Part shown: one piece after another, positions 1-64,000 of the stretch | Layout: the number at the start of each line of letters is the position of its first letter | How positions within the stretch are numbered: the stretch's first letter is position 1 | Source of the DNA: Burkholderiales bacterium RIFCSPLOWO2_02_FULL_57_36 | GTDB lineage: Bacteria > Pseudomonadota > Gammaproteobacteria > Burkholderiales > Burkholderiaceae_D | NCBI GenBank assembly: GCA_001770855.1 | Contig: MESE01000094.1 | Location: forward strand, 1 to 64,000 | Reading direction: 5' to 3' | Length of the DNA stretch: 64,000 bases | Position numbers and translations under genes: made by a program | Notes under the pieces: model-generated | Databases searched by the model: none | Seen by the model: the letters and a program-made list of their open reading frames with translations, nothing else | What the model was told of the DNA's origin: nothing

Positions 1-1
1 C

Positions 2-94
2 GTGGCGGCACAGCTTGCCGACATCGGCAACAAGCCTGCGTTGGTCCGTTCGTTTTTCAAGCATCCAAGTGTCGCCTATATTTCTGACTTATGA
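2..94 (+). CDS. 3' end of an unidentified ORF (partial)
   Basis: An open frame enters from the left edge and stops at the TGA at 92-94, giving about 30 residues ending in HPSVAYISDL. It converges on the methyltransferase gene and overlaps its 3' end by 19 bp. I do not recognise it. It could be the end of a prophage gene such as an integrase, or a chance frame; 30 residues cannot decide. Confidence 0.2.
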   Translation: MAAQLADIGNKPALVRSFFKHPSVAYISDL

Positions 95-1494
95 GTAATC
101 AGGAAAGCGCGAACCTCTCCAACATGTCCGCCGCCGGCCGTCAATGTCGGGAACGGCTCGTCCATTCCTTGGCCGAATTGGTTATTGCGTAACTTGACCA
201 GGTGCGATGTCACGAGCGTTGTGTCCGCCTTACTTGTGACCGTAGCAGTCGGCTCGCTCACATCGCGCGGGCGAGACTGCCCAGCACGACCGCCGCAGCC
301 GACAAGCTGAGCGGTAACTACGGAATGGTGGTCACTGGTAGTAACGGTGCCAAAAGGCACTTTAACGCTGGTGCCGACTACTCCGGTGTAATGCTTGGCC
401 AGCATCGCCATGACCAGCGCCTGTTCACCACGATGTGCCCCGGTAATGGTTGCAATTGGTGCATCGACTGATGCTGTACGGTCGGCGCCATGATGAGTCA
501 GATGCATCAGGGTGGGAGATACAAGCCCGAAGCGTGGTGCGCCCGCCATGACAGTGTGCAGCGGTTCATCGATCTGCTGGCCGGTGCTGTTCTCGGGAAA
601 CTTCACGATAAATGGATCAGCCGAATTAACGACAAACTTCATGATGCCCTTGGCGATTCGGCGCAGCGTCGCGTCTTTCAGCGGCCGCTTGCGAGTAAAA
701 ATTGACGGGCAGGGGATCGACCAATCGATGCATTCGGCGGCCGTAGCCCAAGGCAACAAACCGCTTTTCGCGAATCCCGGCAACTTTGGATTGTCATGAG
801 TCGGCGATGGCCAGACGATCGGCAAACCATCGCGGCGCGCGAAAATGTATAGACGCTTGCGAATAGTTGGCGTGCCATATTTGTAAGCTCTGAGAATCCG
901 GTGCTCGACTTTGTAACCCAGTCCAGCGTATAGCCGGCCCATTGGGAAGTCGGCACCGAGCGCATCATAAATTTCAGGTATATCCGGATGATCTTTGGCC
1001 AATCCTGTTGAGAGTGCATCTATGAAGGCACGGAAGGTGCGGCCTTTCTCGGATTTAATGGGCTTCCCGGCGTCATCCAGCGGCCCCCAATCCTGAAATT
1101 CTTCGACGTTCTCAAGTGCGATCGCGCGCGGCATCTGAAACGTTCCCCATTTCAGCGTAACCCACGCAAGGCCGCGAATCTTCTGCTCGCGCGGTTTCCC
1201 GCCCTTGGCCTTGGAGTGATGCTTGCAATCCGGGCTGAACCAGGCAAGACCGATCGGGCGTTGGCCTGTGACGAAGCCGGGATGAATGTCAAACACATCT
1301 TCTTGATAGTGCGCAGTTCGAGGGTGATTGGCAGCATGCATGGCCAACGCTTCGCCGTCATGATTAATGGCTACATCGACCGGACGGCCAAATGCCTGTT
1401 CAATGCCCTCGGATGCACCGCCGCCCCCGGCAAAGTTATCGATGTTCAGTTCGTTGCCGAGGTCAAGCGGCAGGCTTAAAAAATCTCGCTTCAT
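76..1494 (-). CDS. Phage DNA (cytosine-5) methyltransferase
   Basis: This 472-residue protein should transfer a methyl group from S-adenosylmethionine to C5 of cytosine. The N-terminus has motif I (FAGGGGASEG, about residues 21-30). The catalytic-cysteine motif is a variant, SPDCKHHSKAKGG (about residues 87-99), in place of the classic PCQ. Motif VI is seen as ENVEEF (about 128-133). The C-terminal half is the probable target-recognition region. The start codon ATG overlaps the stop of the upstream reverse transcriptase (ATGA, 1491-1494), so the two are probably translationally coupled. It is the last gene of the leftward operon. Such phage enzymes usually protect DNA from host restriction; a role in the retroelement is not shown. 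Confidence 0.85.
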   Translation of the reverse strand: MKRDFLSLPLDLGNELNIDNFAGGGGASEGIEQAFGRPVDVAINHDGEALAMHAANHPRTAHYQEDVFDIHPGFVTGQRPIGLAWFSPDCKHHSKAKGGKPREQKIRGLAWVTLKWGTFQMPRAIALENVEEFQDWGPLDDAGKPIKSEKGRTFRAFIDALSTGLAKDHPDIPEIYDALGADFPMGRLYAGLGYKVEHRILRAYKYGTPTIRKRLYIFARRDGLPIVWPSPTHDNPKLPGFAKSGLLPWATAAECIDWSIPCPSIFTRKRPLKDATLRRIAKGIMKFVVNSADPFIVKFPENSTGQQIDEPLHTVMAGAPRFGLVSPTLMHLTHHGADRTASVDAPIATITGAHRGEQALVMAMLAKHYTGVVGTSVKVPFGTVTTSDHHSVVTAQLVGCGGRAGQSRPRDVSEPTATVTSKADTTLVTSHLVKLRNNQFGQGMDEPFPTLTAGGGHVGEVRAFLITHKSEI

Positions 1495-2699
1495 GCAAAC
1501 TCCCTTAATTGTTTTCTATATGATTTTGTCAATTGCCGATTTACCGAATGTCCGCGCTGAAGCACGGCATTCGCCAGGCGCGCACGGTCGGCATGACTGG
1601 CATTCGACTGGCCCAACAATCCGAAATAGCTGTTCGCCGATGCATAGACGTCGCCGGCATCCATGGACAGAATCCTGCCCACTGCTTGTGCGACTGTCCG
1701 TCGGCGCGACCGGGTATTCCATGGCTTGATCACATGGCCGACGAAATCGACGCCGCGATCGACTGGCTGCAAAATGGTTTTGCTCGGGTTCAGACGTGCA
1801 TGCAGCACGCGTGGCAGGAATGCATCGATCTCGGCATGCGCGGCATTGAGCCACTGCGGCGAATCGTGCAGCAAAATGAAATCATCGACGTACCGGATGT
1901 AATGCCGGGCGCCAATGCGGTGCTTGGCATGCTGGTCGAGCACGTCCAGGTAGACGTTGGCGAAGAACTGCGACGACAGATTGCCGATCGGCAGGCCAAG
2001 GTGTGCCGGCTGGTTGGTCAGGCGCTTGTGCGGCGGCACGCGCTCCAGCAGGGATGCATTCCCGCGGTACTCGAAGTCTTGGCGCGGATCGTGGAACAGG
2101 ATCACATCGGCAAGCCAAAGCCACCATGGTTCTTGCACGCGCGCAGCGATCAGGTCCCGCAGGACATTCTTGTCGATGCTGACGAAGAAGTTCGCCAGAT
2201 CGCATTTCAGGTACCAGGCCGGTCTTGTCCAGTTCTGCGTGATGCTGCGGATCTTGGCTTCCAGTCGGCGCGCTGCGTAAAGGGTGCCGCGCCCAGGAAT
2301 GCACGCGCAGCTGTCGGCGACAAACGAGGAATAGAATCGCGGGGCGATACGGTTGTACAGCAGGTGATGCACGATCCGGTCGCGGAAGTCTGCTGCCCAT
2401 ACTTCACGGGCTTTCGGTCTGGTGACCACGAAACAGATTGACTTGCCCGGCCTATAACTGCCGGCGGCCAGCTCGTCATACAGGCGCGACAAATTACGCT
2501 CTAGATTCTGCTCGAAAGCCAGGGCGGTTTCTGTATTGCGTTTGCTTTTCCGGCAGTCGAAGTAAGCCTGGACCAGATCAGGAAAAGAAAAATCAGCATG
2601 GTGGCGCTCGGATTGATCTGCGGACGGCGCGAGCGCGCAGCGCTGCGCTCTTGTTGTTGTTGTTCTGGTTGCCGTTGTTGAAGTTCTGATACCAGGCAT
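1491..2699 (-). CDS. DGR-type reverse transcriptase
   Basis: This enzyme copies the template repeat RNA into adenine-mutagenised cDNA. The polymerase motif YVDD is encoded at 1881-1892. The palm motif IGNLSSQ, matching the [ILV]GxxxSQ form typical of DGR enzymes instead of QGxxxSP, lies at about 1968-1988. The recognisable domain begins with FSFPDLVQAYFDCRKSK just after the template repeat, and no ATG, GTG or TTG lies between the repeat and this point. The nearest in-frame ATG (2697-2699) is inside the template repeat, and the frame stays open up to 2930 with other ATGs at 2828 and 2882. The start is therefore uncertain; the catalytic region is intact. Length is about 400 residues from the chosen start, and the gene is coupled to the methyltransferase by a 4-bp overlap. 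Confidence 0.9.
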   Translation of the reverse strand: MPGIRTSTTATRTTTTRAQRCALAPSADQSERHHADFSFPDLVQAYFDCRKSKRNTETALAFEQNLERNLSRLYDELAAGSYRPGKSICFVVTRPKAREVWAADFRDRIVHHLLYNRIAPRFYSSFVADSCACIPGRGTLYAARRLEAKIRSITQNWTRPAWYLKCDLANFFVSIDKNVLRDLIAARVQEPWWLWLADVILFHDPRQDFEYRGNASLLERVPPHKRLTNQPAHLGLPIGNLSSQFFANVYLDVLDQHAKHRIGARHYIRYVDDFILLHDSPQWLNAAHAEIDAFLPRVLHARLNPSKTILQPVDRGVDFVGHVIKPWNTRSRRRTVAQAVGRILSMDAGDVYASANSYFGLLGQSNASHADRARLANAVLQRGHSVNRQLTKSYRKQLREFA

Positions 2700-2722
2700 A
2701 ATCAGAGTTGGCTGCGTGCTGC
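2616..2722 (-). repeat. DGR template repeat (TR)
   Basis: This 107-bp segment lies between avd and the reverse transcriptase and is a near copy of the 3' ends of both target genes. Read on the minus strand in the targets' frame it is rich in AAC codons (N-F-N-N-G-N-Q-N-N-N-N-K). Against VR1 it differs at 8 positions, all adenines in the TR. Against VR2 it differs at 14, of which 13 are adenines. Its GC-rich 3' part, including the 14-bp palindrome GCGCAGCGCTGCGC (2635-2648), is unchanged in VR1 and has one change nearby in VR2, as expected of the initiation-of-homing region. Confidence 0.95.
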
Positions 2723-2896
2723 GTCCTGTTGTGCTATCTACGTCGCCCTGCCGAAGGCCGGAGCCGATCAACGGGGAAACTGCGCCAGACCGTACCTGGA
2801 CACTGCCAGAGGTATCTGCGATGCGCATGTCGGTGGCCTTGTGAGCCAGCGGCACAACCAGATTAAAAGTTCGTTCAGTCATAGTGGCCGTGACCC

Positions 2897-3250
2897 TTAT
2901 GAAGCAGACGAAAGTGCGGAACGGCGCCATCCACCCGCCTGCTTGCCGACGCTATTGGTCAGATCGATTGCTTTGGCATACTGGCCGGTCGAAATCATCC
3001 GCTTGTCTCGTGAGAGGCGCAGCAGTAGTTCGGCGACCTGCAGGCGCTCGATCAGTTCGCCCAAGTGCGGCGCTTTATCCCGAGCGCTGTTGGCGCGGAA
3101 TATGAGCACCACAATCTCAACGCATTCCTCACTGATCTTTCCGCCAATCGATGCCTTGAAATTGCGTGGCATGTTCTTGACTAAATCAGTGACAACGTCG
3201 AGAAGATCGTAGGCGACCTTATATATCGGCAGATTGGTGTGGAGTGCCAT
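2897..3250 (-). CDS. avd: Avd-like DGR accessory protein (four-helix bundle)
   Basis: This 117-residue, mostly helical, basic protein starts MALHTNLPIYKVAYDLLDVV. It has the pattern of the S23/Avd family, whose BPP-1 member forms a barrel-shaped pentamer that binds the reverse transcriptase and template RNA and is needed for retrohoming. The position between the target genes and the template repeat is the same as in the Bordetella phage BPP-1 cassette (target, avd, TR, RT). The assignment comes from size, fold pattern and context; sequence similarity could not be tested here. Confidence 0.85.
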   Translation of the reverse strand: MALHTNLPIYKVAYDLLDVVTDLVKNMPRNFKASIGGKISEECVEIVVLIFRANSARDKAPHLGELIERLQVAELLLRLSRDKRMISTGQYAKAIDLTNSVGKQAGGWRRSALSSAS

Positions 3251-3268
3251 GCTGATGAAATAGTTAAA

Positions 3269-3733
3269 TTACAAAATAATTAATCTGCGGACGGCGCGAG
3301 CGCGCAGCGCTGCGCTCTTGTAGCTGTTGATCTGGTAGCCGTTGTCGAAGTACTGACACCAGGCATAATCAGAGTGGGCTGCGTGCTGCTCGCAGGACCA
3401 GTACCAATTTGGTTTGAATTGTTCCTTCAGATTGGCGTACAGAAGCGCCTGTTCACGGCGCGTCGGCAATTCACCGCCAGCCTTGACCGCCCATTCCACG
3501 GCATTCGCCCAGGTGATTTCCTCGGCTTCACCGGACAGCAGGATCAGGTGATGGCTGGAAGCACCATCCTTCCCGATGATGATGCCGGCATAGTGTTCGC
3601 CGTCGTTCAGATCGATTTCAGCTTCGGGCAGCGAGAAAAGACGCTTTTCTTTGATCTGCACTTCGAATGCTGCGATTACTTCGGCCAGCCGGTTGTGCTC
3701 GGTTTTGATCGATTCAAGCGTGATGGTGGTCAT
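3269..3733 (-). CDS. DGR target protein 1 (DUF1566/C-type-lectin-like)
   Basis: This 154-residue protein ends in the variable repeat VR1. The C-terminal segment WYWSCEQHAA...WCQYF...KSAALRARAVRRL is the DUF1566 (Lcl C-terminal) signature common in DGR targets, with variable side chains displayed on a C-type-lectin fold. I chose the ATG at 3731-3733 (MTTITLESIK), which follows GAGGAG at a suitable distance; the frame stays open upstream only because it runs through VR2. No signal peptide or membrane segment is seen, so the product is either cytoplasmic or carried on the virion. It lies between target 2 and avd. The binding partner is unknown. Confidence 0.9.
   Translation of the reverse strand: MTTITLESIKTEHNRLAEVIAAFEVQIKEKRLFSLPEAEIDLNDGEHYAGIIIGKDGASSHHLILLSGEAEEITWANAVEWAVKAGGELPTRREQALLYANLKEQFKPNWYWSCEQHAAHSDYAWCQYFDNGYQINSYKSAALRARAVRRLIIL
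3283..3389 (-). repeat. DGR variable repeat 1 (VR1)
   Basis: VR1 aligns with the template repeat over 107 bp without gaps. All 8 mismatches are at template adenines (on the coding strand A to C once, A to G three times, A to T four times). They change Asn codons to His, Tyr, Asp, Ile and Ser, and one Tyr to Cys. The match ends four residues before the stop codon of target 1. Confidence 0.93.
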
Positions 3734-3765
3734 GTGGGCGGACTCCTCTGAAAATTGATAAAGGA

Positions 3766-4377
3766 CTAAATGGCTAATCTGCGGACGGCGCGCGCGCGCA
3801 GCGCTGCGCTCTTGCCGTTGCCGTACTGGTCGCCGTCGTCGAAGTCCTGACACCAGGCACAACCAGAGTCGGCTGCGTGCTGCGTTGAGCTCCAATACCA
3901 AGCCGGATCGAATGCTTCTACTGCGTCAGCCTGAAACACCTCTGCGGCAGTCTGCGCAGGCAATTCACTGGTGTAGGGATAAGTCGGTGGAACCGCTGAC
4001 ACATTGATGCCAGAGCGCGCATAAAGATAATTTTCTTCGGCGGTTGGCTTCAGGTTTCGATAGAGGATTTCGAGTTCGTCCTGCGATGGCAGGTACCAGT
4101 CGTCATGTCCGGCAATGTGCAGGTCCAGTGACCATTGCGCGAGTTTGCTTCCAGCTGCAGCCATCGCATGGGTATTCGCCAGGCCATCGTTGTAAGACAG
4201 CGCGCCATCAACAGTTTCCCGGGAATCATTCCAGACTATGTCTGCATGCTCGCCATCAGCTTTGGGGGCGACGATCAGTGCGAATACCTGTTCGCCGATT
4301 TTCACGCGGCCAGCGTAGAAGCCGCCGGCCATCGAGGTTCCGAGGATCGCTGTGATTTCTTGAATGGAGGATTTCAT
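3766..4377 (-). CDS. DGR target protein 2 (DUF1566/C-type-lectin-like)
   Basis: This 203-residue protein has a full DUF1566-type domain. The first half carries GGFYAGRVKIGEQVFALIVAP and DDWYLPSQDELE, and the C-terminus is WYWSSTQHAA...KSAALRARAVRRLAI within VR2. The chosen ATG (4375-4377) follows AAGGAA. The frame extends upstream to 4479 but without a convincing ribosome-binding site. It is longer than target 1 and shares a similar middle region. No signal peptide, membrane segment or fibre-like repeat is visible. It is the first gene of the DGR block after a 108-bp gap. Function beyond ligand display is unknown. Confidence 0.9.
   Translation of the reverse strand: MKSSIQEITAILGTSMAGGFYAGRVKIGEQVFALIVAPKADGEHADIVWNDSRETVDGALSYNDGLANTHAMAAAGSKLAQWSLDLHIAGHDDWYLPSQDELEILYRNLKPTAEENYLYARSGINVSAVPPTYPYTSELPAQTAAEVFQADAVEAFDPAWYWSSTQHAADSGCAWCQDFDDGDQYGNGKSAALRARAVRRLAI
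3777..3885 (-). repeat. DGR variable repeat 2 (VR2)
   Basis: VR2 matches the template repeat over about 109 bp with 13 mismatches at template adenines and one elsewhere (3793, T to G on the coding strand, next to the GC-rich homing region). Asn codons have become Asp (five), Tyr and Gly, and other A-containing codons have changed to Gly and Cys. The pattern differs from VR1, so the two targets were diversified independently from one template. Confidence 0.93.
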
Positions 4378-4421
4378 TATTTTCCTTGGTTGTTTTGCTT
4401 CTGAATAATTATTGAAAGGGC

Positions 4422-4477
4422 GGAGCCGTCCGCCAGGTACTTCGCTCAGGGAGGGACTTTTCTCCGGCGGCGGCTCC
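4422..4477 (-). other. Stem-loop in the gap upstream of the DGR block
   Basis: The 108-bp gap between the FtsK-gamma-domain gene and DGR target 2 has inverted arms GGAGCCG...CGGCTCC with further GC pairing inside, around a loop of about 30 nt. On the minus strand it is followed by only a weak T run (CCCTTTCAATAATT). It could attenuate transcription entering the DGR block or protect the RNA; it is not a clear terminator. Confidence 0.4.
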
Positions 4478-4485
4478 ATTGACCG

Positions 4486-5292
4486 TTAAGCAGGTACGGC
4501 GATCACATCCCGCAAGCCATTGCCGGCGGCAGGACCGACAATGCCGTCCTCTTCCATTTGATCGAGGATGCGTGTCGCAACCAGCGCATCGATCTTCAGT
4601 TCGCGCTTGACGATCGATATGGATGCCTTATTGAGCTCGCGCACGAATGCGACGGCCTTGGCGTAGAGCGCGTCGTATTGGTCCGCCGATTCGGTTTCGG
4701 ATGCTGGCCCGGTGTCGGAGTTCTCATCGCCTGCCTGGGAACTGGTCAGCAGATCTACTTCGCCTTGCTGGAATTCAGCCTTTCCTTCTTCACCGTCGCC
4801 GTAGTCTTCCGGCTCATCCTCGGCTTCCAGACTGACCTTGATCTGTTTGTCCATCAAGAACAGCAGCTTCGTGACATCGACTTCCAGCGGTTCGGATTTC
4901 TGCACGCGGCAAGTGACGATGACCGTGCCGCCTTCCTTGCATGTGAACCGGAAGTTATTGCACTTGGCAGCGATGAAAGCGATGTCTTCATCGTTCGAAC
5001 CATCGACAAACACGCTGAAGCGCACGAACGGCATTTCCAGCGCCCACTTGATTTCGCCCATCTGCGGATTGCGCAGGGTCGGTGCGTGGCTTGGATCGAT
5101 CATGTCGATGGTTGCGCCCGGATCCTGCGTGTAAAGCGCATCCCGTAGCGTTGGCGAGAATTTCAACAGCACAGCATTCGATGTCTCGAATTCCAGCTTC
5201 AGATCGACGGCGAGAACCTTTTCATCACCGTGGATTTCTTTCCGAGGGTTCACATCGGCAAGTCGCAACGATTCTTTGTTTAGGCTGAACAA
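4486..5292 (-). CDS. Phage protein with C-terminal FtsK-gamma-like winged helix
   Basis: This 268-residue protein starts at a TTG (5290-5292) preceded by CAGGAGAG; the longer frame upstream only reads through the KTSC gene. The C-terminal 65 residues (YAKAVAFVRELNKASIS...RILDQMEEDGIVGP) match the pattern of the FtsK gamma domain, a winged helix that binds directional DNA motifs in FtsK. The middle is acidic (EDEPEDYGDGEEGK). The N-terminal 150 residues are an unidentified domain. The motor domain of FtsK is absent. It lies in the recombination operon between KTSC and the DGR. A DNA-binding role is likely, the process unknown. Confidence 0.75.
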   Translation of the reverse strand: MFSLNKESLRLADVNPRKEIHGDEKVLAVDLKLEFETSNAVLLKFSPTLRDALYTQDPGATIDMIDPSHAPTLRNPQMGEIKWALEMPFVRFSVFVDGSNDEDIAFIAAKCNNFRFTCKEGGTVIVTCRVQKSEPLEVDVTKLLFLMDKQIKVSLEAEDEPEDYGDGEEGKAEFQQGEVDLLTSSQAGDENSDTGPASETESADQYDALYAKAVAFVRELNKASISIVKRELKIDALVATRILDQMEEDGIVGPAAGNGLRDVIAVPA

Positions 5293-5344
5293 TTTTCTCT
5301 CCTGGAGTAGTGGGTTCTGGTTGAGGGGATGCGGCGTTACGCGA

Positions 5345-5608
5345 TTAGCTGATTTTTTCGTACGGATACACGTCCGGGAACGGCTTGATGACTTTGCCGA
5401 AGTGCGAGCCGATCGATTCAGCATTCTTGATTGCGCCGAACTGCTCGGTGCCAAAATTCGAATAGTGGTAGACGCTGCCCGGGCCGGATTTCGACTTGAA
5501 CTGGATGGCCAGTGTGTTGGTTTCCGGATCATGGCCGATCGCTTCGATCTGGGATGACTCGACGGCGTTGAGTGCAATTTCCGGGCGGATTTTGATTGAG
5601 GTGTCCAT
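5345..5608 (-). CDS. KTSC-domain protein
   Basis: This 87-residue protein has the layout of the small KTSC family: Ser-Ser near residue 18, then IGHDPETNTLAIQFKSKSG and VYHYSNF, ending before residue 80. In known genomes this domain often sits near lysyl-tRNA synthetase or in phage recombination operons. Its biochemical role is not established. It lies 24 bp downstream of the exonuclease gene, in the same operon. Confidence 0.75.
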   Translation of the reverse strand: MDTSIKIRPEIALNAVESSQIEAIGHDPETNTLAIQFKSKSGPGSVYHYSNFGTEQFGAIKNAESIGSHFGKVIKPFPDVYPYEKIS

Positions 5609-5632
5609 TTTTTTCCTTATTTTTGAGGGTGA

Positions 5633-7387
5633 TTAAAGATTGACGGCAATGCGGTTGCCAGCCGCTTCGAGATCCATGTCAAGCAGCCATGCGACCACTT
5701 TGCTTTCATGAACGCGGAAGTGCAGGGAAAGAACTTCGATGATCTCCTCGTCGGTCGGACCGGTGGCGGTTGCCTTGGCGGTGAATGGCATGGATGCTGC
5801 AGGGTTGAGTTGTGTAACCGTTGCAGTCGGTGCGGCGCCGGCCCGTTCCGCGGTAAGCGGCGGGTAGACGACGGCTGGCGGTTGCTCAGCTTCCACACGC
5901 TTTGCAGCGGCTTCCTCCTCACGGCGCTGTTGTGCGGCTGCCAGCATTGCCTGTTGGCGCTCGGCAGCAGCTTTCTCCTCCGCTTCGCGCTTGGCTTTGG
6001 CCTCGGCCTTGATCCGCTCTTCTTCTTGAATTCGCGCACGCTCGGCAGCCAGGCGCTTTTCCTCAGCTTCCTTGTGCTCCGAAATGCGCAGCCGGATCAA
6101 TGCGGTGCAGTCGTCATTCGCCTTCAGGACGATCTGTGCCGCATCCGCGAATAGGAACGGATGGTCGACCGCGATGTCGCGCAGGGTATTGAGGTTGAAC
6201 TGGATCTTGTCCGCGATCGCGTTGGCTTCGATCTTGAACCGGGACAACTCGGTGTCCACAGCGTCGCGCAGGCTGGCGATACTTTTCTTGCCCTTCATCA
6301 CGCCAGCGAAGTCGACCGGTACAGTGGGCATGTACGGCTTGCCAAGGCGCTTGTTCAATCCGTCGATATGCTCCGCAGCCTTGTCCTTGGCGCCCTGTTG
6401 AATCTCGATGCGGATGGTTTCTTTGCGGGCCTTGACGAGTTTTTCCAGCATCAGGCGCGTGGTGCGCGCCATTTCGCTGTACATCGCCACGGTCTTGGTC
6501 ATGTCGTCAATGTCGGCCGTCTGTGCCAGTGCGCTTGCTTCGGCGGCTTCCAGTGCATCCTGGGCTTTTTGCAGCACCTTTACCGCTGCTTCACAGTCGG
6601 CAAACGCCTGGTCATCGGACGGGTTCTTGTCGATGTCCTTGATGAACGACTGCAGGCGATCGCCGAAGATGGTCAGATTGGATTGCAGTGTGATCGCACC
6701 GTTGACCCGAATTGTCAGTGCAGGCAGGTCCATGACCGGCGCGGCAACGGCGGCCGGCAGTACTTCGACGTGCTGATATTCAGCAAGGTCTATTGTGAAC
6801 TGCTCCCAGCCTGCGATGATTTCTTCGCGAAGGGCCGCGTCGGGGTAGTACAAGCAATGCTGTTCCTCGACCAGCCGCTCACCTTCCCACTTTGATGCCA
6901 TAAACAGGACACGGTGGCAGTCAGCGACCATGCACTGCTGTTCCATCTGTACCCGATAATGCTTGAGCAGCACGTTACCGGACCAGCGCTCGCGGTGCTC
7001 TGGTGCGATTGTCTCCATGTCGGCGAAACAAGCGCGCAGCTCATCGTTGAGGCTTTTGTGCTCAAACGCTGTGCTTTCGTCCATGGTGAGCCCGTCGAAC
7101 GACGCGCTGAATTTCCCATGAGATCCAACGACGGGATAAAGATCCTCCTGGATAAGTGCCTCGCCGATCGGACGGGCCAGTGCCTCAAAGCGGTGCCCAT
7201 TGTCGAAGAGTGTTTGCGTTGCGGAATCGACTTCCTTCACGGCGCCGGTAGCGCACTCGTGCAGCAGTTGTGATCGTGTCTTGTAGGGCGAGCATCCCAG
7301 CATCGCAGGTGCGTCACTGGCGTTGAAGTGGTTGGCGCGGTAGGCGTGCCATTCGGCGCTGCCTTGGATCAGGTCATGGGTTTGCAT
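5633..7387 (-). CDS. YqaJ-family (lambda-exonuclease-like) nuclease with coiled-coil tail
   Basis: This 584-residue protein has an N-terminal YqaJ-type PD-(D/E)XK nuclease domain: QGSAEWHAYRANHFNASDAP (residues 8-27), then SFDGLTMDE and the FEHKS active-site element near residue 110. Such enzymes resect double-stranded ends to give 3' single strands for annealing. The C-terminal half is strongly helical and charged, with an Ala/Glu/Lys/Arg-rich coiled coil (about 435-500), and is longer than in lambda Exo. It is followed by the KTSC gene and preceded, 25 bp away, by the putative annealing protein: a two-gene recombination pair. Confidence 0.85.
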   Translation of the reverse strand: MQTHDLIQGSAEWHAYRANHFNASDAPAMLGCSPYKTRSQLLHECATGAVKEVDSATQTLFDNGHRFEALARPIGEALIQEDLYPVVGSHGKFSASFDGLTMDESTAFEHKSLNDELRACFADMETIAPEHRERWSGNVLLKHYRVQMEQQCMVADCHRVLFMASKWEGERLVEEQHCLYYPDAALREEIIAGWEQFTIDLAEYQHVEVLPAAVAAPVMDLPALTIRVNGAITLQSNLTIFGDRLQSFIKDIDKNPSDDQAFADCEAAVKVLQKAQDALEAAEASALAQTADIDDMTKTVAMYSEMARTTRLMLEKLVKARKETIRIEIQQGAKDKAAEHIDGLNKRLGKPYMPTVPVDFAGVMKGKKSIASLRDAVDTELSRFKIEANAIADKIQFNLNTLRDIAVDHPFLFADAAQIVLKANDDCTALIRLRISEHKEAEEKRLAAERARIQEEERIKAEAKAKREAEEKAAAERQQAMLAAAQQRREEEAAAKRVEAEQPPAVVYPPLTAERAGAAPTATVTQLNPAASMPFTAKATATGPTDEEIIEVLSLHFRVHESKVVAWLLDMDLEAAGNRIAVNL

Positions 7388-7412
7388 TATTCTTCCTTTT
7401 TATTGTTGAGGG

Positions 7413-8465
7413 TCAGTCGTTCTCGTGCGCCCAGCTGTCGATCGTCGTCTTCTGATCTTCAGTAAGCAGGTGCTTGGTTTGAATGGTCGAGATCAGATCC
7501 TTGACGGTCTTTTTCTTGTCGATGATCGTTTTGCGCCAGGTCTCCTTGTTTTTCTCGAAATGCTCCGGGGTGCAGGTTTCGACCTTCTTTGCGGCATCGG
7601 CCGGTGCGGTTTGCTCGGCCTTGTTTTGGATCACGCTTTGCCAAGTCGCTTCACCATCCTTGATGGCGCCGTAGATGCCGCGCAATGTCACAATCTGAGC
7701 CGGCGAGCACTTGCCAAGGTCATGGCCCAAGTAGTTGGTCAGGTCGGTTGCGTTGACACCGATAGCGGAGAACGCATCGACGATCTTGCGGCGCTCTGCA
7801 TCGGGATCCTTTGCAGCTTCGTCCAGGCGAATGCGTTTGATGATGTCCTCAGCTTCGTCGCACAGATCTCCCGGGATGATGCGTAGGCCAATGGTGCGGA
7901 TCGCTTTCGAGATAAGGGCACCTCGTTTGTTCAGGATGTCGTCGTCGGTGCCCAGAACGGTGTACACCGGCTTGCCGTAGCTGTTGTTGCGTACAGACAG
8001 AAACGAACCGTCGCCATTCGGCTTTGACCGCTCCACCGTCTTCGACACACGCACATCGAGCGGGTAGGTAATATTGGCTTCCAGATCGGTTACCGATACC
8101 CGGTGCACTTCCTTCTGCTCATCCTCAAAAATCATGGTCGTTTCGACCAGCACGTTTTTCATGCAGCGCAGCGCGACTTCCACAAATCGGATACCAAGCC
8201 CTTCGACACCCTGGCCGATCGGCTTGATGTAATAGGCGCTCTTGTTGTGCGCGAAGGATGGGCGATGGCATTCCTTGATAAGATCGGTGCGCACCTGGTC
8301 CCAATTGCGCGGATTGCGCATGGCCATGATGTAGCGCGATTCGACCATTGCCTTGGACTGCGCGGCGATGGCGCTGGATGCTGTCTCTTGCACTGCGAAA
8401 GTCGCTTGCGATTCGCCGAATCCTTGGCGGACGGTCAGCGCTGTTTGATTAGTTGCGTCGGTCAC
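7413..8465 (-). CDS. Putative phage single-strand annealing/recombination protein
   Basis: This 350-residue protein has a conserved-looking core (SRYIMAMRNPRNWDQVR, AYYIKPIGQGVEGLGIRF, LNKRGALISKAIRTIGLRI) and a charged helical C-terminus. I recall similar proteins in Burkholderiales prophages next to YqaJ exonucleases. The pairing suggests an annealing protein that works with the nuclease, as RecT or Bet do. No classical RecT or Bet motif could be identified by eye, so the function rests mainly on gene context. It starts with ATG after GGGAG. Confidence 0.6.
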   Translation of the reverse strand: MTDATNQTALTVRQGFGESQATFAVQETASSAIAAQSKAMVESRYIMAMRNPRNWDQVRTDLIKECHRPSFAHNKSAYYIKPIGQGVEGLGIRFVEVALRCMKNVLVETTMIFEDEQKEVHRVSVTDLEANITYPLDVRVSKTVERSKPNGDGSFLSVRNNSYGKPVYTVLGTDDDILNKRGALISKAIRTIGLRIIPGDLCDEAEDIIKRIRLDEAAKDPDAERRKIVDAFSAIGVNATDLTNYLGHDLGKCSPAQIVTLRGIYGAIKDGEATWQSVIQNKAEQTAPADAAKKVETCTPEHFEKNKETWRKTIIDKKKTVKDLISTIQTKHLLTEDQKTTIDSWAHEND

Positions 8466-8496
8466 TTGAATCTCCCTTTTGTTTGAAATGAATTGA

Positions 8497-8703
8497 TTAC
8501 AGATTGATCTGCGCGGACCGGGCCATGGCTGCCTGCTTTTGGTAGTACGCGACGTTCAGGTGGGCTTCGCGCGCTCTTTCCTGCTCAACATCGGCGCACA
8601 GAATGTAATGACGCTCGGCTCGCGCAAGGCGCCAGCGATTGAAGCGGCGGAACAGCGTTCGGACTGAGATTTCAATGACGACGGGCGGCGTGGTGATCTT
8701 CAT
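8497..8703 (-). CDS. Small phage protein, unknown
   Basis: This 68-residue basic, helical protein (MKITTPPVVIEISVRTLFRR) starts at the ATG that overlaps the stop of the preceding 29-residue gene (ATGA, 8700-8703). The longer frame upstream would read through two other genes and is rejected. No known domain is recognised. Confidence 0.6.
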   Translation of the reverse strand: MKITTPPVVIEISVRTLFRRFNRWRLARAERHYILCADVEQERAREAHLNVAYYQKQAAMARSAQINL

Positions 8704-8789
8704 AGCGCACCCGATTGGATGATCACGACCACAGCCGCAGGAACGAACAGAGCCAGGCCGCAGAGCACACCGGACAGCAGGGCGCTCAT
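8700..8789 (-). CDS. 29-residue hydrophobic peptide
   Basis: A short frame (MSALLSGVLCGLALFVPAAV...) overlaps its upstream neighbour's stop and its downstream neighbour's start by 4 bp each (ATGA at 8786-8789 and 8700-8703). Nearly the whole peptide is one membrane segment. The tight double overlap is the main evidence that it is translated. Function unknown. Confidence 0.5.
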   Translation of the reverse strand: MSALLSGVLCGLALFVPAAVVVIIQSGAL

Positions 8790-8980
8790 GCTGGCACCGC
8801 TGCTTGCTCTTCAACGACAAGATCGATCGCCGCGTCGTAGTTGCGATTCCAGCCAGCTGTAATCTCGTCACGCTCGGCAGCGGTTGCATCTACGTACGAC
8901 TTCAGGAACTTGGCGCGGTCAACCGACTTGACGGCTTGATAGCGTTCGGCGTCAGTAATTGGGGTTCTTATGTCTTTCAA
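8786..8980 (-). CDS. Small phage protein, unknown
   Basis: This 64-residue, helical and acidic protein (MKDIRTPITDAERYQAVKSV) starts with ATG and is coupled to the 29-residue peptide by a 4-bp overlap. No domain is recognised. It is an early leftward gene between the operon's first gene and the recombination genes. The 96 bp upstream hold a short GC hairpin (about 9056-9070) without a T run. Confidence 0.6.
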   Translation of the reverse strand: MKDIRTPITDAERYQAVKSVDRAKFLKSYVDATAAERDEITAGWNRNYDAAIDLVVEEQAAVPA

Positions 8981-9076
8981 TTTGGTCTCCCTGAATTCGT
9001 TGCGGGGCTTTCACCATGTCCCCCATGGGCCTGTGCGCGTTCAGGCTCGCGTCATTCCCGGCGTTCGCCGGAAGTC

Positions 9077-9274
9077 TTAGCTGCAGCGCTTCACCAGAAA
9101 CGCGCCCTGATTGAACAGGTCGCGGGTATCGCGGACATACTTTGCAAATCCGTAGGGGAGGGGCATCGAGTCACCAACGCGCTTGCCGGTCGCAACCTCG
9201 ATCACGTGAAAGCCGATGCCGGCGATCCGCTTGAGTTGTGCATTCCGTGCTGAAACTTGCGCTGCGTGGTACAT
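9077..9274 (-). CDS. Small early phage protein, first gene of the leftward operon
   Basis: This 65-residue protein (MYHAAQVSARNAQLKRIAGI) starts at the ATG at 9272-9274, which lies six bases after AGGGAG; an ATG six bases earlier is too close to that site. It is the first gene after the leftward promoter at 9389-9417. No family is recognised. Confidence 0.6.
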   Translation of the reverse strand: MYHAAQVSARNAQLKRIAGIGFHVIEVATGKRVGDSMPLPYGFAKYVRDTRDLFNQGAFLVKRCS

Positions 9275-9388
9275 GTCCATCTCCCTGTTGGTGCCGGTTT
9301 TCCGTCCCGGTTGCCGTCCTATTTCCCGTCCGCTTAGAAACTCATGGTTCGGGGGTTCGGTCGTCGGTGTTAGTTCTGCCTTAAACAA

Positions 9389-9417
9389 ATATTAGGCGAA
9401 CCTAACATTAAAGGCAA
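9389..9417 (-). promoter_or_regulatory. Early leftward promoter (pL equivalent)
   Basis: On the minus strand a -35 box TTGCCT (9412-9417) and a -10 box TAATAT (9389-9394) are separated by exactly 17 bp. A repressor operator (9392-9405) lies in the spacer and overlaps the -10 box, and a second lies just upstream. The promoter should drive the recombination genes and, unless a terminator intervenes, the retroelement. It should be off in the lysogen. The rest of 9275-9591 holds the operators, a palindrome and a terminator, and no gene. Confidence 0.8.
9392..9405. promoter_or_regulatory. Repressor operator OL1
   Basis: The sequence TTAGGCGAACCTAA is a near-palindrome with TTAGG/CCTAA half-sites. 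It is one of five copies of the same motif, two here and three between the repressor and cro genes. It overlaps the -10 box of the leftward promoter. Confidence 0.8.
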
Positions 9418-9425
9418 GAATTATT

Positions 9426-9439
9426 TTAGGTTCGCCTAA
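9426..9439. promoter_or_regulatory. Repressor operator OL2
   Basis: TTAGGTTCGCCTAA is the exact reverse complement of OL1, centred 34 bp away and just upstream of the -35 box. The pair could bind interacting repressor dimers. Confidence 0.8.
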
Positions 9440-9505
9440 TAATATTTATAACAGGCAAATCGGAGGCGAAAAAAAACCGCCGAAGCGGTGGGTCAGGCGG
9501 GGAAG

Positions 9506-9536
9506 TTCAGTTGTACGGAATTACCGTACAACTGAA
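9506..9536. repeat. Perfect 13-bp inverted repeat
   Basis: Arms TTCAGTTGTACGG and CCGTACAACTGAA flank a 5-nt loop (AATTA). There is no T tract, so it is not a standard terminator. It lies between the end of the repressor operon and the leftward promoter. It may bind another regulator or form an RNA hairpin; its sequence is unrelated to the repressor operators. Confidence 0.6.
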
Positions 9537-9544
9537 ATGGACGT

Positions 9545-9574
9545 AAAAAAGCCCTGCGGCTAGGGCAGGGCTTT
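9545..9574 (-). terminator. Rho-independent terminator of the repressor operon
   Basis: Read on the minus strand, the stem AAGCCCTGCC...CGCAGGGCTT is followed by TTTTTT. It closes the leftward operon that begins with the repressor gene, before the separate pL unit. Confidence 0.8.
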
Positions 9575-9591
9575 AGGCTGGGAAATTGGAA

Positions 9592-9852
9592 TTAAAGCCA
9601 ACCGAAGCCTTTTGCCATTATTGCGGCCAAGCCCAGAGCAACAGCAATGATCGCGCCGAAGAGTATTCGAAAGTCGGTTGTACGAATCGCGCGAACATCT
9701 TCCTTCAGCTCTTTAATATCTCGCTGAATATACTCGGTAATTGCTTCCAATTTTGCTACGCGTGCTTCCATACCACCATCATCCGGCGGGCCGCCTTTCT
9801 TGTCAAGACGGTCTTTCATGCGCTCTAACAGGTCGAAATTGACATTGCTCAT
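9592..9852 (-). CDS. Small coiled-coil membrane protein
   Basis: This 86-residue protein (MSNVNFDLLERMKDRLDKKG) has a central coiled coil (about residues 30-60) and one C-terminal membrane helix (ILFGAIIAVALGLAAIMAKG). The chosen ATG overlaps the stop of the upstream gene (ATGA at 9849-9852). It is the last gene of the repressor-linked operon, which should be expressed in the lysogen. The layout resembles small membrane-tethered phage proteins. A superinfection-exclusion role is possible but unproven. Confidence 0.65.
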   Translation of the reverse strand: MSNVNFDLLERMKDRLDKKGGPPDDGGMEARVAKLEAITEYIQRDIKELKEDVRAIRTTDFRILFGAIIAVALGLAAIMAKGFGWL

Positions 9853-10043
9853 GCTTTCTCCCAAGTTTCTTGAACGACCTTAATCGCGTGCTGCAGATCC
9901 TTGAGGCCTAATTCTATTTCTTTGAAGGCTTTGCTTCTGGCTTCGTCGTTGGGGCACGCATTCGCCAAATAATTCAGCGCTTTGCCATGATGTCCAGAAA
10001 TAGTCATTAGATCCAATATTAGGCGCTTTGTAGTTGCATCCAT
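9849..10043 (-). CDS. Small helical protein, unknown
   Basis: This 64-residue protein (MDATTKRLILDLMTISGHHG) is soluble-looking and helical. A GTG nine bases upstream is an alternative start. It is coupled by a 4-bp overlap to the coiled-coil membrane protein and may act with it. No family is recognised. Confidence 0.6.
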   Translation of the reverse strand: MDATTKRLILDLMTISGHHGKALNYLANACPNDEARSKAFKEIELGLKDLQHAIKVVQETWEKA

Positions 10044-10123
10044 TATCGTCACCCGTTCTTCTTCACACTCTGAATCTGATCATTAATCATTATTTCCTCT
10101 TAAACTCACAAATCACCACAGGA

Positions 10124-10330
10124 TCACCTCTGCCGATCCCGCCACACCAGCAGCACGATCGTACTGATGCCGCCGGCGATGAAGAAGGCGAGCGGCAAGT
10201 TCAGCACGAACAGGGGATATTCGAATCCGCCGATGAAATACAGCACCAGGTAAGCGCACAGGGTCGCTATGATGCCGACGATGAGCGGGACGTACGGATT
10301 AAGTTTTGACGGACGCCGCCGGTAATTCAT
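10124..10330 (-). CDS. Small protein with two membrane helices
   Basis: This 68-residue protein has two hydrophobic segments (VPLIVGIIATLCAYLVLYFI and LPLAFFIAGGISTIVLLVW) and basic ends (NYRRRP, WRDRQR). It lies 4 bp downstream of the lipoprotein gene in the repressor operon. Function unknown; the context suggests a lysogenically expressed envelope protein. Confidence 0.65.
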   Translation of the reverse strand: MNYRRRPSKLNPYVPLIVGIIATLCAYLVLYFIGGFEYPLFVLNLPLAFFIAGGISTIVLLVWRDRQR

Positions 10331-10334
10331 ATGC

Positions 10335-11006
10335 CTATTTTCCAGAAGTGGAGGGTGTTGGAACAGACCCTGCCTTCAGTCGGAATGTTTTATCATCAAT
10401 GCTCGTCGATGCGTAGCCGTATGCAGCGTAAGCCTTAGCAATCGAAATGATGAGCGTGGCTTGCGCCTGCCGGTTATCGACTATACCTTGTTTGATCTCT
10501 AAAGCTGATTCCTCTTCAGACGTCGAAAGCCCTAGTTTCTCTAAGCGGTACGGCATCCCAAGCGATATTGCGACATCGACTATGGATGAAGCGATCCCGG
10601 CCAAGCCTTGGTGCGCCTCTATAAGTGCGTACGAGGCATCCTCATTTTCTAGATTTGATGCAGGGCTCCGTAGGCGGTCAACCGCCTCTTGGAATTCCAT
10701 CGCTGCTTTTTTATACAATACCGTCGCATTTTCGACAGCTTTTTTATTTCCTGACTTGTAGGCTTTATCAATCAACGCTGTATGTTTCTTTACTAAAGCG
10801 CTCCCTTGAATGGCGAATGAGCGCAGTTCTGCCGCATGCTCGACCACCATATTAATTTCATCAGGACTATATTTAGGAGTTGATTGGCGGGCTGCTTTAA
10901 TAACTGCCATTTGCTCCGGGCTAGCATTTGAACTTTGCTGTTTCGCTTCTTGAGAGCAGCCATTCAGTGTGGCAAAAACCAACCCGATAATGAGGTAATT
11001 TTTCAT
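10335..11006 (-). CDS. Prophage lipoprotein expressed with the repressor
   Basis: This 223-residue protein has a lipoprotein signal peptide with lipobox LNGC (residues 14-17), so it should be lipidated and exported. The mature part is helical (ALVKKHTALIDKAYKSGNKK and similar) with no recognised domain. It lies 38 bp after the repressor gene on the same strand, where phages often keep genes expressed in the lysogen. An exclusion or lysogenic-conversion role is an inference from location and export signal only. Confidence 0.7.
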   Translation of the reverse strand: MKNYLIIGLVFATLNGCSQEAKQQSSNASPEQMAVIKAARQSTPKYSPDEINMVVEHAAELRSFAIQGSALVKKHTALIDKAYKSGNKKAVENATVLYKKAAMEFQEAVDRLRSPASNLENEDASYALIEAHQGLAGIASSIVDVAISLGMPYRLEKLGLSTSEEESALEIKQGIVDNRQAQATLIISIAKAYAAYGYASTSIDDKTFRLKAGSVPTPSTSGK

Positions 11007-11044
11007 TTTTATTATCCATGCGGCAAGCTGGCGTGCCGGTACGC

Positions 11045-11878
11045 CTAAAACTGTTCACTCTTCCACACAGTCAATATCTTGCCGAAAACTTCTAAATCCA
11101 TTTCTCTGGTGATGTCGAATGGATCATAGTCTGGGTTCTTAGATTTGGCCCGGTAAATAATTCCGCCGTCTTGCGTGGGGATTCTTTGCACCGTTTTGAT
11201 GTAGCCATAGTTACCGACCCGGAAAAAATAGATGGCGTCTTCGTGATCAAACGTCGTGATGCCCTTGTCAAGTAACAGCGGGTCGCCAGGATTAAACATC
11301 GGTCGCATGGACGGGCCGAATCCAGTCACGATACAAAGATTTTTCACGCCCGTATGATTCCTCACGTTCAGGCGTAGCCACTCGAGATCGACGCGCCAAC
11401 TCTTAATAATTCCTGCCAGCCCATCCAAGACTAAGCCATTACCCATCGCGCCGCCAGCATTGTATTGAGGAATCATCACCTCATCGGAACCTTGCGGAGC
11501 GACAAGCTCAAGATCGTGCGCACGCCTGTGTTCATGGCGCCTGTCTGAGTCTATTGCAGGCAAACCTTGAAGGCTTTCAAGCTCCGCAAGATCTTCGTCC
11601 GAGACACCGAGAATCGCTTTTAATCGAGGGGTTGCAGTCCCAAATCCAGAGCGGTTTTGCGGTCCGACACCATCTAAAAGCCAATCGCTATTGATATTTA
11701 GAATATGACAAATTTTCACAAGATTTTCCGCTCGGAGCTTGTCAATGCCACCGTCTTCAACCGCCTTTTCCCAATCAGTCACCGTGGGTGCACTCACGCC
11801 CACAGCATTAGCAAAGTGGCTTTTCCTTTTGTAGCCCGCATCAAGGCGAGCTTTAGTAAGTCGTTTTTTCCAATCCAT
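11045..11878 (-). CDS. CI/LexA-like phage repressor with S24 peptidase domain
   Basis: This 277-residue protein maintains lysogeny. The N-terminus is a helix-turn-helix domain (about residues 1-65, SHFANAVGVSAPTVTDWEKA). The C-terminus is an S24 peptidase fold with catalytic Ser190 (GFGPSM) and Lys228 (GYIKTV). A possible Ala-Gly self-cleavage site lies in the NAGGAMGNG segment at 140-148, which would allow RecA-dependent induction by DNA damage. The start codon overlaps operator OR3 (11878-11891), so the gene probably regulates itself. It is divergent from cro. Confidence 0.9.
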   Translation of the reverse strand: MDWKKRLTKARLDAGYKRKSHFANAVGVSAPTVTDWEKAVEDGGIDKLRAENLVKICHILNINSDWLLDGVGPQNRSGFGTATPRLKAILGVSDEDLAELESLQGLPAIDSDRRHEHRRAHDLELVAPQGSDEVMIPQYNAGGAMGNGLVLDGLAGIIKSWRVDLEWLRLNVRNHTGVKNLCIVTGFGPSMRPMFNPGDPLLLDKGITTFDHEDAIYFFRVGNYGYIKTVQRIPTQDGGIIYRAKSKNPDYDPFDITREMDLEVFGKILTVWKSEQF

Positions 11879-11891
11879 TAGGCAATCCTAA
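11878..11891. promoter_or_regulatory. Repressor operator (repressor-gene proximal)
   Basis: TTAGGCAATCCTAA has both consensus half-sites. It overlaps the first base of the repressor start codon, which fits autorepression. Confidence 0.75.
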
Positions 11892-11902
11892 TATTTTTAT
11901 AG

Positions 11903-11916
11903 TAAGGGCAGCCTAA
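11903..11916. promoter_or_regulatory. Repressor operator (middle)
   Basis: TAAGGGCAGCCTAA matches the operator motif with one changed base in the left half-site. It lies between the two divergent promoters and may be a weaker site. Confidence 0.65.
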
Positions 11917-11923
11917 AAATTCC

Positions 11924-11952
11924 TTGCTTTAAACATTAGGTGCGCCTAAAAT
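11924..11952 (+). promoter_or_regulatory. Early rightward promoter (pR equivalent)
   Basis: A -35 box TTGCTT (11924-11929) and a -10 box TAAAAT (11947-11952) are spaced by 17 bp, with an operator in the spacer. The cro ATG begins 8 bases after the -10 box, so the expected transcription start is at or next to the start codon and the cro transcript is probably leaderless. Confidence 0.8.
11936..11949. promoter_or_regulatory. Repressor operator (cro proximal)
   Basis: TTAGGTGCGCCTAA has both consensus half-sites. It lies in the spacer and the -10 region of the rightward promoter, in the same geometry as OL1 at the leftward promoter. Confidence 0.8.
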
Positions 11953-11959
11953 AAAAAAC

Positions 11960-12196
11960 ATGGATACCCAAATCGCAAACACAATCATCGACCGGCTCGG
12001 AGGCACATCCGAGACCGCCCGCATCTGCGAGGTTAAGCCTCCATCGGTGTCGGAATGGCGCACTGCTGGCATTCCAAAGGCCCAACTCAAGTTTTTAAAG
12101 CTTGCAAGGCCGGATGTTTTTGAAGATCTGATTGAGCCACAAGATGTGAAAAATCCGGAACCCCATCGCCGTGCGACCGACAAGGAGGCACCGTGA
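11960..12196 (+). CDS. Cro-like (YdaS-type) regulator
   Basis: This 78-residue protein has one helix-turn-helix: GGTSETARICEVKPPSVSEW followed by RTAGIPKAQ, the pattern of YdaS/Cro-type phage antirepressors. It is divergent from the repressor and should bind the same operators to favour lytic growth. There is no space for a ribosome-binding site between promoter and ATG, so translation is probably leaderless. Confidence 0.85.
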   Translation: MDTQIANTIIDRLGGTSETARICEVKPPSVSEWRTAGIPKAQLKFLKLARPDVFEDLIEPQDVKNPEPHRRATDKEAP

Positions 12197-12244
12197 AGAC
12201 ACCACAAATCAAATCCGGCGTCCGGAAGATCACAGACCGTGACC

Positions 12245-12535
12245 TCAAAAGCCGCCCACTACGCCGCTTTTGCGTACCTGCAGTTGGTCTATTGCTTGTT
12301 GAAGTTTTCTGCAGCCATCCAGAAATGACACGCTGTTTCCGGACCCTGGTTCCGCCCCATAAACATTGTCCAGGCTTGAGTGATTCCGAAAGGCTTGATT
12401 TAGCGCTGTCTTGTCTGGATGCGTCGCGATCAGTGAATGGACTGCAGCGCTCATTGCGGCGATGGCACCGGTTATTTCGGCCAGGCGGTTCTCGAGCTCG
12501 TTCACTGACTTGACGAGTTGTTGTTCGTTTTTCAT
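12245..12535 (-). CDS. Small coiled-coil phage protein, antisense to the early operon
   Basis: This 96-residue protein (MKNEQQLVKSVNELENRLAE) has a helical N-terminal half and a good ribosome-binding site (AAGGAA) before its ATG. It lies on the minus strand between cro and the next rightward gene. A plus-strand frame over the same DNA is considered less likely. No family is recognised. Confidence 0.55.
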   Translation of the reverse strand: MKNEQQLVKSVNELENRLAEITGAIAAMSAAVHSLIATHPDKTALNQAFRNHSSLDNVYGAEPGSGNSVSFLDGCRKLQQAIDQLQVRKSGVVGGF

Positions 12536-12691
12536 AGGGGTTTCCTTGAGTGTGACTTGATGTGTGGAAACTGAAAGATAGCATTTTTGGAAACCCCGTC
12601 TCTTTTTTTGCCTGAAATCTGAAGTTTGATTTTTATCAAATTCTTAACAGCAACAGCAGTTTCGTTTTTTTTGCCTGGGGAGGCTATTCAA

Positions 12692-13120
12692 GTGAACTCA
12701 AATAATAAGAACGCGGTTGAACAGGGTCAGTTACCACTGGTCCGCAATGCGGCCAGAACCGATGTCCCGGTCGATGTCGTTGCGAAGCAAAAGACGCTTC
12801 TGGGCGCAATCAATCTTTGTATTACGGAGTCAGGGCTAGAGGATAAAGAGATTTATCTGACGCTCGGAATTGATGCAGGGCACTTCTCGAACCTGCGCAA
12901 AGGAACTGGCCATTTTCCAACCGAGAAAATTGATCCGCTTATGGATTTGTGCGGGAACGAAGCGCCATTGATCTGGTTGGCAAACAAGCGCAACTACGGC
13001 TTGGTATTGCTGCAGTCGGAAGCCGAGCGCCGCGCTGAACAGTTGCAGGAAATGCTGGCTGCAGAGCGACTGAAAAACAAAACGTTGATTGAAGCCTTCC
13101 ACGGCAGGTCGTTTGCATGA
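12692..13120 (+). CDS. Putative phage DNA-binding regulator
   Basis: This 142-residue protein is taken from a GTG (12692-12694) preceded by GGGGAGG; the frame is open further upstream without such a site. Residues about 45-95 (TLLGAINLCITESGLEDKEI...FSNLRKGTGHFP) look like a helix-turn-helix, followed by a helical C-terminus (SEAERRAEQLQEMLAAERLK). Position two genes after cro suggests a CII-like or other early regulator. It is coupled to the next gene by a 4-bp overlap. Confidence 0.6.
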   Translation: MNSNNKNAVEQGQLPLVRNAARTDVPVDVVAKQKTLLGAINLCITESGLEDKEIYLTLGIDAGHFSNLRKGTGHFPTEKIDPLMDLCGNEAPLIWLANKRNYGLVLLQSEAERRAEQLQEMLAAERLKNKTLIEAFHGRSFA

Positions 13121-13305
13121 GCTTCGAGATTCAATCTCGCGCCGCAATCATGCGGTCCGCGTTCAACGCCGCAAAAGCCGGGAAAACGGTCAATGACTGG
13201 CCGCTGTCGATGGAGCCATACCAGCATCTATGGAAGTACGAATTCACCGAAGCACAACGCAAGCTGGGACTCACCAGCACCGAGACGACTCTTCAAGGGG
13301 AATGA
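13117..13305 (+). CDS. Small phage protein, unknown
   Basis: This 62-residue protein (MSFEIQSRAAIMRSAFNAAK) starts at an ATGA overlap with the gene before it. Mixed charged and aromatic residues suggest a soluble protein. No family is recognised. Confidence 0.65.
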   Translation: MSFEIQSRAAIMRSAFNAAKAGKTVNDWPLSMEPYQHLWKYEFTEAQRKLGLTSTETTLQGE

Positions 13306-13306
13306 C

Positions 13307-13645
13307 ATGGGCACATGGGGATTTGTGGCACTGGTGGCGGTACTGGCTGCGAGTTATCTGGTGTCTTGCAAGCTTGGACTGAAGCACATCGTTGATAACG
13401 ATAGCGACTTCCTTGTCGCGGTGCCGGACGATGCTCGAGCAAAGCTGGATGACGGAATCGAATGGTATCCATCCTATGTTCTGCCGGAAGCAAAAGGCCA
13501 GTACTGGACCAAACATCCAGAAGCGCCGAACCATGTTTTCGAGGGCACACGCTGGAACGGGAACATGTGGATTTCGGAAGACGGGCACCCATGCTATTTC
13601 CAGTCGCGGGATTGGGCATACCCGGTTGAGCAGGCGGCAGCATGA
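13307..13645 (+). CDS. Membrane-anchored small phage protein
   Basis: This 112-residue protein has an N-terminal membrane helix (GFVALVAVLAASYLVSC) and a soluble domain rich in Trp and Tyr (GQYWTKHPEAPNHVFEGTRW). The ATG at 13307 follows AAGGGG; the longer frame is rejected because it reads through the previous gene. Function unknown. Confidence 0.6.
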   Translation: MGTWGFVALVAVLAASYLVSCKLGLKHIVDNDSDFLVAVPDDARAKLDDGIEWYPSYVLPEAKGQYWTKHPEAPNHVFEGTRWNGNMWISEDGHPCYFQSRDWAYPVEQAAA

Positions 13646-13920
13646 AGATCGAAAAAGATGATCTCGTGATGGCTGTTCATTCTGACGTGGCTGAGTCTCT
13701 CGGAAAGATTGGTACGGCTGCCGTGTTCCTTGGCCCCGTATATTTCCCTGATCACGGTCTGTTTCCGTCGTGGCACGTCCGGTTCCCAACTCCCATTCGA
13801 ACCATTAATGATGATTTTGGCACCGACTTTGCCATTCCGGAGTTCGCCTTGATCCCAATCGCTGGAGCGCGCCACAGCGACGTTAATACGGTGGATCAGC
13901 CTCTAGAGGTTCCAGCGTGA
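13642..13920 (+). CDS. Small phage protein, unknown
   Basis: This 92-residue protein (MKIEKDDLVMAVHSDVAESL) is coupled by 4-bp overlaps to the genes on both sides. The beta-rich pattern with a VYFPDHGLFPSWHVRFP segment suggests a small barrel. No family is recognised. Confidence 0.65.
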   Translation: MKIEKDDLVMAVHSDVAESLGKIGTAAVFLGPVYFPDHGLFPSWHVRFPTPIRTINDDFGTDFAIPEFALIPIAGARHSDVNTVDQPLEVPA

Positions 13921-14264
13921 GAACGGCCGTCACGGAAACAAGCCGTGCGGCGCATCGGTCGCTGTCGGTCCGGGACTATCTCCAGCCGAAAGAAGCCGCA
14001 GTGATGAAGCTCTTCACTGATCACAGCATCACGCTCACGCGCAAGCAGATTTCCAAACTTCTGAACGCCAGATTTCCGGATGAATACGACATCAACGTCG
14101 TCACCGGCCGGGTCGGCTCGCTGATGGCAAAGCCGACTCCGCGCCTGGTCGTTCGCGGATATTGGAAAGATCCGAAGACGCACAAAGAGCAGGAGTTGCT
14201 TGGAATGCCGCCACCAATGCCGAAGGTGCAAGAACCGTTGTTTCCTGAATTGGCGGTTGCATGA
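13917..14264 (+). CDS. Winged-helix-like phage protein
   Basis: This 115-residue protein starts at a GTG overlapping the previous stop. Residues about 30-80 (MKLFTDHSITLTRKQISKLL...NVVTGRVGSLMAK) have the spacing of a winged helix. The C-terminus is Pro-rich. A DNA-binding role in the replication operon is likely but untested. Confidence 0.6.
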   Translation: MRTAVTETSRAAHRSLSVRDYLQPKEAAVMKLFTDHSITLTRKQISKLLNARFPDEYDINVVTGRVGSLMAKPTPRLVVRGYWKDPKTHKEQELLGMPPPMPKVQEPLFPELAVA

Positions 14265-16777
14265 ACGACGATTACCTTCAGTTTCTCAAGACAAAGGTCA
14301 GGCTCGCTGCAGCGGCTGGTTTCGATGTGCCGCTTTCTAAAATCAATCCGGCATTGAAGCCGCACACCCGCGCCATGGTGCAGTGGGCTGTCGCCGGCGG
14401 CCGTCGGGCGATCTTTGCATCGTTCGGGTTGCACAAGACTGCAACGCAGATCGAGACCATGCGGATCATCGGAGCCGAGATCCAAAAACCGACGCTCATC
14501 ACGATGCCGTTGGGCGTGCGGCAAGAATTCAAACGCGAGGCCGAGCTGCGGTTTCACGGAGAACACGCGGTCAACCTGCGCTTCATTCGCACGGATGCCG
14601 AGATCGATGACCCACGCACGATCTACATGACCAATTACGAATCGATCCGCGAGGGCAAGCTCACGCCGGCGCTGTTCGGAGCCGCTACATTGGATGAAGC
14701 CGCTGTGCTTCGCAGCTACGGCAGCAAAACGTTTCAAGAGTTCATGCCATTGTTTCAACCGGTGCAGTACCGCTTTGCAGCGACCGCGACACCCAGCCCG
14801 AACCGGTACAAGGAAATCATTCATTACGCCGCGTTCCTCGGGATCATGGACAGCGGCCAGGCATTGACGCGATTCTTTCAGCGTGACAGCAGCCAGGCAA
14901 ACAATCTGACGCTGTACCCGCACAAGGAAGAAGAGTTCTGGTTATGGGTTTCCAGCTGGGCGCTGTTCGTGCAAAAGCCGTCCGATCTGGGTTTCAGTGA
15001 TGAAGGCTATGACCTGCCGCCGCTCGATGTCCGGTACCACGAAGTGGCCAGCGATTACGCTGCGGCCGGCGCTGATCGCGATGGTCAGAACCTGCTGTTT
15101 CAGGATGTCGCACTGGGCGTGCAATCCGCCTCTGCTGAAAAGCGCGAAAGTCTGAATTCACGCGTTGCCAAGCTGATGGAAATCCGCGCCGAAGATCCGG
15201 ATGCGCACCGCATCATCTGGCACGACCTGGAATCCGAGCGTGAAGCGATCGAGTCAGCAATTCCGGGAATGACCTCCGTCTACGGCTCACAGAACCTGGA
15301 TGATCGCGAACAGCTGATCGTGGATTTCTCAGACGGCAAATATCAAGAACTGGCAACCAAACCAATTATCGCCGGATCCGGTTGCAACTTTCAACGACAT
15401 TGCGCATGGGAAGTATTCCTGGGCATCGGCTTCAAGTTCAACGACTTCATTCAAGCGATCCATCGCGTCTACCGTTTCCAGCAAACCAAGACCTGCCGCA
15501 TCGACATCATCTACACCGAGGCTGAGCGCGAGGTACTCCGCACGCTGCAGCGCAAGTGGCAGCAACACACCGACATGGTCCAAAAAATGACAGACATCAT
15601 CCGCAAGTTCGGCCTGAACAATCTGGCCATGCAAGAAACGCTTTCCCGCGCGATCGGCGTGGAGCGTCTGGAAGTGAAAGGTGAGCACTTCGCCGTTGCC
15701 AATAACGATTGTGTGTTGGAGGCTCGCCTGCAGCCGGAAAACAGCGTCGACCTGATGGTCACTTCGATCCCGTTCGCCAATCACTACGAATACACGCCGA
15801 GTTACAACGACTTCGGCCATACCGAAAACAATGATCATTTCTGGGCGCAGATGGATTTCCTGACGCCGGAACTGCTGCGCATCCTGAAGCCCGGCCGGAT
15901 TTACTGCTGCCACGTCAAGGACCGCATCAACTTCGGCAACGTCACCGGTGCCGGCCTGCCGACGAGCAGCCCGTTTCACTGTGAAGCGACCATGCACGCG
16001 CTCAAACATGGGTTTGATTACCTTGGGATGATCACGATTGTTACCGACGTCGTCCGTGAGAATAATCAAACCTACCGGCTGGGCTACACAGAAATGTGCA
16101 AGGACGGCAGCAAGATGGGTGTCGGCTCCCCGGAATACGTACTGCTGTTCCACAAGCCGCAAACCGATCGCTCACGCGGTTATGCCGACGCACCGATCAA
16201 AAAATCGAAGGATGAATACTCGCTGGCCAAGTGGCAGGTCGATGCGCATGCATTCTGGCGTTCCAGTGGTAACCGTTTGCTGACCGCTGATGAAATGGCC
16301 CAGTTGGGTCCGGCCAAGCTCGCAAAGATGTACACGCAGTTCAGTCTGGCCAACATCTACGACTACGAATTTCACGTCAAGATCGGTGCGGAGTTGCAGG
16401 CCAAGAACGCATTGCCAAGCACCTTCATGTCTTTGGCGCCCGGCAGTCACCATCCGGACGTCTGGCATGACGTGAACCGCATGCACACGCTGAACGGTGC
16501 CCAAACCAACCGCGCCGTTGAAAAGCACGTCTGCCCACTTCAGTTCGACATTGTCGACCGCCTGATCGAGCGTTACAGCAACCCGGGTGAAGTGGTCTAT
16601 GACCCATTCTGCGGACTCGGTACCGTGCCGGTGCGCGCCATTAAAGCAGGTCGCCGCGGTGCCGGGTCTGAACTGAACTCCGCTTACTTCTTTGACAGTG
16701 TGCACTACCTGCAGCTGGCCGAGCGGGAAGTGTCGATGCCGAGCCTGTTCCAATTTGAGGAGATCGAGACGGTATGA
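14261..16777 (+). CDS. SNF2-like helicase / DNA methyltransferase fusion
   Basis: This 838-residue protein joins a superfamily 2 helicase region to an amino-methyltransferase. In the helicase the P-loop position reads FGLHKT (residues 55-60) where GxGKT is expected, the motif II position reads DEAA (145-148), motif III is TATPSP and motif VI is HRVYRFQQ (401-408). In the methylase the catalytic motif is TSIPF (501-505) where TSPPY/F is usual, and the cofactor motif DPFCGLGT is at 781-788. The domain order suggests a beta- or zeta-class N6A/N4C enzyme. I recall this architecture in other phages. The helicase P-loop may be inactive. It lies at the start of the replication block, coupled to both neighbours. 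Confidence 0.8.
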   Translation: MNDDYLQFLKTKVRLAAAAGFDVPLSKINPALKPHTRAMVQWAVAGGRRAIFASFGLHKTATQIETMRIIGAEIQKPTLITMPLGVRQEFKREAELRFHGEHAVNLRFIRTDAEIDDPRTIYMTNYESIREGKLTPALFGAATLDEAAVLRSYGSKTFQEFMPLFQPVQYRFAATATPSPNRYKEIIHYAAFLGIMDSGQALTRFFQRDSSQANNLTLYPHKEEEFWLWVSSWALFVQKPSDLGFSDEGYDLPPLDVRYHEVASDYAAAGADRDGQNLLFQDVALGVQSASAEKRESLNSRVAKLMEIRAEDPDAHRIIWHDLESEREAIESAIPGMTSVYGSQNLDDREQLIVDFSDGKYQELATKPIIAGSGCNFQRHCAWEVFLGIGFKFNDFIQAIHRVYRFQQTKTCRIDIIYTEAEREVLRTLQRKWQQHTDMVQKMTDIIRKFGLNNLAMQETLSRAIGVERLEVKGEHFAVANNDCVLEARLQPENSVDLMVTSIPFANHYEYTPSYNDFGHTENNDHFWAQMDFLTPELLRILKPGRIYCCHVKDRINFGNVTGAGLPTSSPFHCEATMHALKHGFDYLGMITIVTDVVRENNQTYRLGYTEMCKDGSKMGVGSPEYVLLFHKPQTDRSRGYADAPIKKSKDEYSLAKWQVDAHAFWRSSGNRLLTADEMAQLGPAKLAKMYTQFSLANIYDYEFHVKIGAELQAKNALPSTFMSLAPGSHHPDVWHDVNRMHTLNGAQTNRAVEKHVCPLQFDIVDRLIERYSNPGEVVYDPFCGLGTVPVRAIKAGRRGAGSELNSAYFFDSVHYLQLAEREVSMPSLFQFEEIETV

Positions 16778-17292
16778 CCGCCATCGCCATCGCCAAGCGC
16801 ACCGACCTCGACCTGACGGAGCAGCAGCGTCAGGTGCTGGCCGGCGTGCTGTTCGAAATGCTGGGCGGGTTGACCGAGCACGATCAAAAGCGGTGGAAGG
16901 GATTCTGGCGTGAACTGATGGCGGCAGGATCCGGCGAAGTGTTCTCGGTCGACCTTTCGATCATTCGGAACGGGATATTCCACCGGCGTCACATGAAGCT
17001 GGAAAGCACGCTGTTCGATGCACAGGAATGCTATTGCAGTTTTGAGCAATTCAGAAATTGGTTAAAGGTCGGCTCCGGATTCTGTGACTGGAAAGTGGTG
17101 CGTGGCCAGCTGGTGCCCGAACCGAGATCGATCAGCTACGACAAATGCGATCAACAGACGATGGAGCAGTTCCATACCGACGCAATTACCTTCCTGCGTT
17201 CACAACATGCCCAGCATCACCTGTACCCGCATCTAACCCCTGCGAAATCCGAAGAAATGATCGAAACCATATTGGGGAGCTTTGAGGCATGA
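16774..17292 (+). CDS. DUF1367 phage protein
   Basis: This 172-residue protein has the family's core pattern of a hydrophobic strand, RNGIFHRRHMKLESTLFD (about residues 66-83) and a later acidic helix. DUF1367 members occur in lambdoid and related early regions near recombination genes. The molecular role is not established. It overlaps both neighbours by 4 bp. Confidence 0.7.
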   Translation: MTAIAIAKRTDLDLTEQQRQVLAGVLFEMLGGLTEHDQKRWKGFWRELMAAGSGEVFSVDLSIIRNGIFHRRHMKLESTLFDAQECYCSFEQFRNWLKVGSGFCDWKVVRGQLVPEPRSISYDKCDQQTMEQFHTDAITFLRSQHAQHHLYPHLTPAKSEEMIETILGSFEA

Positions 17293-17597
17293 CCTTTCGC
17301 AATCCCATGTTGCGCCGTGCAGTCGCTTCGCTCCCGTGCCAGTGCTGTGGTGTCTGGGGCTACAGCCAGGCTGCGCATGCGAACTTTTCGCAGATGGGGA
17401 AGGGCGGCGGCTTGAAGGCGTCTGACGCCGCGCTGATGGCTCTGTGCGCTGACCGGCCGGGAATCGTCGGCTGTCACTTCAAGCTCGATAACTACATCGG
17501 CATGACATACGAAGAAGCCGTGCAACTCACGGTGAAATGGATTGCGTCGACGTACATGGCGTTGATCGAAAACGGACTATTGAAGGTGGCCAAGTGA
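17289..17597 (+). CDS. Small HNH-like/DUF1364-type nuclease
   Basis: This 102-residue protein has CQCC (residues 18-21), then AAHANFSQMGKGGGLKASD and a GCH, the metal-ligand and His layout of the DUF1364/NinG-like small phage nucleases that act in recombination. The residue set is compatible with a zinc-stabilised HNH-type fold. The assignment is by motif pattern only. Confidence 0.65.
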   Translation: MTFRNPMLRRAVASLPCQCCGVWGYSQAAHANFSQMGKGGGLKASDAALMALCADRPGIVGCHFKLDNYIGMTYEEAVQLTVKWIASTYMALIENGLLKVAK

Positions 17598-18391
17598 GCG
17601 TAGAAGCTATCTCTTGGGCGCTTGGCAAACCGATCAAAAGCTCACCGGCTAAGTTCGTGCTGGTCGTCATGGCCAACTGCGCCGATAGCGACATGGTGTG
17701 CTGGCCGTCCATGGCGCACATTGAAAGCCAGACGTCGCAGGATAGAAAAACCGTTCAGGAAAACATTCGGCGCTTGCGCGAATGGGGTTTTATTGAAGAC
17801 ACGGGATTCCGAAAAGGATCGACGAAGCAGGTCATTGTGTACCGATTGAAGGAGCCCGAAAACGGGCATGTTGAAGAAGCCCAAAAACGGGACGCTTCAA
17901 AAGATGAAACAGGCCCAAATTTCCCACATAAGAGGCCCAATTTCCCCGGTAAAGAGGCCCAAATTTCCCATGAAAGAGGCCCAAAAACGGGCCACGGAAC
18001 CATCAAGGAACCATCAAAGGAACCGTCAGGGAACCGTCAATTAAGCGGCGCCGTGAAATTTGACCCGTCCCAAGTTCTGATCGACATGGGTGTTGACGAA
18101 CAAACGGTCACGGATTGGATGGCACATCGGAAGGCGAAGAAAGCGCAGACGTCGATCACCGTCATCAAGTCCCGAATTGCCGAAGCCGGCAAGGCCGGTT
18201 TGTCTCTTGATGACGCTTTGAAGTTGGAAATCTCGCGCAACTGGCAAGGGTTCGAGGCCAGCTGGGTGCTGCCAAAGCAGCAGGTAGGACAAAGCAGATT
18301 GCCAGTGACCCAGGCACAGCGCAGCGCCGACAACGAGGAAGCAAAGCGGCTTTTGTTCGGAAGGAAGAATTCGGAGGTGATTGATGTTTGA
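17594..18391 (+). CDS. Phage replication initiator with N-terminal helix-turn-helix
   Basis: This 265-residue protein starts at the GTG at 17594, overlapping the previous stop; the longer frame is rejected. The N-terminal 90 residues form a HTH_36-type winged helix (WPSMAHIESQTSQDRKTVQE). A disordered linker (about 100-150) is encoded by short DNA repeats, and the C-terminus (VLIDMGVDEQTVTDWMAHRK) is a second small domain. Layout and internal repeats match lambda O-like proteins, which bind iterons inside their own gene. The next gene is a likely helicase loader. Confidence 0.8.
   Translation: MSVEAISWALGKPIKSSPAKFVLVVMANCADSDMVCWPSMAHIESQTSQDRKTVQENIRRLREWGFIEDTGFRKGSTKQVIVYRLKEPENGHVEEAQKRDASKDETGPNFPHKRPNFPGKEAQISHERGPKTGHGTIKEPSKEPSGNRQLSGAVKFDPSQVLIDMGVDEQTVTDWMAHRKAKKAQTSITVIKSRIAEAGKAGLSLDDALKLEISRNWQGFEASWVLPKQQVGQSRLPVTQAQRSADNEEAKRLLFGRKNSEVIDV
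17911..18040. repeat. Iteron arrays: candidate replication origin
   Basis: Four copies of a 22-bp unit beginning AGGCCCAA(A)TTTCCC have their GCCC at 17913, 17935, 17957 and 17979. Two looser copies lie at 17854 and 17879. A second array of four 11-12-bp units, GGAACCATCAA/GGAACCGTCA, begins at 17996. The 22-bp period is not a multiple of three, so the repeats are not kept for the protein sequence. Location inside the initiator gene matches the lambda origin. Confidence 0.7.
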
Positions 18392-19166
18392 ACGCGACTT
18401 TGATGAATTTGTCGAGCTGCTTGACGGCGCGATTTCGTTGAGCCCGAGCTGGAAACCGATTCCACCGGCTGGCAAAGCTCTATTTTTTAACGCGATGGAA
18501 ATGTATTCGCTTGAGCAAGTGCGGTCGGCGCTGACGGCCCATATTCGCGATACCAAAGTCGGAATGTTTCAACCGACACCTGGTCATCTGATTGGGCAGA
18601 TCGAAGGTAGGGCTACAAACGATGGCCGGCCAGGCGTCGAAGAAGCGTGGGCGATCTCGCTGGCGGCGATGGACGAAGCCGAAACGGTGGTCTGGACCGA
18701 GGAAATGGGAAAAGCGTTCTGGATCTGCAAGCCCATTCTGGACAGCGGCGATGAAGTCGGCGCACGTATGGCGTTCAAGGAATCGTACACCCGGCACATT
18801 TCAGAGTCCCGGAAGAATGGACGCGCAGCTAAGTGGACGATCACCCCTGGCAAGAATCAGGAGCGCTACGTCATCGTGTTGCGGGAAGCCGTTCAGGTTG
18901 GGAGACTGCCGGCACCGGAAAAAAATTCAAACCAAGCGCTGCTGTTGGAAGGCCCGAAGCTTGAGCAACAGTCTTATCCGGAAGGTTTGAAAAAGATGAA
19001 AGAAGAGCTGGCCAAGCTGGAATCTCCATCCGAAAAACTGGCAAAGAAGCGAGCAGCCGAACTTGAAGCCGATCGCATAGCGGTAACAGCGCGCAAGGCT
19101 GAACTGGCGAAACAAGCGCAAGAAATCGAGGTTTCCGGGCGCCATAAAAAGGGAGTTACTGCATGA
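18384..19166 (+). CDS. Putative helicase loader/replication protein P-like
   Basis: This 260-residue protein starts at the ATG at 18384, after CGGAGGTGATTG, 8 bp inside the previous gene. The N-terminus (FDEFVELLDGAISLSPSWKP...HIRDTKVGMFQPTPGHLIGQ) resembles lambda P-type and similar phage loaders: a helical domain followed by FxPxPxxL. The C-terminus is a charged coiled coil. Position right after the initiator supports a helicase-loading role. Confidence 0.65.
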   Translation: MFERDFDEFVELLDGAISLSPSWKPIPPAGKALFFNAMEMYSLEQVRSALTAHIRDTKVGMFQPTPGHLIGQIEGRATNDGRPGVEEAWAISLAAMDEAETVVWTEEMGKAFWICKPILDSGDEVGARMAFKESYTRHISESRKNGRAAKWTITPGKNQERYVIVLREAVQVGRLPAPEKNSNQALLLEGPKLEQQSYPEGLKKMKEELAKLESPSEKLAKKRAAELEADRIAVTARKAELAKQAQEIEVSGRHKKGVTA

Positions 19167-19276
19167 GCAAAGAGATTTTCACCCTGATCATCATCGGAAT
19201 AGTTGTTTCATTCCTGATAGCTGTTTTCGTTGGTCGATGCATCGCTGTTGGCATGGGAAGCGAGGGCAAGCGATGA
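19163..19276 (+). CDS. 37-residue single-helix membrane peptide
   Basis: The peptide MSKEIFTLIIIGIVVSFLIA... has one membrane helix and a basic tail (GSEGKR). It overlaps both neighbours in ATGA form (19163-19166 and 19273-19276). The double coupling supports translation. Function unknown. Confidence 0.55.
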   Translation: MSKEIFTLIIIGIVVSFLIAVFVGRCIAVGMGSEGKR

Positions 19277-19818
19277 ATATCTTGGCAATCGACATCGGCA
19301 CGACCACGGGTTGGGCACTCGGCACCCGTGACGGGGAGATTAAGAGCGGCTCGAAATCGTTTGCGCCGAGCAGGACTGACGGCCCGGGGCAGAGGTGGTT
19401 AAAGTTTCGGGCGCACCTGACAGAGCTTGGCCGATCTGTCGGTGAACTCCAAGCGGTCTACTACGAAGACGTACGCCGGCACGGCCCCGGACAGGTTCTT
19501 GCTGCTCACGCGTATGGCGGATTTCTGGCACATCTGCAGCACTGGTGCGAAATGAATCACGTCCAGTGCATACCGCTTGGCGTCGGGCAGATCAAGAAAA
19601 GCTGGACAGGGAAGGGGAACGCCAAAAAGGACGCGATGATTGCCGAGGCAATTCGCCGCGGTTACAAGCCCGTTGACGACAACCACGCCGACGCGCTGGC
19701 AATCTTGGACTTGGCGCGTGCATTGGAATCCGGGCAGGTCGAACTGACGTCAAAGCCGAAAAAGAAGAAACCGGCCAAGCCACGCAAGGCACCAAGCTTT
19801 TTTGCGGCGGCAGCATGA
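19273..19818 (+). CDS. RuvC-like Holliday junction resolvase
   Basis: This 181-residue protein has the RNase H-like resolvase fold: Asp7 in AIDIGTTTGWA, a Glu in VYYEDV (about residue 71), and the C-terminal DDNHADALAILDLA (about 135-148) carrying the last acidic ligands. A Lys/Pro-rich tail follows (SKPKKKKPAKPRKAPSFF). It should cut branched DNA during recombination or before packaging. The chosen ATG overlaps the small upstream peptide gene. Confidence 0.8.
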   Translation: MNILAIDIGTTTGWALGTRDGEIKSGSKSFAPSRTDGPGQRWLKFRAHLTELGRSVGELQAVYYEDVRRHGPGQVLAAHAYGGFLAHLQHWCEMNHVQCIPLGVGQIKKSWTGKGNAKKDAMIAEAIRRGYKPVDDNHADALAILDLARALESGQVELTSKPKKKKPAKPRKAPSFFAAAA

Positions 19819-19931
19819 GCGATGTCCTGATGTTTGTTCTGGTCATCGTTGCTGTGGTCCTGTTCAAGGGTGAGCCGAGTATTGCCGAATCGTGGCGGCA
19901 GCAGGTTGAAATTCAGACGAGGTGCAAATAA
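19815..19931 (+). CDS. 38-residue membrane peptide
   Basis: The peptide MSDVLMFVLVIVAVVLFKGE... has one N-terminal membrane helix. Its ATG overlaps the resolvase stop and its TAA overlaps the next ATG by one base. It is similar in layout to the 37-residue peptide upstream. Function unknown. Confidence 0.5.
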   Translation: MSDVLMFVLVIVAVVLFKGEPSIAESWRQQVEIQTRCK

Positions 19932-20392
19932 TGGCCGGCACCAAAAAGCGCAACAAGCGCTACGTGCCCCGGCTGGCAGATGAGGTCAAGCTGAAAGCGC
20001 AGCCATGGAAGGTGGCGGCTGTTTTCAACCCGCTGATTGCCATTCTCGACCAGCTCGAGCAGCACGGCACGATCGACGAAACTACGTCCGGCCAGGCGAT
20101 TTTCAAGAATGTCGACGGTGAGTGGTTTGACAGCACAGCGGCGATTCTCGGTGTTGTGGAAGCCTACGAAATTCACGAGACCAGAACAGGCCGGCTGCTC
20201 GGATTGGATCCGCTGCGCCAGCTGGCTAACAAGCTGCAATACGGGATGTCCATTTTTGCGAACGAAACCGAGGCTTGCCGCGCATGTCTTTCGCGCATGA
20301 AGGCCGAAACCATCGAAATGACGGCAGGGTACGCAAGAGACCTGATTAAAGATTTTCAGATTAAAGAAGAACTTTTGAGGGAGGCAGTTTGA
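19931..20392 (+). CDS. Phage protein, unknown
   Basis: This 153-residue protein (MAGTKKRNKRYVPRLADEVK) has a basic N-terminus and a helical body (LRQLANKLQYGMSIFANETE...CRACLSRMK). It starts one base before the end of the previous gene. A role in the replication or late-control region is likely from location only. Confidence 0.6.
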   Translation: MAGTKKRNKRYVPRLADEVKLKAQPWKVAAVFNPLIAILDQLEQHGTIDETTSGQAIFKNVDGEWFDSTAAILGVVEAYEIHETRTGRLLGLDPLRQLANKLQYGMSIFANETEACRACLSRMKAETIEMTAGYARDLIKDFQIKEELLREAV

Positions 20393-20652
20393 CTACTTTT
20401 ATCCTAAGCGAAGAGCCTGCAATCAACTGCAACAGCAATAAACCGGAGTCAGGGCGCGTAGTGCTGGACTGGCAGGCGCACGGTCCCGTAATTGGCAGTT
20501 TCGAAGGCGAACCGGTAACCAATGCTAAAGGTGACGTCATCAAATCAGCGTGGCAGGTTGCTCGGGCAAAGATCGACGAATCAAAGTTCTATCAAGTCGA
20601 GCACGCCGGCTGGTTTTACTTAGAGAGTGTTCGAAAGGCGAGGGCAGCGTGA
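20389..20652 (+). CDS. Phage protein, unknown (TTG start)
   Basis: This 87-residue protein uses a TTG overlapping the previous stop (20389-20392), following GGGAGG. It is beta-rich (VVLDWQAHGPVIGSFEGEPV). No family is recognised. Confidence 0.55.
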   Translation: MTTFILSEEPAINCNSNKPESGRVVLDWQAHGPVIGSFEGEPVTNAKGDVIKSAWQVARAKIDESKFYQVEHAGWFYLESVRKARAA

Positions 20653-20855
20653 CAGTACTCGAACAGCACATGTATCGCGATCCGCTGGAAGTGCTGATCA
20701 AGGAAGAATCAAGAAGTTGCCGGGGCTGCATCCACGAAAAGCAGTTCACCGCTTTTGGTAACCCGGTGATGGTCTGCACGGCCAAGGATGAGAAGCAGAA
20801 GCGCAGGAATCACGGCAAGCGGTGCAAAAGTTACGGGGAGAGGAAATGCGGCTAA
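20649..20855 (+). CDS. Small Cys-rich (possible zinc-binding) phage protein
   Basis: This 68-residue protein starts with GTG overlapping the previous stop. It has CRGC (about residues 25-28), then a Cys near 43, a Cys near 59 and one near the C-terminus, in a basic background (AKDEKQKRRNHGKRC). The arrangement suggests a zinc-binding domain. No family is assigned. Confidence 0.6.
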   Translation: MTVLEQHMYRDPLEVLIKEESRSCRGCIHEKQFTAFGNPVMVCTAKDEKQKRRNHGKRCKSYGERKCG

Positions 20856-21289
20856 GTGATGATAGCGCGACCGATCTGTTCCGCCTCATTTGCGGTCCAG
20901 AACTAGGAAGCGGCCAGTATCGGCAGGTGTATGAACACATTTTCGATAAGAAACTGGTGGTCAAGCATGATTCGGGAACGAACTGGAGCAACGTCAACGA
21001 ATTCCAGATTTGGTGCGAGTTCAGAGACACGCCGCTTGGCAAATGGCTTGCCCCAGTTGAATGGATAAGTCCACGCGGGTTATGGATCGTCCAGGCGCGT
21101 ACTAAGCCGATCCCAATTGGCAAATTTCCAAAGAAAGTGCCAGCGCTGTTCGCTGATCTGAAGCCGTCGAACTGGGGAATGTACAAGGGCCGTCCCGTCT
21201 GCCACGACTACGGCAATCATTCGCTTTACACGGTGGGACGTGCATCAGTGTCTCAATTGAAACCAGTCGTTTGGGAGCATCACCTATGA
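20846..21289 (+). CDS. Miniature protein-kinase-like phage protein
   Basis: This 147-residue protein starts after GGGGAGAGGAA. It has the kinase landmarks in order: a Gly-rich loop LGSGQYRQVYE (residues 20-30), VVK with Lys40, a candidate alpha-C Glu52, a catalytic-loop-like DLKPSN (104-109, without the usual HR before D) and DYG in place of DFG (121-123). The spacing between hinge and catalytic loop is far shorter than in normal kinases and there is little C-lobe, so activity is uncertain. It lies just before the putative late antiterminator, with a 4-bp overlap. Confidence 0.55.
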   Translation: MRLSDDSATDLFRLICGPELGSGQYRQVYEHIFDKKLVVKHDSGTNWSNVNEFQIWCEFRDTPLGKWLAPVEWISPRGLWIVQARTKPIPIGKFPKKVPALFADLKPSNWGMYKGRPVCHDYGNHSLYTVGRASVSQLKPVVWEHHL

Positions 21290-21936
21290 GTACAGCAATA
21301 TTTCAAACTACTGGACAGGCGCTCCACGTCGCTTTCTTGATCATGTCCGTTGAAGCACGGCAGGAAAGCCCGTTACGCCGCGCGCTGCTGCAGATCATGG
21401 GGCAGCAGGAGACGCTGACAACCAAGCAGCGTGACTGGATGAATCAGTTGATCGGCGAAGGATCCGGCACCGTGAACTTTGGCGGGTTGTCATCCGACGA
21501 GGTTCGGGCCCAATGCGCAATGGTCACGCAGTCCGTCAAAACACACCTGCCGGCGCCGGAGATGCATGCGATTCACGCGCGGTTCATCCCGACGATGGTC
21601 GATGAGCTCGACGGGAAGAGGCGCATTTACTTTTCCCAAGATCGTGGCGATGCGATTCAGGCGCTCGCTAGATGGGTACGCCCCGGGTATCCGAAGATCG
21701 AGGAACTGGCCATGGATTATGTGATCGCCAAGGTGTACGTAAATCACTCCCTCACGGAAATCAGCTTTCGCAACCTGGCACAAGACTTCGGCAGCAATCA
21801 CATGACCTATGCGCGCGCGTTCCCGAAGATAAAGGCGCAGCTCAAGGAATTAGAGGCGATGGCGATCAATCGGCTGACCCCCTACTTTGAATCGACCGGG
21901 CTGATCGAGTCGCTGATGGAAGGTAGTTGCCCGTAG
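21286..21936 (+). CDS. Putative late-gene regulator (Q-like antiterminator)
   Basis: This 216-residue protein is the last gene of the rightward early operon. A strong promoter followed within 30 bp by a terminator starts right after it, as Q precedes pR'-tR' in lambdoid phages. The C-terminal half (MDYVIAKVYVNHSLTEISFR...MTYARAFPKIKAQLK) looks like a helix-turn-helix or sigma-region-4-like segment. No specific Q family can be named. The assignment is mainly contextual. Confidence 0.55.
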   Translation: MSTAIFQTTGQALHVAFLIMSVEARQESPLRRALLQIMGQQETLTTKQRDWMNQLIGEGSGTVNFGGLSSDEVRAQCAMVTQSVKTHLPAPEMHAIHARFIPTMVDELDGKRRIYFSQDRGDAIQALARWVRPGYPKIEELAMDYVIAKVYVNHSLTEISFRNLAQDFGSNHMTYARAFPKIKAQLKELEAMAINRLTPYFESTGLIESLMEGSCP

Positions 21937-21961
21937 GAATTTGTTTGTTATTAATCTTTCC

Positions 21962-21990
21962 TTGACTTAATGTTACGGCTGCACTATATT
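21962..21990 (+). promoter_or_regulatory. Late promoter (pR' equivalent)
   Basis: TTGACT (21962-21967) and TATATT (21985-21990) are separated by 17 bp, a near-consensus sigma-70 promoter. It reads toward the late genes. Between 21937 and 22362 I see no gene, only this promoter, two terminators and short AT-rich direct repeats (about 22158-22195). Confidence 0.85.
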
Positions 21991-22017
21991 TTTGCCATGC
22001 TGTAACAAGTATCCCCG

Positions 22018-22041
22018 AAACCCGCCTTGTGCGGGTTTTTG
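22018..22041 (+). terminator. Terminator immediately after the late promoter (tR' equivalent)
   Basis: The hairpin AAACCCGC-CTTGT-GCGGGTTT is followed by TT, with a total T run of five. It lies about 20-45 nt after the expected late start, so late transcription should stop here unless RNA polymerase is modified. Confidence 0.85.
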
Positions 22042-22124
22042 CGTTTCTGAGCCATGGAGATCACCATGAAATCCGCTTAATACCCCGAAGGGCATGATGC
22101 CCGCCACCTTGATCGATTTGGAAT

Positions 22125-22146
22125 GCCCCGCGCCACGGGGCTTTTT
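22125..22146 (+). terminator. Second terminator in the late leader
   Basis: GCCCCG-CGCCA-CGGGGC is followed by TTTTT. With the first it forms a tandem block before the late genes. Confidence 0.75.
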
Positions 22147-22362
22147 CATTTGTACCTTCAAACTTGCGAATTTGTGCAAGTTGGCAAATTTGAGGGTGAC
22201 AGCCGGTAAGTAGATCCATTGGCACGGAATGAAGGATCGCCAATGTATGGGCGTACCGTGCTCCGCATCGTTGCGGAAACAGGATGGCAACAATTATTGC
22301 CGCTGGCCGATGCGAGCTTTCGCTGGAGTGCCGGATTCCCTCAACCTATACGGAGGTTCGTC

Positions 22363-22518
22363 ATGGCCCACTACAACCAGCCCACGAAACGGGAAATCAG
22401 GATGTACATGGAACGCCGCGCGGAATCCAAGAAGCCGCCGCCTGACATGAAAGAGATCCGCAGGATACTCGGCTGGGAGCTTGTGGAAATGGCGCGCAAC
22501 GGTACGCAGCGCCGGTAA
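22363..22518 (+). CDS. Small late phage protein, unknown
   Basis: This 51-residue basic, helical protein (MAHYNQPTKREIRMYMERRA) starts after CGGAGG. I recall similar short proteins just before terminase genes in Burkholderiales prophages. Function unknown. The frame extends upstream to 22219 but without a good start. Confidence 0.65.
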   Translation: MAHYNQPTKREIRMYMERRAESKKPPPDMKEIRRILGWELVEMARNGTQRR

Positions 22519-22561
22519 TACCGTACAGAGTCTCCTCCACTTCTCCAGAAGTGTAGTTTCG

Positions 22562-22593
22562 CCCGTTATCGGATTAACGATAACGGGTTTTTT
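22562..22593 (+). terminator. Terminator inside the late operon
   Basis: The 9-bp stem CCCGTTATC/GATAACGGG is followed by TTTTTT. It lies between two small late genes, so it must be read through for the late operon to be expressed. Confidence 0.85.
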
Positions 22594-22606
22594 ATTTGGG
22601 GTTCGC

Positions 22607-22792
22607 ATGAGCCTGACCGAAGAATCCATCGAGAACTTGGCAGCCGCGCTTTGCAGGCTCAGCCAACCAGAACACAAACATATCTATATCGAGGCCCTGC
22701 AATCGGTCGCTCGGACCGCGCAAGCCGAGTTGATCTTCCAGATGCAGCTCGGTTTCGACAATGCAACGACCGGCCAGAAGACAACGCATTGA
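22607..22792 (+). CDS. Small late phage protein, unknown
   Basis: This 61-residue, helical and acidic protein (MSLTEESIENLAAALCRLSQ) starts shortly after the terminator. No family is recognised. It precedes the terminase genes. Confidence 0.55.
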   Translation: MSLTEESIENLAAALCRLSQPEHKHIYIEALQSVARTAQAELIFQMQLGFDNATTGQKTTH

Positions 22793-23028
22793 TTTGCTGG
22801 AGCGGACCGCCAGCGCGCTCCAGTGGCGGATGAGTTACGGGCGCAGTCGCTGACGAACCAAGGTTCATGGTGGCCCCAACCGCAGATTATCGCGGGGTGG
22901 TCCTTCCGCCGAATATCGCGGCGCTGCTGTGAACGCGGGCAGCGACATAAGTTTCACAGTCTCCAAAGGGATTTTGGGGAATTTCAACCAACCGCCTTAA
23001 ACAGCCGGTGCTTCTCGGGATGAGAGCC
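22793..23028 (+). other. Gap before the small terminase gene
   Basis: These 236 bp have no convincing gene. A 21-residue frame (22867-22932, MVAPTADYRGVVLPPNIAAL) and a 66-residue frame at 22823 are both weak. The packaging site is often near terminase genes, but I see no signature of one. Confidence 0.3.
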
Positions 23029-23583
23029 ATGGCAAGAAACCACAAAGTAGCTCCTGAAGTAACGAAGTCGCCGGAAAAGCGAAACGACCCCAAGGACCCG
23101 CCTCGATGCGGTGCCAAGAAACGCCGGGGTGGGTTTTGCCAGACTTGGGCAATGCCGAACGGGAAATGTCGGCTGCATGGCGGTGCAAGTCCTGGCGGGA
23201 AACCGGGCAATCAGAATGCCAGAAAGCACGGGATTTATTCGGACGTGCTCATGCCGGGCGAAGCCGAACTGTTCGACGACATCAAGTCAGATCAGCTCGA
23301 GCAAGAACTGAAAATCGCAAAGTTGCAGCTTCGGCGCGCGCTGTTGGCGCAGAACCATAATGGCGACAAGCCGGTACTGGATGAGTTCACAGCCTACAAG
23401 GGCAAAGGCTCCAAAAGTAAAACCCGGGAAGAGCGGCATCGGCGGGTGAATTACATCGACGTGATTCAAAAGCTACTCGGCCGTATCGGCGATCTGGAAT
23501 TGAAGCGGGCCCTATTGCTTGAACGGGGCGGTGCCGGCGATACCACGCCGGACGCTTTCGAGGTGGTCGAATATGACGACTAA
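23029..23583 (+). CDS. terS: Terminase small subunit
   Basis: This 184-residue protein has a zinc-knuckle-like start (CGAKKRRGGFCQTWAMPNGK, then CRLHGGASPGGKPGNQNARK), a pattern I associate with TerS proteins carrying the HGG...GNQNARKHG motif. A helical middle and acidic tail (DAFEVVEYDD) follow. It overlaps TerL by 11 bp. Alternative starts exist at 23008 and 23020; I chose the ATG at 23029. Confidence 0.75.
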   Translation: MARNHKVAPEVTKSPEKRNDPKDPPRCGAKKRRGGFCQTWAMPNGKCRLHGGASPGGKPGNQNARKHGIYSDVLMPGEAELFDDIKSDQLEQELKIAKLQLRRALLAQNHNGDKPVLDEFTAYKGKGSKSKTREERHRRVNYIDVIQKLLGRIGDLELKRALLLERGGAGDTTPDAFEVVEYDD

Positions 23584-24844
23584 GAGAAAGCTCATTGCGC
23601 GCGCCACCGGGCCGCAAACCCAACTGGTGAACAGTACGGCGCACTTCCCGGCATTCGTCGGGGGTTTCGGAAGCGGCAAGACGCAAGCCTTGATGCTGCG
23701 CGCGCTGCGTCTCAAGCTTCGGCACAAGACGCTGAACATTGCGTACTACCTGCCGACGTACGACCTGGTAAAGCTGATCGGTTATCCGCGATTCGAGCAG
23801 ATGCTTGAAAACGCCAGGATTCCGTACAGCTTGAACCGGTCGGAACACGTTCTCAAGCTGCGCGGCGCCGGAAATATCATCTTCCGCACCCTGGACAGCC
23901 CGGAACGCATTGTCGGATATGAGGTGGCCGACTCGCTGGTCGATGAGTTGGACACCATGAAACTGGACGCGGCGGCATATTGCTGGCGCCAGATTCTTGC
24001 GCGTAACCGGCAAAAGAAACAGAACGGCGAAGCCAACACCATCGCTGTCGGGACAACGCCGGAGGGTTTCCGGTTCGTGCACAAGCGCTGGGTGAAGCGT
24101 GGCGGTGCTCAATATGAGCTGATTCCCGCCAGTACTTACAGCAACCTGCGCAACCTGCCGGTCGGTTACATCGAATCGCTTCAGGAGGACTATTCCGCGC
24201 CGCAGTTGCAGGCGTACATAGACGGCAAGTTCGTCAACTTGGTCAGCGGTTCTGTTCACCCGGAGTTTTGCCGGGTCAAGAATCACACGAACGAGACGAT
24301 TCGCGACAACGAAGCGCTTCACATCGGCATGGACTTCAACGTCTACAACATGGCCGCGACGATCAGCGTGATTCGGGCCGGGTTGCCGCTGACCCTTGGC
24401 GAACTGACCGGGGTTCGGGACACGCCGGCCATGATCGATACGATCAAGCAGAAATACGCCAAACCTGGTCGCTCTATTCTGATTTATCCGGATGCGTCCG
24501 GCGACAACAAATCGTCGAAAAGCGCGAGCTTGTCGGACATCAGCCTGTTGAATTGTGCCAATTTCAATGTGGTCGTCGACGCATCGAACCCGAGAGTGAA
24601 AGATCGTGTTTTGAGCATGAACGGCATGATTCTGAATGCGGCCGGCGTGCGGCGCCACAAGGTCAACACCGATCTGTGCCCGGTGCTGACGGACGGCCTG
24701 GAGCAGCAGGCGTATGACAAGAACGGCGAACCTGATAAGTCGACTGGGCACGACCACATAGTCGACGCGAACGGCTATTTCATCAGCAAGCGGTACCCGA
24801 TCGAACGCGATCAATTGCGAAAAATCCAAATTGGCGGTGCATAA
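23573..24844 (+). CDS. terL: Terminase large subunit
   Basis: This 423-residue packaging motor has an ATPase domain with Walker A GGFGSGKT (about residues 30-37) and Walker B SLVDELD (about 120-126). The C-terminal nuclease region has acidic residues in GMDFN (about 254-258), YPDASGD and DHIVDANGYF. The length is usual for the family. It overlaps TerS and ends 1 base before the portal gene. The type (headful or cohesive ends) cannot be told. Confidence 0.92.
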   Translation: MTTKRKLIARATGPQTQLVNSTAHFPAFVGGFGSGKTQALMLRALRLKLRHKTLNIAYYLPTYDLVKLIGYPRFEQMLENARIPYSLNRSEHVLKLRGAGNIIFRTLDSPERIVGYEVADSLVDELDTMKLDAAAYCWRQILARNRQKKQNGEANTIAVGTTPEGFRFVHKRWVKRGGAQYELIPASTYSNLRNLPVGYIESLQEDYSAPQLQAYIDGKFVNLVSGSVHPEFCRVKNHTNETIRDNEALHIGMDFNVYNMAATISVIRAGLPLTLGELTGVRDTPAMIDTIKQKYAKPGRSILIYPDASGDNKSSKSASLSDISLLNCANFNVVVDASNPRVKDRVLSMNGMILNAAGVRRHKVNTDLCPVLTDGLEQQAYDKNGEPDKSTGHDHIVDANGYFISKRYPIERDQLRKIQIGGA

Positions 24845-26257
24845 GTGTCAGTTCAAAACCCACATATCGACTATGCCGCCATGGCGGGGAAGTGGAAGCG
24901 GTGCCGTGACGTGGCCGCTGGCCAGGACGCCGTCCATGCGGCGCAGGAAGAATACCTGCCAAAACTGAAGGAACAGACCCCGACCGACTATGAGGCGTAC
25001 GTCACCAGGGCTATCTTCTACAACGCGACGTGGCGCACGATTGCCGGGCTGCTGGGCATGCTTTATCGCAAGCCGCCGACGATCGATGTGCCGGAATCGG
25101 TAAAGCCGTTGCTGGAAGATGTGACCATGAACGGGGTTCCGTTCCACGTTTTCTCGCAGAAGGTGGCAGAAGAAAGCCTGTCCGTCGGCCGTGTTGGCGT
25201 GCTGGTTGACTATCCGATGGCATCCCCTGAGATGACGTTGGCTGACGCGGCAGAGCTGAACCTGCGCCCGACCATGTGCATGTACAAGTCCGAAAGCATC
25301 ATCAACTGGCGTACCCGGCGGGTCAACAATAAAACCGTGCTTTGCCTGGTGGTGCTGGCGTTCAAGTACGTCGAACAGGTCGATGAGTTCGAAGAAAAGT
25401 CGGAAAACCGCTTCCGTGTGTTGGATTTGGACCCGACCACCGGCGATACCTACCGGATGCGGGTTTTCACGGTCGACGACAAGGGGAACAACATCCTCTT
25501 GGAAACGTCCGTGCCGCTGATGGGCAGCAAGCCGCTCGATTTCATCCCGTTCACGTTCATCGGTGTTGACGACATCACGCCCGACGTTGATGAGCCGCCG
25601 CTGATCGACCTGGTCGACCTGAACCTGTCGCATTACCGGACAACGGCCGACTACGAGCACGGCTGCCATTTCACTGGCCTGCCGACTGCAGTGGTGTCTG
25701 GATACAGTCCGAAGACCGACGACGAGGGGAGGCCGATAGAAAAGTTGTATATCGGCAGCCAGTCTGCATGGGTTTTTACGGATCCCAATGCGAAGGCGTC
25801 TTTCCTGGAGTTCACCGGCCAAGGCCTCGGGGCGCTGGAAAGGAACCTTGATCGCAAGGAAGCGCAGATGGCCATCCTTGGCGCGCGCATGCTGGAAGGG
25901 CAGAAGAAAGCGGCTGAAGCGGCCGAGACCGCCGGGATCCATCGATCTGGCGAAAACTCGGTGTTGTCGAGCGCGGCGCAGACGCTGTCGATCGGCCTCA
26001 AGAAATCGCTGGAAACCTTCTGCCTCTGGGGTGGCGCCAACGCAGAAGTGACGTTCGAACTGAATCGGGATTTCTTCCCGATGCCGATGGATTACCGGAT
26101 GCTGAAGGAGCTGGTCAACGCTCTGCAAAAGGGCGGCATCAGTTTCGAAACGTTCTTCGAGAATCTGAAAAAGGGCGAGGTGATCAGTTCCACGATCACC
26201 ATGGAGGAAGAGCAGACGAGAATCAAGATGGGGCCGGGACCGGTCCCGGCGACGTAG
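24845..26257 (+). CDS. Portal protein (DUF4055)
   Basis: This 470-residue protein begins at a GTG directly after the TerL stop. It has the layout of DUF4055 portals: N-terminal YVTRAIFYNATWRTIAGLLG, a central LVDLNLSHYRTTADYEHGCH (about 256-275), and a helical C-terminus. Twelve copies should form the vertex channel for DNA. Confidence 0.85.
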   Translation: MSVQNPHIDYAAMAGKWKRCRDVAAGQDAVHAAQEEYLPKLKEQTPTDYEAYVTRAIFYNATWRTIAGLLGMLYRKPPTIDVPESVKPLLEDVTMNGVPFHVFSQKVAEESLSVGRVGVLVDYPMASPEMTLADAAELNLRPTMCMYKSESIINWRTRRVNNKTVLCLVVLAFKYVEQVDEFEEKSENRFRVLDLDPTTGDTYRMRVFTVDDKGNNILLETSVPLMGSKPLDFIPFTFIGVDDITPDVDEPPLIDLVDLNLSHYRTTADYEHGCHFTGLPTAVVSGYSPKTDDEGRPIEKLYIGSQSAWVFTDPNAKASFLEFTGQGLGALERNLDRKEAQMAILGARMLEGQKKAAEAAETAGIHRSGENSVLSSAAQTLSIGLKKSLETFCLWGGANAEVTFELNRDFFPMPMDYRMLKELVNALQKGGISFETFFENLKKGEVISSTITMEEEQTRIKMGPGPVPAT

Positions 26258-26265
26258 GAGCGACC

Positions 26266-26664
26266 ATGCTTGAAATTCTCTTGATGGCTTGGTGTGTATG
26301 GGTGTCGCTGAATCTCGCGCTGATTCTTGTCGCGTCGTTCCTGATCAAGCCGAACCAGCCTTGCTTCACTGGTTTGGTGGTGATCATCCCGACCTGGCTG
26401 TACGACGTGCTGGACCAGGCTGAGATCGACGCTGTGATCGCCCACGAGCATGGCCACCGGTATCACGGCCATGTCTGGGAGAACTTCCTGCGCCTGTGCG
26501 TGTTCATGCCACAGACCGACGAGCGCCGGCGGGAACAGGAATTCGAAGCCGACCACTATGCCGAGGTGCGCGGGCACCGCCAAGCGCTGGCTTCAGCTCT
26601 CCTGAAGTTTCCAGGGCGCGCGCCGGACCGTCAGCGTGTCGAAAAGCTGACCAGCAAGACCTGA
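26266..26664 (+). CDS. M48-like zinc metalloprotease, membrane-anchored
   Basis: This 132-residue protein has an N-terminal membrane helix (residues 5-27), then IAHEHGHRYHGHVWE with the HExxH zinc site (HEHGH, about 64-68) and a downstream EFEADHYAEVRGH with the third ligand Glu, the M48 pattern. It sits between portal and scaffold, where phages usually keep the prohead protease. It is much shorter than host M48 proteins. Role in head maturation is an inference; a membrane anchor would be unusual for it. Confidence 0.7.
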   Translation: MLEILLMAWCVWVSLNLALILVASFLIKPNQPCFTGLVVIIPTWLYDVLDQAEIDAVIAHEHGHRYHGHVWENFLRLCVFMPQTDERRREQEFEADHYAEVRGHRQALASALLKFPGRAPDRQRVEKLTSKT

Positions 26665-26710
26665 TGCATTCAATTTTTACGGGGTCGTTACCGTGACTCC
26701 GGAGTATCGA

Positions 26711-26741
26711 AGGCCATTTGCGTGATGCAAGCGGCCTTTTT
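26711..26741 (+). terminator. Terminator inside the head genes
   Basis: A stem with AAGGCC...GGCCTT outer pairing and TTGC/GCAA inner pairing is followed by a run of seven T. It lies between the protease and scaffold genes. Confidence 0.75.
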
Positions 26742-26785
26742 TTATGGGCGAGACGCCCGCAACAAATATCCGGGAGGGATAAGCA

Positions 26786-27625
26786 ATGAAGATCAGCAAA
26801 GCCAAGCCGCTTGTTCGTGGAATCCTCGCATTCGCCTACACCAGCATGCACCAGCACCTCGCTGCCTGTGGATTGATTCTTGGAGCGCTGCCACTGACGG
26901 TGGATGCACTCGACACCGTGCCGGAAGCACACCGGGCTCTATACGTCGAAAAGGATGGCAAGTTCCATCTCGACATCACGGGTTTGGAAGACACGACGAA
27001 CCTGAAGTCGGCTCTCGAAAAGGAACGGAAAGCTGCGCGTGATGCGGATCAGGCCCGTAAAGATTTTGAGAGACGATTTGTTGGAATCGACCCAGACAAG
27101 CACAAAGCACTGATGTCGAAGTTCGAATCCCAGGAAGAGGCCGACCTGATCGCCGCGGGAAAGATGGACGAGGTGATCGCAAAGCGGACTGAAAAACGCA
27201 ATGCGGAAGCAGACCGCCTGGTGAAGGAAGCCCAGACCAATACCGAAAAGGCATTGGAGCGAGCAAAGCAGTACAGCCAGCGCGTTCTCGACAACCACAT
27301 CCGCGCAGCCGTATCAGGGCTGACCCACAAAGGCGCCATTGATGACGCCCTTCTGTTCGCACGCCAAATCTTCACGCTCGATGACAACGGCGACGCCGTT
27401 CAGTTGGACAAAGACGGTGAGGTGGTGCTGGGCAAGGACGGCAAGACGCCGTTCACGCCGGCCGAATGGATTGAAAGCATGAAAGAAAGCAAGCCGCACT
27501 GGTTCCCAGCTGGCAATACCGGCGGGGGCTCAGGAGGCGACAAAGGTGGCCGAGGTGGCCGCGATTTATCAAAACTATCTCCTACCGAAAAGCTCACGGC
27601 TGCACGGGCGGGGACCAAAAAGTAA
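26786..27625 (+). CDS. Scaffold-like head assembly protein
   Basis: This 279-residue protein has a long charged coiled coil (about residues 70-175, rich in Glu, Lys, Arg), a domain with repeated DNGD/DKDG turns, and a Gly-rich C-terminus (GGGSGGDKGGRGGRD). Location directly before the capsid gene and the coiled coil support a scaffold. The first 40 residues may be an optional extension. No protease motif is seen in it. Confidence 0.75.
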   Translation: MKISKAKPLVRGILAFAYTSMHQHLAACGLILGALPLTVDALDTVPEAHRALYVEKDGKFHLDITGLEDTTNLKSALEKERKAARDADQARKDFERRFVGIDPDKHKALMSKFESQEEADLIAAGKMDEVIAKRTEKRNAEADRLVKEAQTNTEKALERAKQYSQRVLDNHIRAAVSGLTHKGAIDDALLFARQIFTLDDNGDAVQLDKDGEVVLGKDGKTPFTPAEWIESMKESKPHWFPAGNTGGGSGGDKGGRGGRDLSKLSPTEKLTAARAGTKK

Positions 27626-27637
27626 AGGGTTCAAATC

Positions 27638-28693
27638 ATGTTTTACAAGCTCATTGCAGTAATCGTGGCGTTTGCGATCGGTCTTGTTTCGGCGGCAGCA
27701 AATGATGTCCGCGAGTTGTCCCGCGTATCGATCACCAATTTCCTGTCCGGCAACGGTTTGGTATTGGGCGCGCTGACCTTGGTCGAAGCAGCAAAGCTGG
27801 AAACCGGCGATGTTGTGCGCCAGGCCATCATCGAACTGTATGCCGGCTCGTCCGACATCCTGATGAACCTGCCGTTCGAAGGCATTCAAGGTAATGCGAT
27901 GAAATACAATCGCGAATCCTCGCTGCCTGGCGTCGGCTTCCGTGGGGTGAACGAGTCGTACACTCCGTCCACTGGTGTGCTCAACCCATTGACGGAAGCG
28001 TTGGTGATCGCCGGTGGTGACCTGGACGTAGACAAATTCATCGTGGACACCATGGGTCAGAATCAGCGCTCGGTTCACGAAGCGATGAAGGTGCGCGCGC
28101 TGTCGCTGGCTTGGACGAAGACATTCATCAAGGGTGACAACCAGTCAGATCCACGTGAATTCGATGGACTGCAAACCCGCATCACTGGCAGCCAGCTGAT
28201 TGCAGCAGGCTCTACCGCGAATGGTTCCGCCTTGTCTCTGACAAAGCTGGATGAAGCGATCGATCAGACGCTGAATCCGACGCACCTGATTATGTCGAAG
28301 GCAATGCGCCGCCGTCTAACGCAAGCATCGCGCAGCACCACCGTGGGCGGATTCATCACCATGGAAGTGGGTGCATTCGGACGTCGCGTTGAGTTTTACA
28401 ACGGATTGCCTATTCTGGTTCTAGATCTGGACCATACCGGCACTGCAATTCTGCCATTCACCGAAGCCGCGACATCTGGCACTGCGACAGCAACGTCGAT
28501 CTACGTGATCTCTGCAGGTGAAGGTGGCGTGCTGGGTCTGCAAAATGGTGGCATTGACGTTCGCGATCTCGGCGAGCTGCAAACCGCTCCGGTTTATCGA
28601 ACTCGCGTCGAGTGGTACAACGGTTACGCCGTGTTCAACGGGCGTGCTGCAACCCGCTTGTATTCGATCTCCGACGCTGCTGTCGTCGCCTAA
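27638..28693 (+). CDS. Major capsid protein
   Basis: This 351-residue protein has the general plan of the HK97 fold: an N-arm, an A-domain-like middle and a C-terminal region with VYRTRVEWYNGYAVFNGRAA. I recall a similar ending in capsid proteins of the Bordetella phage BPP-1 type. The N-terminus is hydrophobic (VIVAFAIGLVSAAAN), which may be a signal-like artefact or removed during maturation. Position after the scaffold supports the call. Confidence 0.85.
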   Translation: MFYKLIAVIVAFAIGLVSAAANDVRELSRVSITNFLSGNGLVLGALTLVEAAKLETGDVVRQAIIELYAGSSDILMNLPFEGIQGNAMKYNRESSLPGVGFRGVNESYTPSTGVLNPLTEALVIAGGDLDVDKFIVDTMGQNQRSVHEAMKVRALSLAWTKTFIKGDNQSDPREFDGLQTRITGSQLIAAGSTANGSALSLTKLDEAIDQTLNPTHLIMSKAMRRRLTQASRSTTVGGFITMEVGAFGRRVEFYNGLPILVLDLDHTGTAILPFTEAATSGTATATSIYVISAGEGGVLGLQNGGIDVRDLGELQTAPVYRTRVEWYNGYAVFNGRAATRLYSISDAAVVA

Positions 28694-28766
28694 TAAGCGA
28701 TTACGGCCGAAAGGTGGCGCTTCGCGGCGCCGTCTCTTCAAATCCCTAAATTGAAAGAGCGAAATC

Positions 28767-29183
28767 ATGAATATTTATTCTCAATACACCTACGATGCAG
28801 CTCTGCTGCTTGAGGCTGCAGCCGCGCATACCACGGAGCAAACCGACGTCGGCGCAACCATCCTTGACCTTGGTCCCGGCTTGGTCGAAGGTAACCTGGT
28901 CATCGATGTAACCGCAATTGACGTAGCAAGCACCGACGAGTATTACACCGTGTCTCTGGAGGGATCAAATGTCGCGGCAATGACCAGTGGAAGCGTGGAA
29001 CTGGCTGTTTCTCGCATGGGCAATACCACTGCCCCTGGCGATGCTGATACCGGTGTCGGTCGCTTCGTAATCCCTTTCCGCAACGAGAAAAACGGTACTA
29101 CCTACCGCTACGTTCGCCTGAGCACGAAGGTTGAAGGCACCACACCTTCAATCACGTTCTCCGCCTGGATCGCCAAGGACTAA
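28767..29183 (+). CDS. Capsid cement/decoration protein (Bbp16-like)
   Basis: This 138-residue, beta-rich protein (DVGATILDLGPGLVEGNLVI, YYTVSLEGSN) lies directly after the capsid gene. Size, position and strand pattern fit the cement protein Bbp16 of BPP-1, which stabilises the head. A database search would be needed to confirm. Confidence 0.7.
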   Translation: MNIYSQYTYDAALLLEAAAAHTTEQTDVGATILDLGPGLVEGNLVIDVTAIDVASTDEYYTVSLEGSNVAAMTSGSVELAVSRMGNTTAPGDADTGVGRFVIPFRNEKNGTTYRYVRLSTKVEGTTPSITFSAWIAKD

Positions 29184-29186
29184 GCC

Positions 29187-29786
29187 ATGACTCGCACAGT
29201 CCAAATTGACGAGGCGGTCAACGCCAACGTAAAGCGCAGCAAAACGGTCGATCTTGACGTAGCACCGTCCGGTTCGTTTGGCGCTGTGCCGGTAGCTTTG
29301 GGAGCGACCGCGGTCGCTTCTGAAGCTGGCGATGCAGTTATACATCAAACTACAATTACCCTGACTGCGCTTGCGCAATCCATCGCTGATGCAACATCGT
29401 GGGCATCGACAAAGATTTATGGATTTCCTACAGGTCGCATCATCATTTTGGGTTGCAAGGCGAGTCTAGCCCCAACGACGACATCGACCATTGCGTCGAC
29501 GATTAAGTCTGGTGTCGCTGGTGCGGTGGCGCTTGGTAGCGTGGCAACGGACAGTATTGCGCTTACTGGCACAGAAGTTGATTTGGCGCCGTCCACTGTA
29601 ACCGCAAATTCGACAACAATCAACGTCGCTGCTGCAGCCGTTGCTCCAGCCCTTGCGGCCTCTGCGCAGTTCGCCGGGCCTTTGAGTATGTACCTGAACA
29701 GCTCTGTTGCTGCTGCCGATATTGATGGTGACGGCACGCTAACGTGGTCTGGTACGGTCAAGGTGACGTGGATCAACCTCGGGTAA
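29187..29786 (+). CDS. Structural protein, unknown
   Basis: This 199-residue, Ala/Thr/Ser/Val-rich protein (TKIYGFPTGRIIILGCKASL) is typical in composition of virion proteins. It lies between cement protein and connector genes. No specific family is recognised. Confidence 0.65.
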   Translation: MTRTVQIDEAVNANVKRSKTVDLDVAPSGSFGAVPVALGATAVASEAGDAVIHQTTITLTALAQSIADATSWASTKIYGFPTGRIIILGCKASLAPTTTSTIASTIKSGVAGAVALGSVATDSIALTGTEVDLAPSTVTANSTTINVAAAAVAPALAASAQFAGPLSMYLNSSVAAADIDGDGTLTWSGTVKVTWINLG

Positions 29787-29831
29787 ATTTTTCAAGGGCG
29801 ACCTCGGCTGCCCTTGATTTTTGGAGAAATT

Positions 29832-30083
29832 ATGGCACTAGTAACCTGTTACGACCCGCAAGGCGTAGCGCATCAGAAAGAATCAGTTGATGCGCGTGAA
29901 TGCGTTGCCAACTGCGGGTTTTCGCTCACGTTGCCCAAGTCCCAGCCAGTTGAGCCGGCGACCGAAGTAAGAACAGAGGAGGTGCCGGTCGAAACGGTAG
30001 TGCAGCCTGTTTTAGAATCGGTGGTAGAAGCTGCCGTTGAACCCGAGCCGGCGACAAGAGGGCGCACTCAAAAGAAAGGCTAA
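29832..30083 (+). CDS. Small phage protein with acidic Val/Pro/Glu tail
   Basis: This 83-residue protein has two Cys near residues 24 and 28 and a low-complexity tail (EVPVETVVQPVLESVVEAAV) ending in basic residues. The ATG at 29832 follows GGAGAAA. Function unknown. Confidence 0.6.
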   Translation: MALVTCYDPQGVAHQKESVDARECVANCGFSLTLPKSQPVEPATEVRTEEVPVETVVQPVLESVVEAAVEPEPATRGRTQKKG

Positions 30084-30086
30084 TTT

Positions 30087-30479
30087 ATGGCGCTGACCGC
30101 AGCTCAAAAAACGGATGTACGTCGCTTTGCCGGGTATCCGATGGAAGGTACCGTTGCGGGCAGCGCCGTCGTCATATACAACCGTACGTATCCAAACGTG
30201 ACGCTGTCCGATCGGCTCGATCAGTTGACATCGTCCGAAGAGTTGATATTGATAAATACTTATCTAACGAACTTGACGGCGTTGGAAACGGCAATTGTAG
30301 GGGTTTCCACAAACCTCGACACGGATGAAGCTGCCGTATGGAAGCACAACAAGAACGAGCGGCAGGACCGTGAAGGGTTATTCAATTCATGGCGTCGCAA
30401 GATGTGTGCATTCCTCGGGTTCCCACCTGGACCAGGGCTTGGTTCAGGCGATCATAGGGTCTCTTTGGTTCGAACATAA
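30087..30479 (+). CDS. Head-tail connector-like protein
   Basis: This 130-residue, mostly helical protein (MALTAAQKTDVRRFAGYPME) has the size and position of head-tail adaptor proteins just after the capsid genes. The C-terminus has Gly/Pro turns. The assignment is by context. Confidence 0.55.
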   Translation: MALTAAQKTDVRRFAGYPMEGTVAGSAVVIYNRTYPNVTLSDRLDQLTSSEELILINTYLTNLTALETAIVGVSTNLDTDEAAVWKHNKNERQDREGLFNSWRRKMCAFLGFPPGPGLGSGDHRVSLVRT

Positions 30480-30492
30480 TTAAGGGCTGTAT

Positions 30493-31161
30493 ATGGATGG
30501 AGCGACCTTGCAAGCGCGGATATATGCCGGGTACGCGAAAGGCGCGCTGAAACTGGGCACGGACTACGGTATTTATCGCCCGATCGCCGCTACCAATCCG
30601 CTGACCTCACTGATCGTTACCCAAAAGGCCGCGCTGATTGCAAAAGACCTGAGTTGGATGAAAGTCAATAAGCACGGCGAGATGGTTTGGCTTTGCATAA
30701 CGGATGGGAGGCAGACGCTGACAGGTGATTACCTTTCCAGTGCGACGGAAAAGTTCTTCATAGCTTCGCAGTTATTGAATCAGCCGATCCTGTGCATCAA
30801 GTGCAATCGGACGGTCCGCTTGATGCGCATGCCCGTGAGCGCCACGATCGGTGCCGTTGCCTACCAAGGCGAATGCGCGGCTAGTATGCAGGACATCCTC
30901 GGGGCGGCCGGCGCCAACGGTGCTTTCGGTACAGGCTGGCCAGCATCGATTCTGCTGAAGGGTCGTGCCGAAAGCACCGGATCCGGATTGCCTGGCGCTA
31001 CACGCAATGTCGGCTGGGAAGTGCTTTTGCCTTCGTCTATTGGCGTCACGATTCAGGAAAGCGACGTCCTGATCGATGATTTGGGCCGCAAGTACTCGAT
31101 TCAAGCGGCCGAACAGAGCGATCTCGGCTGGCGATTGGTAACTGTTGAGGAACATCCATAA
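30493..31161 (+). CDS. Head-tail joining protein, unknown family
   Basis: This 222-residue protein (MDGATLQARIYAGYAKGALK) has beta-rich C-terminal sequence (VGWEVLLPSSIGVTIQESDV...RKYSIQAAEQSDLGWRL) like phage head-closure proteins. It overlaps the next gene by one base. The role is inferred from position. Confidence 0.6.
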   Translation: MDGATLQARIYAGYAKGALKLGTDYGIYRPIAATNPLTSLIVTQKAALIAKDLSWMKVNKHGEMVWLCITDGRQTLTGDYLSSATEKFFIASQLLNQPILCIKCNRTVRLMRMPVSATIGAVAYQGECAASMQDILGAAGANGAFGTGWPASILLKGRAESTGSGLPGATRNVGWEVLLPSSIGVTIQESDVLIDDLGRKYSIQAAEQSDLGWRLVTVEEHP

Positions 31162-32006
31162 TGGCCGATTTCACGGAAGTCGCGAACGCGCTCGTGACGG
31201 CCATCTCCGCTGTCGTGTATCCCAACGGGACCGCCGCGCCGTCGACTGTCACAGCACCTGTAAAGATATTTCAAGGCTGGCCGCTGCCTGAAACCTTGCG
31301 CACCGATCTGAAAGCCGGAAAGATCCATGTATCGGTCTTTCCGACACCTACCGAACGCGCTTTACCCTCTCACGCTCCTGAGTGGGAAGAGCTGACGGTG
31401 AATGACGCCACAGTGACCCTTGCGATTGACGGCTACACGGTCACGATCGGCGGCACCGCTGCAGCGAATCAAAACGTTATGTTGCTGATCGATGGCGAGC
31501 CGTATGTTTATGCAGTGCAGGCAAGCGACACGCTGACGGCGATTGCAACAGCATTGGCTACCCTTATCAGTGCTGACCGTGCCGCGTCGAGTGTTGGGCC
31601 GGTTCTGACGGTCCCTGACACATTCAGTGTGACAGCCCGAGTCGGCGTGCAAGGAACCAGCATTCGCGAACTGCGCCGGCAGGAAAAGGTATTTCAGATC
31701 AGCGTCTGGGCCAATTGCCATGACCAGCGCGATCCGCTGGCGATCATCGTTGATCGGGCGTTGGCAGGCACCTACCGGTTGACCTTCTCTGACGGCTCGA
31801 AGGGCATGTTGCGATACAGAAGCAGCATTCAGCACGATGATTCGAAACTCGGCATTTATCGCCGGGACATGCTGTACGCGGTGGAATATTCATTAACTGA
31901 AACAAGCACTGACACTCAGGTCGTCACTGCGCAAACAGCCACCAGTTCGATACCGCTTGAATTCGATACCGGTACCGCGATTGGCGAAATAGTCATTAAC
32001 TCGTGA
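31161..32006 (+). CDS. Tail terminator/neck protein
   Basis: This 281-residue protein begins MADFTEVANALVTAISAVVY and contains IHVSVFPTPTERALPSHAPE and FQISVWANCHDQRDPLAIIV, a layout seen in tail-completion proteins of Mu-like phages. The start overlaps the previous stop. The assignment is by pattern and position. Confidence 0.6.
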   Translation: MADFTEVANALVTAISAVVYPNGTAAPSTVTAPVKIFQGWPLPETLRTDLKAGKIHVSVFPTPTERALPSHAPEWEELTVNDATVTLAIDGYTVTIGGTAAANQNVMLLIDGEPYVYAVQASDTLTAIATALATLISADRAASSVGPVLTVPDTFSVTARVGVQGTSIRELRRQEKVFQISVWANCHDQRDPLAIIVDRALAGTYRLTFSDGSKGMLRYRSSIQHDDSKLGIYRRDMLYAVEYSLTETSTDTQVVTAQTATSSIPLEFDTGTAIGEIVINS

Positions 32007-32013
32007 GGTCAAT

Positions 32014-32157
32014 ATGAAACTCGTTGTTACCAGTGCTTTTGCCGACTATAAGCGTGGCGAAGAAATTAAAGATCCAGAAGCGATCAAAAAGATTCTTGCT
32101 GGCGATCAAGCTCAATACGTGGTCAAGGTGGCGGTCGAGCCAAAAGCAGCGAAGTAA
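32014..32157 (+). CDS. 47-residue Mu-type small tail protein
   Basis: The frame MKLVVTSAFADYKRGEEIKD... ends at the TAA at 32155-32157. It starts after GTGAGG. A small gene just before the sheath gene is common in Mu-like tail operons. Function unknown. Confidence 0.65.
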   Translation: MKLVVTSAFADYKRGEEIKDPEAIKKILAGDQAQYVVKVAVEPKAAK

Positions 32158-32177
32158 TTCGTAGCAATCCAGTTAGG

Positions 32178-32200
32178 AACCCGCCGCGCGCGGGTTTTTT
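32178..32200 (+). terminator. Terminator before the sheath gene
   Basis: The hairpin AACCCGC-CGC-GCGGGTT (with a flanking GC) is followed by TTTT. It lies inside the late operon. Confidence 0.8.
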
Positions 32201-32248
32201 CGTTTATTTGGCCTCTTTTCAGAGGCTCTTCTTTTAGTGGAGGCTTCA

Positions 32249-33775
32249 ATGCCAGTTGTCCAACAAGGCCAGATCAACACGACGGCATTGATCGTGCCCG
32301 ACTTGTATGTCCAGATCGTGCCGCCGCAGGTTTCACTACTGAACGGCATTCCTACCAATATTCTCGGCATCGTCGGGACCGCAACCTGGGGACCGGTCAA
32401 TTCTCCATCGGTGGGCGGCTCGATGTCCGACTACGCACGCATTCACGGTCAGATCCAGAATCGCAAGTACGATATGGGTACGATCGTGGCCACGGCCGTA
32501 TTGCAAGGTGCCGCGAACTTCCGATTTGTGCGTGTGACCGATGGTACCGACGTGGCCGCATCGATTCTCGTACAAACGGACTGCATCACGTTCACCGCGA
32601 AACACACTGGCACGACAGGCAACAGTATTCAGGTAACGATTGCGGCTGGCAGTCAGGCGAGCACCCACCGCGTCACCGTTGCATTGCCTGGCTTCCAGCC
32701 GGAAGTGTTTGACAACATCGGCGGATCCGGCAACGCGCTTTGGGTAGCGATTGCTGCGGCGATAAACAACGGCAACGGCGCGCTACGTCCGGCGTCAGAA
32801 CTGATTGTCGCGACGGCCGGTGCTGGAATCACGGCGCCAACTCTCGCGACGCACACGCTCGCGTCTGGGACAGACGGCGTAACCACGATCACATCATCGG
32901 TTCTGCTTGGTGCTGATACAACGACCCGTAGCGGTATGTACAGCCTGCGTAATACCGGCGTATCGATCGGTGTTCTGGCAGATTGCGACGCGTCGGCATC
33001 ATGGACCACGCAGGTGAGTTTCGGATTGTCCGAGGGCGTCTACATGATCGGTGTCGGCCCTTCAGGCGATACGATCTCAAATGCCGCTACCGTCAAAGCG
33101 ACGGCCGGGATCGACAGCTATGCGTTCAAACTGCTACACGGCGATTGGATCTACTTCCTTGATACCGTGAACGCGGTCACGCGCGTCGTCTCGCCGCAAG
33201 GTTATGTGGCCGGCTGGTTGGCCAATGCATCGCCTGAGCAGTCTTCCCTGAATAAGCAACTGTACGGGATCGTTGCCACGCAACGCAGCGCACAGAACCG
33301 GGTTTATTCCGGTGCCGAGCTCCAACTGTTGGGCCAAGCCAATATCGACCTGATCACCAATCCAGTGCCGGGCGGTTCGTACTTCGGCGCGCGATTCGGC
33401 CATAACAGCTCCAGCAACCCAGTCATTAACGGTGATAACTACACCCGGATGACGAACTACATCGCCTACACGCTGAACGGCGGCATGGGGCGGTTCGTCG
33501 GGAAGTTGCAAGGCACTTCGCCAACGGACCCGACACGCTCGCAGGCGAAAGCCACTGTCGATTCATTCCTCGCAGGCATGAAACAACAAAACATGATCGA
33601 TGATTCCTCTACGATCTGCGACTTGACCAACAACATCGCATCGCGCATCGCGCTGGGCTATATGCAGATGGATGTCAAAGTCCGATACCTGTCCGTGGTT
33701 GAAAAATTCCTCATAAATCTTGAGGGTGGCCAGTCAGTCCAGGTCGCGCGCACCAGCACAGCAACACAAGCCTAA
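32249..33775 (+). CDS. Contractile tail sheath protein
   Basis: This 508-residue protein has the N-terminal pattern of Mu L-like sheath proteins (PPQVSLLNGIPTNILGIVGT, residues about 25-44) and a C-terminal domain with SFLAGMKQQNMIDD and DVKVRYLSVVEKFLINLEGG. It defines the phage as a myovirus. The ATG at 32249 follows GTGGAGG. It is 55 bp before the tube gene. Confidence 0.92.
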   Translation: MPVVQQGQINTTALIVPDLYVQIVPPQVSLLNGIPTNILGIVGTATWGPVNSPSVGGSMSDYARIHGQIQNRKYDMGTIVATAVLQGAANFRFVRVTDGTDVAASILVQTDCITFTAKHTGTTGNSIQVTIAAGSQASTHRVTVALPGFQPEVFDNIGGSGNALWVAIAAAINNGNGALRPASELIVATAGAGITAPTLATHTLASGTDGVTTITSSVLLGADTTTRSGMYSLRNTGVSIGVLADCDASASWTTQVSFGLSEGVYMIGVGPSGDTISNAATVKATAGIDSYAFKLLHGDWIYFLDTVNAVTRVVSPQGYVAGWLANASPEQSSLNKQLYGIVATQRSAQNRVYSGAELQLLGQANIDLITNPVPGGSYFGARFGHNSSSNPVINGDNYTRMTNYIAYTLNGGMGRFVGKLQGTSPTDPTRSQAKATVDSFLAGMKQQNMIDDSSTICDLTNNIASRIALGYMQMDVKVRYLSVVEKFLINLEGGQSVQVARTSTATQA

Positions 33776-33795
33776 TTTTCATTAATCGCAGCATG

Positions 33796-33815
33796 CCGCC
33801 TTCGGGCGGTTTTTT
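33796..33815 (+). terminator. Terminator between sheath and tube genes
   Basis: CCGCC-TTCG-GGCGG is a stable UUCG-type hairpin followed by TTTTTT. It may lower tube expression or depend on antitermination. Confidence 0.85.
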
Positions 33816-33829
33816 CTTTGGAGGCTCAC

Positions 33830-34267
33830 ATGCCTGTTGCTGGTCAAACAATTGGTAAGGACGTCCGGCTGGTCATTGTGACCGCATCCGGCACGCTGGA
33901 TATTCCGCCTGCAGCAATCACGTCATTTGATGCGCAGCCGGAAACGACAAACGAAAAGCGCATCGGAATGGACGGCGAAGCGCGTCATATTGTCACCCAT
34001 GCAGGTTGGAAAGGATCGTTCGAAGTCGACCGTTTCAATAGCCTGCTCGAAGATTTCTGGGCAGCTGCGGAGGCTTCCTATTACGCCGGCGTGAATATGC
34101 CATTCGGATATATCCAGGAGACGATTCAGGAGCCGAACGGCGGCATCACACAATACCGGTATGAAAAGGTTGTTCTGGATCTGAAGGACCTCGGCAAGAA
34201 AGAAGGCGATAAAACTGTGAAGATGAAGATGGACTTCATGGCATCGCGCCGCATCAAAAACCAGTAA
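33830..34267 (+). CDS. Tail tube protein
   Basis: This 145-residue protein follows the sheath gene, the usual order. It has the beta-rich plan of Mu-type tube proteins (GQTIGKDVRLVIVTASGTLD, VKMKMDFMASRRIK). It starts after TTGGAGG. It should form the inner channel of the contractile tail. Confidence 0.85.
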   Translation: MPVAGQTIGKDVRLVIVTASGTLDIPPAAITSFDAQPETTNEKRIGMDGEARHIVTHAGWKGSFEVDRFNSLLEDFWAAAEASYYAGVNMPFGYIQETIQEPNGGITQYRYEKVVLDLKDLGKKEGDKTVKMKMDFMASRRIKNQ

Positions 34268-34328
34268 TTTTCATCGTTCGATCGCGGGCCGGATCCTTTC
34301 CGGCCGTTCAACTATCTAAGGACCCGCC

Positions 34329-34709
34329 ATGACTACCCCCAAAGTCACCATTCAGAAACCGTCTGAGCAAATCCTTGCTGCCGCAGCTAGCGATATTCAA
34401 ACCGTAACAGCCGGATCAATGATCCTTGGATTGAAAAAGCCAAATGTGCTGCAACAGTATCGCGTCGTCGAGATGGTCGGGGACTCTGCAAAGAATCAGG
34501 TCTACATGGCCATGATCATGCCGCTTTTCTGGATCGTGCAGATCCACGGCGAGCCGCAGCCGATGCCTTCAACCAAGCGCGAGCTCGAAGCTTTGATTCA
34601 ACGGCTCGGTGATGCAGGGATCGAAGCGTTGATGACGCACTTCAGCCCTAAGGATGAAGATCAGGCTGCGGACGGCAACGACGCGGAGACTGAAAACGTA
34701 AAAAACTAG
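34329..34709 (+). CDS. Tail assembly chaperone (short form, gpG-like)
   Basis: This 126-residue protein (MTTPKVTIQKPSEQILAAAA) lies between tube and tape measure, the place of gpG-type chaperones. It ends at TAG right after the slippery sequence A-AAA-AAC (34700-34706). A -1 shift there yields a 182-residue long form. The two forms are expected to help tape-measure folding in a fixed ratio. Confidence 0.85.
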   Translation: MTTPKVTIQKPSEQILAAAASDIQTVTAGSMILGLKKPNVLQQYRVVEMVGDSAKNQVYMAMIMPLFWIVQIHGEPQPMPSTKRELEALIQRLGDAGIEALMTHFSPKDEDQAADGNDAETENVKN

Positions 34710-34724
34710 CTCGGAACCCCGAGC
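34700..34724 (+). other. Programmed -1 ribosomal frameshift site
   Basis: The heptamer A-AAA-AAC is in the reading-frame phase required for a tandem -1 slip. It is directly before the stop codon. A hairpin (GCTCGG/CCGAGC, 34709-34724) begins 3 nt after it. This meets the usual definition of the tail-chaperone frameshift signal. Confidence 0.85.
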
Positions 34725-34876
34725 TTCGGCAGGGTTGTTACCTGATCAGCAAAGGGGTTCCGTTCGACGTCGCGTTTTCAATGCCGTCTGTACTTGCAGC
34801 GGCGATGTCCATCTGCTTCGGTGAGTTCGATGGCAGCGAGTTTAACTACGGCGAGATGTGCTGGAAGGAGAAGTAA
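34706..34876 (+). CDS. Tail assembly chaperone frameshift extension (gpGT-like)
   Basis: The -1 frame is open for 56 codons to the TAA at 34874-34876 and encodes NPELRQGCYLISKGVPFDVA...CFGEFDGSEF. The composition looks like protein while other frames do not. It has no start of its own, so it is made only as a fusion with the upstream frame. Confidence 0.8.
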   Translation, partial: LARNPELRQGCYLISKGVPFDVAFSMPSVLAAAMSICFGEFDGSEFNYGEMCWKEK

Positions 34877-35353
34877 ATGCGAGAGTTCAACGATCTGTCT
34901 TCCTTCATCCTGCATTTCGCCACGCTGGAAGTTGCAGTACAAAAAAGCGCTGAGCGCGCGCTTGACCGCTCACTGCAAGTGATTGAAGAGACCGCCAAGG
35001 CTGAGATTGGACATTATCAGCCGGCAGCAGGTCCGTTCAATGAATGGGCGCAGTTAGCTGAAAGCACTCTCAAGCATCACGAGCGCATGGGCGTTGGCGA
35101 CTCACCACTGCTTGTGACCGGCGAGCTCTACGCTAGCATTGAACACGAGCGCAGCGGTGGTGAAGGTGTCGTCGGCACCAAGCTGGAAAAAGGCAAATGG
35201 CAGGAGTTCGGGACAGACAAGATTCCACCACGGCCGTTCATGGGGCCTGCAGCGTACGTGAATAAAGAGAATATCGAAAAGATTATGGCGCGCGGTGTGA
35301 CGGCCGGACTGATCGGCGGTAACGCGCTCTTAGGTCACGACATCACGAAGTAG
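34877..35353 (+). CDS. Phage morphogenesis protein (Mu gpG/HK97 gp10-like)
   Basis: This 158-residue protein starts directly after the chaperone extension. It has KWQEFGTDKIPPRPFMGPA (about residues 109-127), a motif of virion morphogenesis and HK97-gp10-type proteins, with an N-terminal helix. It probably acts in tail completion. The gene order is slightly unusual, as this class is often upstream of the sheath. Confidence 0.7.
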   Translation: MREFNDLSSFILHFATLEVAVQKSAERALDRSLQVIEETAKAEIGHYQPAAGPFNEWAQLAESTLKHHERMGVGDSPLLVTGELYASIEHERSGGEGVVGTKLEKGKWQEFGTDKIPPRPFMGPAAYVNKENIEKIMARGVTAGLIGGNALLGHDITK

Positions 35354-35547
35354 AGCGCCATCAGAAGGCCTGCGAGTGCAGCCAGGCTGATGCTGATCGT
35401 CAGCATGCTCATGACCGCGATGAATAACCGGGTGGCCAATGGCATTTGGCATTTGAAGAACTGAAGCTTCGGGCCACGGACATTCGGATACTGGATGAAG
35501 CTGAATCGATCAGCGGCCCATTCATGCAAGCGATTGAAAATCTTCAT
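35335..35547 (-). CDS. Antisense small membrane protein (possible moron)
   Basis: This 70-residue frame on the minus strand begins MKIFNRLHEWAADRFSFIQY and ends with one or two strong membrane helices (TRLFIAVMSMLTISISLAAL). It lies inside the tail operon on the opposite strand and overlaps the preceding gene's end by 19 bp. Its ribosome-binding site is weak. The hydrophobic pattern is the main support. Confidence 0.45.
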   Translation of the reverse strand: MKIFNRLHEWAADRFSFIQYPNVRGPKLQFFKCQMPLATRLFIAVMSMLTISISLAALAGLLMALYFVMS

Positions 35548-35558
35548 TAGGAACATCC

Positions 35559-35861
35559 ATGTTAGGTCGAAAGCAAAGCCCGGAAACAATCGAAAAGAGG
35601 ATAGCACCTTTGCGGGGTAGGCCGTTATCCGAGGCTCACAAGAAAGCGCTCGGAGATAGCAAGCGTGGCAGGCCAAGACCCGACGTAAAAGACTGGGCAC
35701 CAGCCAAGTTTTGCAGGTTCGATGGCGCCACGGTGGCAAGCATTCGCACTGACCGCAAGAATGGTCTGACGTATAGAGCGATCGCAGAAAAATATTCCTG
35801 CAGTATTTCCACCGCTCATTTCGCAGTGAACGGCACCGGCATTTATTACGCGAACATTTGA
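35559..35861 (+). CDS. NUMOD3-containing small protein (homing-endonuclease-like)
   Basis: This 100-residue, basic protein begins MLGRKQSPETIEKRIAPLRG and repeats the RGRPLSEAHKKALGDSKRGR pattern, the NUMOD3 DNA-binding module of homing endonucleases. It ends in a resolvase-type helix-turn-helix (TYRAIAEKYSCSISTAHFAV). No nuclease catalytic domain is present, so it may be a DNA-binding remnant. It is inserted between tail genes and has its own AGGAA ribosome site. Confidence 0.65.
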   Translation: MLGRKQSPETIEKRIAPLRGRPLSEAHKKALGDSKRGRPRPDVKDWAPAKFCRFDGATVASIRTDRKNGLTYRAIAEKYSCSISTAHFAVNGTGIYYANI

Positions 35862-35870
35862 GGAAATAAT

Positions 35871-37772
35871 ATGTGGGATGCATATAAGGTCGCAGTCCGT
35901 CTTACGCTCGTAAATCACGTCAGCACCGCCTTAGTCGCGATTACCTCACAATTGGGCGGCGTCAATAGAAGTTTTATTGGTGCAAATGCCAGCGCCACGC
36001 TGCTGGAGCGCAAGCTACTCGACATCAAGCGCCTTGGTCTCGTAGGTGGTGGGTTGGCTGCTGTCGGATTTGGTGGTTTGGCGCTGATGAAGGGCCCGCT
36101 GAATGCAGCAAAGGACTACGAAACTGCGTTTGCGCGATTCAAGACGCTGAACTTGGGCGATGTCGTGAATCGCCAGGCCAATTCATTTGCACTTGGCACA
36201 AAGGCCTTCGGCGCGTCGAATAAAGACCTGATGGAGACCTTGCGGGAATCGGTCGGCATGTTCGGCGACATCAATACCGCCATGGCAGTCGCACCGAAAT
36301 TAGCAGAGCTCAACGCCGCCAACTCAACGCTCTTCAGCGGCAAGATTGGCAAACTCGACACCGGCGCAGTCCGGTCGATCATGCGCTTCAACGATATGCG
36401 CGGATTGACTGACAGCAAAGCAGATTTCATGCGTGGTCTCGACCTGTCGCAGAAAATGGTTACCGGATCCGGCGGTGCGCTCAAGTTTGGCGACCTTGAA
36501 GCTATGGCGAAGCGGGGCGGCGCAGCTTTCAAGGGACTGAGTGATGACGGCATCATGATGCTGGCCACAATCGCTCAGGAACAAGGTGGGCATTCGACCG
36601 GCACGGCCCTGATGAGCATGTACCAGAACTTGATCGCCGGTCGCACGACGAAAAAGACCATGGCAGCGCTGGCCGGCGCCGGATTGGCTGAACTCGGTTC
36701 TGTAACGCATGGCAGCGTTGGCGGCAAAGAATACAAAACCACGCAAATCACCAGCATCAAGGGTGAAGAACTATTGCGCACAAATCCCGGCGCCTGGCTG
36801 ATGGAATACGTTGTTCCGGCAGCCAAAAAGGCAGGCGCAAAAACAGATTCTGAAGTCATCAAATTTGCAAATAGCCTGCTGTCGAACCGCACCGGTTCAA
36901 ATATGGCTGCGACGTTCACCACGCAACAATTTCAGGCGATGCGTGACTTTGAGATGGTCAAGGGCGCCATGGGTGTAGATGGCACGATCAACGCTAGCAA
37001 AAACACGCTGGCAGGCCGGGAAGGCGATTTGCGTGCGAAGTGGCAAAACTCGCTCAATGCGCTGGGAACAACGATCTTACCGCTGGCGATCAAGATGGTC
37101 GATGGGCTTTCGTCGGCGCTGCAAACATTCACACAGTTTGCAAGGATGAATCCAGGCATAACCAAAGCAATGGCGTTGGGATTTGTGGCGTTGGCGAGCG
37201 CAATGGCCTTTGGCGGTACGCTCTTGTTGCTCATCGCTGGATTTAAAGGTCTCTCCCTTGCAATTGGCGTTATGGGCGGCGTCGGCGGATTGCCGATGGT
37301 GGGTGCTGCTCTAACCGCACTGCTGGGGCCTGTTGGATTAGTCGTGCTTGCTCTCGGCACTCTCCTGGCAGCAGCGTATGCCTTTAGGCCGATGAGCCAA
37401 GGTGAGATAGATGGCCATAAAACCGATGGCGGCGTGAAGCTGACACCCGATGCCTTGGCGCGATCTAAGGCAATGGGCTGGAACCTGCCTGAATGGAAAC
37501 CGCCGGAAAACTCAACCGGTTTTGGCCCGAAGGTCTCCTTGAAAGAAAATCCACACGGTTACTACGCGCGGCAAAGACCAGACTATGTCCCGCCTCCCGT
37601 AAAAGAGGCTGCCGGCGGTAAGCAAGGGGATGTCTTTCTTGATGGACAGAAGGTAGGTCAAATCGTCAGCAAGCATCAAGAAAAAGCCATGGCGCGTCCA
37701 CCATCCGGTATGAGCGTTTTCGATCCATCAATGAACATGCGAGCTCTCGGCTCCGGATTTTCTGGGCTCTAA
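35871..37772 (+). CDS. Tape measure protein
   Basis: This 633-residue protein has the TP901-type tape measure pattern: coiled N-terminus, a middle with YETAFARFKTLNLG and repeated helical segments, and a hydrophobic block (about residues 425-505) likely to act in membrane penetration. Tail length scales with it. It is preceded by the chaperone and followed by baseplate genes, as expected. The length is short for a long-tailed myovirus. Confidence 0.85.
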   Translation: MWDAYKVAVRLTLVNHVSTALVAITSQLGGVNRSFIGANASATLLERKLLDIKRLGLVGGGLAAVGFGGLALMKGPLNAAKDYETAFARFKTLNLGDVVNRQANSFALGTKAFGASNKDLMETLRESVGMFGDINTAMAVAPKLAELNAANSTLFSGKIGKLDTGAVRSIMRFNDMRGLTDSKADFMRGLDLSQKMVTGSGGALKFGDLEAMAKRGGAAFKGLSDDGIMMLATIAQEQGGHSTGTALMSMYQNLIAGRTTKKTMAALAGAGLAELGSVTHGSVGGKEYKTTQITSIKGEELLRTNPGAWLMEYVVPAAKKAGAKTDSEVIKFANSLLSNRTGSNMAATFTTQQFQAMRDFEMVKGAMGVDGTINASKNTLAGREGDLRAKWQNSLNALGTTILPLAIKMVDGLSSALQTFTQFARMNPGITKAMALGFVALASAMAFGGTLLLLIAGFKGLSLAIGVMGGVGGLPMVGAALTALLGPVGLVVLALGTLLAAAYAFRPMSQGEIDGHKTDGGVKLTPDALARSKAMGWNLPEWKPPENSTGFGPKVSLKENPHGYYARQRPDYVPPPVKEAAGGKQGDVFLDGQKVGQIVSKHQEKAMARPPSGMSVFDPSMNMRALGSGFSGL

Positions 37773-37774
37773 TC

Positions 37775-38737
37775 ATGGCTGATACCTTTCTGTTTCTTGG
37801 CGACTTCCTTTTTGAGGAACAGGAGATCCCTGAGCGCATCCCGCTGGGTGGCGCTCAAGCGCTGGTCATTCACCGGTTTCCGGGCGGGGCAAAGGTTGTC
37901 CAGGCGATGGGGCGGGACGACGCGCCTATTGCTTGGTCCGGGCTGTTCACTGGCGGCAATTCACTCGAGCGCGCCCGCTATCTCGATTTGATGCGCGTCC
38001 GCGGCAAATCTGTGAGGCTGACATTCTTCGAATTTGACTACAACGTCGTTATTCGCAGTTTCATCTTCACGGTCGAGCGGTTTTATCGTGTGTCGTACAC
38101 GATCGAACTCGAAGTGGTGCAGGACAACACACAGCCGCAGACGTCTTTCCCACCGGTCGCGTTCAATCCTGCAGTCGCAGAGGATTTGGCCACCGCTTTG
38201 GCTCTGGGAGGCGAGATTGAGGATGACACGCTGTCCGGGTTGCTGTCGACCATGGACAACGCGATCACGGCCGTATCCGATTTTGCGAAAACCACTCAGG
38301 AAACCATCAATGGCGTGTTGGCACCGGTGTCCGCAGTGATGCAACGCGTTGATACGATGATTGGTACGGTGGCGAATACAATCAATTCAGTAACAACAAT
38401 GGGTGGGGTTTTGCCGAATAACCCGATCGCACAGCAGGCGTCTGGATTGATTGAACAAGTAACCGCATTCTCCCAATCTTCAAAGCTCTACCAACTGCGG
38501 TCTGTTGCCAGCCGGATTCAAACAAATCTTAACCTGATCGGCGCCGGGCCAAATGTCAGAACCGTGACTGTTGGCGGTGGAACGCTTTTTGACGTGGCGG
38601 CGCGTGAGTATGGTGATCCGTCGCTATGGAGTGCCATTGCTCAGGCGAACAAGTTGACGGAGACGACCATCTCTTCCATCACAAATCTGATAATTCCGAA
38701 CAATCCGCAAAGTAATGGCGGCGTCATTCCTCAATGA
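37775..38737 (+). CDS. Baseplate/tail protein with C-terminal LysM-like segment
   Basis: This 320-residue protein starts 3 bp after the tape measure. The C-terminus (VTVGGGTLFDVAAREYGDPS followed by LWSAIAQANKLTE) is LysM-like, as in gp53-type and DNA-circularisation-type baseplate proteins that bind the hub or peptidoglycan. The N-terminus resembles a tail-hub domain (RFPGGAKVVQAMGRDDAPIA). It overlaps the next gene by 4 bp. Confidence 0.75.
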   Translation: MADTFLFLGDFLFEEQEIPERIPLGGAQALVIHRFPGGAKVVQAMGRDDAPIAWSGLFTGGNSLERARYLDLMRVRGKSVRLTFFEFDYNVVIRSFIFTVERFYRVSYTIELEVVQDNTQPQTSFPPVAFNPAVAEDLATALALGGEIEDDTLSGLLSTMDNAITAVSDFAKTTQETINGVLAPVSAVMQRVDTMIGTVANTINSVTTMGGVLPNNPIAQQASGLIEQVTAFSQSSKLYQLRSVASRIQTNLNLIGAGPNVRTVTVGGGTLFDVAAREYGDPSLWSAIAQANKLTETTISSITNLIIPNNPQSNGGVIPQ

Positions 38738-39858
38738 TCAATCAACCGAATCCACAGAGCGCGGCCCAGCAGCCGCGCGCGCTGGTCTATGCGAATGGCG
38801 ACCTGGTCGCGCAGGTATTGTCGTTTCAGGTTGATAACAATTCGTTTTTTCAGGCGGACACGTTCCGATTAACACTCGCACTGGCCAGCCAGCCTGTCGA
38901 TCGAGGCCTTGACTGGTGGGCCTTGCAGGAAAAGCTGGAGATGGAGTTTCTGATTGGCTTCCCTGCCGATCCGGACAATTTTACAAAACAGGAGCTGACC
39001 AGCTTCCTCGTCGGGTATGTTGACGACATCGAGTTTGACGAGATCGACGACGTGCTAATTTTATCTGGGCGTGATCTGACGTCAAAATTAATCGACTACA
39101 AGCGATCGATTTCGTTTGTTGGTGAGTTGACCGCATCAGGCGTGGTGACGCAGATAGCGATCGAGCGTGGCTTGACTCCGATTGTGACGCCAACGCAAAA
39201 GCCTGTTGGATCGTATTACCAAATCTTCCACAAGCTCATCGCATCGGACTCGACCTACTGGGACATCGTCACCAAGCTTGCACAGATCGAACGCTATCAA
39301 GTTTATGTCAAGGGAAGTGAACTGCATTTCGAGCCACGTACGGCACCGGATTCAGACCCCTATGTCATCCGTCGGCAGAAGCCAACTGACGATCGAGGCT
39401 ACCCGATCATCAATGCAACCAAATTGAAATTCACGCGCAATTTGTCGATCGCTAAGGATCTAAAGGTTCGGATTATTTCGTTTGATCAGAAGACAAAGCA
39501 AAAGGTCGAGGAAACGGCCCAGCGGACCAGGGTTTATAACAAAACGACAAGCAAAGCGACGAAATTCAGCGAGGTGCAGGAATATGTCTACAACCTGCCG
39601 AATCTGACCCCCGACCAGGCAAAGCGCCGCGCGCAGGCGATTTTGGAAGAGTTGAGCCGGCATGAAATGAACATGCATGCTGAAATGCCTGGCGACATCT
39701 TATTGACAGCGCAAAACCTTATTAAGGTGGAGGGCACAGGAACGGTGTTAGATCAACCTTATTACGCGTCAACGATCACGCGCATGTACGATTTTTCCGA
39801 TCACGGTTTCAAGATGCACGTCGAAGGCAAGAACCAAACACCGAACAATCCATCATGA
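38734..39858 (+). CDS. Baseplate hub protein (Mu P/gp27-like)
   Basis: This 374-residue protein has the hub pattern: a first barrel domain (DTFRLTLALASQPVDRGLDW), GYVDDIEFDEIDDVLILSGR (about residues 93-112), and a C-terminal barrel. It should form the trimeric hub that carries the spike. It overlaps the spike gene by 4 bp. Confidence 0.85.
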   Translation: MINQPNPQSAAQQPRALVYANGDLVAQVLSFQVDNNSFFQADTFRLTLALASQPVDRGLDWWALQEKLEMEFLIGFPADPDNFTKQELTSFLVGYVDDIEFDEIDDVLILSGRDLTSKLIDYKRSISFVGELTASGVVTQIAIERGLTPIVTPTQKPVGSYYQIFHKLIASDSTYWDIVTKLAQIERYQVYVKGSELHFEPRTAPDSDPYVIRRQKPTDDRGYPIINATKLKFTRNLSIAKDLKVRIISFDQKTKQKVEETAQRTRVYNKTTSKATKFSEVQEYVYNLPNLTPDQAKRRAQAILEELSRHEMNMHAEMPGDILLTAQNLIKVEGTGTVLDQPYYASTITRMYDFSDHGFKMHVEGKNQTPNNPS

Positions 39859-40445
39859 TGAACGGACAGCAAAACCTGATGCGCCAGCTTGCACAGATGT
39901 CAACGCAAGAACAGGCGAAAACGACGATTTGCACCGTCACAAGCTACGATCCGAATGCCTACAGCGCGAAGGTGATGTCGCCCAGTGGGCAGGAGACCGG
40001 ATGGCTTCCTGTCACGTCGGCATGGAGCGGGAACGGATGGGGCATTTTCTGCCCTCCAACATCTGGCGACATGGTTGAAGTCCAGTTTCAGGATGATGGC
40101 AACGAAGCCGGATTCATCTGCGGTCGCTTCTTCAATGATCAGGACCGGCCGCTTGCTGTTCCAAGCGGTGAACTGTGGCTGGTGCATGAAAGCGGTGCAT
40201 TCTTCAAGCTGCTGAACGATGGCAAGGCGACGTTTTCTGATGCCAATGGCGCTTCCGTCACCCTCAATGGCGACGGAACCATCACCTCGGCTGCTATCAC
40301 GTGGAACCATGCCGGCGCTTTCAATGTAGATGGAACAATCACTGCAACTGAAGATGTGATTGCAGCCGACATCAGTCTAGTGGAACACCCGCACGACGGG
40401 GTAACGCCAGGCGCAGGACAAAGTGGAGTTCCGATACCAACATGA
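39855..40445 (+). CDS. Baseplate spike (gpV-like)
   Basis: This 196-residue protein has an OB-fold domain (TTICTVTSYDPNAYSAKVMS, PPTSGDMVEVQFQDDGNEAG), repeated beta-helix turns (NGASVTLNGDGTITS, AFNVDGTITATEDVIAAD) and a C-terminal HPH-containing tip (VEHPHDGVTPGAG) like the metal-binding apex of P2 gpV. It punctures the outer membrane. Confidence 0.85.
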   Translation: MMNGQQNLMRQLAQMSTQEQAKTTICTVTSYDPNAYSAKVMSPSGQETGWLPVTSAWSGNGWGIFCPPTSGDMVEVQFQDDGNEAGFICGRFFNDQDRPLAVPSGELWLVHESGAFFKLLNDGKATFSDANGASVTLNGDGTITSAAITWNHAGAFNVDGTITATEDVIAADISLVEHPHDGVTPGAGQSGVPIPT

Positions 40446-40843
40446 GCGATCTGAATCATTACATAGGCGACGATCTGAGCCTGTCCGCCACTGGCGATCT
40501 TGCTTTGGTGGAATCAACCACGGAAGGAGAGCAGCGGCTATTGCGCAGGCTGCTGACCAATTCGACGGTACGCGATGCTGCAGGAAAGATTGAGTCAGTC
40601 GGTGACTATATCTGGCATGCGGACTATGGCGCCGGCGTCCCGAAAGAAATCGGAAAAAACATCGATGTCCGCAGGATTCGCGCACTGATCCGGGGGCAGA
40701 TTTTTAACGAAGCGATCGTTTCGCATAACCCGGACCCGACCATCATTGTCGAGGCGATCACCGGTGGCGTGAGCGTACAGATCCAATACGTGGACGCGAA
40801 CACGCGCAAGCCGGTCAGCCTTAACTTCAACATCAATCAATAG
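40442..40843 (+). CDS. Baseplate wedge protein (gp25/GPW-like)
   Basis: This 133-residue protein (MSDLNHYIGDDLSLSATGDL) has the gp25-like layout: TTEGEQRLLRRLLT, then WHADYGAGVPKEIGK and a C-terminal strand. It overlaps the spike gene by 4 bp and precedes baseplate J. Confidence 0.85.
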   Translation: MSDLNHYIGDDLSLSATGDLALVESTTEGEQRLLRRLLTNSTVRDAAGKIESVGDYIWHADYGAGVPKEIGKNIDVRRIRALIRGQIFNEAIVSHNPDPTIIVEAITGGVSVQIQYVDANTRKPVSLNFNINQ

Positions 40844-40850
40844 GTACAAA

Positions 40851-41969
40851 ATGGCGATCAGCACCAAAGACTTTGCTACGCTCGTACGCGACCAGGTGAC
40901 GGCGATTCAGGCCAGCTCCTCCAGTTTGGTGAACTTCACGGTCGGCTCGGTATTGCGCGCGATGGTGGAGGCGAATGCAGCCGTAGGCCTGTGGTTTCAG
41001 GGTTTGATCGTCAAGCTGTTGTCGATGATGCGTGCCAGAACTGCTACCGAGTCTGATCTGGATTCATGGATGGCCGACTATGGTGTCACCAGGCTCGCGG
41101 CGGTCGCGTCCAATGGTGAAGTGACGTTCGCTCGATTCACACCGACCCTGCAGGCGCTGATTCCGTTTGGGACCGCCGTGCAGACTGCCGATGGAAGTCA
41201 GACGTTCACCGTCGTCGAAGACGAGAATCATGCTGCATGGACAGCGGCGGGGTATGTCATGGCGGCAGGCATATCGACTCTGATTGTGCCAGCGGACGCG
41301 GACACGGCCGGCGCTGATGGAAACGTGAGCATCGGCCAGATCTCAGTCATGGCGGATGCAATTTCATACGTTGATACAGTCACGAACGAGGCAAGTTTCA
41401 TCAATGGAGACGACGCGGAGCTGGATCCGGCTTTTCGTGCGCGATTCGTCCTGTACATTGCTTCGCTGGCTCGTGCGACAGAGGCGGCAATCGGCTTTGC
41501 AGTGACATCAGTCGCAGCCGGCATCAGTTATACCTTTGTCGAGAATGAGCAATACGACGGCACCGTCGACTATGGATATTTCTATGCGGTGGTGGATGAC
41601 GGCACCGGCGCGCCAACGTCGGAGTTTCTTGAATCCGTATCGAATGCGATTGATGCAGTACGTGGTTTCACGATTCGGTTCGGTGTGTTCGCGCCGGTGG
41701 TGGTCAACGCTACCGTGACCTTCACCGTCACGATCGCCGCTGGATACGATGCAACTGCAACAAAAGCTCTTGCGGATGCCGCGGCTACCGATTACATCAA
41801 TGCGCTTGAACTCGGTGAGGATCTTGCCTATACGCGTATAGCGCAGTTGGCATACGATGCATCGCCAGGTATCACGAACGTGACTGCTGTTGTGTTGAAT
41901 GGCGGTACCGCCGATCTGACGGCAACGCCGAAACAAGTAATCAAATCACTTTCAGTGGTGGTTTCGTAA
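40851..41969 (+). CDS. Baseplate J-like protein
   Basis: This 372-residue protein has the baseplate J pattern: SLVNFTVGSVLRAMVEANAA (about residues 24-43), LDSWMADYGVTRLAA, GDDAELDPAFRARFVLYIAS and VNATVTFTVTIAAGYD. It forms the wedge between hub and fibre. It overlaps the next gene by one base. Confidence 0.9.
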   Translation: MAISTKDFATLVRDQVTAIQASSSSLVNFTVGSVLRAMVEANAAVGLWFQGLIVKLLSMMRARTATESDLDSWMADYGVTRLAAVASNGEVTFARFTPTLQALIPFGTAVQTADGSQTFTVVEDENHAAWTAAGYVMAAGISTLIVPADADTAGADGNVSIGQISVMADAISYVDTVTNEASFINGDDAELDPAFRARFVLYIASLARATEAAIGFAVTSVAAGISYTFVENEQYDGTVDYGYFYAVVDDGTGAPTSEFLESVSNAIDAVRGFTIRFGVFAPVVVNATVTFTVTIAAGYDATATKALADAAATDYINALELGEDLAYTRIAQLAYDASPGITNVTAVVLNGGTADLTATPKQVIKSLSVVVS

Positions 41970-42631
41970 TGGCGACCGGCGATCAATCCGATTTGCTACA
42001 GCGGATCAAGGCGACTATTCCGCGGTGGTTTGGCGACGATGCGCCAATACTCGATGCTGTTTTATCTGGCTGGGCAGCATGCTGGGCTTTCCTGTATTCG
42101 CTCTATGCGTATGCCAGGCTGCAGACACGGATTCTGACAGCGACGGACGGCTGGCTTGATGTTATCGCTGGTGATTTCTTTGGAACGGCAATCGTCAGAA
42201 AGCAGCATCAAACAGATGCGAGCTTCAGAGCAACCATCATCATCAACCTGTTTCGGGAGCGTGCAACCCGTGCATCGGTAATCGCGATTCTCACGGAATT
42301 GACAGGCCGGGTACCGGTTGTCATTGAGCCGCAGCGACCCGCCGATACGGGAGCCTACAGCGTTCCAAACACGGGCTATGGAGTCAATGGTGCCTACGGG
42401 TCGATGCTTCTGCCGGCCCAAGCGTTTGTGACTGCTTTCCGGCCCGTTGGAAGTGGTATTCCGTACGTGGCTGGTTACGGCATATCGACTGGTGGATACG
42501 GCGTTGCATCGCGAGCTGAATATGGCTCACTTTCAATGATTGAAGATACGGTTACCGATGCTGATATTTATGCTGCGATCGATTCTGTGAAAGTTGCCGG
42601 AACAGCTGTCTGGGCACGAATCACCACTTAA
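41969..42631 (+). CDS. Tail protein I/YmfQ-like baseplate protein
   Basis: This 220-residue protein lies directly after baseplate J, the usual place of tail protein I. It has IKATIPRWFGDDAPILDAVL near the N-terminus, DGWLDVIAGDFFG (about residues 59-71) and a Gly/Tyr-rich repeat (GYGVNGAYGS, GYGISTGGYGVASRAEYG) towards the end. It probably links wedge and fibre. Confidence 0.75.
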   Translation: MATGDQSDLLQRIKATIPRWFGDDAPILDAVLSGWAACWAFLYSLYAYARLQTRILTATDGWLDVIAGDFFGTAIVRKQHQTDASFRATIIINLFRERATRASVIAILTELTGRVPVVIEPQRPADTGAYSVPNTGYGVNGAYGSMLLPAQAFVTAFRPVGSGIPYVAGYGISTGGYGVASRAEYGSLSMIEDTVTDADIYAAIDSVKVAGTAVWARITT

Positions 42632-42652
42632 TCGTCTATTTGAACCATCACC

Positions 42653-42675
42653 AAGCCACCTTCGGGTGGCTTTTT
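42653..42675 (+). terminator. Terminator before the tail fibre gene
   Basis: AGCCACC-TTCG-GGTGGCT is followed by TTTT. It lies inside the late operon. Confidence 0.85.
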
Positions 42676-42691
42676 CATTTCCGGGAGCAAT

Positions 42692-43771
42692 ATGGATCGC
42701 GTCATGATTTATCCAGGTCAGATACCACTTGAGACGGACCTTCTCAGCACGAACAAACACGCCATGATCGCGTTGAGCAAATTGGCCGCCGCGATTCTGG
42801 GTACCAACACGTTGGCCAACGGGTTGCCGTGCACTGCGACCAGTCCAGCATCAATGAGCGTTTCGATCGGTGTCGGCGAGATTTATGCACTTGCGAATAT
42901 TGACGGCACCGCATACAGCTCGATCGCAGCCGACACGACACATACGATCCTGAAGCAGGGTATCAAGCTTGATTCGAGCGATCTGGCATGTGCGGCGCCG
43001 GGCACCGTTGGTCATAGCATCAACTACCTAATTCAAGCCGCATTCAGTGAAGTCGACGGCACCCCAATCGTGCTGCCTTACTACAACGCGAGCAATCCAG
43101 CCTCCGCATATGCCGGCCCAAACAATACCGGCGTTGCTGAGAATACGAATCGCGCTGGCACAGTCGTAGTGAGCGCCAAGGCTGGCATCTCGGCTACTAC
43201 CGGTGCACAGACGACGCCATCGCCTGACGCGGGATATGTCGGCCTTTGGGTCGTAACGGTCGCCAACGGCGCGACCACAATCACGTCCGGCAATATCGCA
43301 CAGGCAGCAAGTGCACCATTTATCGCAACGACACTTGCGAATTTAGCGCCGTTGGCTTCTCCGGTGTTATCTGGTGTTCCAACTGCACCGACGGCGGCAG
43401 TTGGAACAAACACTACGCAGCTCGCGACCACAGCGTTCGCGGTCGCAGAGATTCTGAACCAGTTCACCAAGAGCGGTCAGCAATCGCTTGCAACCAACGG
43501 CTATCAGATTTTTCCGGGTGGCCTCATCCGGCAGTGGGGCAAGGTGACCGGCATCATTACGTCAGGCGATTTCGTGCAGCCCATTACATTTCCTTTTGCG
43601 TTTCCGAACGCACTGTACGGCGTCCATCCAACACTCATCTCCATCGCATCGAGCGTTGCAATGTCGGTATACGTGACAAACGAGACGTTGAGCGGGGCAG
43701 ACATTGTGATCGACAAAGACGGCACAGAGGCGTTCGGTGTCTCTCTCTACTATGAAGCATGGGGTAAATAA
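42692..43771 (+). CDS. Tail fibre protein
   Basis: This 359-residue protein has a baseplate-binding N-terminus (MDRVMIYPGQIPLETDLLST), a central region with SPVLSGVPTAPTAAVGTNTT (a repeat seen in many fibre proteins), TQLATTAFAVAEI and a C-terminal receptor-binding part (FPGGLIRQWGKVTGI). It is followed by a fibre-assembly-like gene. It carries no variable repeat, so the retroelement does not diversify this fibre. Confidence 0.85.
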   Translation: MDRVMIYPGQIPLETDLLSTNKHAMIALSKLAAAILGTNTLANGLPCTATSPASMSVSIGVGEIYALANIDGTAYSSIAADTTHTILKQGIKLDSSDLACAAPGTVGHSINYLIQAAFSEVDGTPIVLPYYNASNPASAYAGPNNTGVAENTNRAGTVVVSAKAGISATTGAQTTPSPDAGYVGLWVVTVANGATTITSGNIAQAASAPFIATTLANLAPLASPVLSGVPTAPTAAVGTNTTQLATTAFAVAEILNQFTKSGQQSLATNGYQIFPGGLIRQWGKVTGIITSGDFVQPITFPFAFPNALYGVHPTLISIASSVAMSVYVTNETLSGADIVIDKDGTEAFGVSLYYEAWGK

Positions 43772-43772
43772 C

Positions 43773-44159
43773 ATGAAAATATTCTTCGCAATGGTTGACG
43801 GCCGGGCAGCGTTTTACTGTTCCGCAATCCATGGGGAGAACATCCCTCAGCCCGCCCGTGAAATATCTCCGGAACGGCATGCAGAACTGCTCGCGATGCA
43901 AGGCAAAGTCATTGTTGCCGACGCCGACGGGCAGCCGGTCGGCGTCGACGTCGAGATCGCGCCGGACCAAGCAACTCGATCACTTGTAAAGCGCGCCCAT
44001 GTTGCACTCGACGCGTCCGATAAAACCATCCTTCGCTGCCTGGAACGCGGCGTGCCGATCCCGGCTGAGTGGACCGCTTATCGCGCCGCGCTTCGTACGG
44101 TGATCAGCAAGCAAACTGGTGACATGCCGAAACGGCCGGCATTTCCGAAAAGTACCTGA
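43773..44159 (+). CDS. Tail fibre assembly-like protein
   Basis: This 128-residue protein starts one base after the fibre stop. It has the motif of tail-fibre assembly proteins: LECLERGVPIPAEWTAYRAA-like text (here RCLERGVPIPAEWTAYRAAL, about residues 88-107). It should help fold the fibre. Confidence 0.75.
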   Translation: MKIFFAMVDGRAAFYCSAIHGENIPQPAREISPERHAELLAMQGKVIVADADGQPVGVDVEIAPDQATRSLVKRAHVALDASDKTILRCLERGVPIPAEWTAYRAALRTVISKQTGDMPKRPAFPKST

Positions 44160-44193
44160 ACCTGAACCGGCTTCTTAAAACGAAAGGCAGAAA

Positions 44194-44715
44194 ATGACAT
44201 ATCGGCATAATTATCGTGGCGTATGGGTTCGACGGGAATATATCGACGGCGATCCTTGCTGCGACTTCGCTATACCGAACGATGCGAATGCAGCATTGCC
44301 GTTCAATATGGTAGACAGGAACTGGGAAGATCGGTGCGATGTGTCCGATCCAAACATGATCGTTATTGGCCCTGGCATTCATTTAATTCTGCCCTTCGGC
44401 CAGGTTGTTTGGGATGCGAACCCATCAGGATTACGGCAAAGCGTGTTTTGGTTAAATGGCTGGTTTCCGCATGATGGCTACGGCGGCTGCGCTAATCAAA
44501 TGGCGGTGACAAACACCACTACCGATTATCCCTGTCTCTCCGGTCCGATGGAAGTCAAGGAAGGCGACCGACTTTACTTCGTTCAGAAGCAAATCCGCAT
44601 GGACTATCCACAAGGAACGCCGGTAGAGAGTCGGCCATTCCTCAATATTCTTGGTTCTACCGGTACATTTTGGGGCTTCCACATTTTGGAATGGTCCGAC
44701 CTTGAACCTCAATAA
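44194..44715 (+). CDS. Tail-associated protein, possible C1q/TNF-like fold
   Basis: This 173-residue, aromatic-rich protein (MTYRHNYRGVWVRREYIDGD) has a C-terminal pattern of a strand-rich jelly roll (MEVKEGDRLYFVQKQIRMDY, FLNILGSTGTFWGFHILEW). The fold call is weak. It lies after the fibre-assembly gene, a common spot for receptor-binding or side-fibre accessory proteins. Confidence 0.5.
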   Translation: MTYRHNYRGVWVRREYIDGDPCCDFAIPNDANAALPFNMVDRNWEDRCDVSDPNMIVIGPGIHLILPFGQVVWDANPSGLRQSVFWLNGWFPHDGYGGCANQMAVTNTTTDYPCLSGPMEVKEGDRLYFVQKQIRMDYPQGTPVESRPFLNILGSTGTFWGFHILEWSDLEPQ

Positions 44716-44766
44716 TCCATACCTTGCCTCGGCAGGATTTTTTATTTCTACCTCATGGACCATCAC

Positions 44767-45204
44767 ATGGCAGAACCAATGAGCACTTCAGCAGCTGCAG
44801 GCGGCGCATTAATAAAAATATTCGGGCTGCCGGTGCTCGCCGGATCGCTGGCTGCAGCGCTGGGATTTATTTTTCTGTGGCCGAAAACGAAAGGTGAAGC
44901 GTTCGCCAGGTTCGCATCGTCCATCGTGTCGTCTGCGACCGCCGGGCCGCTGCTGGTGGTTTGGCTGCGATCGTATTCACCTGGCTTATTCGAGTCGGCC
45001 AAGGATGTGGCGACAATGTACGGCGCCGATCAAGCGGTCGGGTTCCTGTTTATCGCAGCACCGATCATGGTCGCCGCCGGCTTGCCGGCATGGTGGCTTA
45101 TCGGCGGCTTTGTGAAATGGTTTGAAAACAGACGCAGCAAAGACATTGGCGAGATGCTTGACGACGCCACCGCATCAATTAAAAAAGCCAAGGAGGCGCT
45201 ATGA
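44767..45204 (+). CDS. Holin
   Basis: This 145-residue protein has three candidate membrane segments (IFGLPVLAGSLAAALGFIFL, SSATAGPLLVVWL, GFLFIAAPIMVAAGLPAWWL) and a charged C-terminus (NRRSKDIGEMLDDATASIKK). A start four codons upstream (44755, MDHHMAEP) is also possible. It directly precedes the endolysin, so it should form the membrane holes for lysis. Confidence 0.75.
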   Translation: MAEPMSTSAAAGGALIKIFGLPVLAGSLAAALGFIFLWPKTKGEAFARFASSIVSSATAGPLLVVWLRSYSPGLFESAKDVATMYGADQAVGFLFIAAPIMVAAGLPAWWLIGGFVKWFENRRSKDIGEMLDDATASIKKAKEAL

Positions 45205-45266
45205 CACCGCAACAGCAAACCGTTCTGGACGTGGTCGATGTGTTGAATCGAAAGGACATGCAATGA
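45201..45266 (+). CDS. 21-residue cistron between holin and endolysin
   Basis: A short frame (MTPQQQTVLDVVDVLNRKDM) starts at an ATG with a strong AAGGAGG site, overlaps the holin stop and the endolysin start by 4 bp each, and has no membrane helix. Its main effect may be translational coupling of the lysis genes. Confidence 0.5.
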   Translation: MTPQQQTVLDVVDVLNRKDMQ

Positions 45267-45694
45267 AACTCAGCACACACTTTACCCTCGAAGAACTGAC
45301 CTTCTCCGAGACGGCCGCGCGTCACAATCTGGACAACGTACCAAGCCAGAAAGTGATCGAGAACCTCAAGCGTGTGGCTACGGTGCTTGAACAAATCCGC
45401 GCCGTGGTCAATCGCCCGATCATGGTGTCCAGCGGCTACCGGTCGCCGGCGGTCAATCGCGCCGTCGGCGGGTCGATGAGCAGCGCACACATGCAGGGCC
45501 TGTCTGCGGACATCCGTGCCGCCGGCATGACGCCGCGTGAGCTGGCCGAGGCGATCAAGCATAACGCGGTGAAGTTCGATCAATTGATCCTGGAGTTCGA
45601 TCGCTGGGTCCATGTCGGGCTGGCCGTCGATGAGCCGCGCAACCAGGTGCTGACGATCCGATTCGGTACCGGCTATATGCAGGGGTTGGTATGA
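45263..45694 (+). CDS. Endolysin, M15A-type peptidase
   Basis: This 143-residue enzyme should cleave cell-wall peptides. It has the M15 zinc site: SGYRSPAVNRAVGGSMSSAH and the next residues MQGLSADI give His-x6-Asp (about residues 77-84), and a final His in WVHVGLAV (about 117). No signal peptide is visible, so it depends on the holin. It overlaps the spanin gene by 4 bp. Confidence 0.9.
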   Translation: MKLSTHFTLEELTFSETAARHNLDNVPSQKVIENLKRVATVLEQIRAVVNRPIMVSSGYRSPAVNRAVGGSMSSAHMQGLSADIRAAGMTPRELAEAIKHNAVKFDQLILEFDRWVHVGLAVDEPRNQVLTIRFGTGYMQGLV

Positions 45695-46113
45695 ATCCGC
45701 TGTCGATCAATCCGTTGTTCCTGCTCGCCGGCGTTGCGGCTGCCGTGACCATTGGATTCGGCGGTGGCTGGACCGCCAACGGCTGGCGGCTCAATGCCGA
45801 CATCGCCACCTTGAAAGCAGAGCGCGCCAACGAGGTCGCTGTCCAGAACAAGGAAGTGCTCGATGACTTTGTCGCCACGGCCAAGAAAATCAAGGAACAA
45901 GCCGACGGTGCGAATGCGGATTTCTCCGTGCTCGGCACCGAGCTGGCCATCATAAGAAAGGAATTCAAGAATGCGAAAGCGACACCTCTGCCTGTTGATT
46001 GCCGTCCTGACGATGGCCGGATGCGCAGTCTCACCAGGTCGGTCGACGCCGTCCGAAAAGCCGTTGCTCGACAGCAGCCTGGCGGAGCCGTGCCAGATTC
46101 CGGCGGCTCCTGA
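45691..46113 (+). CDS. Rz: i-spanin (Rz-like)
   Basis: This 140-residue protein has an N-terminal membrane helix (PLFLLAGVAAAVTIGFGGGW) and a long periplasmic coiled coil (about residues 35-90). The position after the endolysin and overlap with an outer lipoprotein gene fit the inner spanin, which fuses the membranes at lysis. Confidence 0.85.
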   Translation: MNPLSINPLFLLAGVAAAVTIGFGGGWTANGWRLNADIATLKAERANEVAVQNKEVLDDFVATAKKIKEQADGANADFSVLGTELAIIRKEFKNAKATPLPVDCRPDDGRMRSLTRSVDAVRKAVARQQPGGAVPDSGGS

Positions 46114-46222
46114 CACCAAGGACTACGACGTGTGGCAGACATGGGTGGAGGAGGAGGTGCTGCCGGCGTTCGGCAAGTGCGCGATCAATCACGCGCGGAT
46201 CGTGAAGGCATGGCCGAGATAG
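45971..46222 (+). CDS. Rz1: o-spanin lipoprotein (Rz1-like)
   Basis: This 83-residue lipoprotein is encoded in a different frame, overlapping the Rz gene by 143 bp. It has a basic start, a hydrophobic stretch and lipobox LTMAGC (residues 13-18). The nested arrangement is the classic Rz/Rz1 pair. Confidence 0.85.
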   Translation: MRKRHLCLLIAVLTMAGCAVSPGRSTPSEKPLLDSSLAEPCQIPAAPDTKDYDVWQTWVEEEVLPAFGKCAINHARIVKAWPR

Positions 46223-46279
46223 TGACCGATCCGCGTTTTGATAACGACAAAGGGTATTATTGCCTTTTTAATTCACCGT

Positions 46280-46293
46280 TATTAGGCGAATCT
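46280..46293. promoter_or_regulatory. Operator-like half-site upstream of the right-end gene
   Basis: ATTAGGCGAATCTC begins with the same nine bases (TTAGGCGAA) as operator OL1, but the second half-site is degenerate. It ends 4 bp before the start of the next gene. Repressor control is possible but not established. Confidence 0.35.
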
Positions 46294-46297
46294 CGAC

Positions 46298-46927
46298 ATG
46301 AGTGATCTGCAAGCAATTGGAATCAACGGAATTGGGGCATTTCTAGGCAACTTGGTGTCGGCGGCAGTAATTGCACTCGTAGCCTACCGGTTCAATTCAA
46401 AGCGCAACGGCGAATTAGAGGCCATGATAAACGATGGAGTTTCATCTCACGGAATGGGCTACAACAAAGTAGACTTTCACATCATATTCGAGAATAAGAC
46501 GCCAGTTCCATTGAGAGTCAGAACTATTGCGCTAATGGATCGACGAGTCGGACATTTAGAACTTAATTTTCGACGCCCAGTTTCTCAAGCAAGCTTATTT
46601 AATGCACTGATTCATAAAAAAGATGTACCAAAAATCCCGATCTGGGCACACTTGCCATTTTCGTCAGACGACTCCGATACTCATGTATTGCAAGCTTATA
46701 CAGGGGGCATTTGGGGCGTACAAAAAAAAGAAATTCTGGAGAATGAATGGGATATTGAAAAATGTTGGGTGGTGGTGGAGTATCCAACGTTGTTCGGCGG
46801 CTCTGCACTTCTTAAAGTACAGTTCAGCCAGTCCGCAACCGAACTGGTGAAAAGCATGCTTGCAACAATCAAGGCGCAAGCGCAAGGGGTAGGGCCAAGT
46901 GTCGAAATATCCGAGTTTACTCAATAA
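46298..46927 (+). CDS. AT-rich membrane protein, possible moron
   Basis: This 209-residue protein has one N-terminal membrane helix (IGAFLGNLVSAAVIALVAY) and a beta-rich C-terminal domain (VDFHIIFENKTPVPLRVRTI). The base composition is more AT-rich than the tail genes, a sign of recent gain. It sits after the lysis genes and before the phage end, a favoured place for genes that benefit the lysogen. Function unknown. Confidence 0.6.
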   Translation: MSDLQAIGINGIGAFLGNLVSAAVIALVAYRFNSKRNGELEAMINDGVSSHGMGYNKVDFHIIFENKTPVPLRVRTIALMDRRVGHLELNFRRPVSQASLFNALIHKKDVPKIPIWAHLPFSSDDSDTHVLQAYTGGIWGVQKKEILENEWDIEKCWVVVEYPTLFGGSALLKVQFSQSATELVKSMLATIKAQAQGVGPSVEISEFTQ

Positions 46928-47033
46928 GCACACCGTGCATTGCATAGTGTCTTTAGGATAGCCATTGGCATAATGCTTTATTTTTCTGTTCAGCGTCATA
47001 GAGAGTTTCCCTAGCTGCATTAGCGACCCATTT

Positions 47034-47240
47034 TCAGCTCGACCCATTAAAAGGGACACTACCTGGCATCCACTCTTTGACATCGTCGTGGCTGACATAT
47101 CCGGATTCCACCCCGTCGCAGAAGTGAAATGCACGGTTTAACGGATTCCAACTTGCATGTCGGGTTGTTCCATCCTTCAGGACGATCTCGCAGATCTCAT
47201 CGGCTTGTAGGCGAGATAGGGCCGTCTCCGTTTTAATCAT
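47034..47240 (-). CDS. Small right-end phage protein, unknown
   Basis: This 68-residue protein (MIKTETALSRLQADEICEIV) is a beta-rich small domain (LKDGTTRHASWNPLNRAFHF). It is coupled by an 8-bp overlap with the gene upstream. No family is recognised. Confidence 0.55.
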   Translation of the reverse strand: MIKTETALSRLQADEICEIVLKDGTTRHASWNPLNRAFHFCDGVESGYVSHDDVKEWMPGSVPFNGSS

Positions 47241-47502
47241 CGTCGTCTCCAGGCTCCACCTTTGGCTTGTTCAGATCCTCCCACGCCTTGACGACCGGGT
47301 CATCCTTGATTTCGTTCCAAAGCGCCTCATTGAGAAATTGAGGGATGCTGCCGTTACTCCGATAAATCTGATGGGCTCGGGAGACGACAGCGTGAAGTCG
47401 CTTGATTTCCCAGAGTAACGCTTTTACGTCCGCATTGGTCCGGTTGCGCTCGCCGATCGCGTGGAGCTCATCAAAGGAAAGTGGGGGTTTGAAGTTAGAC
47501 AT
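47233..47502 (-). CDS. Small right-end phage protein, unknown
   Basis: This 89-residue, helical protein (MSNFKPPLSFDELHAIGERN) ends in an acidic tail (EPGDDDD). It is the first gene of a two-gene minus-strand unit at the right end of the phage. No family is recognised. Confidence 0.6.
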   Translation of the reverse strand: MSNFKPPLSFDELHAIGERNRTNADVKALLWEIKRLHAVVSRAHQIYRSNGSIPQFLNEALWNEIKDDPVVKAWEDLNKPKVEPGDDDD

Positions 47503-47560
47503 GCAGTGATTTTAGCGCCACTTCTGGTAATCTTGCCTCTTCATACTTTAGGGAGGCTTT

Positions 47561-47821
47561 ATGCCAAAAAACAATAAACCGCCGCGCAAGATTGTTCAAG
47601 TGGTGCCGGCCGTGGGATGGGAAGTGGTCTATAAAGATGCCGATGGTGATGAGGATATGGTTGATGACGTCGCGTTCTTCGGGTTGGTTGAAGAATATGG
47701 CGAGGAAGGAACCTCAATTGCAGGCGAGGCGGTAAATTATCTTGTGCCTATGATGGTCGACGGCACAGCAATTTCAGAAGAGACAGCCGGTAATTTCTAT
47801 GAACTACGCCGCAAAAAATAG
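47561..47821 (+). CDS. Small right-end phage protein, unknown
   Basis: This 86-residue protein (MPKNNKPPRKIVQVVPAVGW) has a basic start and an acidic middle (YKDADGDEDMVDDVAF). It starts after GGGAGG and is divergent from the pair before it. It is the last gene before the tRNA. No family is recognised. Confidence 0.6.
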   Translation: MPKNNKPPRKIVQVVPAVGWEVVYKDADGDEDMVDDVAFFGLVEEYGEEGTSIAGEAVNYLVPMMVDGTAISEETAGNFYELRRKK

Positions 47822-47942
47822 ATCCGTTGGCTGGTAGGATTTTGGTAGAAAGGCCTGTGCTAAGGCCGTTTTTTCTCTTTTTTCGGACGCTTGAGAAATT
47901 CAAAAAAGTCTTTTCCTAGCCTCGTATGGACACGTCCTTAAA

Positions 47943-47994
47943 CGCAAAAAACGCAGCCTGCTATTAGATTTTGTCTAATATACAGGCTGCGTTT
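47943..47994 (-). terminator. Terminator downstream of the tRNA gene
   Basis: A 12-bp outer stem (AAACGCAGCCTG / CAGGCTGCGTTT) with inner TTAGA/TCTAA pairing is followed on the minus strand by TTTTTTGCG. It ends tRNA-Pro transcription. If the phage core lies in the tRNA 3' end, this terminator belongs to the phage and replaces the host's. Confidence 0.8.
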
Positions 47995-48029
47995 ACATAC
48001 AGCAAAACGGCTAAGAGCCGCATAAACAT

Positions 48030-48106
48030 TGGTCGGGACGGAGTGATTCGAACACTCGACCCCTTGCACCCCATGCAAGTACGCTACCAGGCTGCGCTAC
48101 GCCCCG
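48030..48106 (-). tRNA. tRNA-Pro (GGG), probable phage attachment site
   Basis: The 77-nt cloverleaf begins CGGGGCGTAGCGCAGCCTGG, has an anticodon stem CTTGC/GCAAG with loop ATGGGGT (anticodon GGG), the T-arm GGTTCGAATC-like sequence, and an encoded CCA. Length and D-arm match bacterial tRNA-Pro(GGG). The 3' end faces the phage, the usual geometry for integration. Confidence 0.92.
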
Positions 48107-48117
48107 ACGAGTTGCAA

Positions 48118-48123
48118 ATTATA
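48118..48123 (-). promoter_or_regulatory. -10 box of the tRNA-Pro promoter
   Basis: On the minus strand a perfect TATAAT lies 11 bp upstream of the tRNA 5' end. No clear -35 box is visible; an imperfect one may lie near 48141-48146. Confidence 0.6.
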
Positions 48124-48447
48124 GCAGAGCGGGCCTGCTTTAGCCTACCCAGCTGTTATCAAATTCGTTACTGCTACGGCTAAAATGGAAATATGTAATT
48201 TCGTTTTGCAAAATGCTCGGCGCCGCTTTGAAGACTATCTTGATTGCAGGCTAGAATAGGCGCGATTGGTTCCTGAATATACCGCCATTCGGAAGGGCAT
48301 CGTGGTCATTGAATGTCCGCGGCGGCGCAAGTGTTTGAGACTCCTTTCTTCGTTCGGAATGAGGGTGACGTCAGCCATTTGTTAGTTGCTCTTATTCATC
48401 GTATTCGCCATAAGCCGTATTGTTCCCGCAACTTGTTCCGCATACTC

Positions 48448-49569
48448 ATGCCTCTTAAAATCAGTCAGCAATTCGATGCCGGTGCAATCGATGTCTTGAA
48501 CATTGAGAGCCCGCAATCCATTCAACTCAATTTCCGCAAGGATTCGCACGCCGATTGTTCGCAATGGTTTTATTTTCGGTTGCAGGGTGCACGCAACGAG
48601 TCTTGCATCATGCGATTTCTGAATGCGGGCCAAACCAGTTTCCCAAGCGGCTGGGAAAACTATCTAGCAGTTGCGAGCTACGATCGCGAAACCTGGTTTC
48701 GTGTGCCGACCGCCTATGACGGGCAGGTATTGACGGTCATGCACACTCCCGAACGCGACAGCATTTACTACGCTTACTTCGAACCATATTCGTGGGAACG
48801 GCATTTGCAGCTTCTGGGGCGCGTCGAGGCATTCCCGGTTGTGCAGGTAGCCGATATCGGAAGTACGATTGAAGGCCGGGATATGAACCTGATCGTGATA
48901 GGCAACCGGTCTGCGGCGAAGAAGGTTTGGGTAATCGCGCGTCAGCATCCCGGCGAAACCATGGGGGAATGGTTTGTCGAAGGCATGATCGATGCGTTGC
49001 TTGACAATGCCAATCCGATTGCAAAACGTTTGCTCGAACATGCCGCCTTTTTCATCGTACCGAACATGAATCCGGACGGTTCCGTTCACGGCAATCTGCG
49101 TACCAATGCTGCAGGCGCAAACCTGAATCGGGAGTGGATGACGCCGTCACGCGAATCCAGTCCTGAAGTGCTTGCGGTGAAAAACAAAATGCACGGGATC
49201 GGCTGCGATTTGTTTCTCGATATTCACGGAGACGAGGCTTTGCCGTACGTGTTTGTTGCAGGGTGTGAAATGCTGGAGGGCTTCACCGCGCAGCAGGCAT
49301 CCGAACAACAGGCGTTCATTGATGCCTTCAAACGCGCCAGCCCCGATTTCCAGACCAGGCATGGATACGGGGCAGGGAAGTATCGGGAAGACATGTTGAA
49401 GCTGGCATCGAAATACATCGGGCATACATTCAAGTGCGTGTCGTTGACGCTTGAAATGCCGTTCAAGGACAACGCCGATCTGCCGGACCCGAAAGTCGGG
49501 TGGAATGGGGCGCGTAGTGCGAGACTTGGTGCGGCGATTCTTCAGCCGATTCTGGAATCGGTCCGTTGA
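48448..49569 (+). CDS. M14-family zinc carboxypeptidase
   Basis: This 373-residue enzyme should remove C-terminal residues from peptides. It has an N-terminal beta domain (FDAGAIDVLNIESPQSIQLN), then the zinc motif HPGET (His-x2-Glu, about residues 169-173) and a later LDIHGDE with the third ligand His; the catalytic Glu lies in SLTLEMPF near the end. The pattern is that of the cytosolic carboxypeptidase-like (AGBL-type) subfamily. I chose the ATG at 48448 (MPLKISQQFD); a frame starting at 48313 is 45 residues longer. Confidence 0.85.
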   Translation: MPLKISQQFDAGAIDVLNIESPQSIQLNFRKDSHADCSQWFYFRLQGARNESCIMRFLNAGQTSFPSGWENYLAVASYDRETWFRVPTAYDGQVLTVMHTPERDSIYYAYFEPYSWERHLQLLGRVEAFPVVQVADIGSTIEGRDMNLIVIGNRSAAKKVWVIARQHPGETMGEWFVEGMIDALLDNANPIAKRLLEHAAFFIVPNMNPDGSVHGNLRTNAAGANLNREWMTPSRESSPEVLAVKNKMHGIGCDLFLDIHGDEALPYVFVAGCEMLEGFTAQQASEQQAFIDAFKRASPDFQTRHGYGAGKYREDMLKLASKYIGHTFKCVSLTLEMPFKDNADLPDPKVGWNGARSARLGAAILQPILESVR

Positions 49570-49663
49570 AGATAACGCATTCCATGCAAGTCGCAAAATA
49601 ATTTGGCGACAATCAAATGGAATGACGTTTGTCTCTCTTCTCCCGCAAGCAGGAGAGGATGCC

Positions 49664-50932
49664 TTAATGAAAACGTTCGGTTGTCTGTGGAGCGTCTTCC
49701 GGCATTTCTGCATGAACCAGCTCCGCTTCGCGATCGCAGTACAACGGTGCGCCGCAGTCGTCGCATGATTCCATCGGGAATTGTTCGGAATGGAATTTCA
49801 CATCGACGATGCCGCATTGCCCGAGCAGGCTGAAAATTTCTTCTAAAGGATTTGCGTAATCGGCTTGCGTGACGGACGGTTCTGCATTAATGGCGTGAAA
49901 GGCCATGGCATCGCGCAGGTCTTCTTCGGCATCTTCTTCTCCAAAGAGCGGCCAGACCACACCGTAGACGACATCGCGCTGTTGGTGCAGCGTGAAACTG
50001 ATTCGATATTCGTCGATCCTGCCGTCAATCGATTCCTCTGCAAAACCGCCGATGATCGCGGACAGTCCGCTGGGCGCCACGCTCAATGTATGGGTAAGGT
50101 AGTGCACCGCGGCGCGGATCGAGGCAGGGCGGATTTGTTTGTCGGCTTCGCGGCACGCGACATAGTAGGCTTCGGGCAGGAGCAGTTCGACACCGCAACC
50201 GGGCAACATTCTTTCGATGGTCGGCATTGCCTGCGCGCGCCATTGGCTTAAGGCTTGCTGCCGCTCGTTGGTTATGTCGCCTTGTGCATCCGGCGTCTGC
50301 CAGCGGAACAGTGGCGCTCCGGCAGGTGCGGCCACAACTGCTACAAAGTAGCGAGTGTCCGCAAGAAACGGCGCTGTTTCCGGCAGGTTGCCAAGCGGGC
50401 GCAGCGAATTGCCGGTCAACGCTGCGTGCGCAAGATGGCGGGTAAGCGAGAATGCTTCTGCGTGTGTGTGCGGCAACTGGTCGATTGCAAACAGGTTCGG
50501 CGCCATCGCGAGCTTCGTATCCGCCGCCAGCACGTGCGCATACAGATGAGCGGAGAGCGTCAGCAATACATCCGCTGAAATCGGGCCGGATGCGATGGAA
50601 AAGCGCGTCCACGCAAGCATCGGCACCGCAATCAGCAATGCATCGAAATACTTGCCGTCTTGTTCGATCGTACACGACTCACTGGCGGCTTCAGCCGACT
50701 CGATCAGGGTATCGTAAGTATCCGGGTCCGTCCTGAAGAGATGGTCCAGCGTGGCATCGAGTGCAGCCTGCCGATCGTTTTTCAGCAACTTCTCGATCAG
50801 CGTATCGATCTGGCGCTCCCAGCCCCGTTCTTCGAGGCGGCTGCTTGCCTGCGCGTGCGCCTGGGCCAACGATGCCAGGCGCTGGCTGTCGCCGGAGAGT
50901 TTTTGAGATGGGTCTTTGGACGGGCGGCGCAT
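49664..50932 (-). CDS. DUF2863 family protein
   Basis: This 422-residue protein (MRRPSKDPSQKLSGDSQRLA) has a helical N-terminus, a central mixed domain and a C-terminal CDDCGAPLYCDREAELVHAE with a CxxC-like pair. I recall this family as widespread in Burkholderiales and of unknown function. A TTG six bases upstream is an alternative start. It is convergent with the carboxypeptidase gene. Confidence 0.75.
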   Translation of the reverse strand: MRRPSKDPSQKLSGDSQRLASLAQAHAQASSRLEERGWERQIDTLIEKLLKNDRQAALDATLDHLFRTDPDTYDTLIESAEAASESCTIEQDGKYFDALLIAVPMLAWTRFSIASGPISADVLLTLSAHLYAHVLAADTKLAMAPNLFAIDQLPHTHAEAFSLTRHLAHAALTGNSLRPLGNLPETAPFLADTRYFVAVVAAPAGAPLFRWQTPDAQGDITNERQQALSQWRAQAMPTIERMLPGCGVELLLPEAYYVACREADKQIRPASIRAAVHYLTHTLSVAPSGLSAIIGGFAEESIDGRIDEYRISFTLHQQRDVVYGVVWPLFGEEDAEEDLRDAMAFHAINAEPSVTQADYANPLEEIFSLLGQCGIVDVKFHSEQFPMESCDDCGAPLYCDREAELVHAEMPEDAPQTTERFH

Positions 50933-51005
50933 GAGCAATCACAATGAAGAAAAAGCAAGAGAAGACATTGTAGAGGATTCGATCAGCGCGGGACGGGTTA
51001 AATTG

Positions 51006-51033
51006 AAAAACGCCGGCGGATGCCGGCGTTTTT
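51006..51033. terminator. Bidirectional terminator between acnA and DUF2863
   Basis: AAAAACGCCGGC-GGAT-GCCGGCGTTTTT is symmetrical with A and T runs on the two sides. It should end acnA transcription on the minus strand. Confidence 0.85.
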
Positions 51034-51075
51034 GGTGATGCAGAACGCTAGGGAATAACCCGAGCGCGATTTGCC

Positions 51076-53799
51076 TTATGCGGCAAGCAGCTGACGCAGG
51101 ACGAACGGAAGAATACCGCCGTGCTTGTAATAATCCACTTCGATCGGTGTATCGATACGCAGCAGGACTTTGACTTCCTGATTGCTGCCTTTCGGGCTGT
51201 GAATTACCAAAGTAACTTCCTGTTGCGGCTTGAGATCGCCTTCGAGTCCTTTCAGATCGAAGGTTTCATCGCCCGTGATACCCAGCGAGTGGACGCTGTC
51301 GTCACCGAGGAATTGCAAAGGCAGCACGCCCATGCCGACCAGGTTGGAGCGGTGAATCCGCTCGAACGAACGGGCGATTACCGCTTTGACGCCGAGCAAC
51401 TGCGTGCCTTTTGCAGCCCAGTCGCGCGAAGATCCGGTACCGTATTCTTCACCGGCAAATACCATGGTCGGTATGCCGTCGTTGATATACTGCATCGCTG
51501 CGTCATAGATCGACATTTCCTCACCGGTAGGTTGGTGAATGGTAAGGCCGCCTTCGACCCGTGATCCATCCGGCTTTGCCGGGATCATCAGGTTCTTGAT
51601 ACGCACGTTGGCGAAGGTGCCGCGCATCATGATCTCGTGATTGCCGCGGCGCGAGCCGTAAGAATTGAAGTCCGCCTTCTGCACGCCGTTGGCCGTCAGC
51701 CATTTACCGGCCGGGCTGGATTCCTTGATCGAACCGGCCGGGGAGATATGGTCGGTCGTGATCGAATCGCCGAACACGCCTAGTGCGCGTGCAGCCGTGA
51801 TTCCGGTTGCGGCCGGCTTGGGTTGCATCTCGAAGTCGCTGAAGAACGGCGGTTCTGCGATGTAGGTCGATTTCGGCCAATCGTAGACTTCTCCTTGCGC
51901 GACGCCCGAGATATTTTCCCACAACTTGCCCGGTGCACCCTTGACGTCCGCATAGTTTTCCTTGAACGTTTTGGCGTTCATTGCGAACTTCATCAGCTTC
52001 GCCACTTCGTGGCTGGTCGGCCACACGTCGCCGAGGAAGACGTCGATGGACTTTCCATTCTTGTCCTTGCCTTTGCCGAGCGGTTCGGTCATCAAATCGC
52101 GGGTCATGTTACCGGCGATCGCATAGGCAACGACCAGCGGAGGCGAGGCGAGAAAATTGGAGCGGATGTTCGGATGAATCCGTGCTTCGAAGTTGCGGTT
52201 GCCGGACAGCACGGCGGATGCGACGATATCGTTTTCGACGATCGCTTCGTTCATTGCCGGGGTCAGGTCGCCGGCATTGCCGATACAAGTGGTGCAGCCG
52301 TAAGCAGTGACGCCGAAGCCGAGTTTTTCCAGGTACGGCAGCAAGCCGGCCGCTTCCAGGTACTTGGTCACGACGCGCGATCCGGGAGCAAGCGAAGTCT
52401 TGATGTGCGGCGATACCTTCAGGCCTGCTTCAACCGCTTTCTTGGCGAGCAGGCCGGCCGTCAGCAGCACGCTCGGATTGGATGTGTTGGTGCAGGAAGT
52501 GATTGCCGCGATCAGCACGTCGCCGTTCTTGATCTTGACCTTGTCCGAATTGACGTATTGCGCATCAAGATCTTCCAGCTTCTTGTTGAACCCGTTCTCG
52601 GAAGTCGGCTTCGAAAACAGTTCGGCAAAATTGGCTTTGACGTTGCCGATTTCGATCCGATCCTGCGGACGTTTCGGGCCTGCCAGCGATGGCGCGACGG
52701 TACGGAGATCGAGCGCCACGACATTGGTATAGTCGATCTGGCCTTCTTGCGGAATGCCGAACAGTTTCTGCGCTCTGAAATATCCTTCGAATGCGTCGAT
52801 TTCCGCCTTGCTGCGGCCGGTGCCCTTGAAGTAGTCGATGGTGGCTTCGTCGACCGGGAAAAAGCCCATGGTGGCACCGTATTCAGGCGCCATGTTGGCA
52901 ATGGTTGCGCGATCGGTCAGCGACAGCGACTGGGTGCCTTCACCGAAGAATTCGACAAACTTGCCGACGACTTTTTCCTTGCGCAGCATTTCGGTAATCG
53001 TCAGCACCAAGTCGGTCGCGGTTACGCCTTCGCGCAACTGGCCGGTCAGGTTCACGCCGACCACGTCAGGGGTCAGGAAATAGACCGGCTGTCCCAGCAT
53101 GCCGGCTTCGGCTTCGATACCTCCAACGCCCCAGCCGACCACGCCGATACCGTTGATCATGGTGGTGTGGGAGTCGGTGCCGACGAGAGTGTCCGGATAA
53201 TAAACGCTATCCTTTTTGTGCACGCCGCGCGCCAGATACTCCAGGTTAACTTGATGCACGATGCCGAAGCCCGGTGGCACGACACCGAAGGTGTCGAACG
53301 CCTGCATGCCCCACTTCATGAACTGATAGCGCTCGTTATTGCGCGAAAATTCCAGCTTCATGTTCAGGTCGAGTGCATTTTTCTGACGGAAGTGATCGAT
53401 CTGCACCGAATGGTCGACAACCAGGTCGACCGGCACCAGCGGTTCGATGTTCTTCGGGTTCTTGCCCATCTTGGAGGCGACGCCGCGCATCGCCGCCAAG
53501 TCGGCCAGCAATGGCACGCCGGTAAAGTCTTGCAGTACGACGCGCGAGACCACGAATGGAATCTCGTCGACGCGGGTCGCGTTCGGACGCCAGTTGGCGA
53601 GTTCCCGGACGTGTTCCTCGGTCACTTTCTTGCCGTCGCAATTGCGCAGCACCGATTCCAGGACAATGCGAATCGATACCGGTAAACGCGAGATATTGAC
53701 GCCGAGTTTTTTCTCCAGCGCGGGGAGCGAGTAGAACTTGCCCTTTTTGGAATTCGAGATGTTGAATTCCTTGAGCGTGTTCAATGTGTTGCGGGACAT
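51076..53799 (-). CDS. acnA: Aconitate hydratase A
   Basis: This 907-residue enzyme interconverts citrate and isocitrate in the TCA cycle, using a [4Fe-4S] cluster. Cluster ligands are Cys436 (SCTNTSNP), Cys502 and Cys505 (GCTTCIG). The C-terminal swivel domain has [16 protein letters not shown] with the substrate-binding Arg. The length and start ([14 protein letters not shown] after AAGGAGAGG) fit the AcnA/IRP1 type. It is part of a TCA gene cluster. AcnA can also bind RNA when the cluster is lost; this is known of the family, not shown here. Confidence 0.97.
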
Positions 53800-53896
53800 G
53801 GCCTCTCCTTGTTTTTAGAAATCGAACGATAAAAAAAATGAACTTGAATAGCGGTGTCGATGCAGAAGCATCCCTGTATGTCAACGTAATGCTGGA

Positions 53897-54502
53897 TCAG
53901 CTCTGCGATTTTTTCGGAGCTGCCTTCTTGGCCGGCTTGGTTGGCTTGGCCGGTGTTGCAGGCGCTGCCGGCGACGCCAGCATCCCCGGCTCGTCGCTGG
54001 GCACTTCCTTACGTACCATTTGTTCCGGAGTCTTGCAGTCGTTTGCCAGCTGCTGGCCTTTTTTGGAATCGAGCAATATCCCTTTGGCCGGGATGCCGAT
54101 CCAGACCAAGCCTTGACGGCGGTTTTCAAAACGGTTCGCACCGGTGCTTGTATCCACACGCTTCAGCCGGACCAGCTTTTTGTTCCAGCGCAAGGCAACA
54201 TGTTTGTCGTCCGCAGCGTTCTCGAAAATCGTCACGTTGTTTCCGAGCTCACATTTGTAATCGACACTGACCGAGCCGGCAATATCGGGTTCCTTGTCGT
54301 CCTCGTCGGTGTCGGACCCGTCCTGTGTTTCAGTGATCTTCAGTTTTTCAGCTGCTTTTTTCGCGGCCGGCTTTGCTGCCTTCTTCGTGGCCGGCTTGGC
54401 TGATTTTGCCGGTGCAGGGGAAGCGGTTTGCGCAATTGCGTATGGCGCCGTGATCGCCATGCTGGCGCCCAACAATATAAGTGAGGGCAGAAATTGTTTC
54501 AT
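53897..54502 (-). CDS. Exported MliC-like protein with Ala/Lys/Pro-rich arms
   Basis: This 201-residue protein has a signal peptide (residues 1-24, ending near AIAQ). An Ala/Lys/Pro-rich linker (about 28-52) resembles histone-like tails. A central domain (YKCELGNNVTIFENAADDKH...VDTSTGANRFENRRQGLVWI...ANDC) has the Cys pair and pattern of MliC-type lysozyme inhibitors. A second Ala/Pro/Lys-rich tail follows. It lies between acnA and the citrate-lyase-like gene. A lysozyme-inhibitor role is suggested but the match is imperfect. Confidence 0.65.
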   Translation of the reverse strand: MKQFLPSLILLGASMAITAPYAIAQTASPAPAKSAKPATKKAAKPAAKKAAEKLKITETQDGSDTDEDDKEPDIAGSVSVDYKCELGNNVTIFENAADDKHVALRWNKKLVRLKRVDTSTGANRFENRRQGLVWIGIPAKGILLDSKKGQQLANDCKTPEQMVRKEVPSDEPGMLASPAAPATPAKPTKPAKKAAPKKSQS

Positions 54503-54560
54503 CGTATTGTCTCCAATTATGCGCGGTATTCCGCTGTAGTGAACATAACGTATGTTCGAT

Positions 54561-55532
54561 TCAAAGTAATTTGACGATGGATTCGGATAGCGGCAAGCCG
54601 TTCAATTTTGCACGCTGCAGCACGGTCCAGTAATAGCGATAGCTGGCCCGGTCATGCAATTTTCCATTCTGTTGTATTGGCCCCCAATGATTCGCCTGCG
54701 CTTCAGTCAAAATCCGCGCCGCTTCGTCGATTTCGTTGCTGCGCGGGACAAAGGCACTCAGTATCGGATTGATCTGGCCGGGATGGATGCTCCACATTCG
54801 CGTGTATCCAAACTCCGCCATCGCTCGAGTTGCGTCGTGTTTGACTATTTCGGTGTCCTTGATTTCGGTCGTGACGTTATGCGAAGGTACTTTGCCATGC
54901 GCATGACAGGCAGCGGAAATTTCCAGCTTGGCTCGCGTTACCAGCGGATGTGAAAATTGGCCGGGTGAGCGCATCGCTTCTGCCGGAATCGCGCCATAGT
55001 GGCCGGAGATGAAATCCATGATGCCAAACGACAGGCATTCAACCTGAGGATGCGCCGCGATCGCACGCACATCGGCCAGCGCGCCGTGGGTTTCGATCAA
55101 CACATGAATCGGCAGGTCGTCGCGGCCGCCTTGTTTCGCATGACGGCTGACGAGTTCCGCTGCAAGCGCGACTTCGGTCGCGCTATCGGCTTTTGGAATG
55201 ACCAGATAGGCCAGGCGTTCGGCTGCACCCTGGCAAATAATTTCGATATCTTGTTCAAAGAAAGGACTGTTGAGTTCGTGCACGCGCGCACCGATTCGGC
55301 CAAAAAAATTGTCTTTTCCGGCGACGAGCTGCGCCACCAGTCGCGCATGCGCTTCTTCATTGCCGGCAGCGGCGCCATCTTCACAGTCGAGAGTGATGTC
55401 AAATATGGGACCAAGCTCTTGTTGAAGTGCGATCGACTTGCGCATCAGCTTCTCGGAGCCGGCATAGTGATCGCAGGCCGGAATTGAAGCCGGTTGGTGC
55501 TTGCCTTGAAATAAGACCTCGGAGGGGTGCAT
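54561..55532 (-). CDS. HpcH/HpaI aldolase/citrate-lyase family protein (CoA ester lyase)
   Basis: This 323-residue protein has the CitE-like TIM-barrel features: FDITLDCEDGAAAGNE (metal ligand Glu/Asp), ARVHELNSPFFEQDIE, LAYLVIPKADSATEV and IETHGAL. Such enzymes cleave malyl-, citramalyl- or citryl-CoA. It is separate from citrate lyase alpha and gamma genes, so a malyl/methylmalyl-CoA lyase-like role is more likely than citrate lyase. The chosen ATG (MHPSEVLFQG) matches the family's beginning. It lies 97 bp downstream of mdh on the same strand. Confidence 0.8.
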   Translation of the reverse strand: MHPSEVLFQGKHQPASIPACDHYAGSEKLMRKSIALQQELGPIFDITLDCEDGAAAGNEEAHARLVAQLVAGKDNFFGRIGARVHELNSPFFEQDIEIICQGAAERLAYLVIPKADSATEVALAAELVSRHAKQGGRDDLPIHVLIETHGALADVRAIAAHPQVECLSFGIMDFISGHYGAIPAEAMRSPGQFSHPLVTRAKLEISAACHAHGKVPSHNVTTEIKDTEIVKHDATRAMAEFGYTRMWSIHPGQINPILSAFVPRSNEIDEAARILTEAQANHWGPIQQNGKLHDRASYRYYWTVLQRAKLNGLPLSESIVKLL

Positions 55533-55629
55533 ATGAAATGCGGTTCGGACTGGTGCAATGATTCGGTGATTTGCCGGACAAGCTGCGCCGCGATATCGAG
55601 CGCGCGGCCTATCCGGCCCTTGCAAGCGA

Positions 55630-56619
55630 TTAGCCTACGAGGTGTTTGACGCCTTCGCGTTCGTCAGACAGCTCTTTCAGCGTGATATTGATGCGCTCTT
55701 GCGAGAACTCGTCAATCTCCAGGCCTTGAATGATTTTGTATTCGCCATTCTCGGTCGTGACCGGAAAACCGAACATCGTATCTTTCGGAATGCCGTAGGA
55801 ACCATCCGATGGGATGCCCATCGTGGTCCACTTGCCGTTGGTGCCGAGCAGCCAGTCGCGCACATGATCGATTGCGGCATTGGCTGCCGATGCGGCGGAC
55901 GACAAACCGCGTGCTTCAATGATCGCGGCGCCGCGCTTGCCGACTGTCGGGAGGAATACGTCCTTGTTCCAGATCTCATCATTGATCATTGCTTTGACCG
56001 GCTGACCGTCGACTGTCGCGAATCGATAGTCGGCATACATCGTCGGGGAATGATTGCCCCAAACGCACAGCTTTTCGATCGCCGAGACCGGTTTGCCGAT
56101 TTTCGCGGCGACCTGCGACAGAGCACGGTTGTGATCCAGGCGCAGCATCGCGGTGAAGTTCTTGGCCGGCAGACTCGGCGCCGATTTCATTGCGATGTAG
56201 GCATTGGTGTTGGCCGGATTGCCGACCACCAGTATTTTCACGTTGCGCGACGCGACCGCGTCAAGCGCCTTGCCCTGGACGGTAAAGATCTGTGCATTGG
56301 CTTCGAGCAGGTCCTTGCGCTCCATGCCTGGTCCGCGCGGACGGGCGCCTACCAGCAACGCGACATCGATGTCCTTGAACGCGGTCATTGGATCGCTATG
56401 CGCGGTCATGCCGGCCAACAGCGGAAATGCGCAATCGTCGATTTCCATCATCACGCCTTTCAGCGCCTTCTGAGCCTTTTCATCCGGGATTTCGAGCAAT
56501 TGCAGAATGACTGGTTGATCCTTGCCGAGCATATCGCCATTGGCGATGCGGAACAGCAAAGAGTAGCCAATCTGACCGGCGGCGCCGGTGACGGCAACGC
56601 GCATAGGGGACTTAGTCAT
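55630..56619 (-). CDS. mdh: Malate dehydrogenase
   Basis: This 329-residue enzyme oxidises malate to oxaloacetate with NAD+. It has the NAD-binding [18 protein letters not shown] (residues 12-29), substrate-binding Arg in [20 protein letters not shown] and LRLDHNRA, and the catalytic His in WGNHSPTM. The length fits the betaproteobacterial type. A consensus promoter lies upstream at 56828-56856. Confidence 0.97.
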
Positions 56620-56827
56620 GTTGAATCTCCAAAGTGGTAATGAAAGCTGTGCCGAAACGTACTGATGATTTCAAAGGATTGTAGGTTTCGAAAGACTGTA
56701 ATGAAAGACTGTAATAATACCGGCGAAAACATGCCGAGTCAGCTTGAGCAGCGTGCCGCGACATCGATTGCGAGCGGTGGCGTATGTTTATGGAAATCAG
56801 TTTTTGGTGCGAAATAGTTTGCACGCG

Positions 56828-56856
56828 AGTGTAGGCTGACATAAGTACTCTGTCAA
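56828..56856 (-). promoter_or_regulatory. Promoter of mdh
   Basis: On the minus strand TTGACA (56851-56856) and TACACT (56828-56833) are spaced by 17 bp. The rest of the 322-bp gap between mdh and the GntR gene holds a palindrome upstream and AT-rich DNA; no further gene is seen. Confidence 0.8.
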
Positions 56857-56869
56857 TGCTCATCTTATA

Positions 56870-56881
56870 TCTTATATAAGA
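56870..56881. promoter_or_regulatory. Palindrome, candidate GntR operator
   Basis: TCTTATATAAGA is a perfect 12-bp palindrome, with a partial copy (TCTTATAT) just to its left. It lies 13 bp upstream of the mdh -35 box and 60 bp from the GntR start, suitable for control of both divergent genes. Confidence 0.5.
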
Positions 56882-56941
56882 CATATCACTTAGCAGGTTT
56901 TGCTAGACTGCAATGGGTGTTTTGTGGTGAAATCGCGGCTT

Positions 56942-57733
56942 ATGAGTTCCACAATTTCTCAATTGACGAACACTAGCGCGCCAGGTGCTGGAGTTGGAGC
57001 GTCTGCTCCTGGAGTGTCGGCCACTTTCAGTCCGTTATACCAGCAAATCAAGGTCTTGATTACGCAAAGCCTGCAGTCCGGCGAATGGAAGCCAGGCGAT
57101 TTGATTCCAAGTGAAATTGAGTTGGCCAATCGATTCAAGGTTAGCCAGGGAACGGTACGCAAGGCGATTGACGAGATGTCCGCCGAAAATCTGGTGGTGC
57201 GCAGGCAGGGCAAAGGCACGTTCGTGGCAACCCATCACGAAGCGCGCGCGCAGTTTCGATTCCTGCGCCTGATGCCGGATGCCGGCGAGGCCCATTATCC
57301 CGATAACAGGATCATCGAAGTCAAGCGTATGCGTGCGCCGGCCGAAGTGGCGCGTCTGCTGGATATCAAATCCGGCGATTCGGTGATTTTCATCAAACGT
57401 GTGCTTTCGTTTGACGGTAAGCCAACGATTCTGGAAGAGCTCTGGCTTCCCGGTGTGATATTCAAAGGATTAACCGCCGAACGTCTGATCGAATACAAGG
57501 GCCCGATGTACGGGTTGTTTGAAACCGAGTTTGGCACGCACATGATACGTGCGGCGGAACGGATCCGCGCCGTCAGTGCGGGCGAAGAAGTTGCCGGCTT
57601 GTTGGCGGTTGCTGTCAATACGCCTTTGTTAAGCGTGGAGCGCGTTTCATATACTTACGGCGACAAGCCCGTCGAAGTTCGGCGCGGCCTGTACCTTACG
57701 GATCGCCATCACTATCAAAACGAATTGAGCTGA
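56942..57733 (+). CDS. GntR-family (UTRA) transcription regulator
   Basis: This 263-residue regulator has a winged-helix domain (PLYQQIKVLITQSLQSGEWK, IPSEIELANRFKVSQGTVRK) and a C-terminal UTRA ligand domain (FLRLMPDAGEAHYPDNRIIE...LLSVERVSYTYGDKPVEVRR). It lies between mdh and sdhCDAB and probably senses a metabolite to control these genes. The chosen ATG is followed by an Ala/Gly-rich lead; a frame from 56900 is also open. The effector is unknown. Confidence 0.85.
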   Translation: MSSTISQLTNTSAPGAGVGASAPGVSATFSPLYQQIKVLITQSLQSGEWKPGDLIPSEIELANRFKVSQGTVRKAIDEMSAENLVVRRQGKGTFVATHHEARAQFRFLRLMPDAGEAHYPDNRIIEVKRMRAPAEVARLLDIKSGDSVIFIKRVLSFDGKPTILEELWLPGVIFKGLTAERLIEYKGPMYGLFETEFGTHMIRAAERIRAVSAGEEVAGLLAVAVNTPLLSVERVSYTYGDKPVEVRRGLYLTDRHHYQNELS

Positions 57734-57773
57734 ATCAATTAATTTGCAAATGCAAAAAGACTCGCGAACCCGC

Positions 57774-57827
57774 TTGACAAAAAGATAAATCAGGCGGCGC
57801 GCCAATAAATATTGGTGTGGTGCACCA
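57774..57827 (+). promoter_or_regulatory. Control region of the sdh operon
   Basis: A -35-like TTGACA (57774-57779) has no clear -10 box at 17 bp. Two small palindromes follow: CCAATAAATATTGG (57802-57815, 6-bp arms) and TGGTGCACCA (57818-57827). The spot is suitable for regulator binding. The exact promoter is not resolved. Confidence 0.4.
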
Positions 57828-57872
57828 AAATAAGCGAGAATTACAGAATTATCATGCAAAGAGAGGTTTTCT

Positions 57873-58286
57873 ATGTCGGAAGCCGTAAAAAAAGATAGAC
57901 CGCAATTCCGCAATATTAATTTCTTGAAGAATTTGCCGTTCTACTACTGGCCGATCGGCGCCTATGTTTCAATCGGACACAGGATCAGCGGTTTTCTGCT
58001 TGCTGCACTGCTTCCTTTTATCCTATATTTACTTGAAAAAAGTCTGACGTCGGAAATATCGTTCGCCCATTTCCAAGGCATTGCCTCTCACTGGTTTGTC
58101 AAGCTCATCATCCTGGCGCTGGTCTGGTCCTATCTGCATCACTTTTGCGCAGGCATTCGCCATTTGCTCATGGATTTGCATATCGGTTTGACCAAAGAGG
58201 GTACCGGGCGGACCGCGATCGTAGTATTGGCCATCAGCCTGTCGCTTACCTTGCTGGTTGCATTGAAACTGTTCGGGGTGTTTTAA
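57873..58286 (+). CDS. sdhC: Succinate dehydrogenase cytochrome b556 subunit
   Basis: This 137-residue membrane subunit has three membrane helices and the SdhC signature YVSIGHRISGFLLAALLPF (about residues 30-48) with quinone-site residues, and a heme-ligand His in HHFCAGIRHLLMD (about 90-102). It anchors the complex. It is first in the sdhCDAB operon. Confidence 0.95.
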   Translation: MSEAVKKDRPQFRNINFLKNLPFYYWPIGAYVSIGHRISGFLLAALLPFILYLLEKSLTSEISFAHFQGIASHWFVKLIILALVWSYLHHFCAGIRHLLMDLHIGLTKEGTGRTAIVVLAISLSLTLLVALKLFGVF

Positions 58287-58652
58287 ATGGCAAATAACGA
58301 AATTGGAACCAATCGGGTAATCGTCGGCGCGCACTACGGTCTTAAGGACTTTCTGGTGCAGCGAGTCACCGCCGTCGTCATGGTGATCTACACCATTATT
58401 TTGCTGGCTGCTTTTTTGACCGGCAATAATTTTAGTTATGAAGGGTGGGCCGGACTGTTTGCGCAGCAGTGGTTCAAGATTTCAACCTTCGTCATGTTCA
58501 TTGCGCTGTTTTATCACGCGTGGGTCGGTATGCGGGATATCTGGATGGATTACGCCAAACCGGCATCCCTCCGTTTTGCCTTGCATGTTGCCACGATTTT
58601 GTGGCTGGTCGGATGCGCCGGGTGGGCGGTGCAGATCCTCTGGAGAGAGTAA
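58287..58652 (+). CDS. sdhD: Succinate dehydrogenase membrane anchor subunit
   Basis: This 121-residue subunit has three membrane helices. It has the heme-ligand His in YHAWVGMRDIWMDY (about residues 73-86). The ATG lies immediately after the sdhC stop. It completes the quinone site. Confidence 0.93.
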   Translation: MANNEIGTNRVIVGAHYGLKDFLVQRVTAVVMVIYTIILLAAFLTGNNFSYEGWAGLFAQQWFKISTFVMFIALFYHAWVGMRDIWMDYAKPASLRFALHVATILWLVGCAGWAVQILWRE

Positions 58653-58654
58653 TC

Positions 58655-60433
58655 GTGGCAGCAATTAAATCAACTATTCCTTCGCGCCGGTTTGACGCGG
58701 TAATTATCGGCGCCGGCGGTTCCGGCATGCGTGCTTCGCTGCAGTTGGCCGAAGCCGGATTGAACGTCGCGGTATTGTCGAAAGTATTCCCGACGCGTTC
58801 GCATACGGTCGCAGCGCAGGGCGGTATCGGCGCTTCGCTTGGCAATATGTCGGAAGACGATTGGTACTGGCACATGTTCGACACGGTCAAGGGGTCGGAT
58901 TACCTCGGCGACCAGGATGCAATCGAATTCATGTGCCGTGAAGCGCCGAAGGTCGTGTACGAACTCGAACACTTCGGCATGCCGTTCGACCGCAATCCGG
59001 ACGGCACCATTTATCAGCGTCCGTTCGGCGGCCATACCGCCAACTTCGGTGAAAAGCCGGTACAGCGCGCCTGTGCCGCCGCGGACCGCACCGGACATGC
59101 ATTGCTGCATACCCTGTATCAGCGCAACGTACGCGCCAAGACGCATTTTTTCGTTGAGTGGATGGCGATCGACCTGATCCGCGATCAGGAAGGCGATATT
59201 GTCGGCGTGGTCGCGCTGGAGATGGAAACCGGCGATGTGATGATCTTCGAAGGGAAAACCACGATACTTGCTACCGGCGGCGCCGGACGCATCTTCGCCG
59301 CCTCCACCAATGCTTTCATCAATACCGGCGACGGATTGGGCATGGTGGCGCGCGCCGGCCTGCCGCTGGAAGACATGGAGTTCTGGCAGTTTCACCCAAC
59401 CGGTGTTGCCGGGGCGGGTGTATTGATCACCGAAGGCGTTCGCGGCGAGGGCGGGATTCTGATCAACAGCAATGGCGAACGTTTCATGGAACGTTATGCG
59501 CCCACGCTGAAAGATCTGGCGCCGCGCGATTTTGTTTCGCGTTCGATGGACCAGGAAATCAAGGAAGGCCGAGGCTGCGGTCCGAACAAGGACCACGTGT
59601 TGCTGGATCTGCGGCATATCGGTGCCGACACGATTCAAAAACGCCTGCCTTCGATTCTGGAAATCGGCCACAAGTTCGCCAACGTGGATGCAACCAAGGA
59701 ACCGATTCCGGTCGTGCCGACGATCCACTATCAGATGGGCGGTATCCCGACCAATATATATGGTCAGGTAGTCGCTCCCAAGGATGGCAATCCGAATGCG
59801 ATCGTCAATGGCATGTATGCCATCGGCGAGTGTGCCTGCGTGTCGGTACATGGCGCTAATCGCCTCGGCACCAATTCATTGCTCGATCTGCTGGTATTCG
59901 GCCGCGCTGCAGGCAATCATGTGGTGCAGAGCAATCTGAAAGAAAAGAGTCACAAACCGCTGCCGGCGGATGTTGCGGATCTGGCGATGTCTCGTCTATC
60001 CAGACTGGAGTCGAGTACGGGTACCGAGCGGGTGCAGGGTGTTGCGGACGATATCCGGGCAGCGATGCAGAAGTACTGCGGCGTATTCCGCACCGATGAG
60101 CTGCTTCAAAGCGGGTACAGAGCCATCATGGAACTCGATGAGCGACGCAAGCATGTATCGTTCAAGGACAAATCGAAGGTGTTCAACACTGCGCGTGTTG
60201 AAGCACTGGAACTCGATAACCTGATTGAGACAGCAAAGGCCACCATCACGTCGGCTGTAGCCCGCAAGGAATCGCGCGGCGCGCATGCGCATCGCGACTT
60301 CGACAAGCGCGACGATGTCAACTGGATGAAGCACACGCTATGGTATTCCGAGGGCAATCGCCTCGACTACAAACCGGTCATTACCAAGCCGCTGTCAGTG
60401 GAAACCTTCCCGCCCAAGGCACGTACTTTCTAA
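58655..60433 (+). CDS. sdhA: Succinate dehydrogenase flavoprotein subunit
   Basis: This 592-residue subunit oxidises succinate to fumarate. It has the FAD site GAGGSGMRASLQLAEAG (about residues 19-35), the covalent-FAD His in RSHTVAAQGG (about 49-58) and the catalytic HxxG regions (QFHPTGVAGAGVL, GGHTANFGE, HGANRLGTNSL). The chosen GTG (58655, MAAIKSTIPS) lies 3 bp after sdhD; the longer frame overlapping sdhD is rejected. Confidence 0.97.
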   Translation: MAAIKSTIPSRRFDAVIIGAGGSGMRASLQLAEAGLNVAVLSKVFPTRSHTVAAQGGIGASLGNMSEDDWYWHMFDTVKGSDYLGDQDAIEFMCREAPKVVYELEHFGMPFDRNPDGTIYQRPFGGHTANFGEKPVQRACAAADRTGHALLHTLYQRNVRAKTHFFVEWMAIDLIRDQEGDIVGVVALEMETGDVMIFEGKTTILATGGAGRIFAASTNAFINTGDGLGMVARAGLPLEDMEFWQFHPTGVAGAGVLITEGVRGEGGILINSNGERFMERYAPTLKDLAPRDFVSRSMDQEIKEGRGCGPNKDHVLLDLRHIGADTIQKRLPSILEIGHKFANVDATKEPIPVVPTIHYQMGGIPTNIYGQVVAPKDGNPNAIVNGMYAIGECACVSVHGANRLGTNSLLDLLVFGRAAGNHVVQSNLKEKSHKPLPADVADLAMSRLSRLESSTGTERVQGVADDIRAAMQKYCGVFRTDELLQSGYRAIMELDERRKHVSFKDKSKVFNTARVEALELDNLIETAKATITSAVARKESRGAHAHRDFDKRDDVNWMKHTLWYSEGNRLDYKPVITKPLSVETFPPKARTF

Positions 60434-60445
60434 CGAGATCAACCC

Positions 60446-61156
60446 ATGCCACGCACTCTTAAATTTCAAATTTACCGTTACGATCCGGACAAGGATGCCA
60501 AGCCTTACATGCAGAGCTTGACGGTGGAACTGCAGGATACCGACAAGATGCTGCTGGATGCATTGCAGCGCATCAAGTCCGATGTCGATGATTCGCTTGC
60601 CTTGCGCCGCTCCTGCCGCGAAGGTGTGTGCGGTTCGGACGCGATGAATATCAATGGCAAGAACGGATTGGCTTGCACCACCAATCTGAATGAGCTGAAG
60701 CAGCCGATCATATTGCGGCCACTGCCCGGCTTGCCGGTCATCCGCGATCTGATCGTCGACATGACGCTTTTCTTCAAGCAATATCATTCGATCAAGCCGT
60801 TCCTGATAAACGACACGATTCCGCCGGAGAAGGAACGTCTGCAAATGCCGGCCGAGCGCGAGGAACTGGATGGCTTGTATGAATGTATCTTGTGTGCGTG
60901 CTGTTCAACGTCATGCCCGTCGTTCTGGTGGAACCCCGATAAATTCGTCGGTCCGGCCGGTTTGCTTCAGGCTTATCGCTTTATTGCCGACAGTCGCGAT
61001 GAAGCAACGGGCGAGCGGTTGGATAATCTTGAAGATCCTTACCGCCTGTTCCGCTGCCATTCGATCATGAATTGCGTGGATGTCTGTCCGAAAGGATTGA
61101 ATCCCAACAAGGCGATCGGCAAGATTAAGGAATTGATGGTGCGCCGCGCCATATAA
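60446..61156 (+). CDS. sdhB: Succinate dehydrogenase iron-sulfur subunit
   Basis: This 236-residue subunit has the 2Fe-2S motif SCREGVCGSD with a later LACTTN, the 4Fe-4S motif CILCACCSTSCPS and the 3Fe-4S cysteines in CHSIMNCVDVCPKGLNP. It carries electrons from FAD to quinone. It follows sdhA by 12 bp. Confidence 0.97.
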   Translation: MPRTLKFQIYRYDPDKDAKPYMQSLTVELQDTDKMLLDALQRIKSDVDDSLALRRSCREGVCGSDAMNINGKNGLACTTNLNELKQPIILRPLPGLPVIRDLIVDMTLFFKQYHSIKPFLINDTIPPEKERLQMPAEREELDGLYECILCACCSTSCPSFWWNPDKFVGPAGLLQAYRFIADSRDEATGERLDNLEDPYRLFRCHSIMNCVDVCPKGLNPNKAIGKIKELMVRRAI

Positions 61157-61258
61157 GGCGCACGGGAAGGGCGGAGACACTATGTTTCCGCTGTGTTTCG
61201 TCCGGTTTGCAGGCAGTCATGCCAATTAAGCCGGATGAAATGAATATGAAGAGAATCC

Positions 61259-61528
61259 ATGTCTATTACCCATCAAGCTGATCCGATCAAGCGTGCTCGT
61301 TTGCGCTGGCGCAGCCGTCGCGGACTCCTGGAGAACGACTTAGTTCTGACGCGTTTTCTGGATCAGCACGAATCAACGCTCACTGACGAAGAAGTCGATG
61401 CGCTCTCCCGGTTGCTCGAATTGTCGGATAACGATTTGATGCATTTGCTGCTGGGGCGCAAAGAGCCGGATGAAGAAGTGGACTTGCCCCATGTCCATGC
61501 TTTGTTGGCGCGCTTGCGCAGTCCGTGA
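61259..61528 (+). CDS. sdhE: Succinate dehydrogenase FAD assembly factor
   Basis: This 89-residue protein has the SdhE motif: RARLRWRSRRGLLENDLVLT with the RGxxE core, and a helical C-terminus. It promotes covalent FAD attachment to SdhA. Position between sdhB and gltA is common in betaproteobacteria. Confidence 0.9.
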   Translation: MSITHQADPIKRARLRWRSRRGLLENDLVLTRFLDQHESTLTDEEVDALSRLLELSDNDLMHLLLGRKEPDEEVDLPHVHALLARLRSP

Positions 61529-61604
61529 CGCGGATTCTTAAAAAGTTTAGACTTTTATCATTGAATTTTATCTATCGACTCACCGTCCATAAGAAGGAAG
61601 AGCC

Positions 61605-62912
61605 ATGACCAACTCCGATACCAAAGCCACCCTGTCATTTTCTGACGGTTCTCCCTCGATCGAGTTTCCGATTTACAAGGGCACGATAGGCCCCGATGTT
61701 ATCGATATTCGCAAGCTTTACGGTGCTACCGGCAAATTTACCTACGATCCGGGTTTCATGTCTACCGCGGCTTGCAACTCGTCGATCACCTATATCGATG
61801 GCGACAAGGGCGAACTGCTTTATCGCGGTTATCCGATCGATCAACTGGCCGTCAATTGCGACTTCCTCGAATCCTGCTACTTGTTGCTGAACGGCGAATT
61901 GCCGAACCAGCAGCAGAAATTGCAATTCGTCAATACAGTCACCAAACACACCATGGTGCACGAGCAGATGCAGTTTTTCTTTCGCGGTTTCCGTCGCGAT
62001 GCGCATCCGATGTCCGTATTGGTTGGCACCGTCGGCGCGCTGGCATCGTTCTATCACGACTCGCTCGATATCAATGATCCGCATCATCGCGAAGTATCCG
62101 CCATTCGTTTGATTGCGAAAATGCCGACCCTGGTCGCGATGTCGTACAAGTATTCAATCGGACAGCCTTTCGTCTACCCGCGCAACGACCTGTCCTACAG
62201 CGCCAACTTCATGCGCATGATGTTTTCCACGCCGTGCGAGGAATACAAAGTCAATGATGTGCTGGTGCGCGCGCTCGACCGCATCCTGATCCTGCACGCC
62301 GATCATGAGCAAAACGCTTCGACCTCCACCGTCAGGTTGTCCGGCTCCAGCGGTGCAAATCCATTCGCATGTATTGCGGCGGGCATCGCCTGCCTGTGGG
62401 GTCCGGCGCACGGCGGCGCCAACGAGGCGGCGCTGAACATGCTCAAGGAAATCGGTTCGGTCGACAACATCGGCGAATTCGTCAAGCAGGTCAAGGACAA
62501 GAATTCCGGCGTCAAGTTGATGGGCTTCGGTCATCGCGTCTACAAGAATTACGACCCGCGCGCCAAGCTGATGCGCGAAACCTGCCATGAAGTGCTGGCG
62601 GAGCTGGGCTTGCAGGACGACCCGCTGTTCAAACTTGCGATGGCGCTTGAAAAAGTGGCGTTGGAAGACGATTACTTCGTGTCGCGCAAACTGTATCCGA
62701 ACGTCGACTTCTATTCCGGCATCGTGCAATCGGCGCTGGGCATCCCGGTTTCTCTTTTCACGGGAATCTTTGCAATGGCGCGTACCGTCGGCTGGATCGC
62801 TCAGTGGAACGAGATGATTTCCGATCCGGAACAAAAGATCGGACGTCCGCGCCAGCTCTTTGTCGGTTCGCCGGCGCGCGATGTGCCACCGATGTCGAAG
62901 CGGGGAAAATGA
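61605..62912 (+). CDS. gltA: Citrate synthase (type II)
   Basis: This 435-residue enzyme condenses oxaloacetate and acetyl-CoA. It has the active-site His in [20 protein letters not shown] and [14 protein letters not shown], and the catalytic Asp region in [12 protein letters not shown]. The length fits the Gram-negative hexameric type. It is the last TCA gene here; a terminator follows. Confidence 0.97.
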
Positions 62913-62981
62913 TCCATTGATAACTTGCTAGGTTATTTACTGAGAATATGACGCGATAAAAAATTCATCGCTATTTTCTTG

Positions 62982-63017
62982 AACCCGCGCCAATTAACAG
63001 TTGGTGCGGGTTTTTTT
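62982..63017 (+). terminator. Terminator after gltA
   Basis: The stem AACCCGC(GC)CAA/TTG(GT)GCGGGTT is followed by TTTTTT. The rest of 62913-63287 is AT-rich with no clear promoter boxes and a short frame at 63262; no full gene is seen. Confidence 0.85.
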
Positions 63018-63261
63018 ATTGCCTTGAGCACATGTTTTTAGCTATAGCATTTCACCAATTCTTAAATAGCTATCTATAAAAAAAAGAAAGACATGGCATT
63101 GCGTTGCAACATTACAAATCTATAAAAGTTTGTTAATCTGAAAAGTAGCCAAGATTACCAAACGCGAGACACACGTAATATGGCTATGCGGTATCCGTCG
63201 TTATAGAAAACGTATCAGTCACCGAAAAGAGTGATGTTTTGCCTCCGCCAAGGAGGACAAC

Positions 63262-63333
63262 ATGTATCTATATTTGAGGAGTCGTCCATGCAACTCTCTG
63301 TCAAGCATTTGGAGTATTGGCAAAAGAACTTGA
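63262..63333 (+). CDS. Possible 23-residue leader peptide
   Basis: A short frame (MYLYLRSRPCNSLSSIWSIG) starts after a strong AAGGAGG site and overlaps the start of the next gene in another frame, ending 46 bp inside it. It may tune translation of the symporter subunit. It could equally be a chance frame. Confidence 0.25.
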   Translation: MYLYLRSRPCNSLSSIWSIGKRT

Positions 63334-63551
63334 GGGTGACAGGCATACTGTTATTCATCTGGTTCTTTGTTACTTTCGTACTGGGTTATTTCGCCAGAGA
63401 ACTGGCGTCGATAACCATATTGGGGTTTCCGTTCTCCTTTTACATGGCTGCCCAAGGCTCGTTGATCATCTACGTTCTTATTATCTTTATTTATGCACGT
63501 TACATGAACCGGCTGGATGTCGAGTACGGCGTAGAAGAAGAGGAGGAATAA
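63288..63551 (+). CDS. DUF4212 small subunit of a sodium:solute symporter
   Basis: This 87-residue protein has two membrane helices (VTGILLFIWFFVTFVLGYFA and YMAAQGSLIIYVLIIFIYAR) and an acidic end (YGVEEEEE). The layout and position one gene upstream of a large symporter fit DUF4212, the small partner of SSS-type acetate/carboxylate transporters. The chosen ATG follows GAGGAG. The longer upstream frame is not needed. Confidence 0.85.
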   Translation: MQLSVKHLEYWQKNLRVTGILLFIWFFVTFVLGYFARELASITILGFPFSFYMAAQGSLIIYVLIIFIYARYMNRLDVEYGVEEEEE

Positions 63552-63554
63552 GCC

Positions 63555-64000
63555 ATGGCTACAACCCAGAAAACCTTTACCCAACAGTTGACGAAGTACT
63601 ACACCTTCTACACAGGAGGCTTCCTGGCCTTCGTCGTCTTCCTCGCCATCGCAGAGCAAATGGGGATGACGCCGAAGTGGATCGGTTACCTGTTCTTGTT
63701 TGCCACTATCGGCTTGTATGCCGGTATCGGCATCATGAGCCGCACGGCTGACGTCTCGGAATACTATGTGGCCGGGCGTCGCGTACCTGCGCTGTTCAAC
63801 GGCATGGCGACCGGCGCCGACTGGATGAGCGCCGCTTCATTCATCGGCATGGCGGGAACCTTGTATCTTACGGGGTATGACGGACTTGCGTTTATCCTTG
63901 GCTGGACCGGCGGATATTGCCTGGTGGCGTTGTTCCTGGCGCCTTACCTGCGCAAATTCGGCCAGTTCACGATTCCGGACTTTCTCGGCGCCCGCTACGG
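63555..64000 (+). CDS. Sodium:solute symporter (SSS/ActP-like), 5' part
   Basis: The first 148 residues are visible and the gene runs off the window. It has several membrane helices (FLAFVVFLAIAEQMGM, IGYLFLFATIGLYAGIGIMS), the ADVSEYYVAGRRVPALFNGM motif and GADWMSAASFIGMAGTLYL of SSS transporters. It probably imports acetate or another small carboxylate with sodium. It starts 3 bp after the small subunit. Confidence 0.9.
   Translation, partial: MATTQKTFTQQLTKYYTFYTGGFLAFVVFLAIAEQMGMTPKWIGYLFLFATIGLYAGIGIMSRTADVSEYYVAGRRVPALFNGMATGADWMSAASFIGMAGTLYLTGYDGLAFILGWTGGYCLVALFLAPYLRKFGQFTIPDFLGARY

Follow-up and report, generated by a model that had tools for sequence, protein, structure and literature searches.

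The window, by which we mean the whole 64,000-nucleotide stretch of DNA that was analyzed, carries a diversity-generating retroelement (DGR) near one end. This element is very probably best explained as that of a temperate myovirus, wherein one template repeat (TR) serves two target genes and an RNA of the Rfam family RT-15 (RF03018) forms the folded 5′ part of the template RNA. An earlier note had described the locus as a DGR with two targets of the Lcl_C/DUF1566 type in a myovirus prophage, and our analysis supports this description. Its further claim of a complete element in the order known from BPP-1 also held, since all of its parts lie on one strand (minus), beginning with target 2 and target 1 and continuing with avd, TR, and finally the reverse transcriptase (RT). 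However, although the components and their order had been listed correctly, the RT-15 RNA situated between avd and TR had been overlooked.

Target gene 2 (positions 3766–4377, minus strand, as are all features here) encodes a 203-amino acid Lcl_C (DUF1566-like) protein with the variable repeat VR2 (3777–3885) at its C terminus. Target gene 1 (3269–3733) encodes 154 amino acids that form an N-terminal helix and an Lcl_C/C-type-lectin-like domain with VR1 (core, 3279–3389). The gene for the accessory variability determinant, avd (2897–3250; 117 amino acids), is followed by the RT-15 RNA (2722–2913), a structured domain directly 5′ of TR that shares 17 nt with the end of avd and 1 to 3 nt with the start of TR. 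The AAC-rich TR (about 2612–2724) includes 34 adenines in its 111-nt core, and a GC-rich near-palindrome (2631–2650) lies toward the 3′ end of TR and is shared by VR1. The RT catalytic region (1491–2597; 368 amino acids) contains the IGNLSSQ and YVDD motifs as reported earlier, but the extent of the gene required correction: the long open reading frame spans positions 1491 to 2930 and passes in frame through TR.

When aligned in register with TR, VR1 exhibits 8 differences, all of which fall at TR adenines, and VR2 exhibits 14, of which 13 fall at adenines. These are the same counts that had been read from the sequence before. The sole exception is a T-to-G change in VR2 located in the 3′ GC-rich tract. 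Because adenines occupy 34 of the 111 TR positions, the binomial probability of finding at least 21 of 22 differences at adenines is about 2.5e-10, and the TR/VR mismatches thus have the concentration at TR adenines by which DGRs are recognized. TR, VR1, and VR2 were all found again by an unguided repeat search. In the frame of the targets, TR is rich in AAC codons, and an A-to-N change could create a stop in just 2 of its 37 codons. The near-palindrome GAGCGCAGCGCTGCGCGCTC, one stem base of which is altered in VR2, is a possible IMH-like element.

RT-based searches yielded 80 viral and 80 genome loci. The comparison set of 165 entries consists of these loci plus the window, the locus L161 of the window itself, a second DGR (L162), and the phages Magia and QDWS; one element is represented three times in it, as the window, L001, and L161. 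A TR/VR pair was present in 155 entries, and two or more VRs were present in 131 of these 155, indicating that two targets are the norm for the lineage. In this set, 4077 of 4261 TR/VR differences (96%) are at TR adenines. These loci, over 150 in number, derive mostly from beta- and gammaproteobacteria and their phages. The DGR of the window is ordinary for its lineage and belongs to a well-known kind.

The RT matches PHROG 1423 reverse transcriptase (E = 1.3e-119) and is 31% identical to Brt of BPP-1. Its best match among solved structures is 8ub7 (E = 1.8e-34), whose chain of 328 residues has the same length as BPP-1 Brt and presumably is this protein. Among 143 deduplicated RTs of the lineage, YVDD is present in 142 and IGNLSSQ in 139. 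Judged by its sequence, namely the SQ motif, the YxDD box, and the known DGR RTs that are its nearest matches, the enzyme is of the DGR type. Scores against the retron and Drt models of NCBIfam were far below the cut-offs, and the best PADLOC match was to a general RT model, with weaker matches to DRT models. The accessory protein is identified as Avd by Pfam bAvd (PF22296; 56 bits, above the cut-off) and by PHROG 3206, "Avd protein of DGR" (E = 5e-35). It scores 59.5 bits against NCBIfam DivGenRetAVD, under the cut-off of 80, and pairwise BLASTP with BPP-1 Avd gave no significant match.

Target 2 matches Pfam Lcl_C above the cut-off (54 bits), and target 1 matches it at 26.8 bits, under the cut-off of 34.9. 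PHROG 4245 is common to both (E = 2e-32 for target 2 and 1.7e-12 for target 1). AlphaFold2 (AF2) models with mean pLDDT values of 95 (target 2) and 92 (target 1) both have the C-terminal domain of Legionella Lcl as their top PDB match (E = 1.5e-5 for target 1), with C-type lectins ranking lower. Both proteins are predicted to adopt C-type-lectin folds closest to the Lcl domain, each with its VR at the 3′ end of the coding region, and these matches and models agree with their earlier designation as DUF1566/C-type-lectin-like proteins. The assignment of the prophage to the myoviruses likewise stands, because its tail-sheath gene matches PHROG 23 (E = 3e-45), with Pfam sheath matches below the cut-off. 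The window has a separate tail-fiber gene at 42692–43771, and the DGR targets are therefore distinct from this fiber, as had been proposed. The DGR adjoins genes for a RecE-like exonuclease and a cytosine methyltransferase, about 28 kb from the sheath gene. A location in the early region was rejected as a lineage-wide feature, given that RecE/RecT-type genes occur in just 7 of 65 flanks (Dcm in 16 of 65), and we restrict the claim to the window and to annotated phages, Magia among them.

The RT-15 match is full length, with a score of 173.8 bits against a gathering threshold of 82, and fills the interval between avd and TR, running slightly into both. The seven relatives that were scanned and phage Cruim01 also have RT-15 at the corresponding place, and in every one of the seven relatives it stops at the first bases of TR. 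Among 120 viral contigs chosen solely by a 19-mer inside RT-15, 111 carry the RT of this lineage on the same strand, 220 to 299 nt downstream. Seven of the remaining nine contigs end within 300 nt; L200 retains avd, RT-15, and part of TR without RT, and L179, which has neither avd nor RT, may be a chance match. A genome search for RT-15, which was sparse and lossy, found it in 1 of 369 genomes.

In an alignment of 57 sequences spanning the 192-nt domain, 92.6% of the cells at 59 predicted pairs are standard, versus an average of 83.7% and a maximum of 84.5% in column shuffles, and 37 of the 59 pairs have changes on both sides; these figures lean towards structure, as the shuffles keep relatedness and the structure was predicted from the same alignment. 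The folding energy of the window RT-15 sequence is unremarkable relative to shuffled sequences (z = −0.6). A pairing seen by eye between the conserved AUCUG of RT-15 and CAGAU at the 3′ end of TR was discarded, because TRs of the Bordetella group end in CAAAU and RT-15 there keeps AUCUG. RT-15 is independently curated as a family in Rfam, where the record for RF03018, as shown, says just "RT-15 RNA" and sRNA gene.

No usual start codon was found between TR and the RT homology in the window, and none is present there in 136 of 155 lineage loci. An in-frame ATG occurs within TR, with none after it, in 114 of 153 loci. The fact that the frame is closed upstream, inside TR, in 18 of these 114 loci means that RT translation there must start inside TR or at a non-standard codon. 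The RT of the window probably starts inside TR, where there is an in-frame ATG at 2699, or further upstream. An overlap of TR with the RT open reading frame has already been published (PMC3521204).

This arrangement differs from that of BPP-1 (mtd-avd-TR-brt), which the window resembles in gene order, RT motifs, an Avd-type protein, and adenine-specific transfer from TR to VR. BPP-1 has one target, the tail protein Mtd, whereas the window has two small lectin-like targets. Moreover, TR of BPP-1 directly adjoins avd and is set apart from brt by a spacer of 144 nt. The Rfam family Phage_DGR covers this spacer, and RT-14 covers the matching stretch in BalMu-1, both located 3′ of TR. The BPP-1 spacer has been assigned roles in RT-Avd recruitment and priming (PMC12875486). 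In contrast, RT-15 lies 5′ of TR in the lineage of the window and RT homology begins about 14 nt after the template, with median distances of 168 nt from avd to TR and 14 nt from TR to RT. Among ten other phage DGRs, nine have 0 to 31 nt between avd (where annotated) and TR and 129 to 314 nt between TR and the RT homology. The tenth, that of Bacteroides phage F2, has distances of 128 nt and 30 nt, respectively, and this long 5′ gap with a short 3′ gap indicates that elements with RT-15 are not alone in having the 5′ arrangement.

A search for a BPP-1-type spacer RNA in the gap of approximately 14 nt between TR and RT gave no Rfam match. Such a spacer might instead be hidden within RT codons, but the 5′ codons of RT across the lineage exhibit no excess constraint at synonymous sites, and this candidate was rejected because synonymous variation is not reduced. 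A 3′ spacer might nevertheless function even if its sequence were not conserved, which is a counterpoint to any scaffold assignment made for RT-15.

The position of RT-15 directly 5′ of TR, its covariation, and an RT coding region that starts in or at the end of TR together suggest that RT-15 is most likely the structured 5′ part of the DGR template RNA of this lineage. The simplest reading is that it would do the job of the scaffold from the 5′ side. We offer more tentatively, at somewhat short of an even chance, the proposal that RT-15 is the scaffold of a distinct DGR architecture, wherein a domain for RT-Avd loading and perhaps for priming precedes the template and the RT starts inside the template. 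In our main explanation, which we consider very probable, the RT-Avd complex would copy the TR-containing transcript and make errors opposite its adenines, and the cDNA mutated in this way would take the place of the VR at the 3′ end of each of two distinct genes. The residues varied, mostly at AAC/Asn codons, would belong to two predicted C-type-lectin-fold proteins. RT-15 would be the folded part of the template RNA, replacing a BPP-1-style 3′ spacer, and its probable role is to recruit RT-Avd, to set the point where the copy ends on the 5′ side, or both.

An alternative that we consider unlikely is that RT-15 acts mainly as a leader or attenuator, a riboregulator of the RT mRNA, with the template scaffold provided by another region, such as the RT coding sequence, in the manner of the BPP-1 spacer. 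The placement of RT-15 upstream of an RT open reading frame that starts in or just after TR is as expected of a 5′ leader. However, the invariant end of RT-15 at the first bases of TR in the relatives scanned argues against it, as do the shared strand of RT-15 and RT in 111 of the 111 contigs with RT found and the lack in the 5′ RT codons of the extra synonymous constraint expected from a hidden spacer.

The earlier note had also stated that the system has been active. This is supported historically by the adenine-specific divergence of the VRs and, at the level of the lineage, by three pairs of near-identical loci. Between L053 and L054, 14 of 35 VR adenines have changed, compared with none of the 72 remaining VR sites and a single one of 1933 backbone positions; between L061 and L063, the counts are 19 of 30, 0 of 79, and 0 of 1586, respectively. 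For L005 and L047, the corresponding values are 29 of 67, 5 of 156, and 4 of 2267. TR is identical within all three pairs, and Fisher P values for VR adenines versus backbone are 2.4e-25 or smaller. Because the members of each pair differ almost only at VR adenines, the sequences indicate that this DGR lineage diversifies in nature.

The copy in the window is intact and probably active. It is improbable that its VR/TR divergence is a fossil of an element now inactive. Such decay would agree with the identity of the VRs in the only contig nearly identical to the window, L001, which matches it at 100% over 7597 bases. L001 may come from the same sample as the window, and its identity, VRs included, means that it carries no information on the activity of this copy. 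Against decay stand the undamaged state of every part (RT, avd, TR, and the two target genes), the placement of 21 of the 22 differences at adenines on a background nearly free of other substitutions, and the activity of close relatives.

Most improbable is a coding explanation, in which RT would start at ATG 2882 or 2930 and carry an N-terminal extension of 95 to 111 amino acids through RT-15 and TR: the RT frame does continue through TR without a stop in 133 of 155 loci, but it is closed inside TR in some relatives and interrupted by stops in L085, L104, and L163, compensatory base-pair changes are common in RT-15, and conserved DNA between avd and TR lies in differing frames among relatives (L103, L091), such that this interval was rejected as protein-coding on the basis of frame-shifted conservation and covariation.

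With RT-15 read as a 5′ domain of DGR RNA, this is the part of the locus worth following. No paper naming RT-15 as part of a DGR template RNA was found in a search that excluded the primary RT-15 paper. To our knowledge, no experiment links RT-15 to retrohoming. The reading suggests a function for an Rfam family for which we found no described role. It also provides a natural contrast with BPP-1, wherein the same RT/Avd chemistry would operate with the folded RNA placed 5′ instead of 3′ of the template, which lets the scaffold duties of loading, priming, and stopping be compared directly. In addition, the near-identical wild pairs show diversification to be ongoing in the lineage.

Other aspects of the locus are already known, including multi-target DGRs and the TR/RT overlap (PMC3521204) and DUF1566 targets, this being the commonest domain among DGR targets (PMC6642488). 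Multi-VR DGRs have been described in Ralstonia, Burkholderia, Collimonas, and Pseudomonas and, like the window, have one TR and two to three VRs in paralogous target genes; the prophage copy of the window is absent among the entries of that paper that we examined (PMC3521204). A relative has been annotated in the cultured Burkholderia phage Magia (MT701587/NC_070954), whose announcement names a DGR and two candidate targets and has no mention of "RNA" (PMC7883833). The Magia RT belongs to the same lineage (68% protein identity), and the order and spacings around TR are alike, as is the presence of several small lectin-fold targets. We counted three VRs in Magia, one of them about 7 kb from RT, and the phage backbone is unlike that of the window. 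The Magia DGR is annotated near a RecT-like gene.

The sole non-adenine change of VR2 falls in the stem of a near-palindrome that is located within the TR/VR1 sequence (window positions 2631-2650). This placement differs from that in the Bordetella phage BPP-1, wherein the hairpin instead resides downstream of the VR (PMC3240598).

A tRNA-Pro gene (48030-48106) lies close to the rightmost phage genes, and a host-type citrate synthase is present at position 61605; this area is a candidate attachment region. Among the few ORFs tested near the tRNA gene, no integrase was identified.

Near the RT-15 word at position 6708 of the viral contig L200, avd and RT-15 are still present together with a stretch resembling TR and an ORF of Lcl_C-like type, and a search downstream of this word revealed no RT. 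The locus is either what is left of a former DGR or an element whose RT is supplied from another place. In Bacteroides phage F2 (TR at 3342-3449), a long avd-TR gap of 128 nt accompanies a short TR-RT gap of 30 nt, and this locus is without any Rfam match. The long gap possibly holds a 5′ RNA, not yet described, that belongs to a different DGR lineage.

Locus L119 carries four VRs, two of which sit at -844 and -1380 from the RT in adjoining target genes that are almost identical outside the VR and different within it. This pair looks like a recent duplication followed by separate diversification.

The assembly that includes the window holds a further RT-15 DGR (L162; G000 contig C29:34263-35628, + strand), which has its own TR and two VRs, is adjoined by ParB-like and HNH genes, and encodes an RT 63% identical to that of the window. 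Because assembly contamination is estimated at ~5%, the two DGRs may come from different cells.
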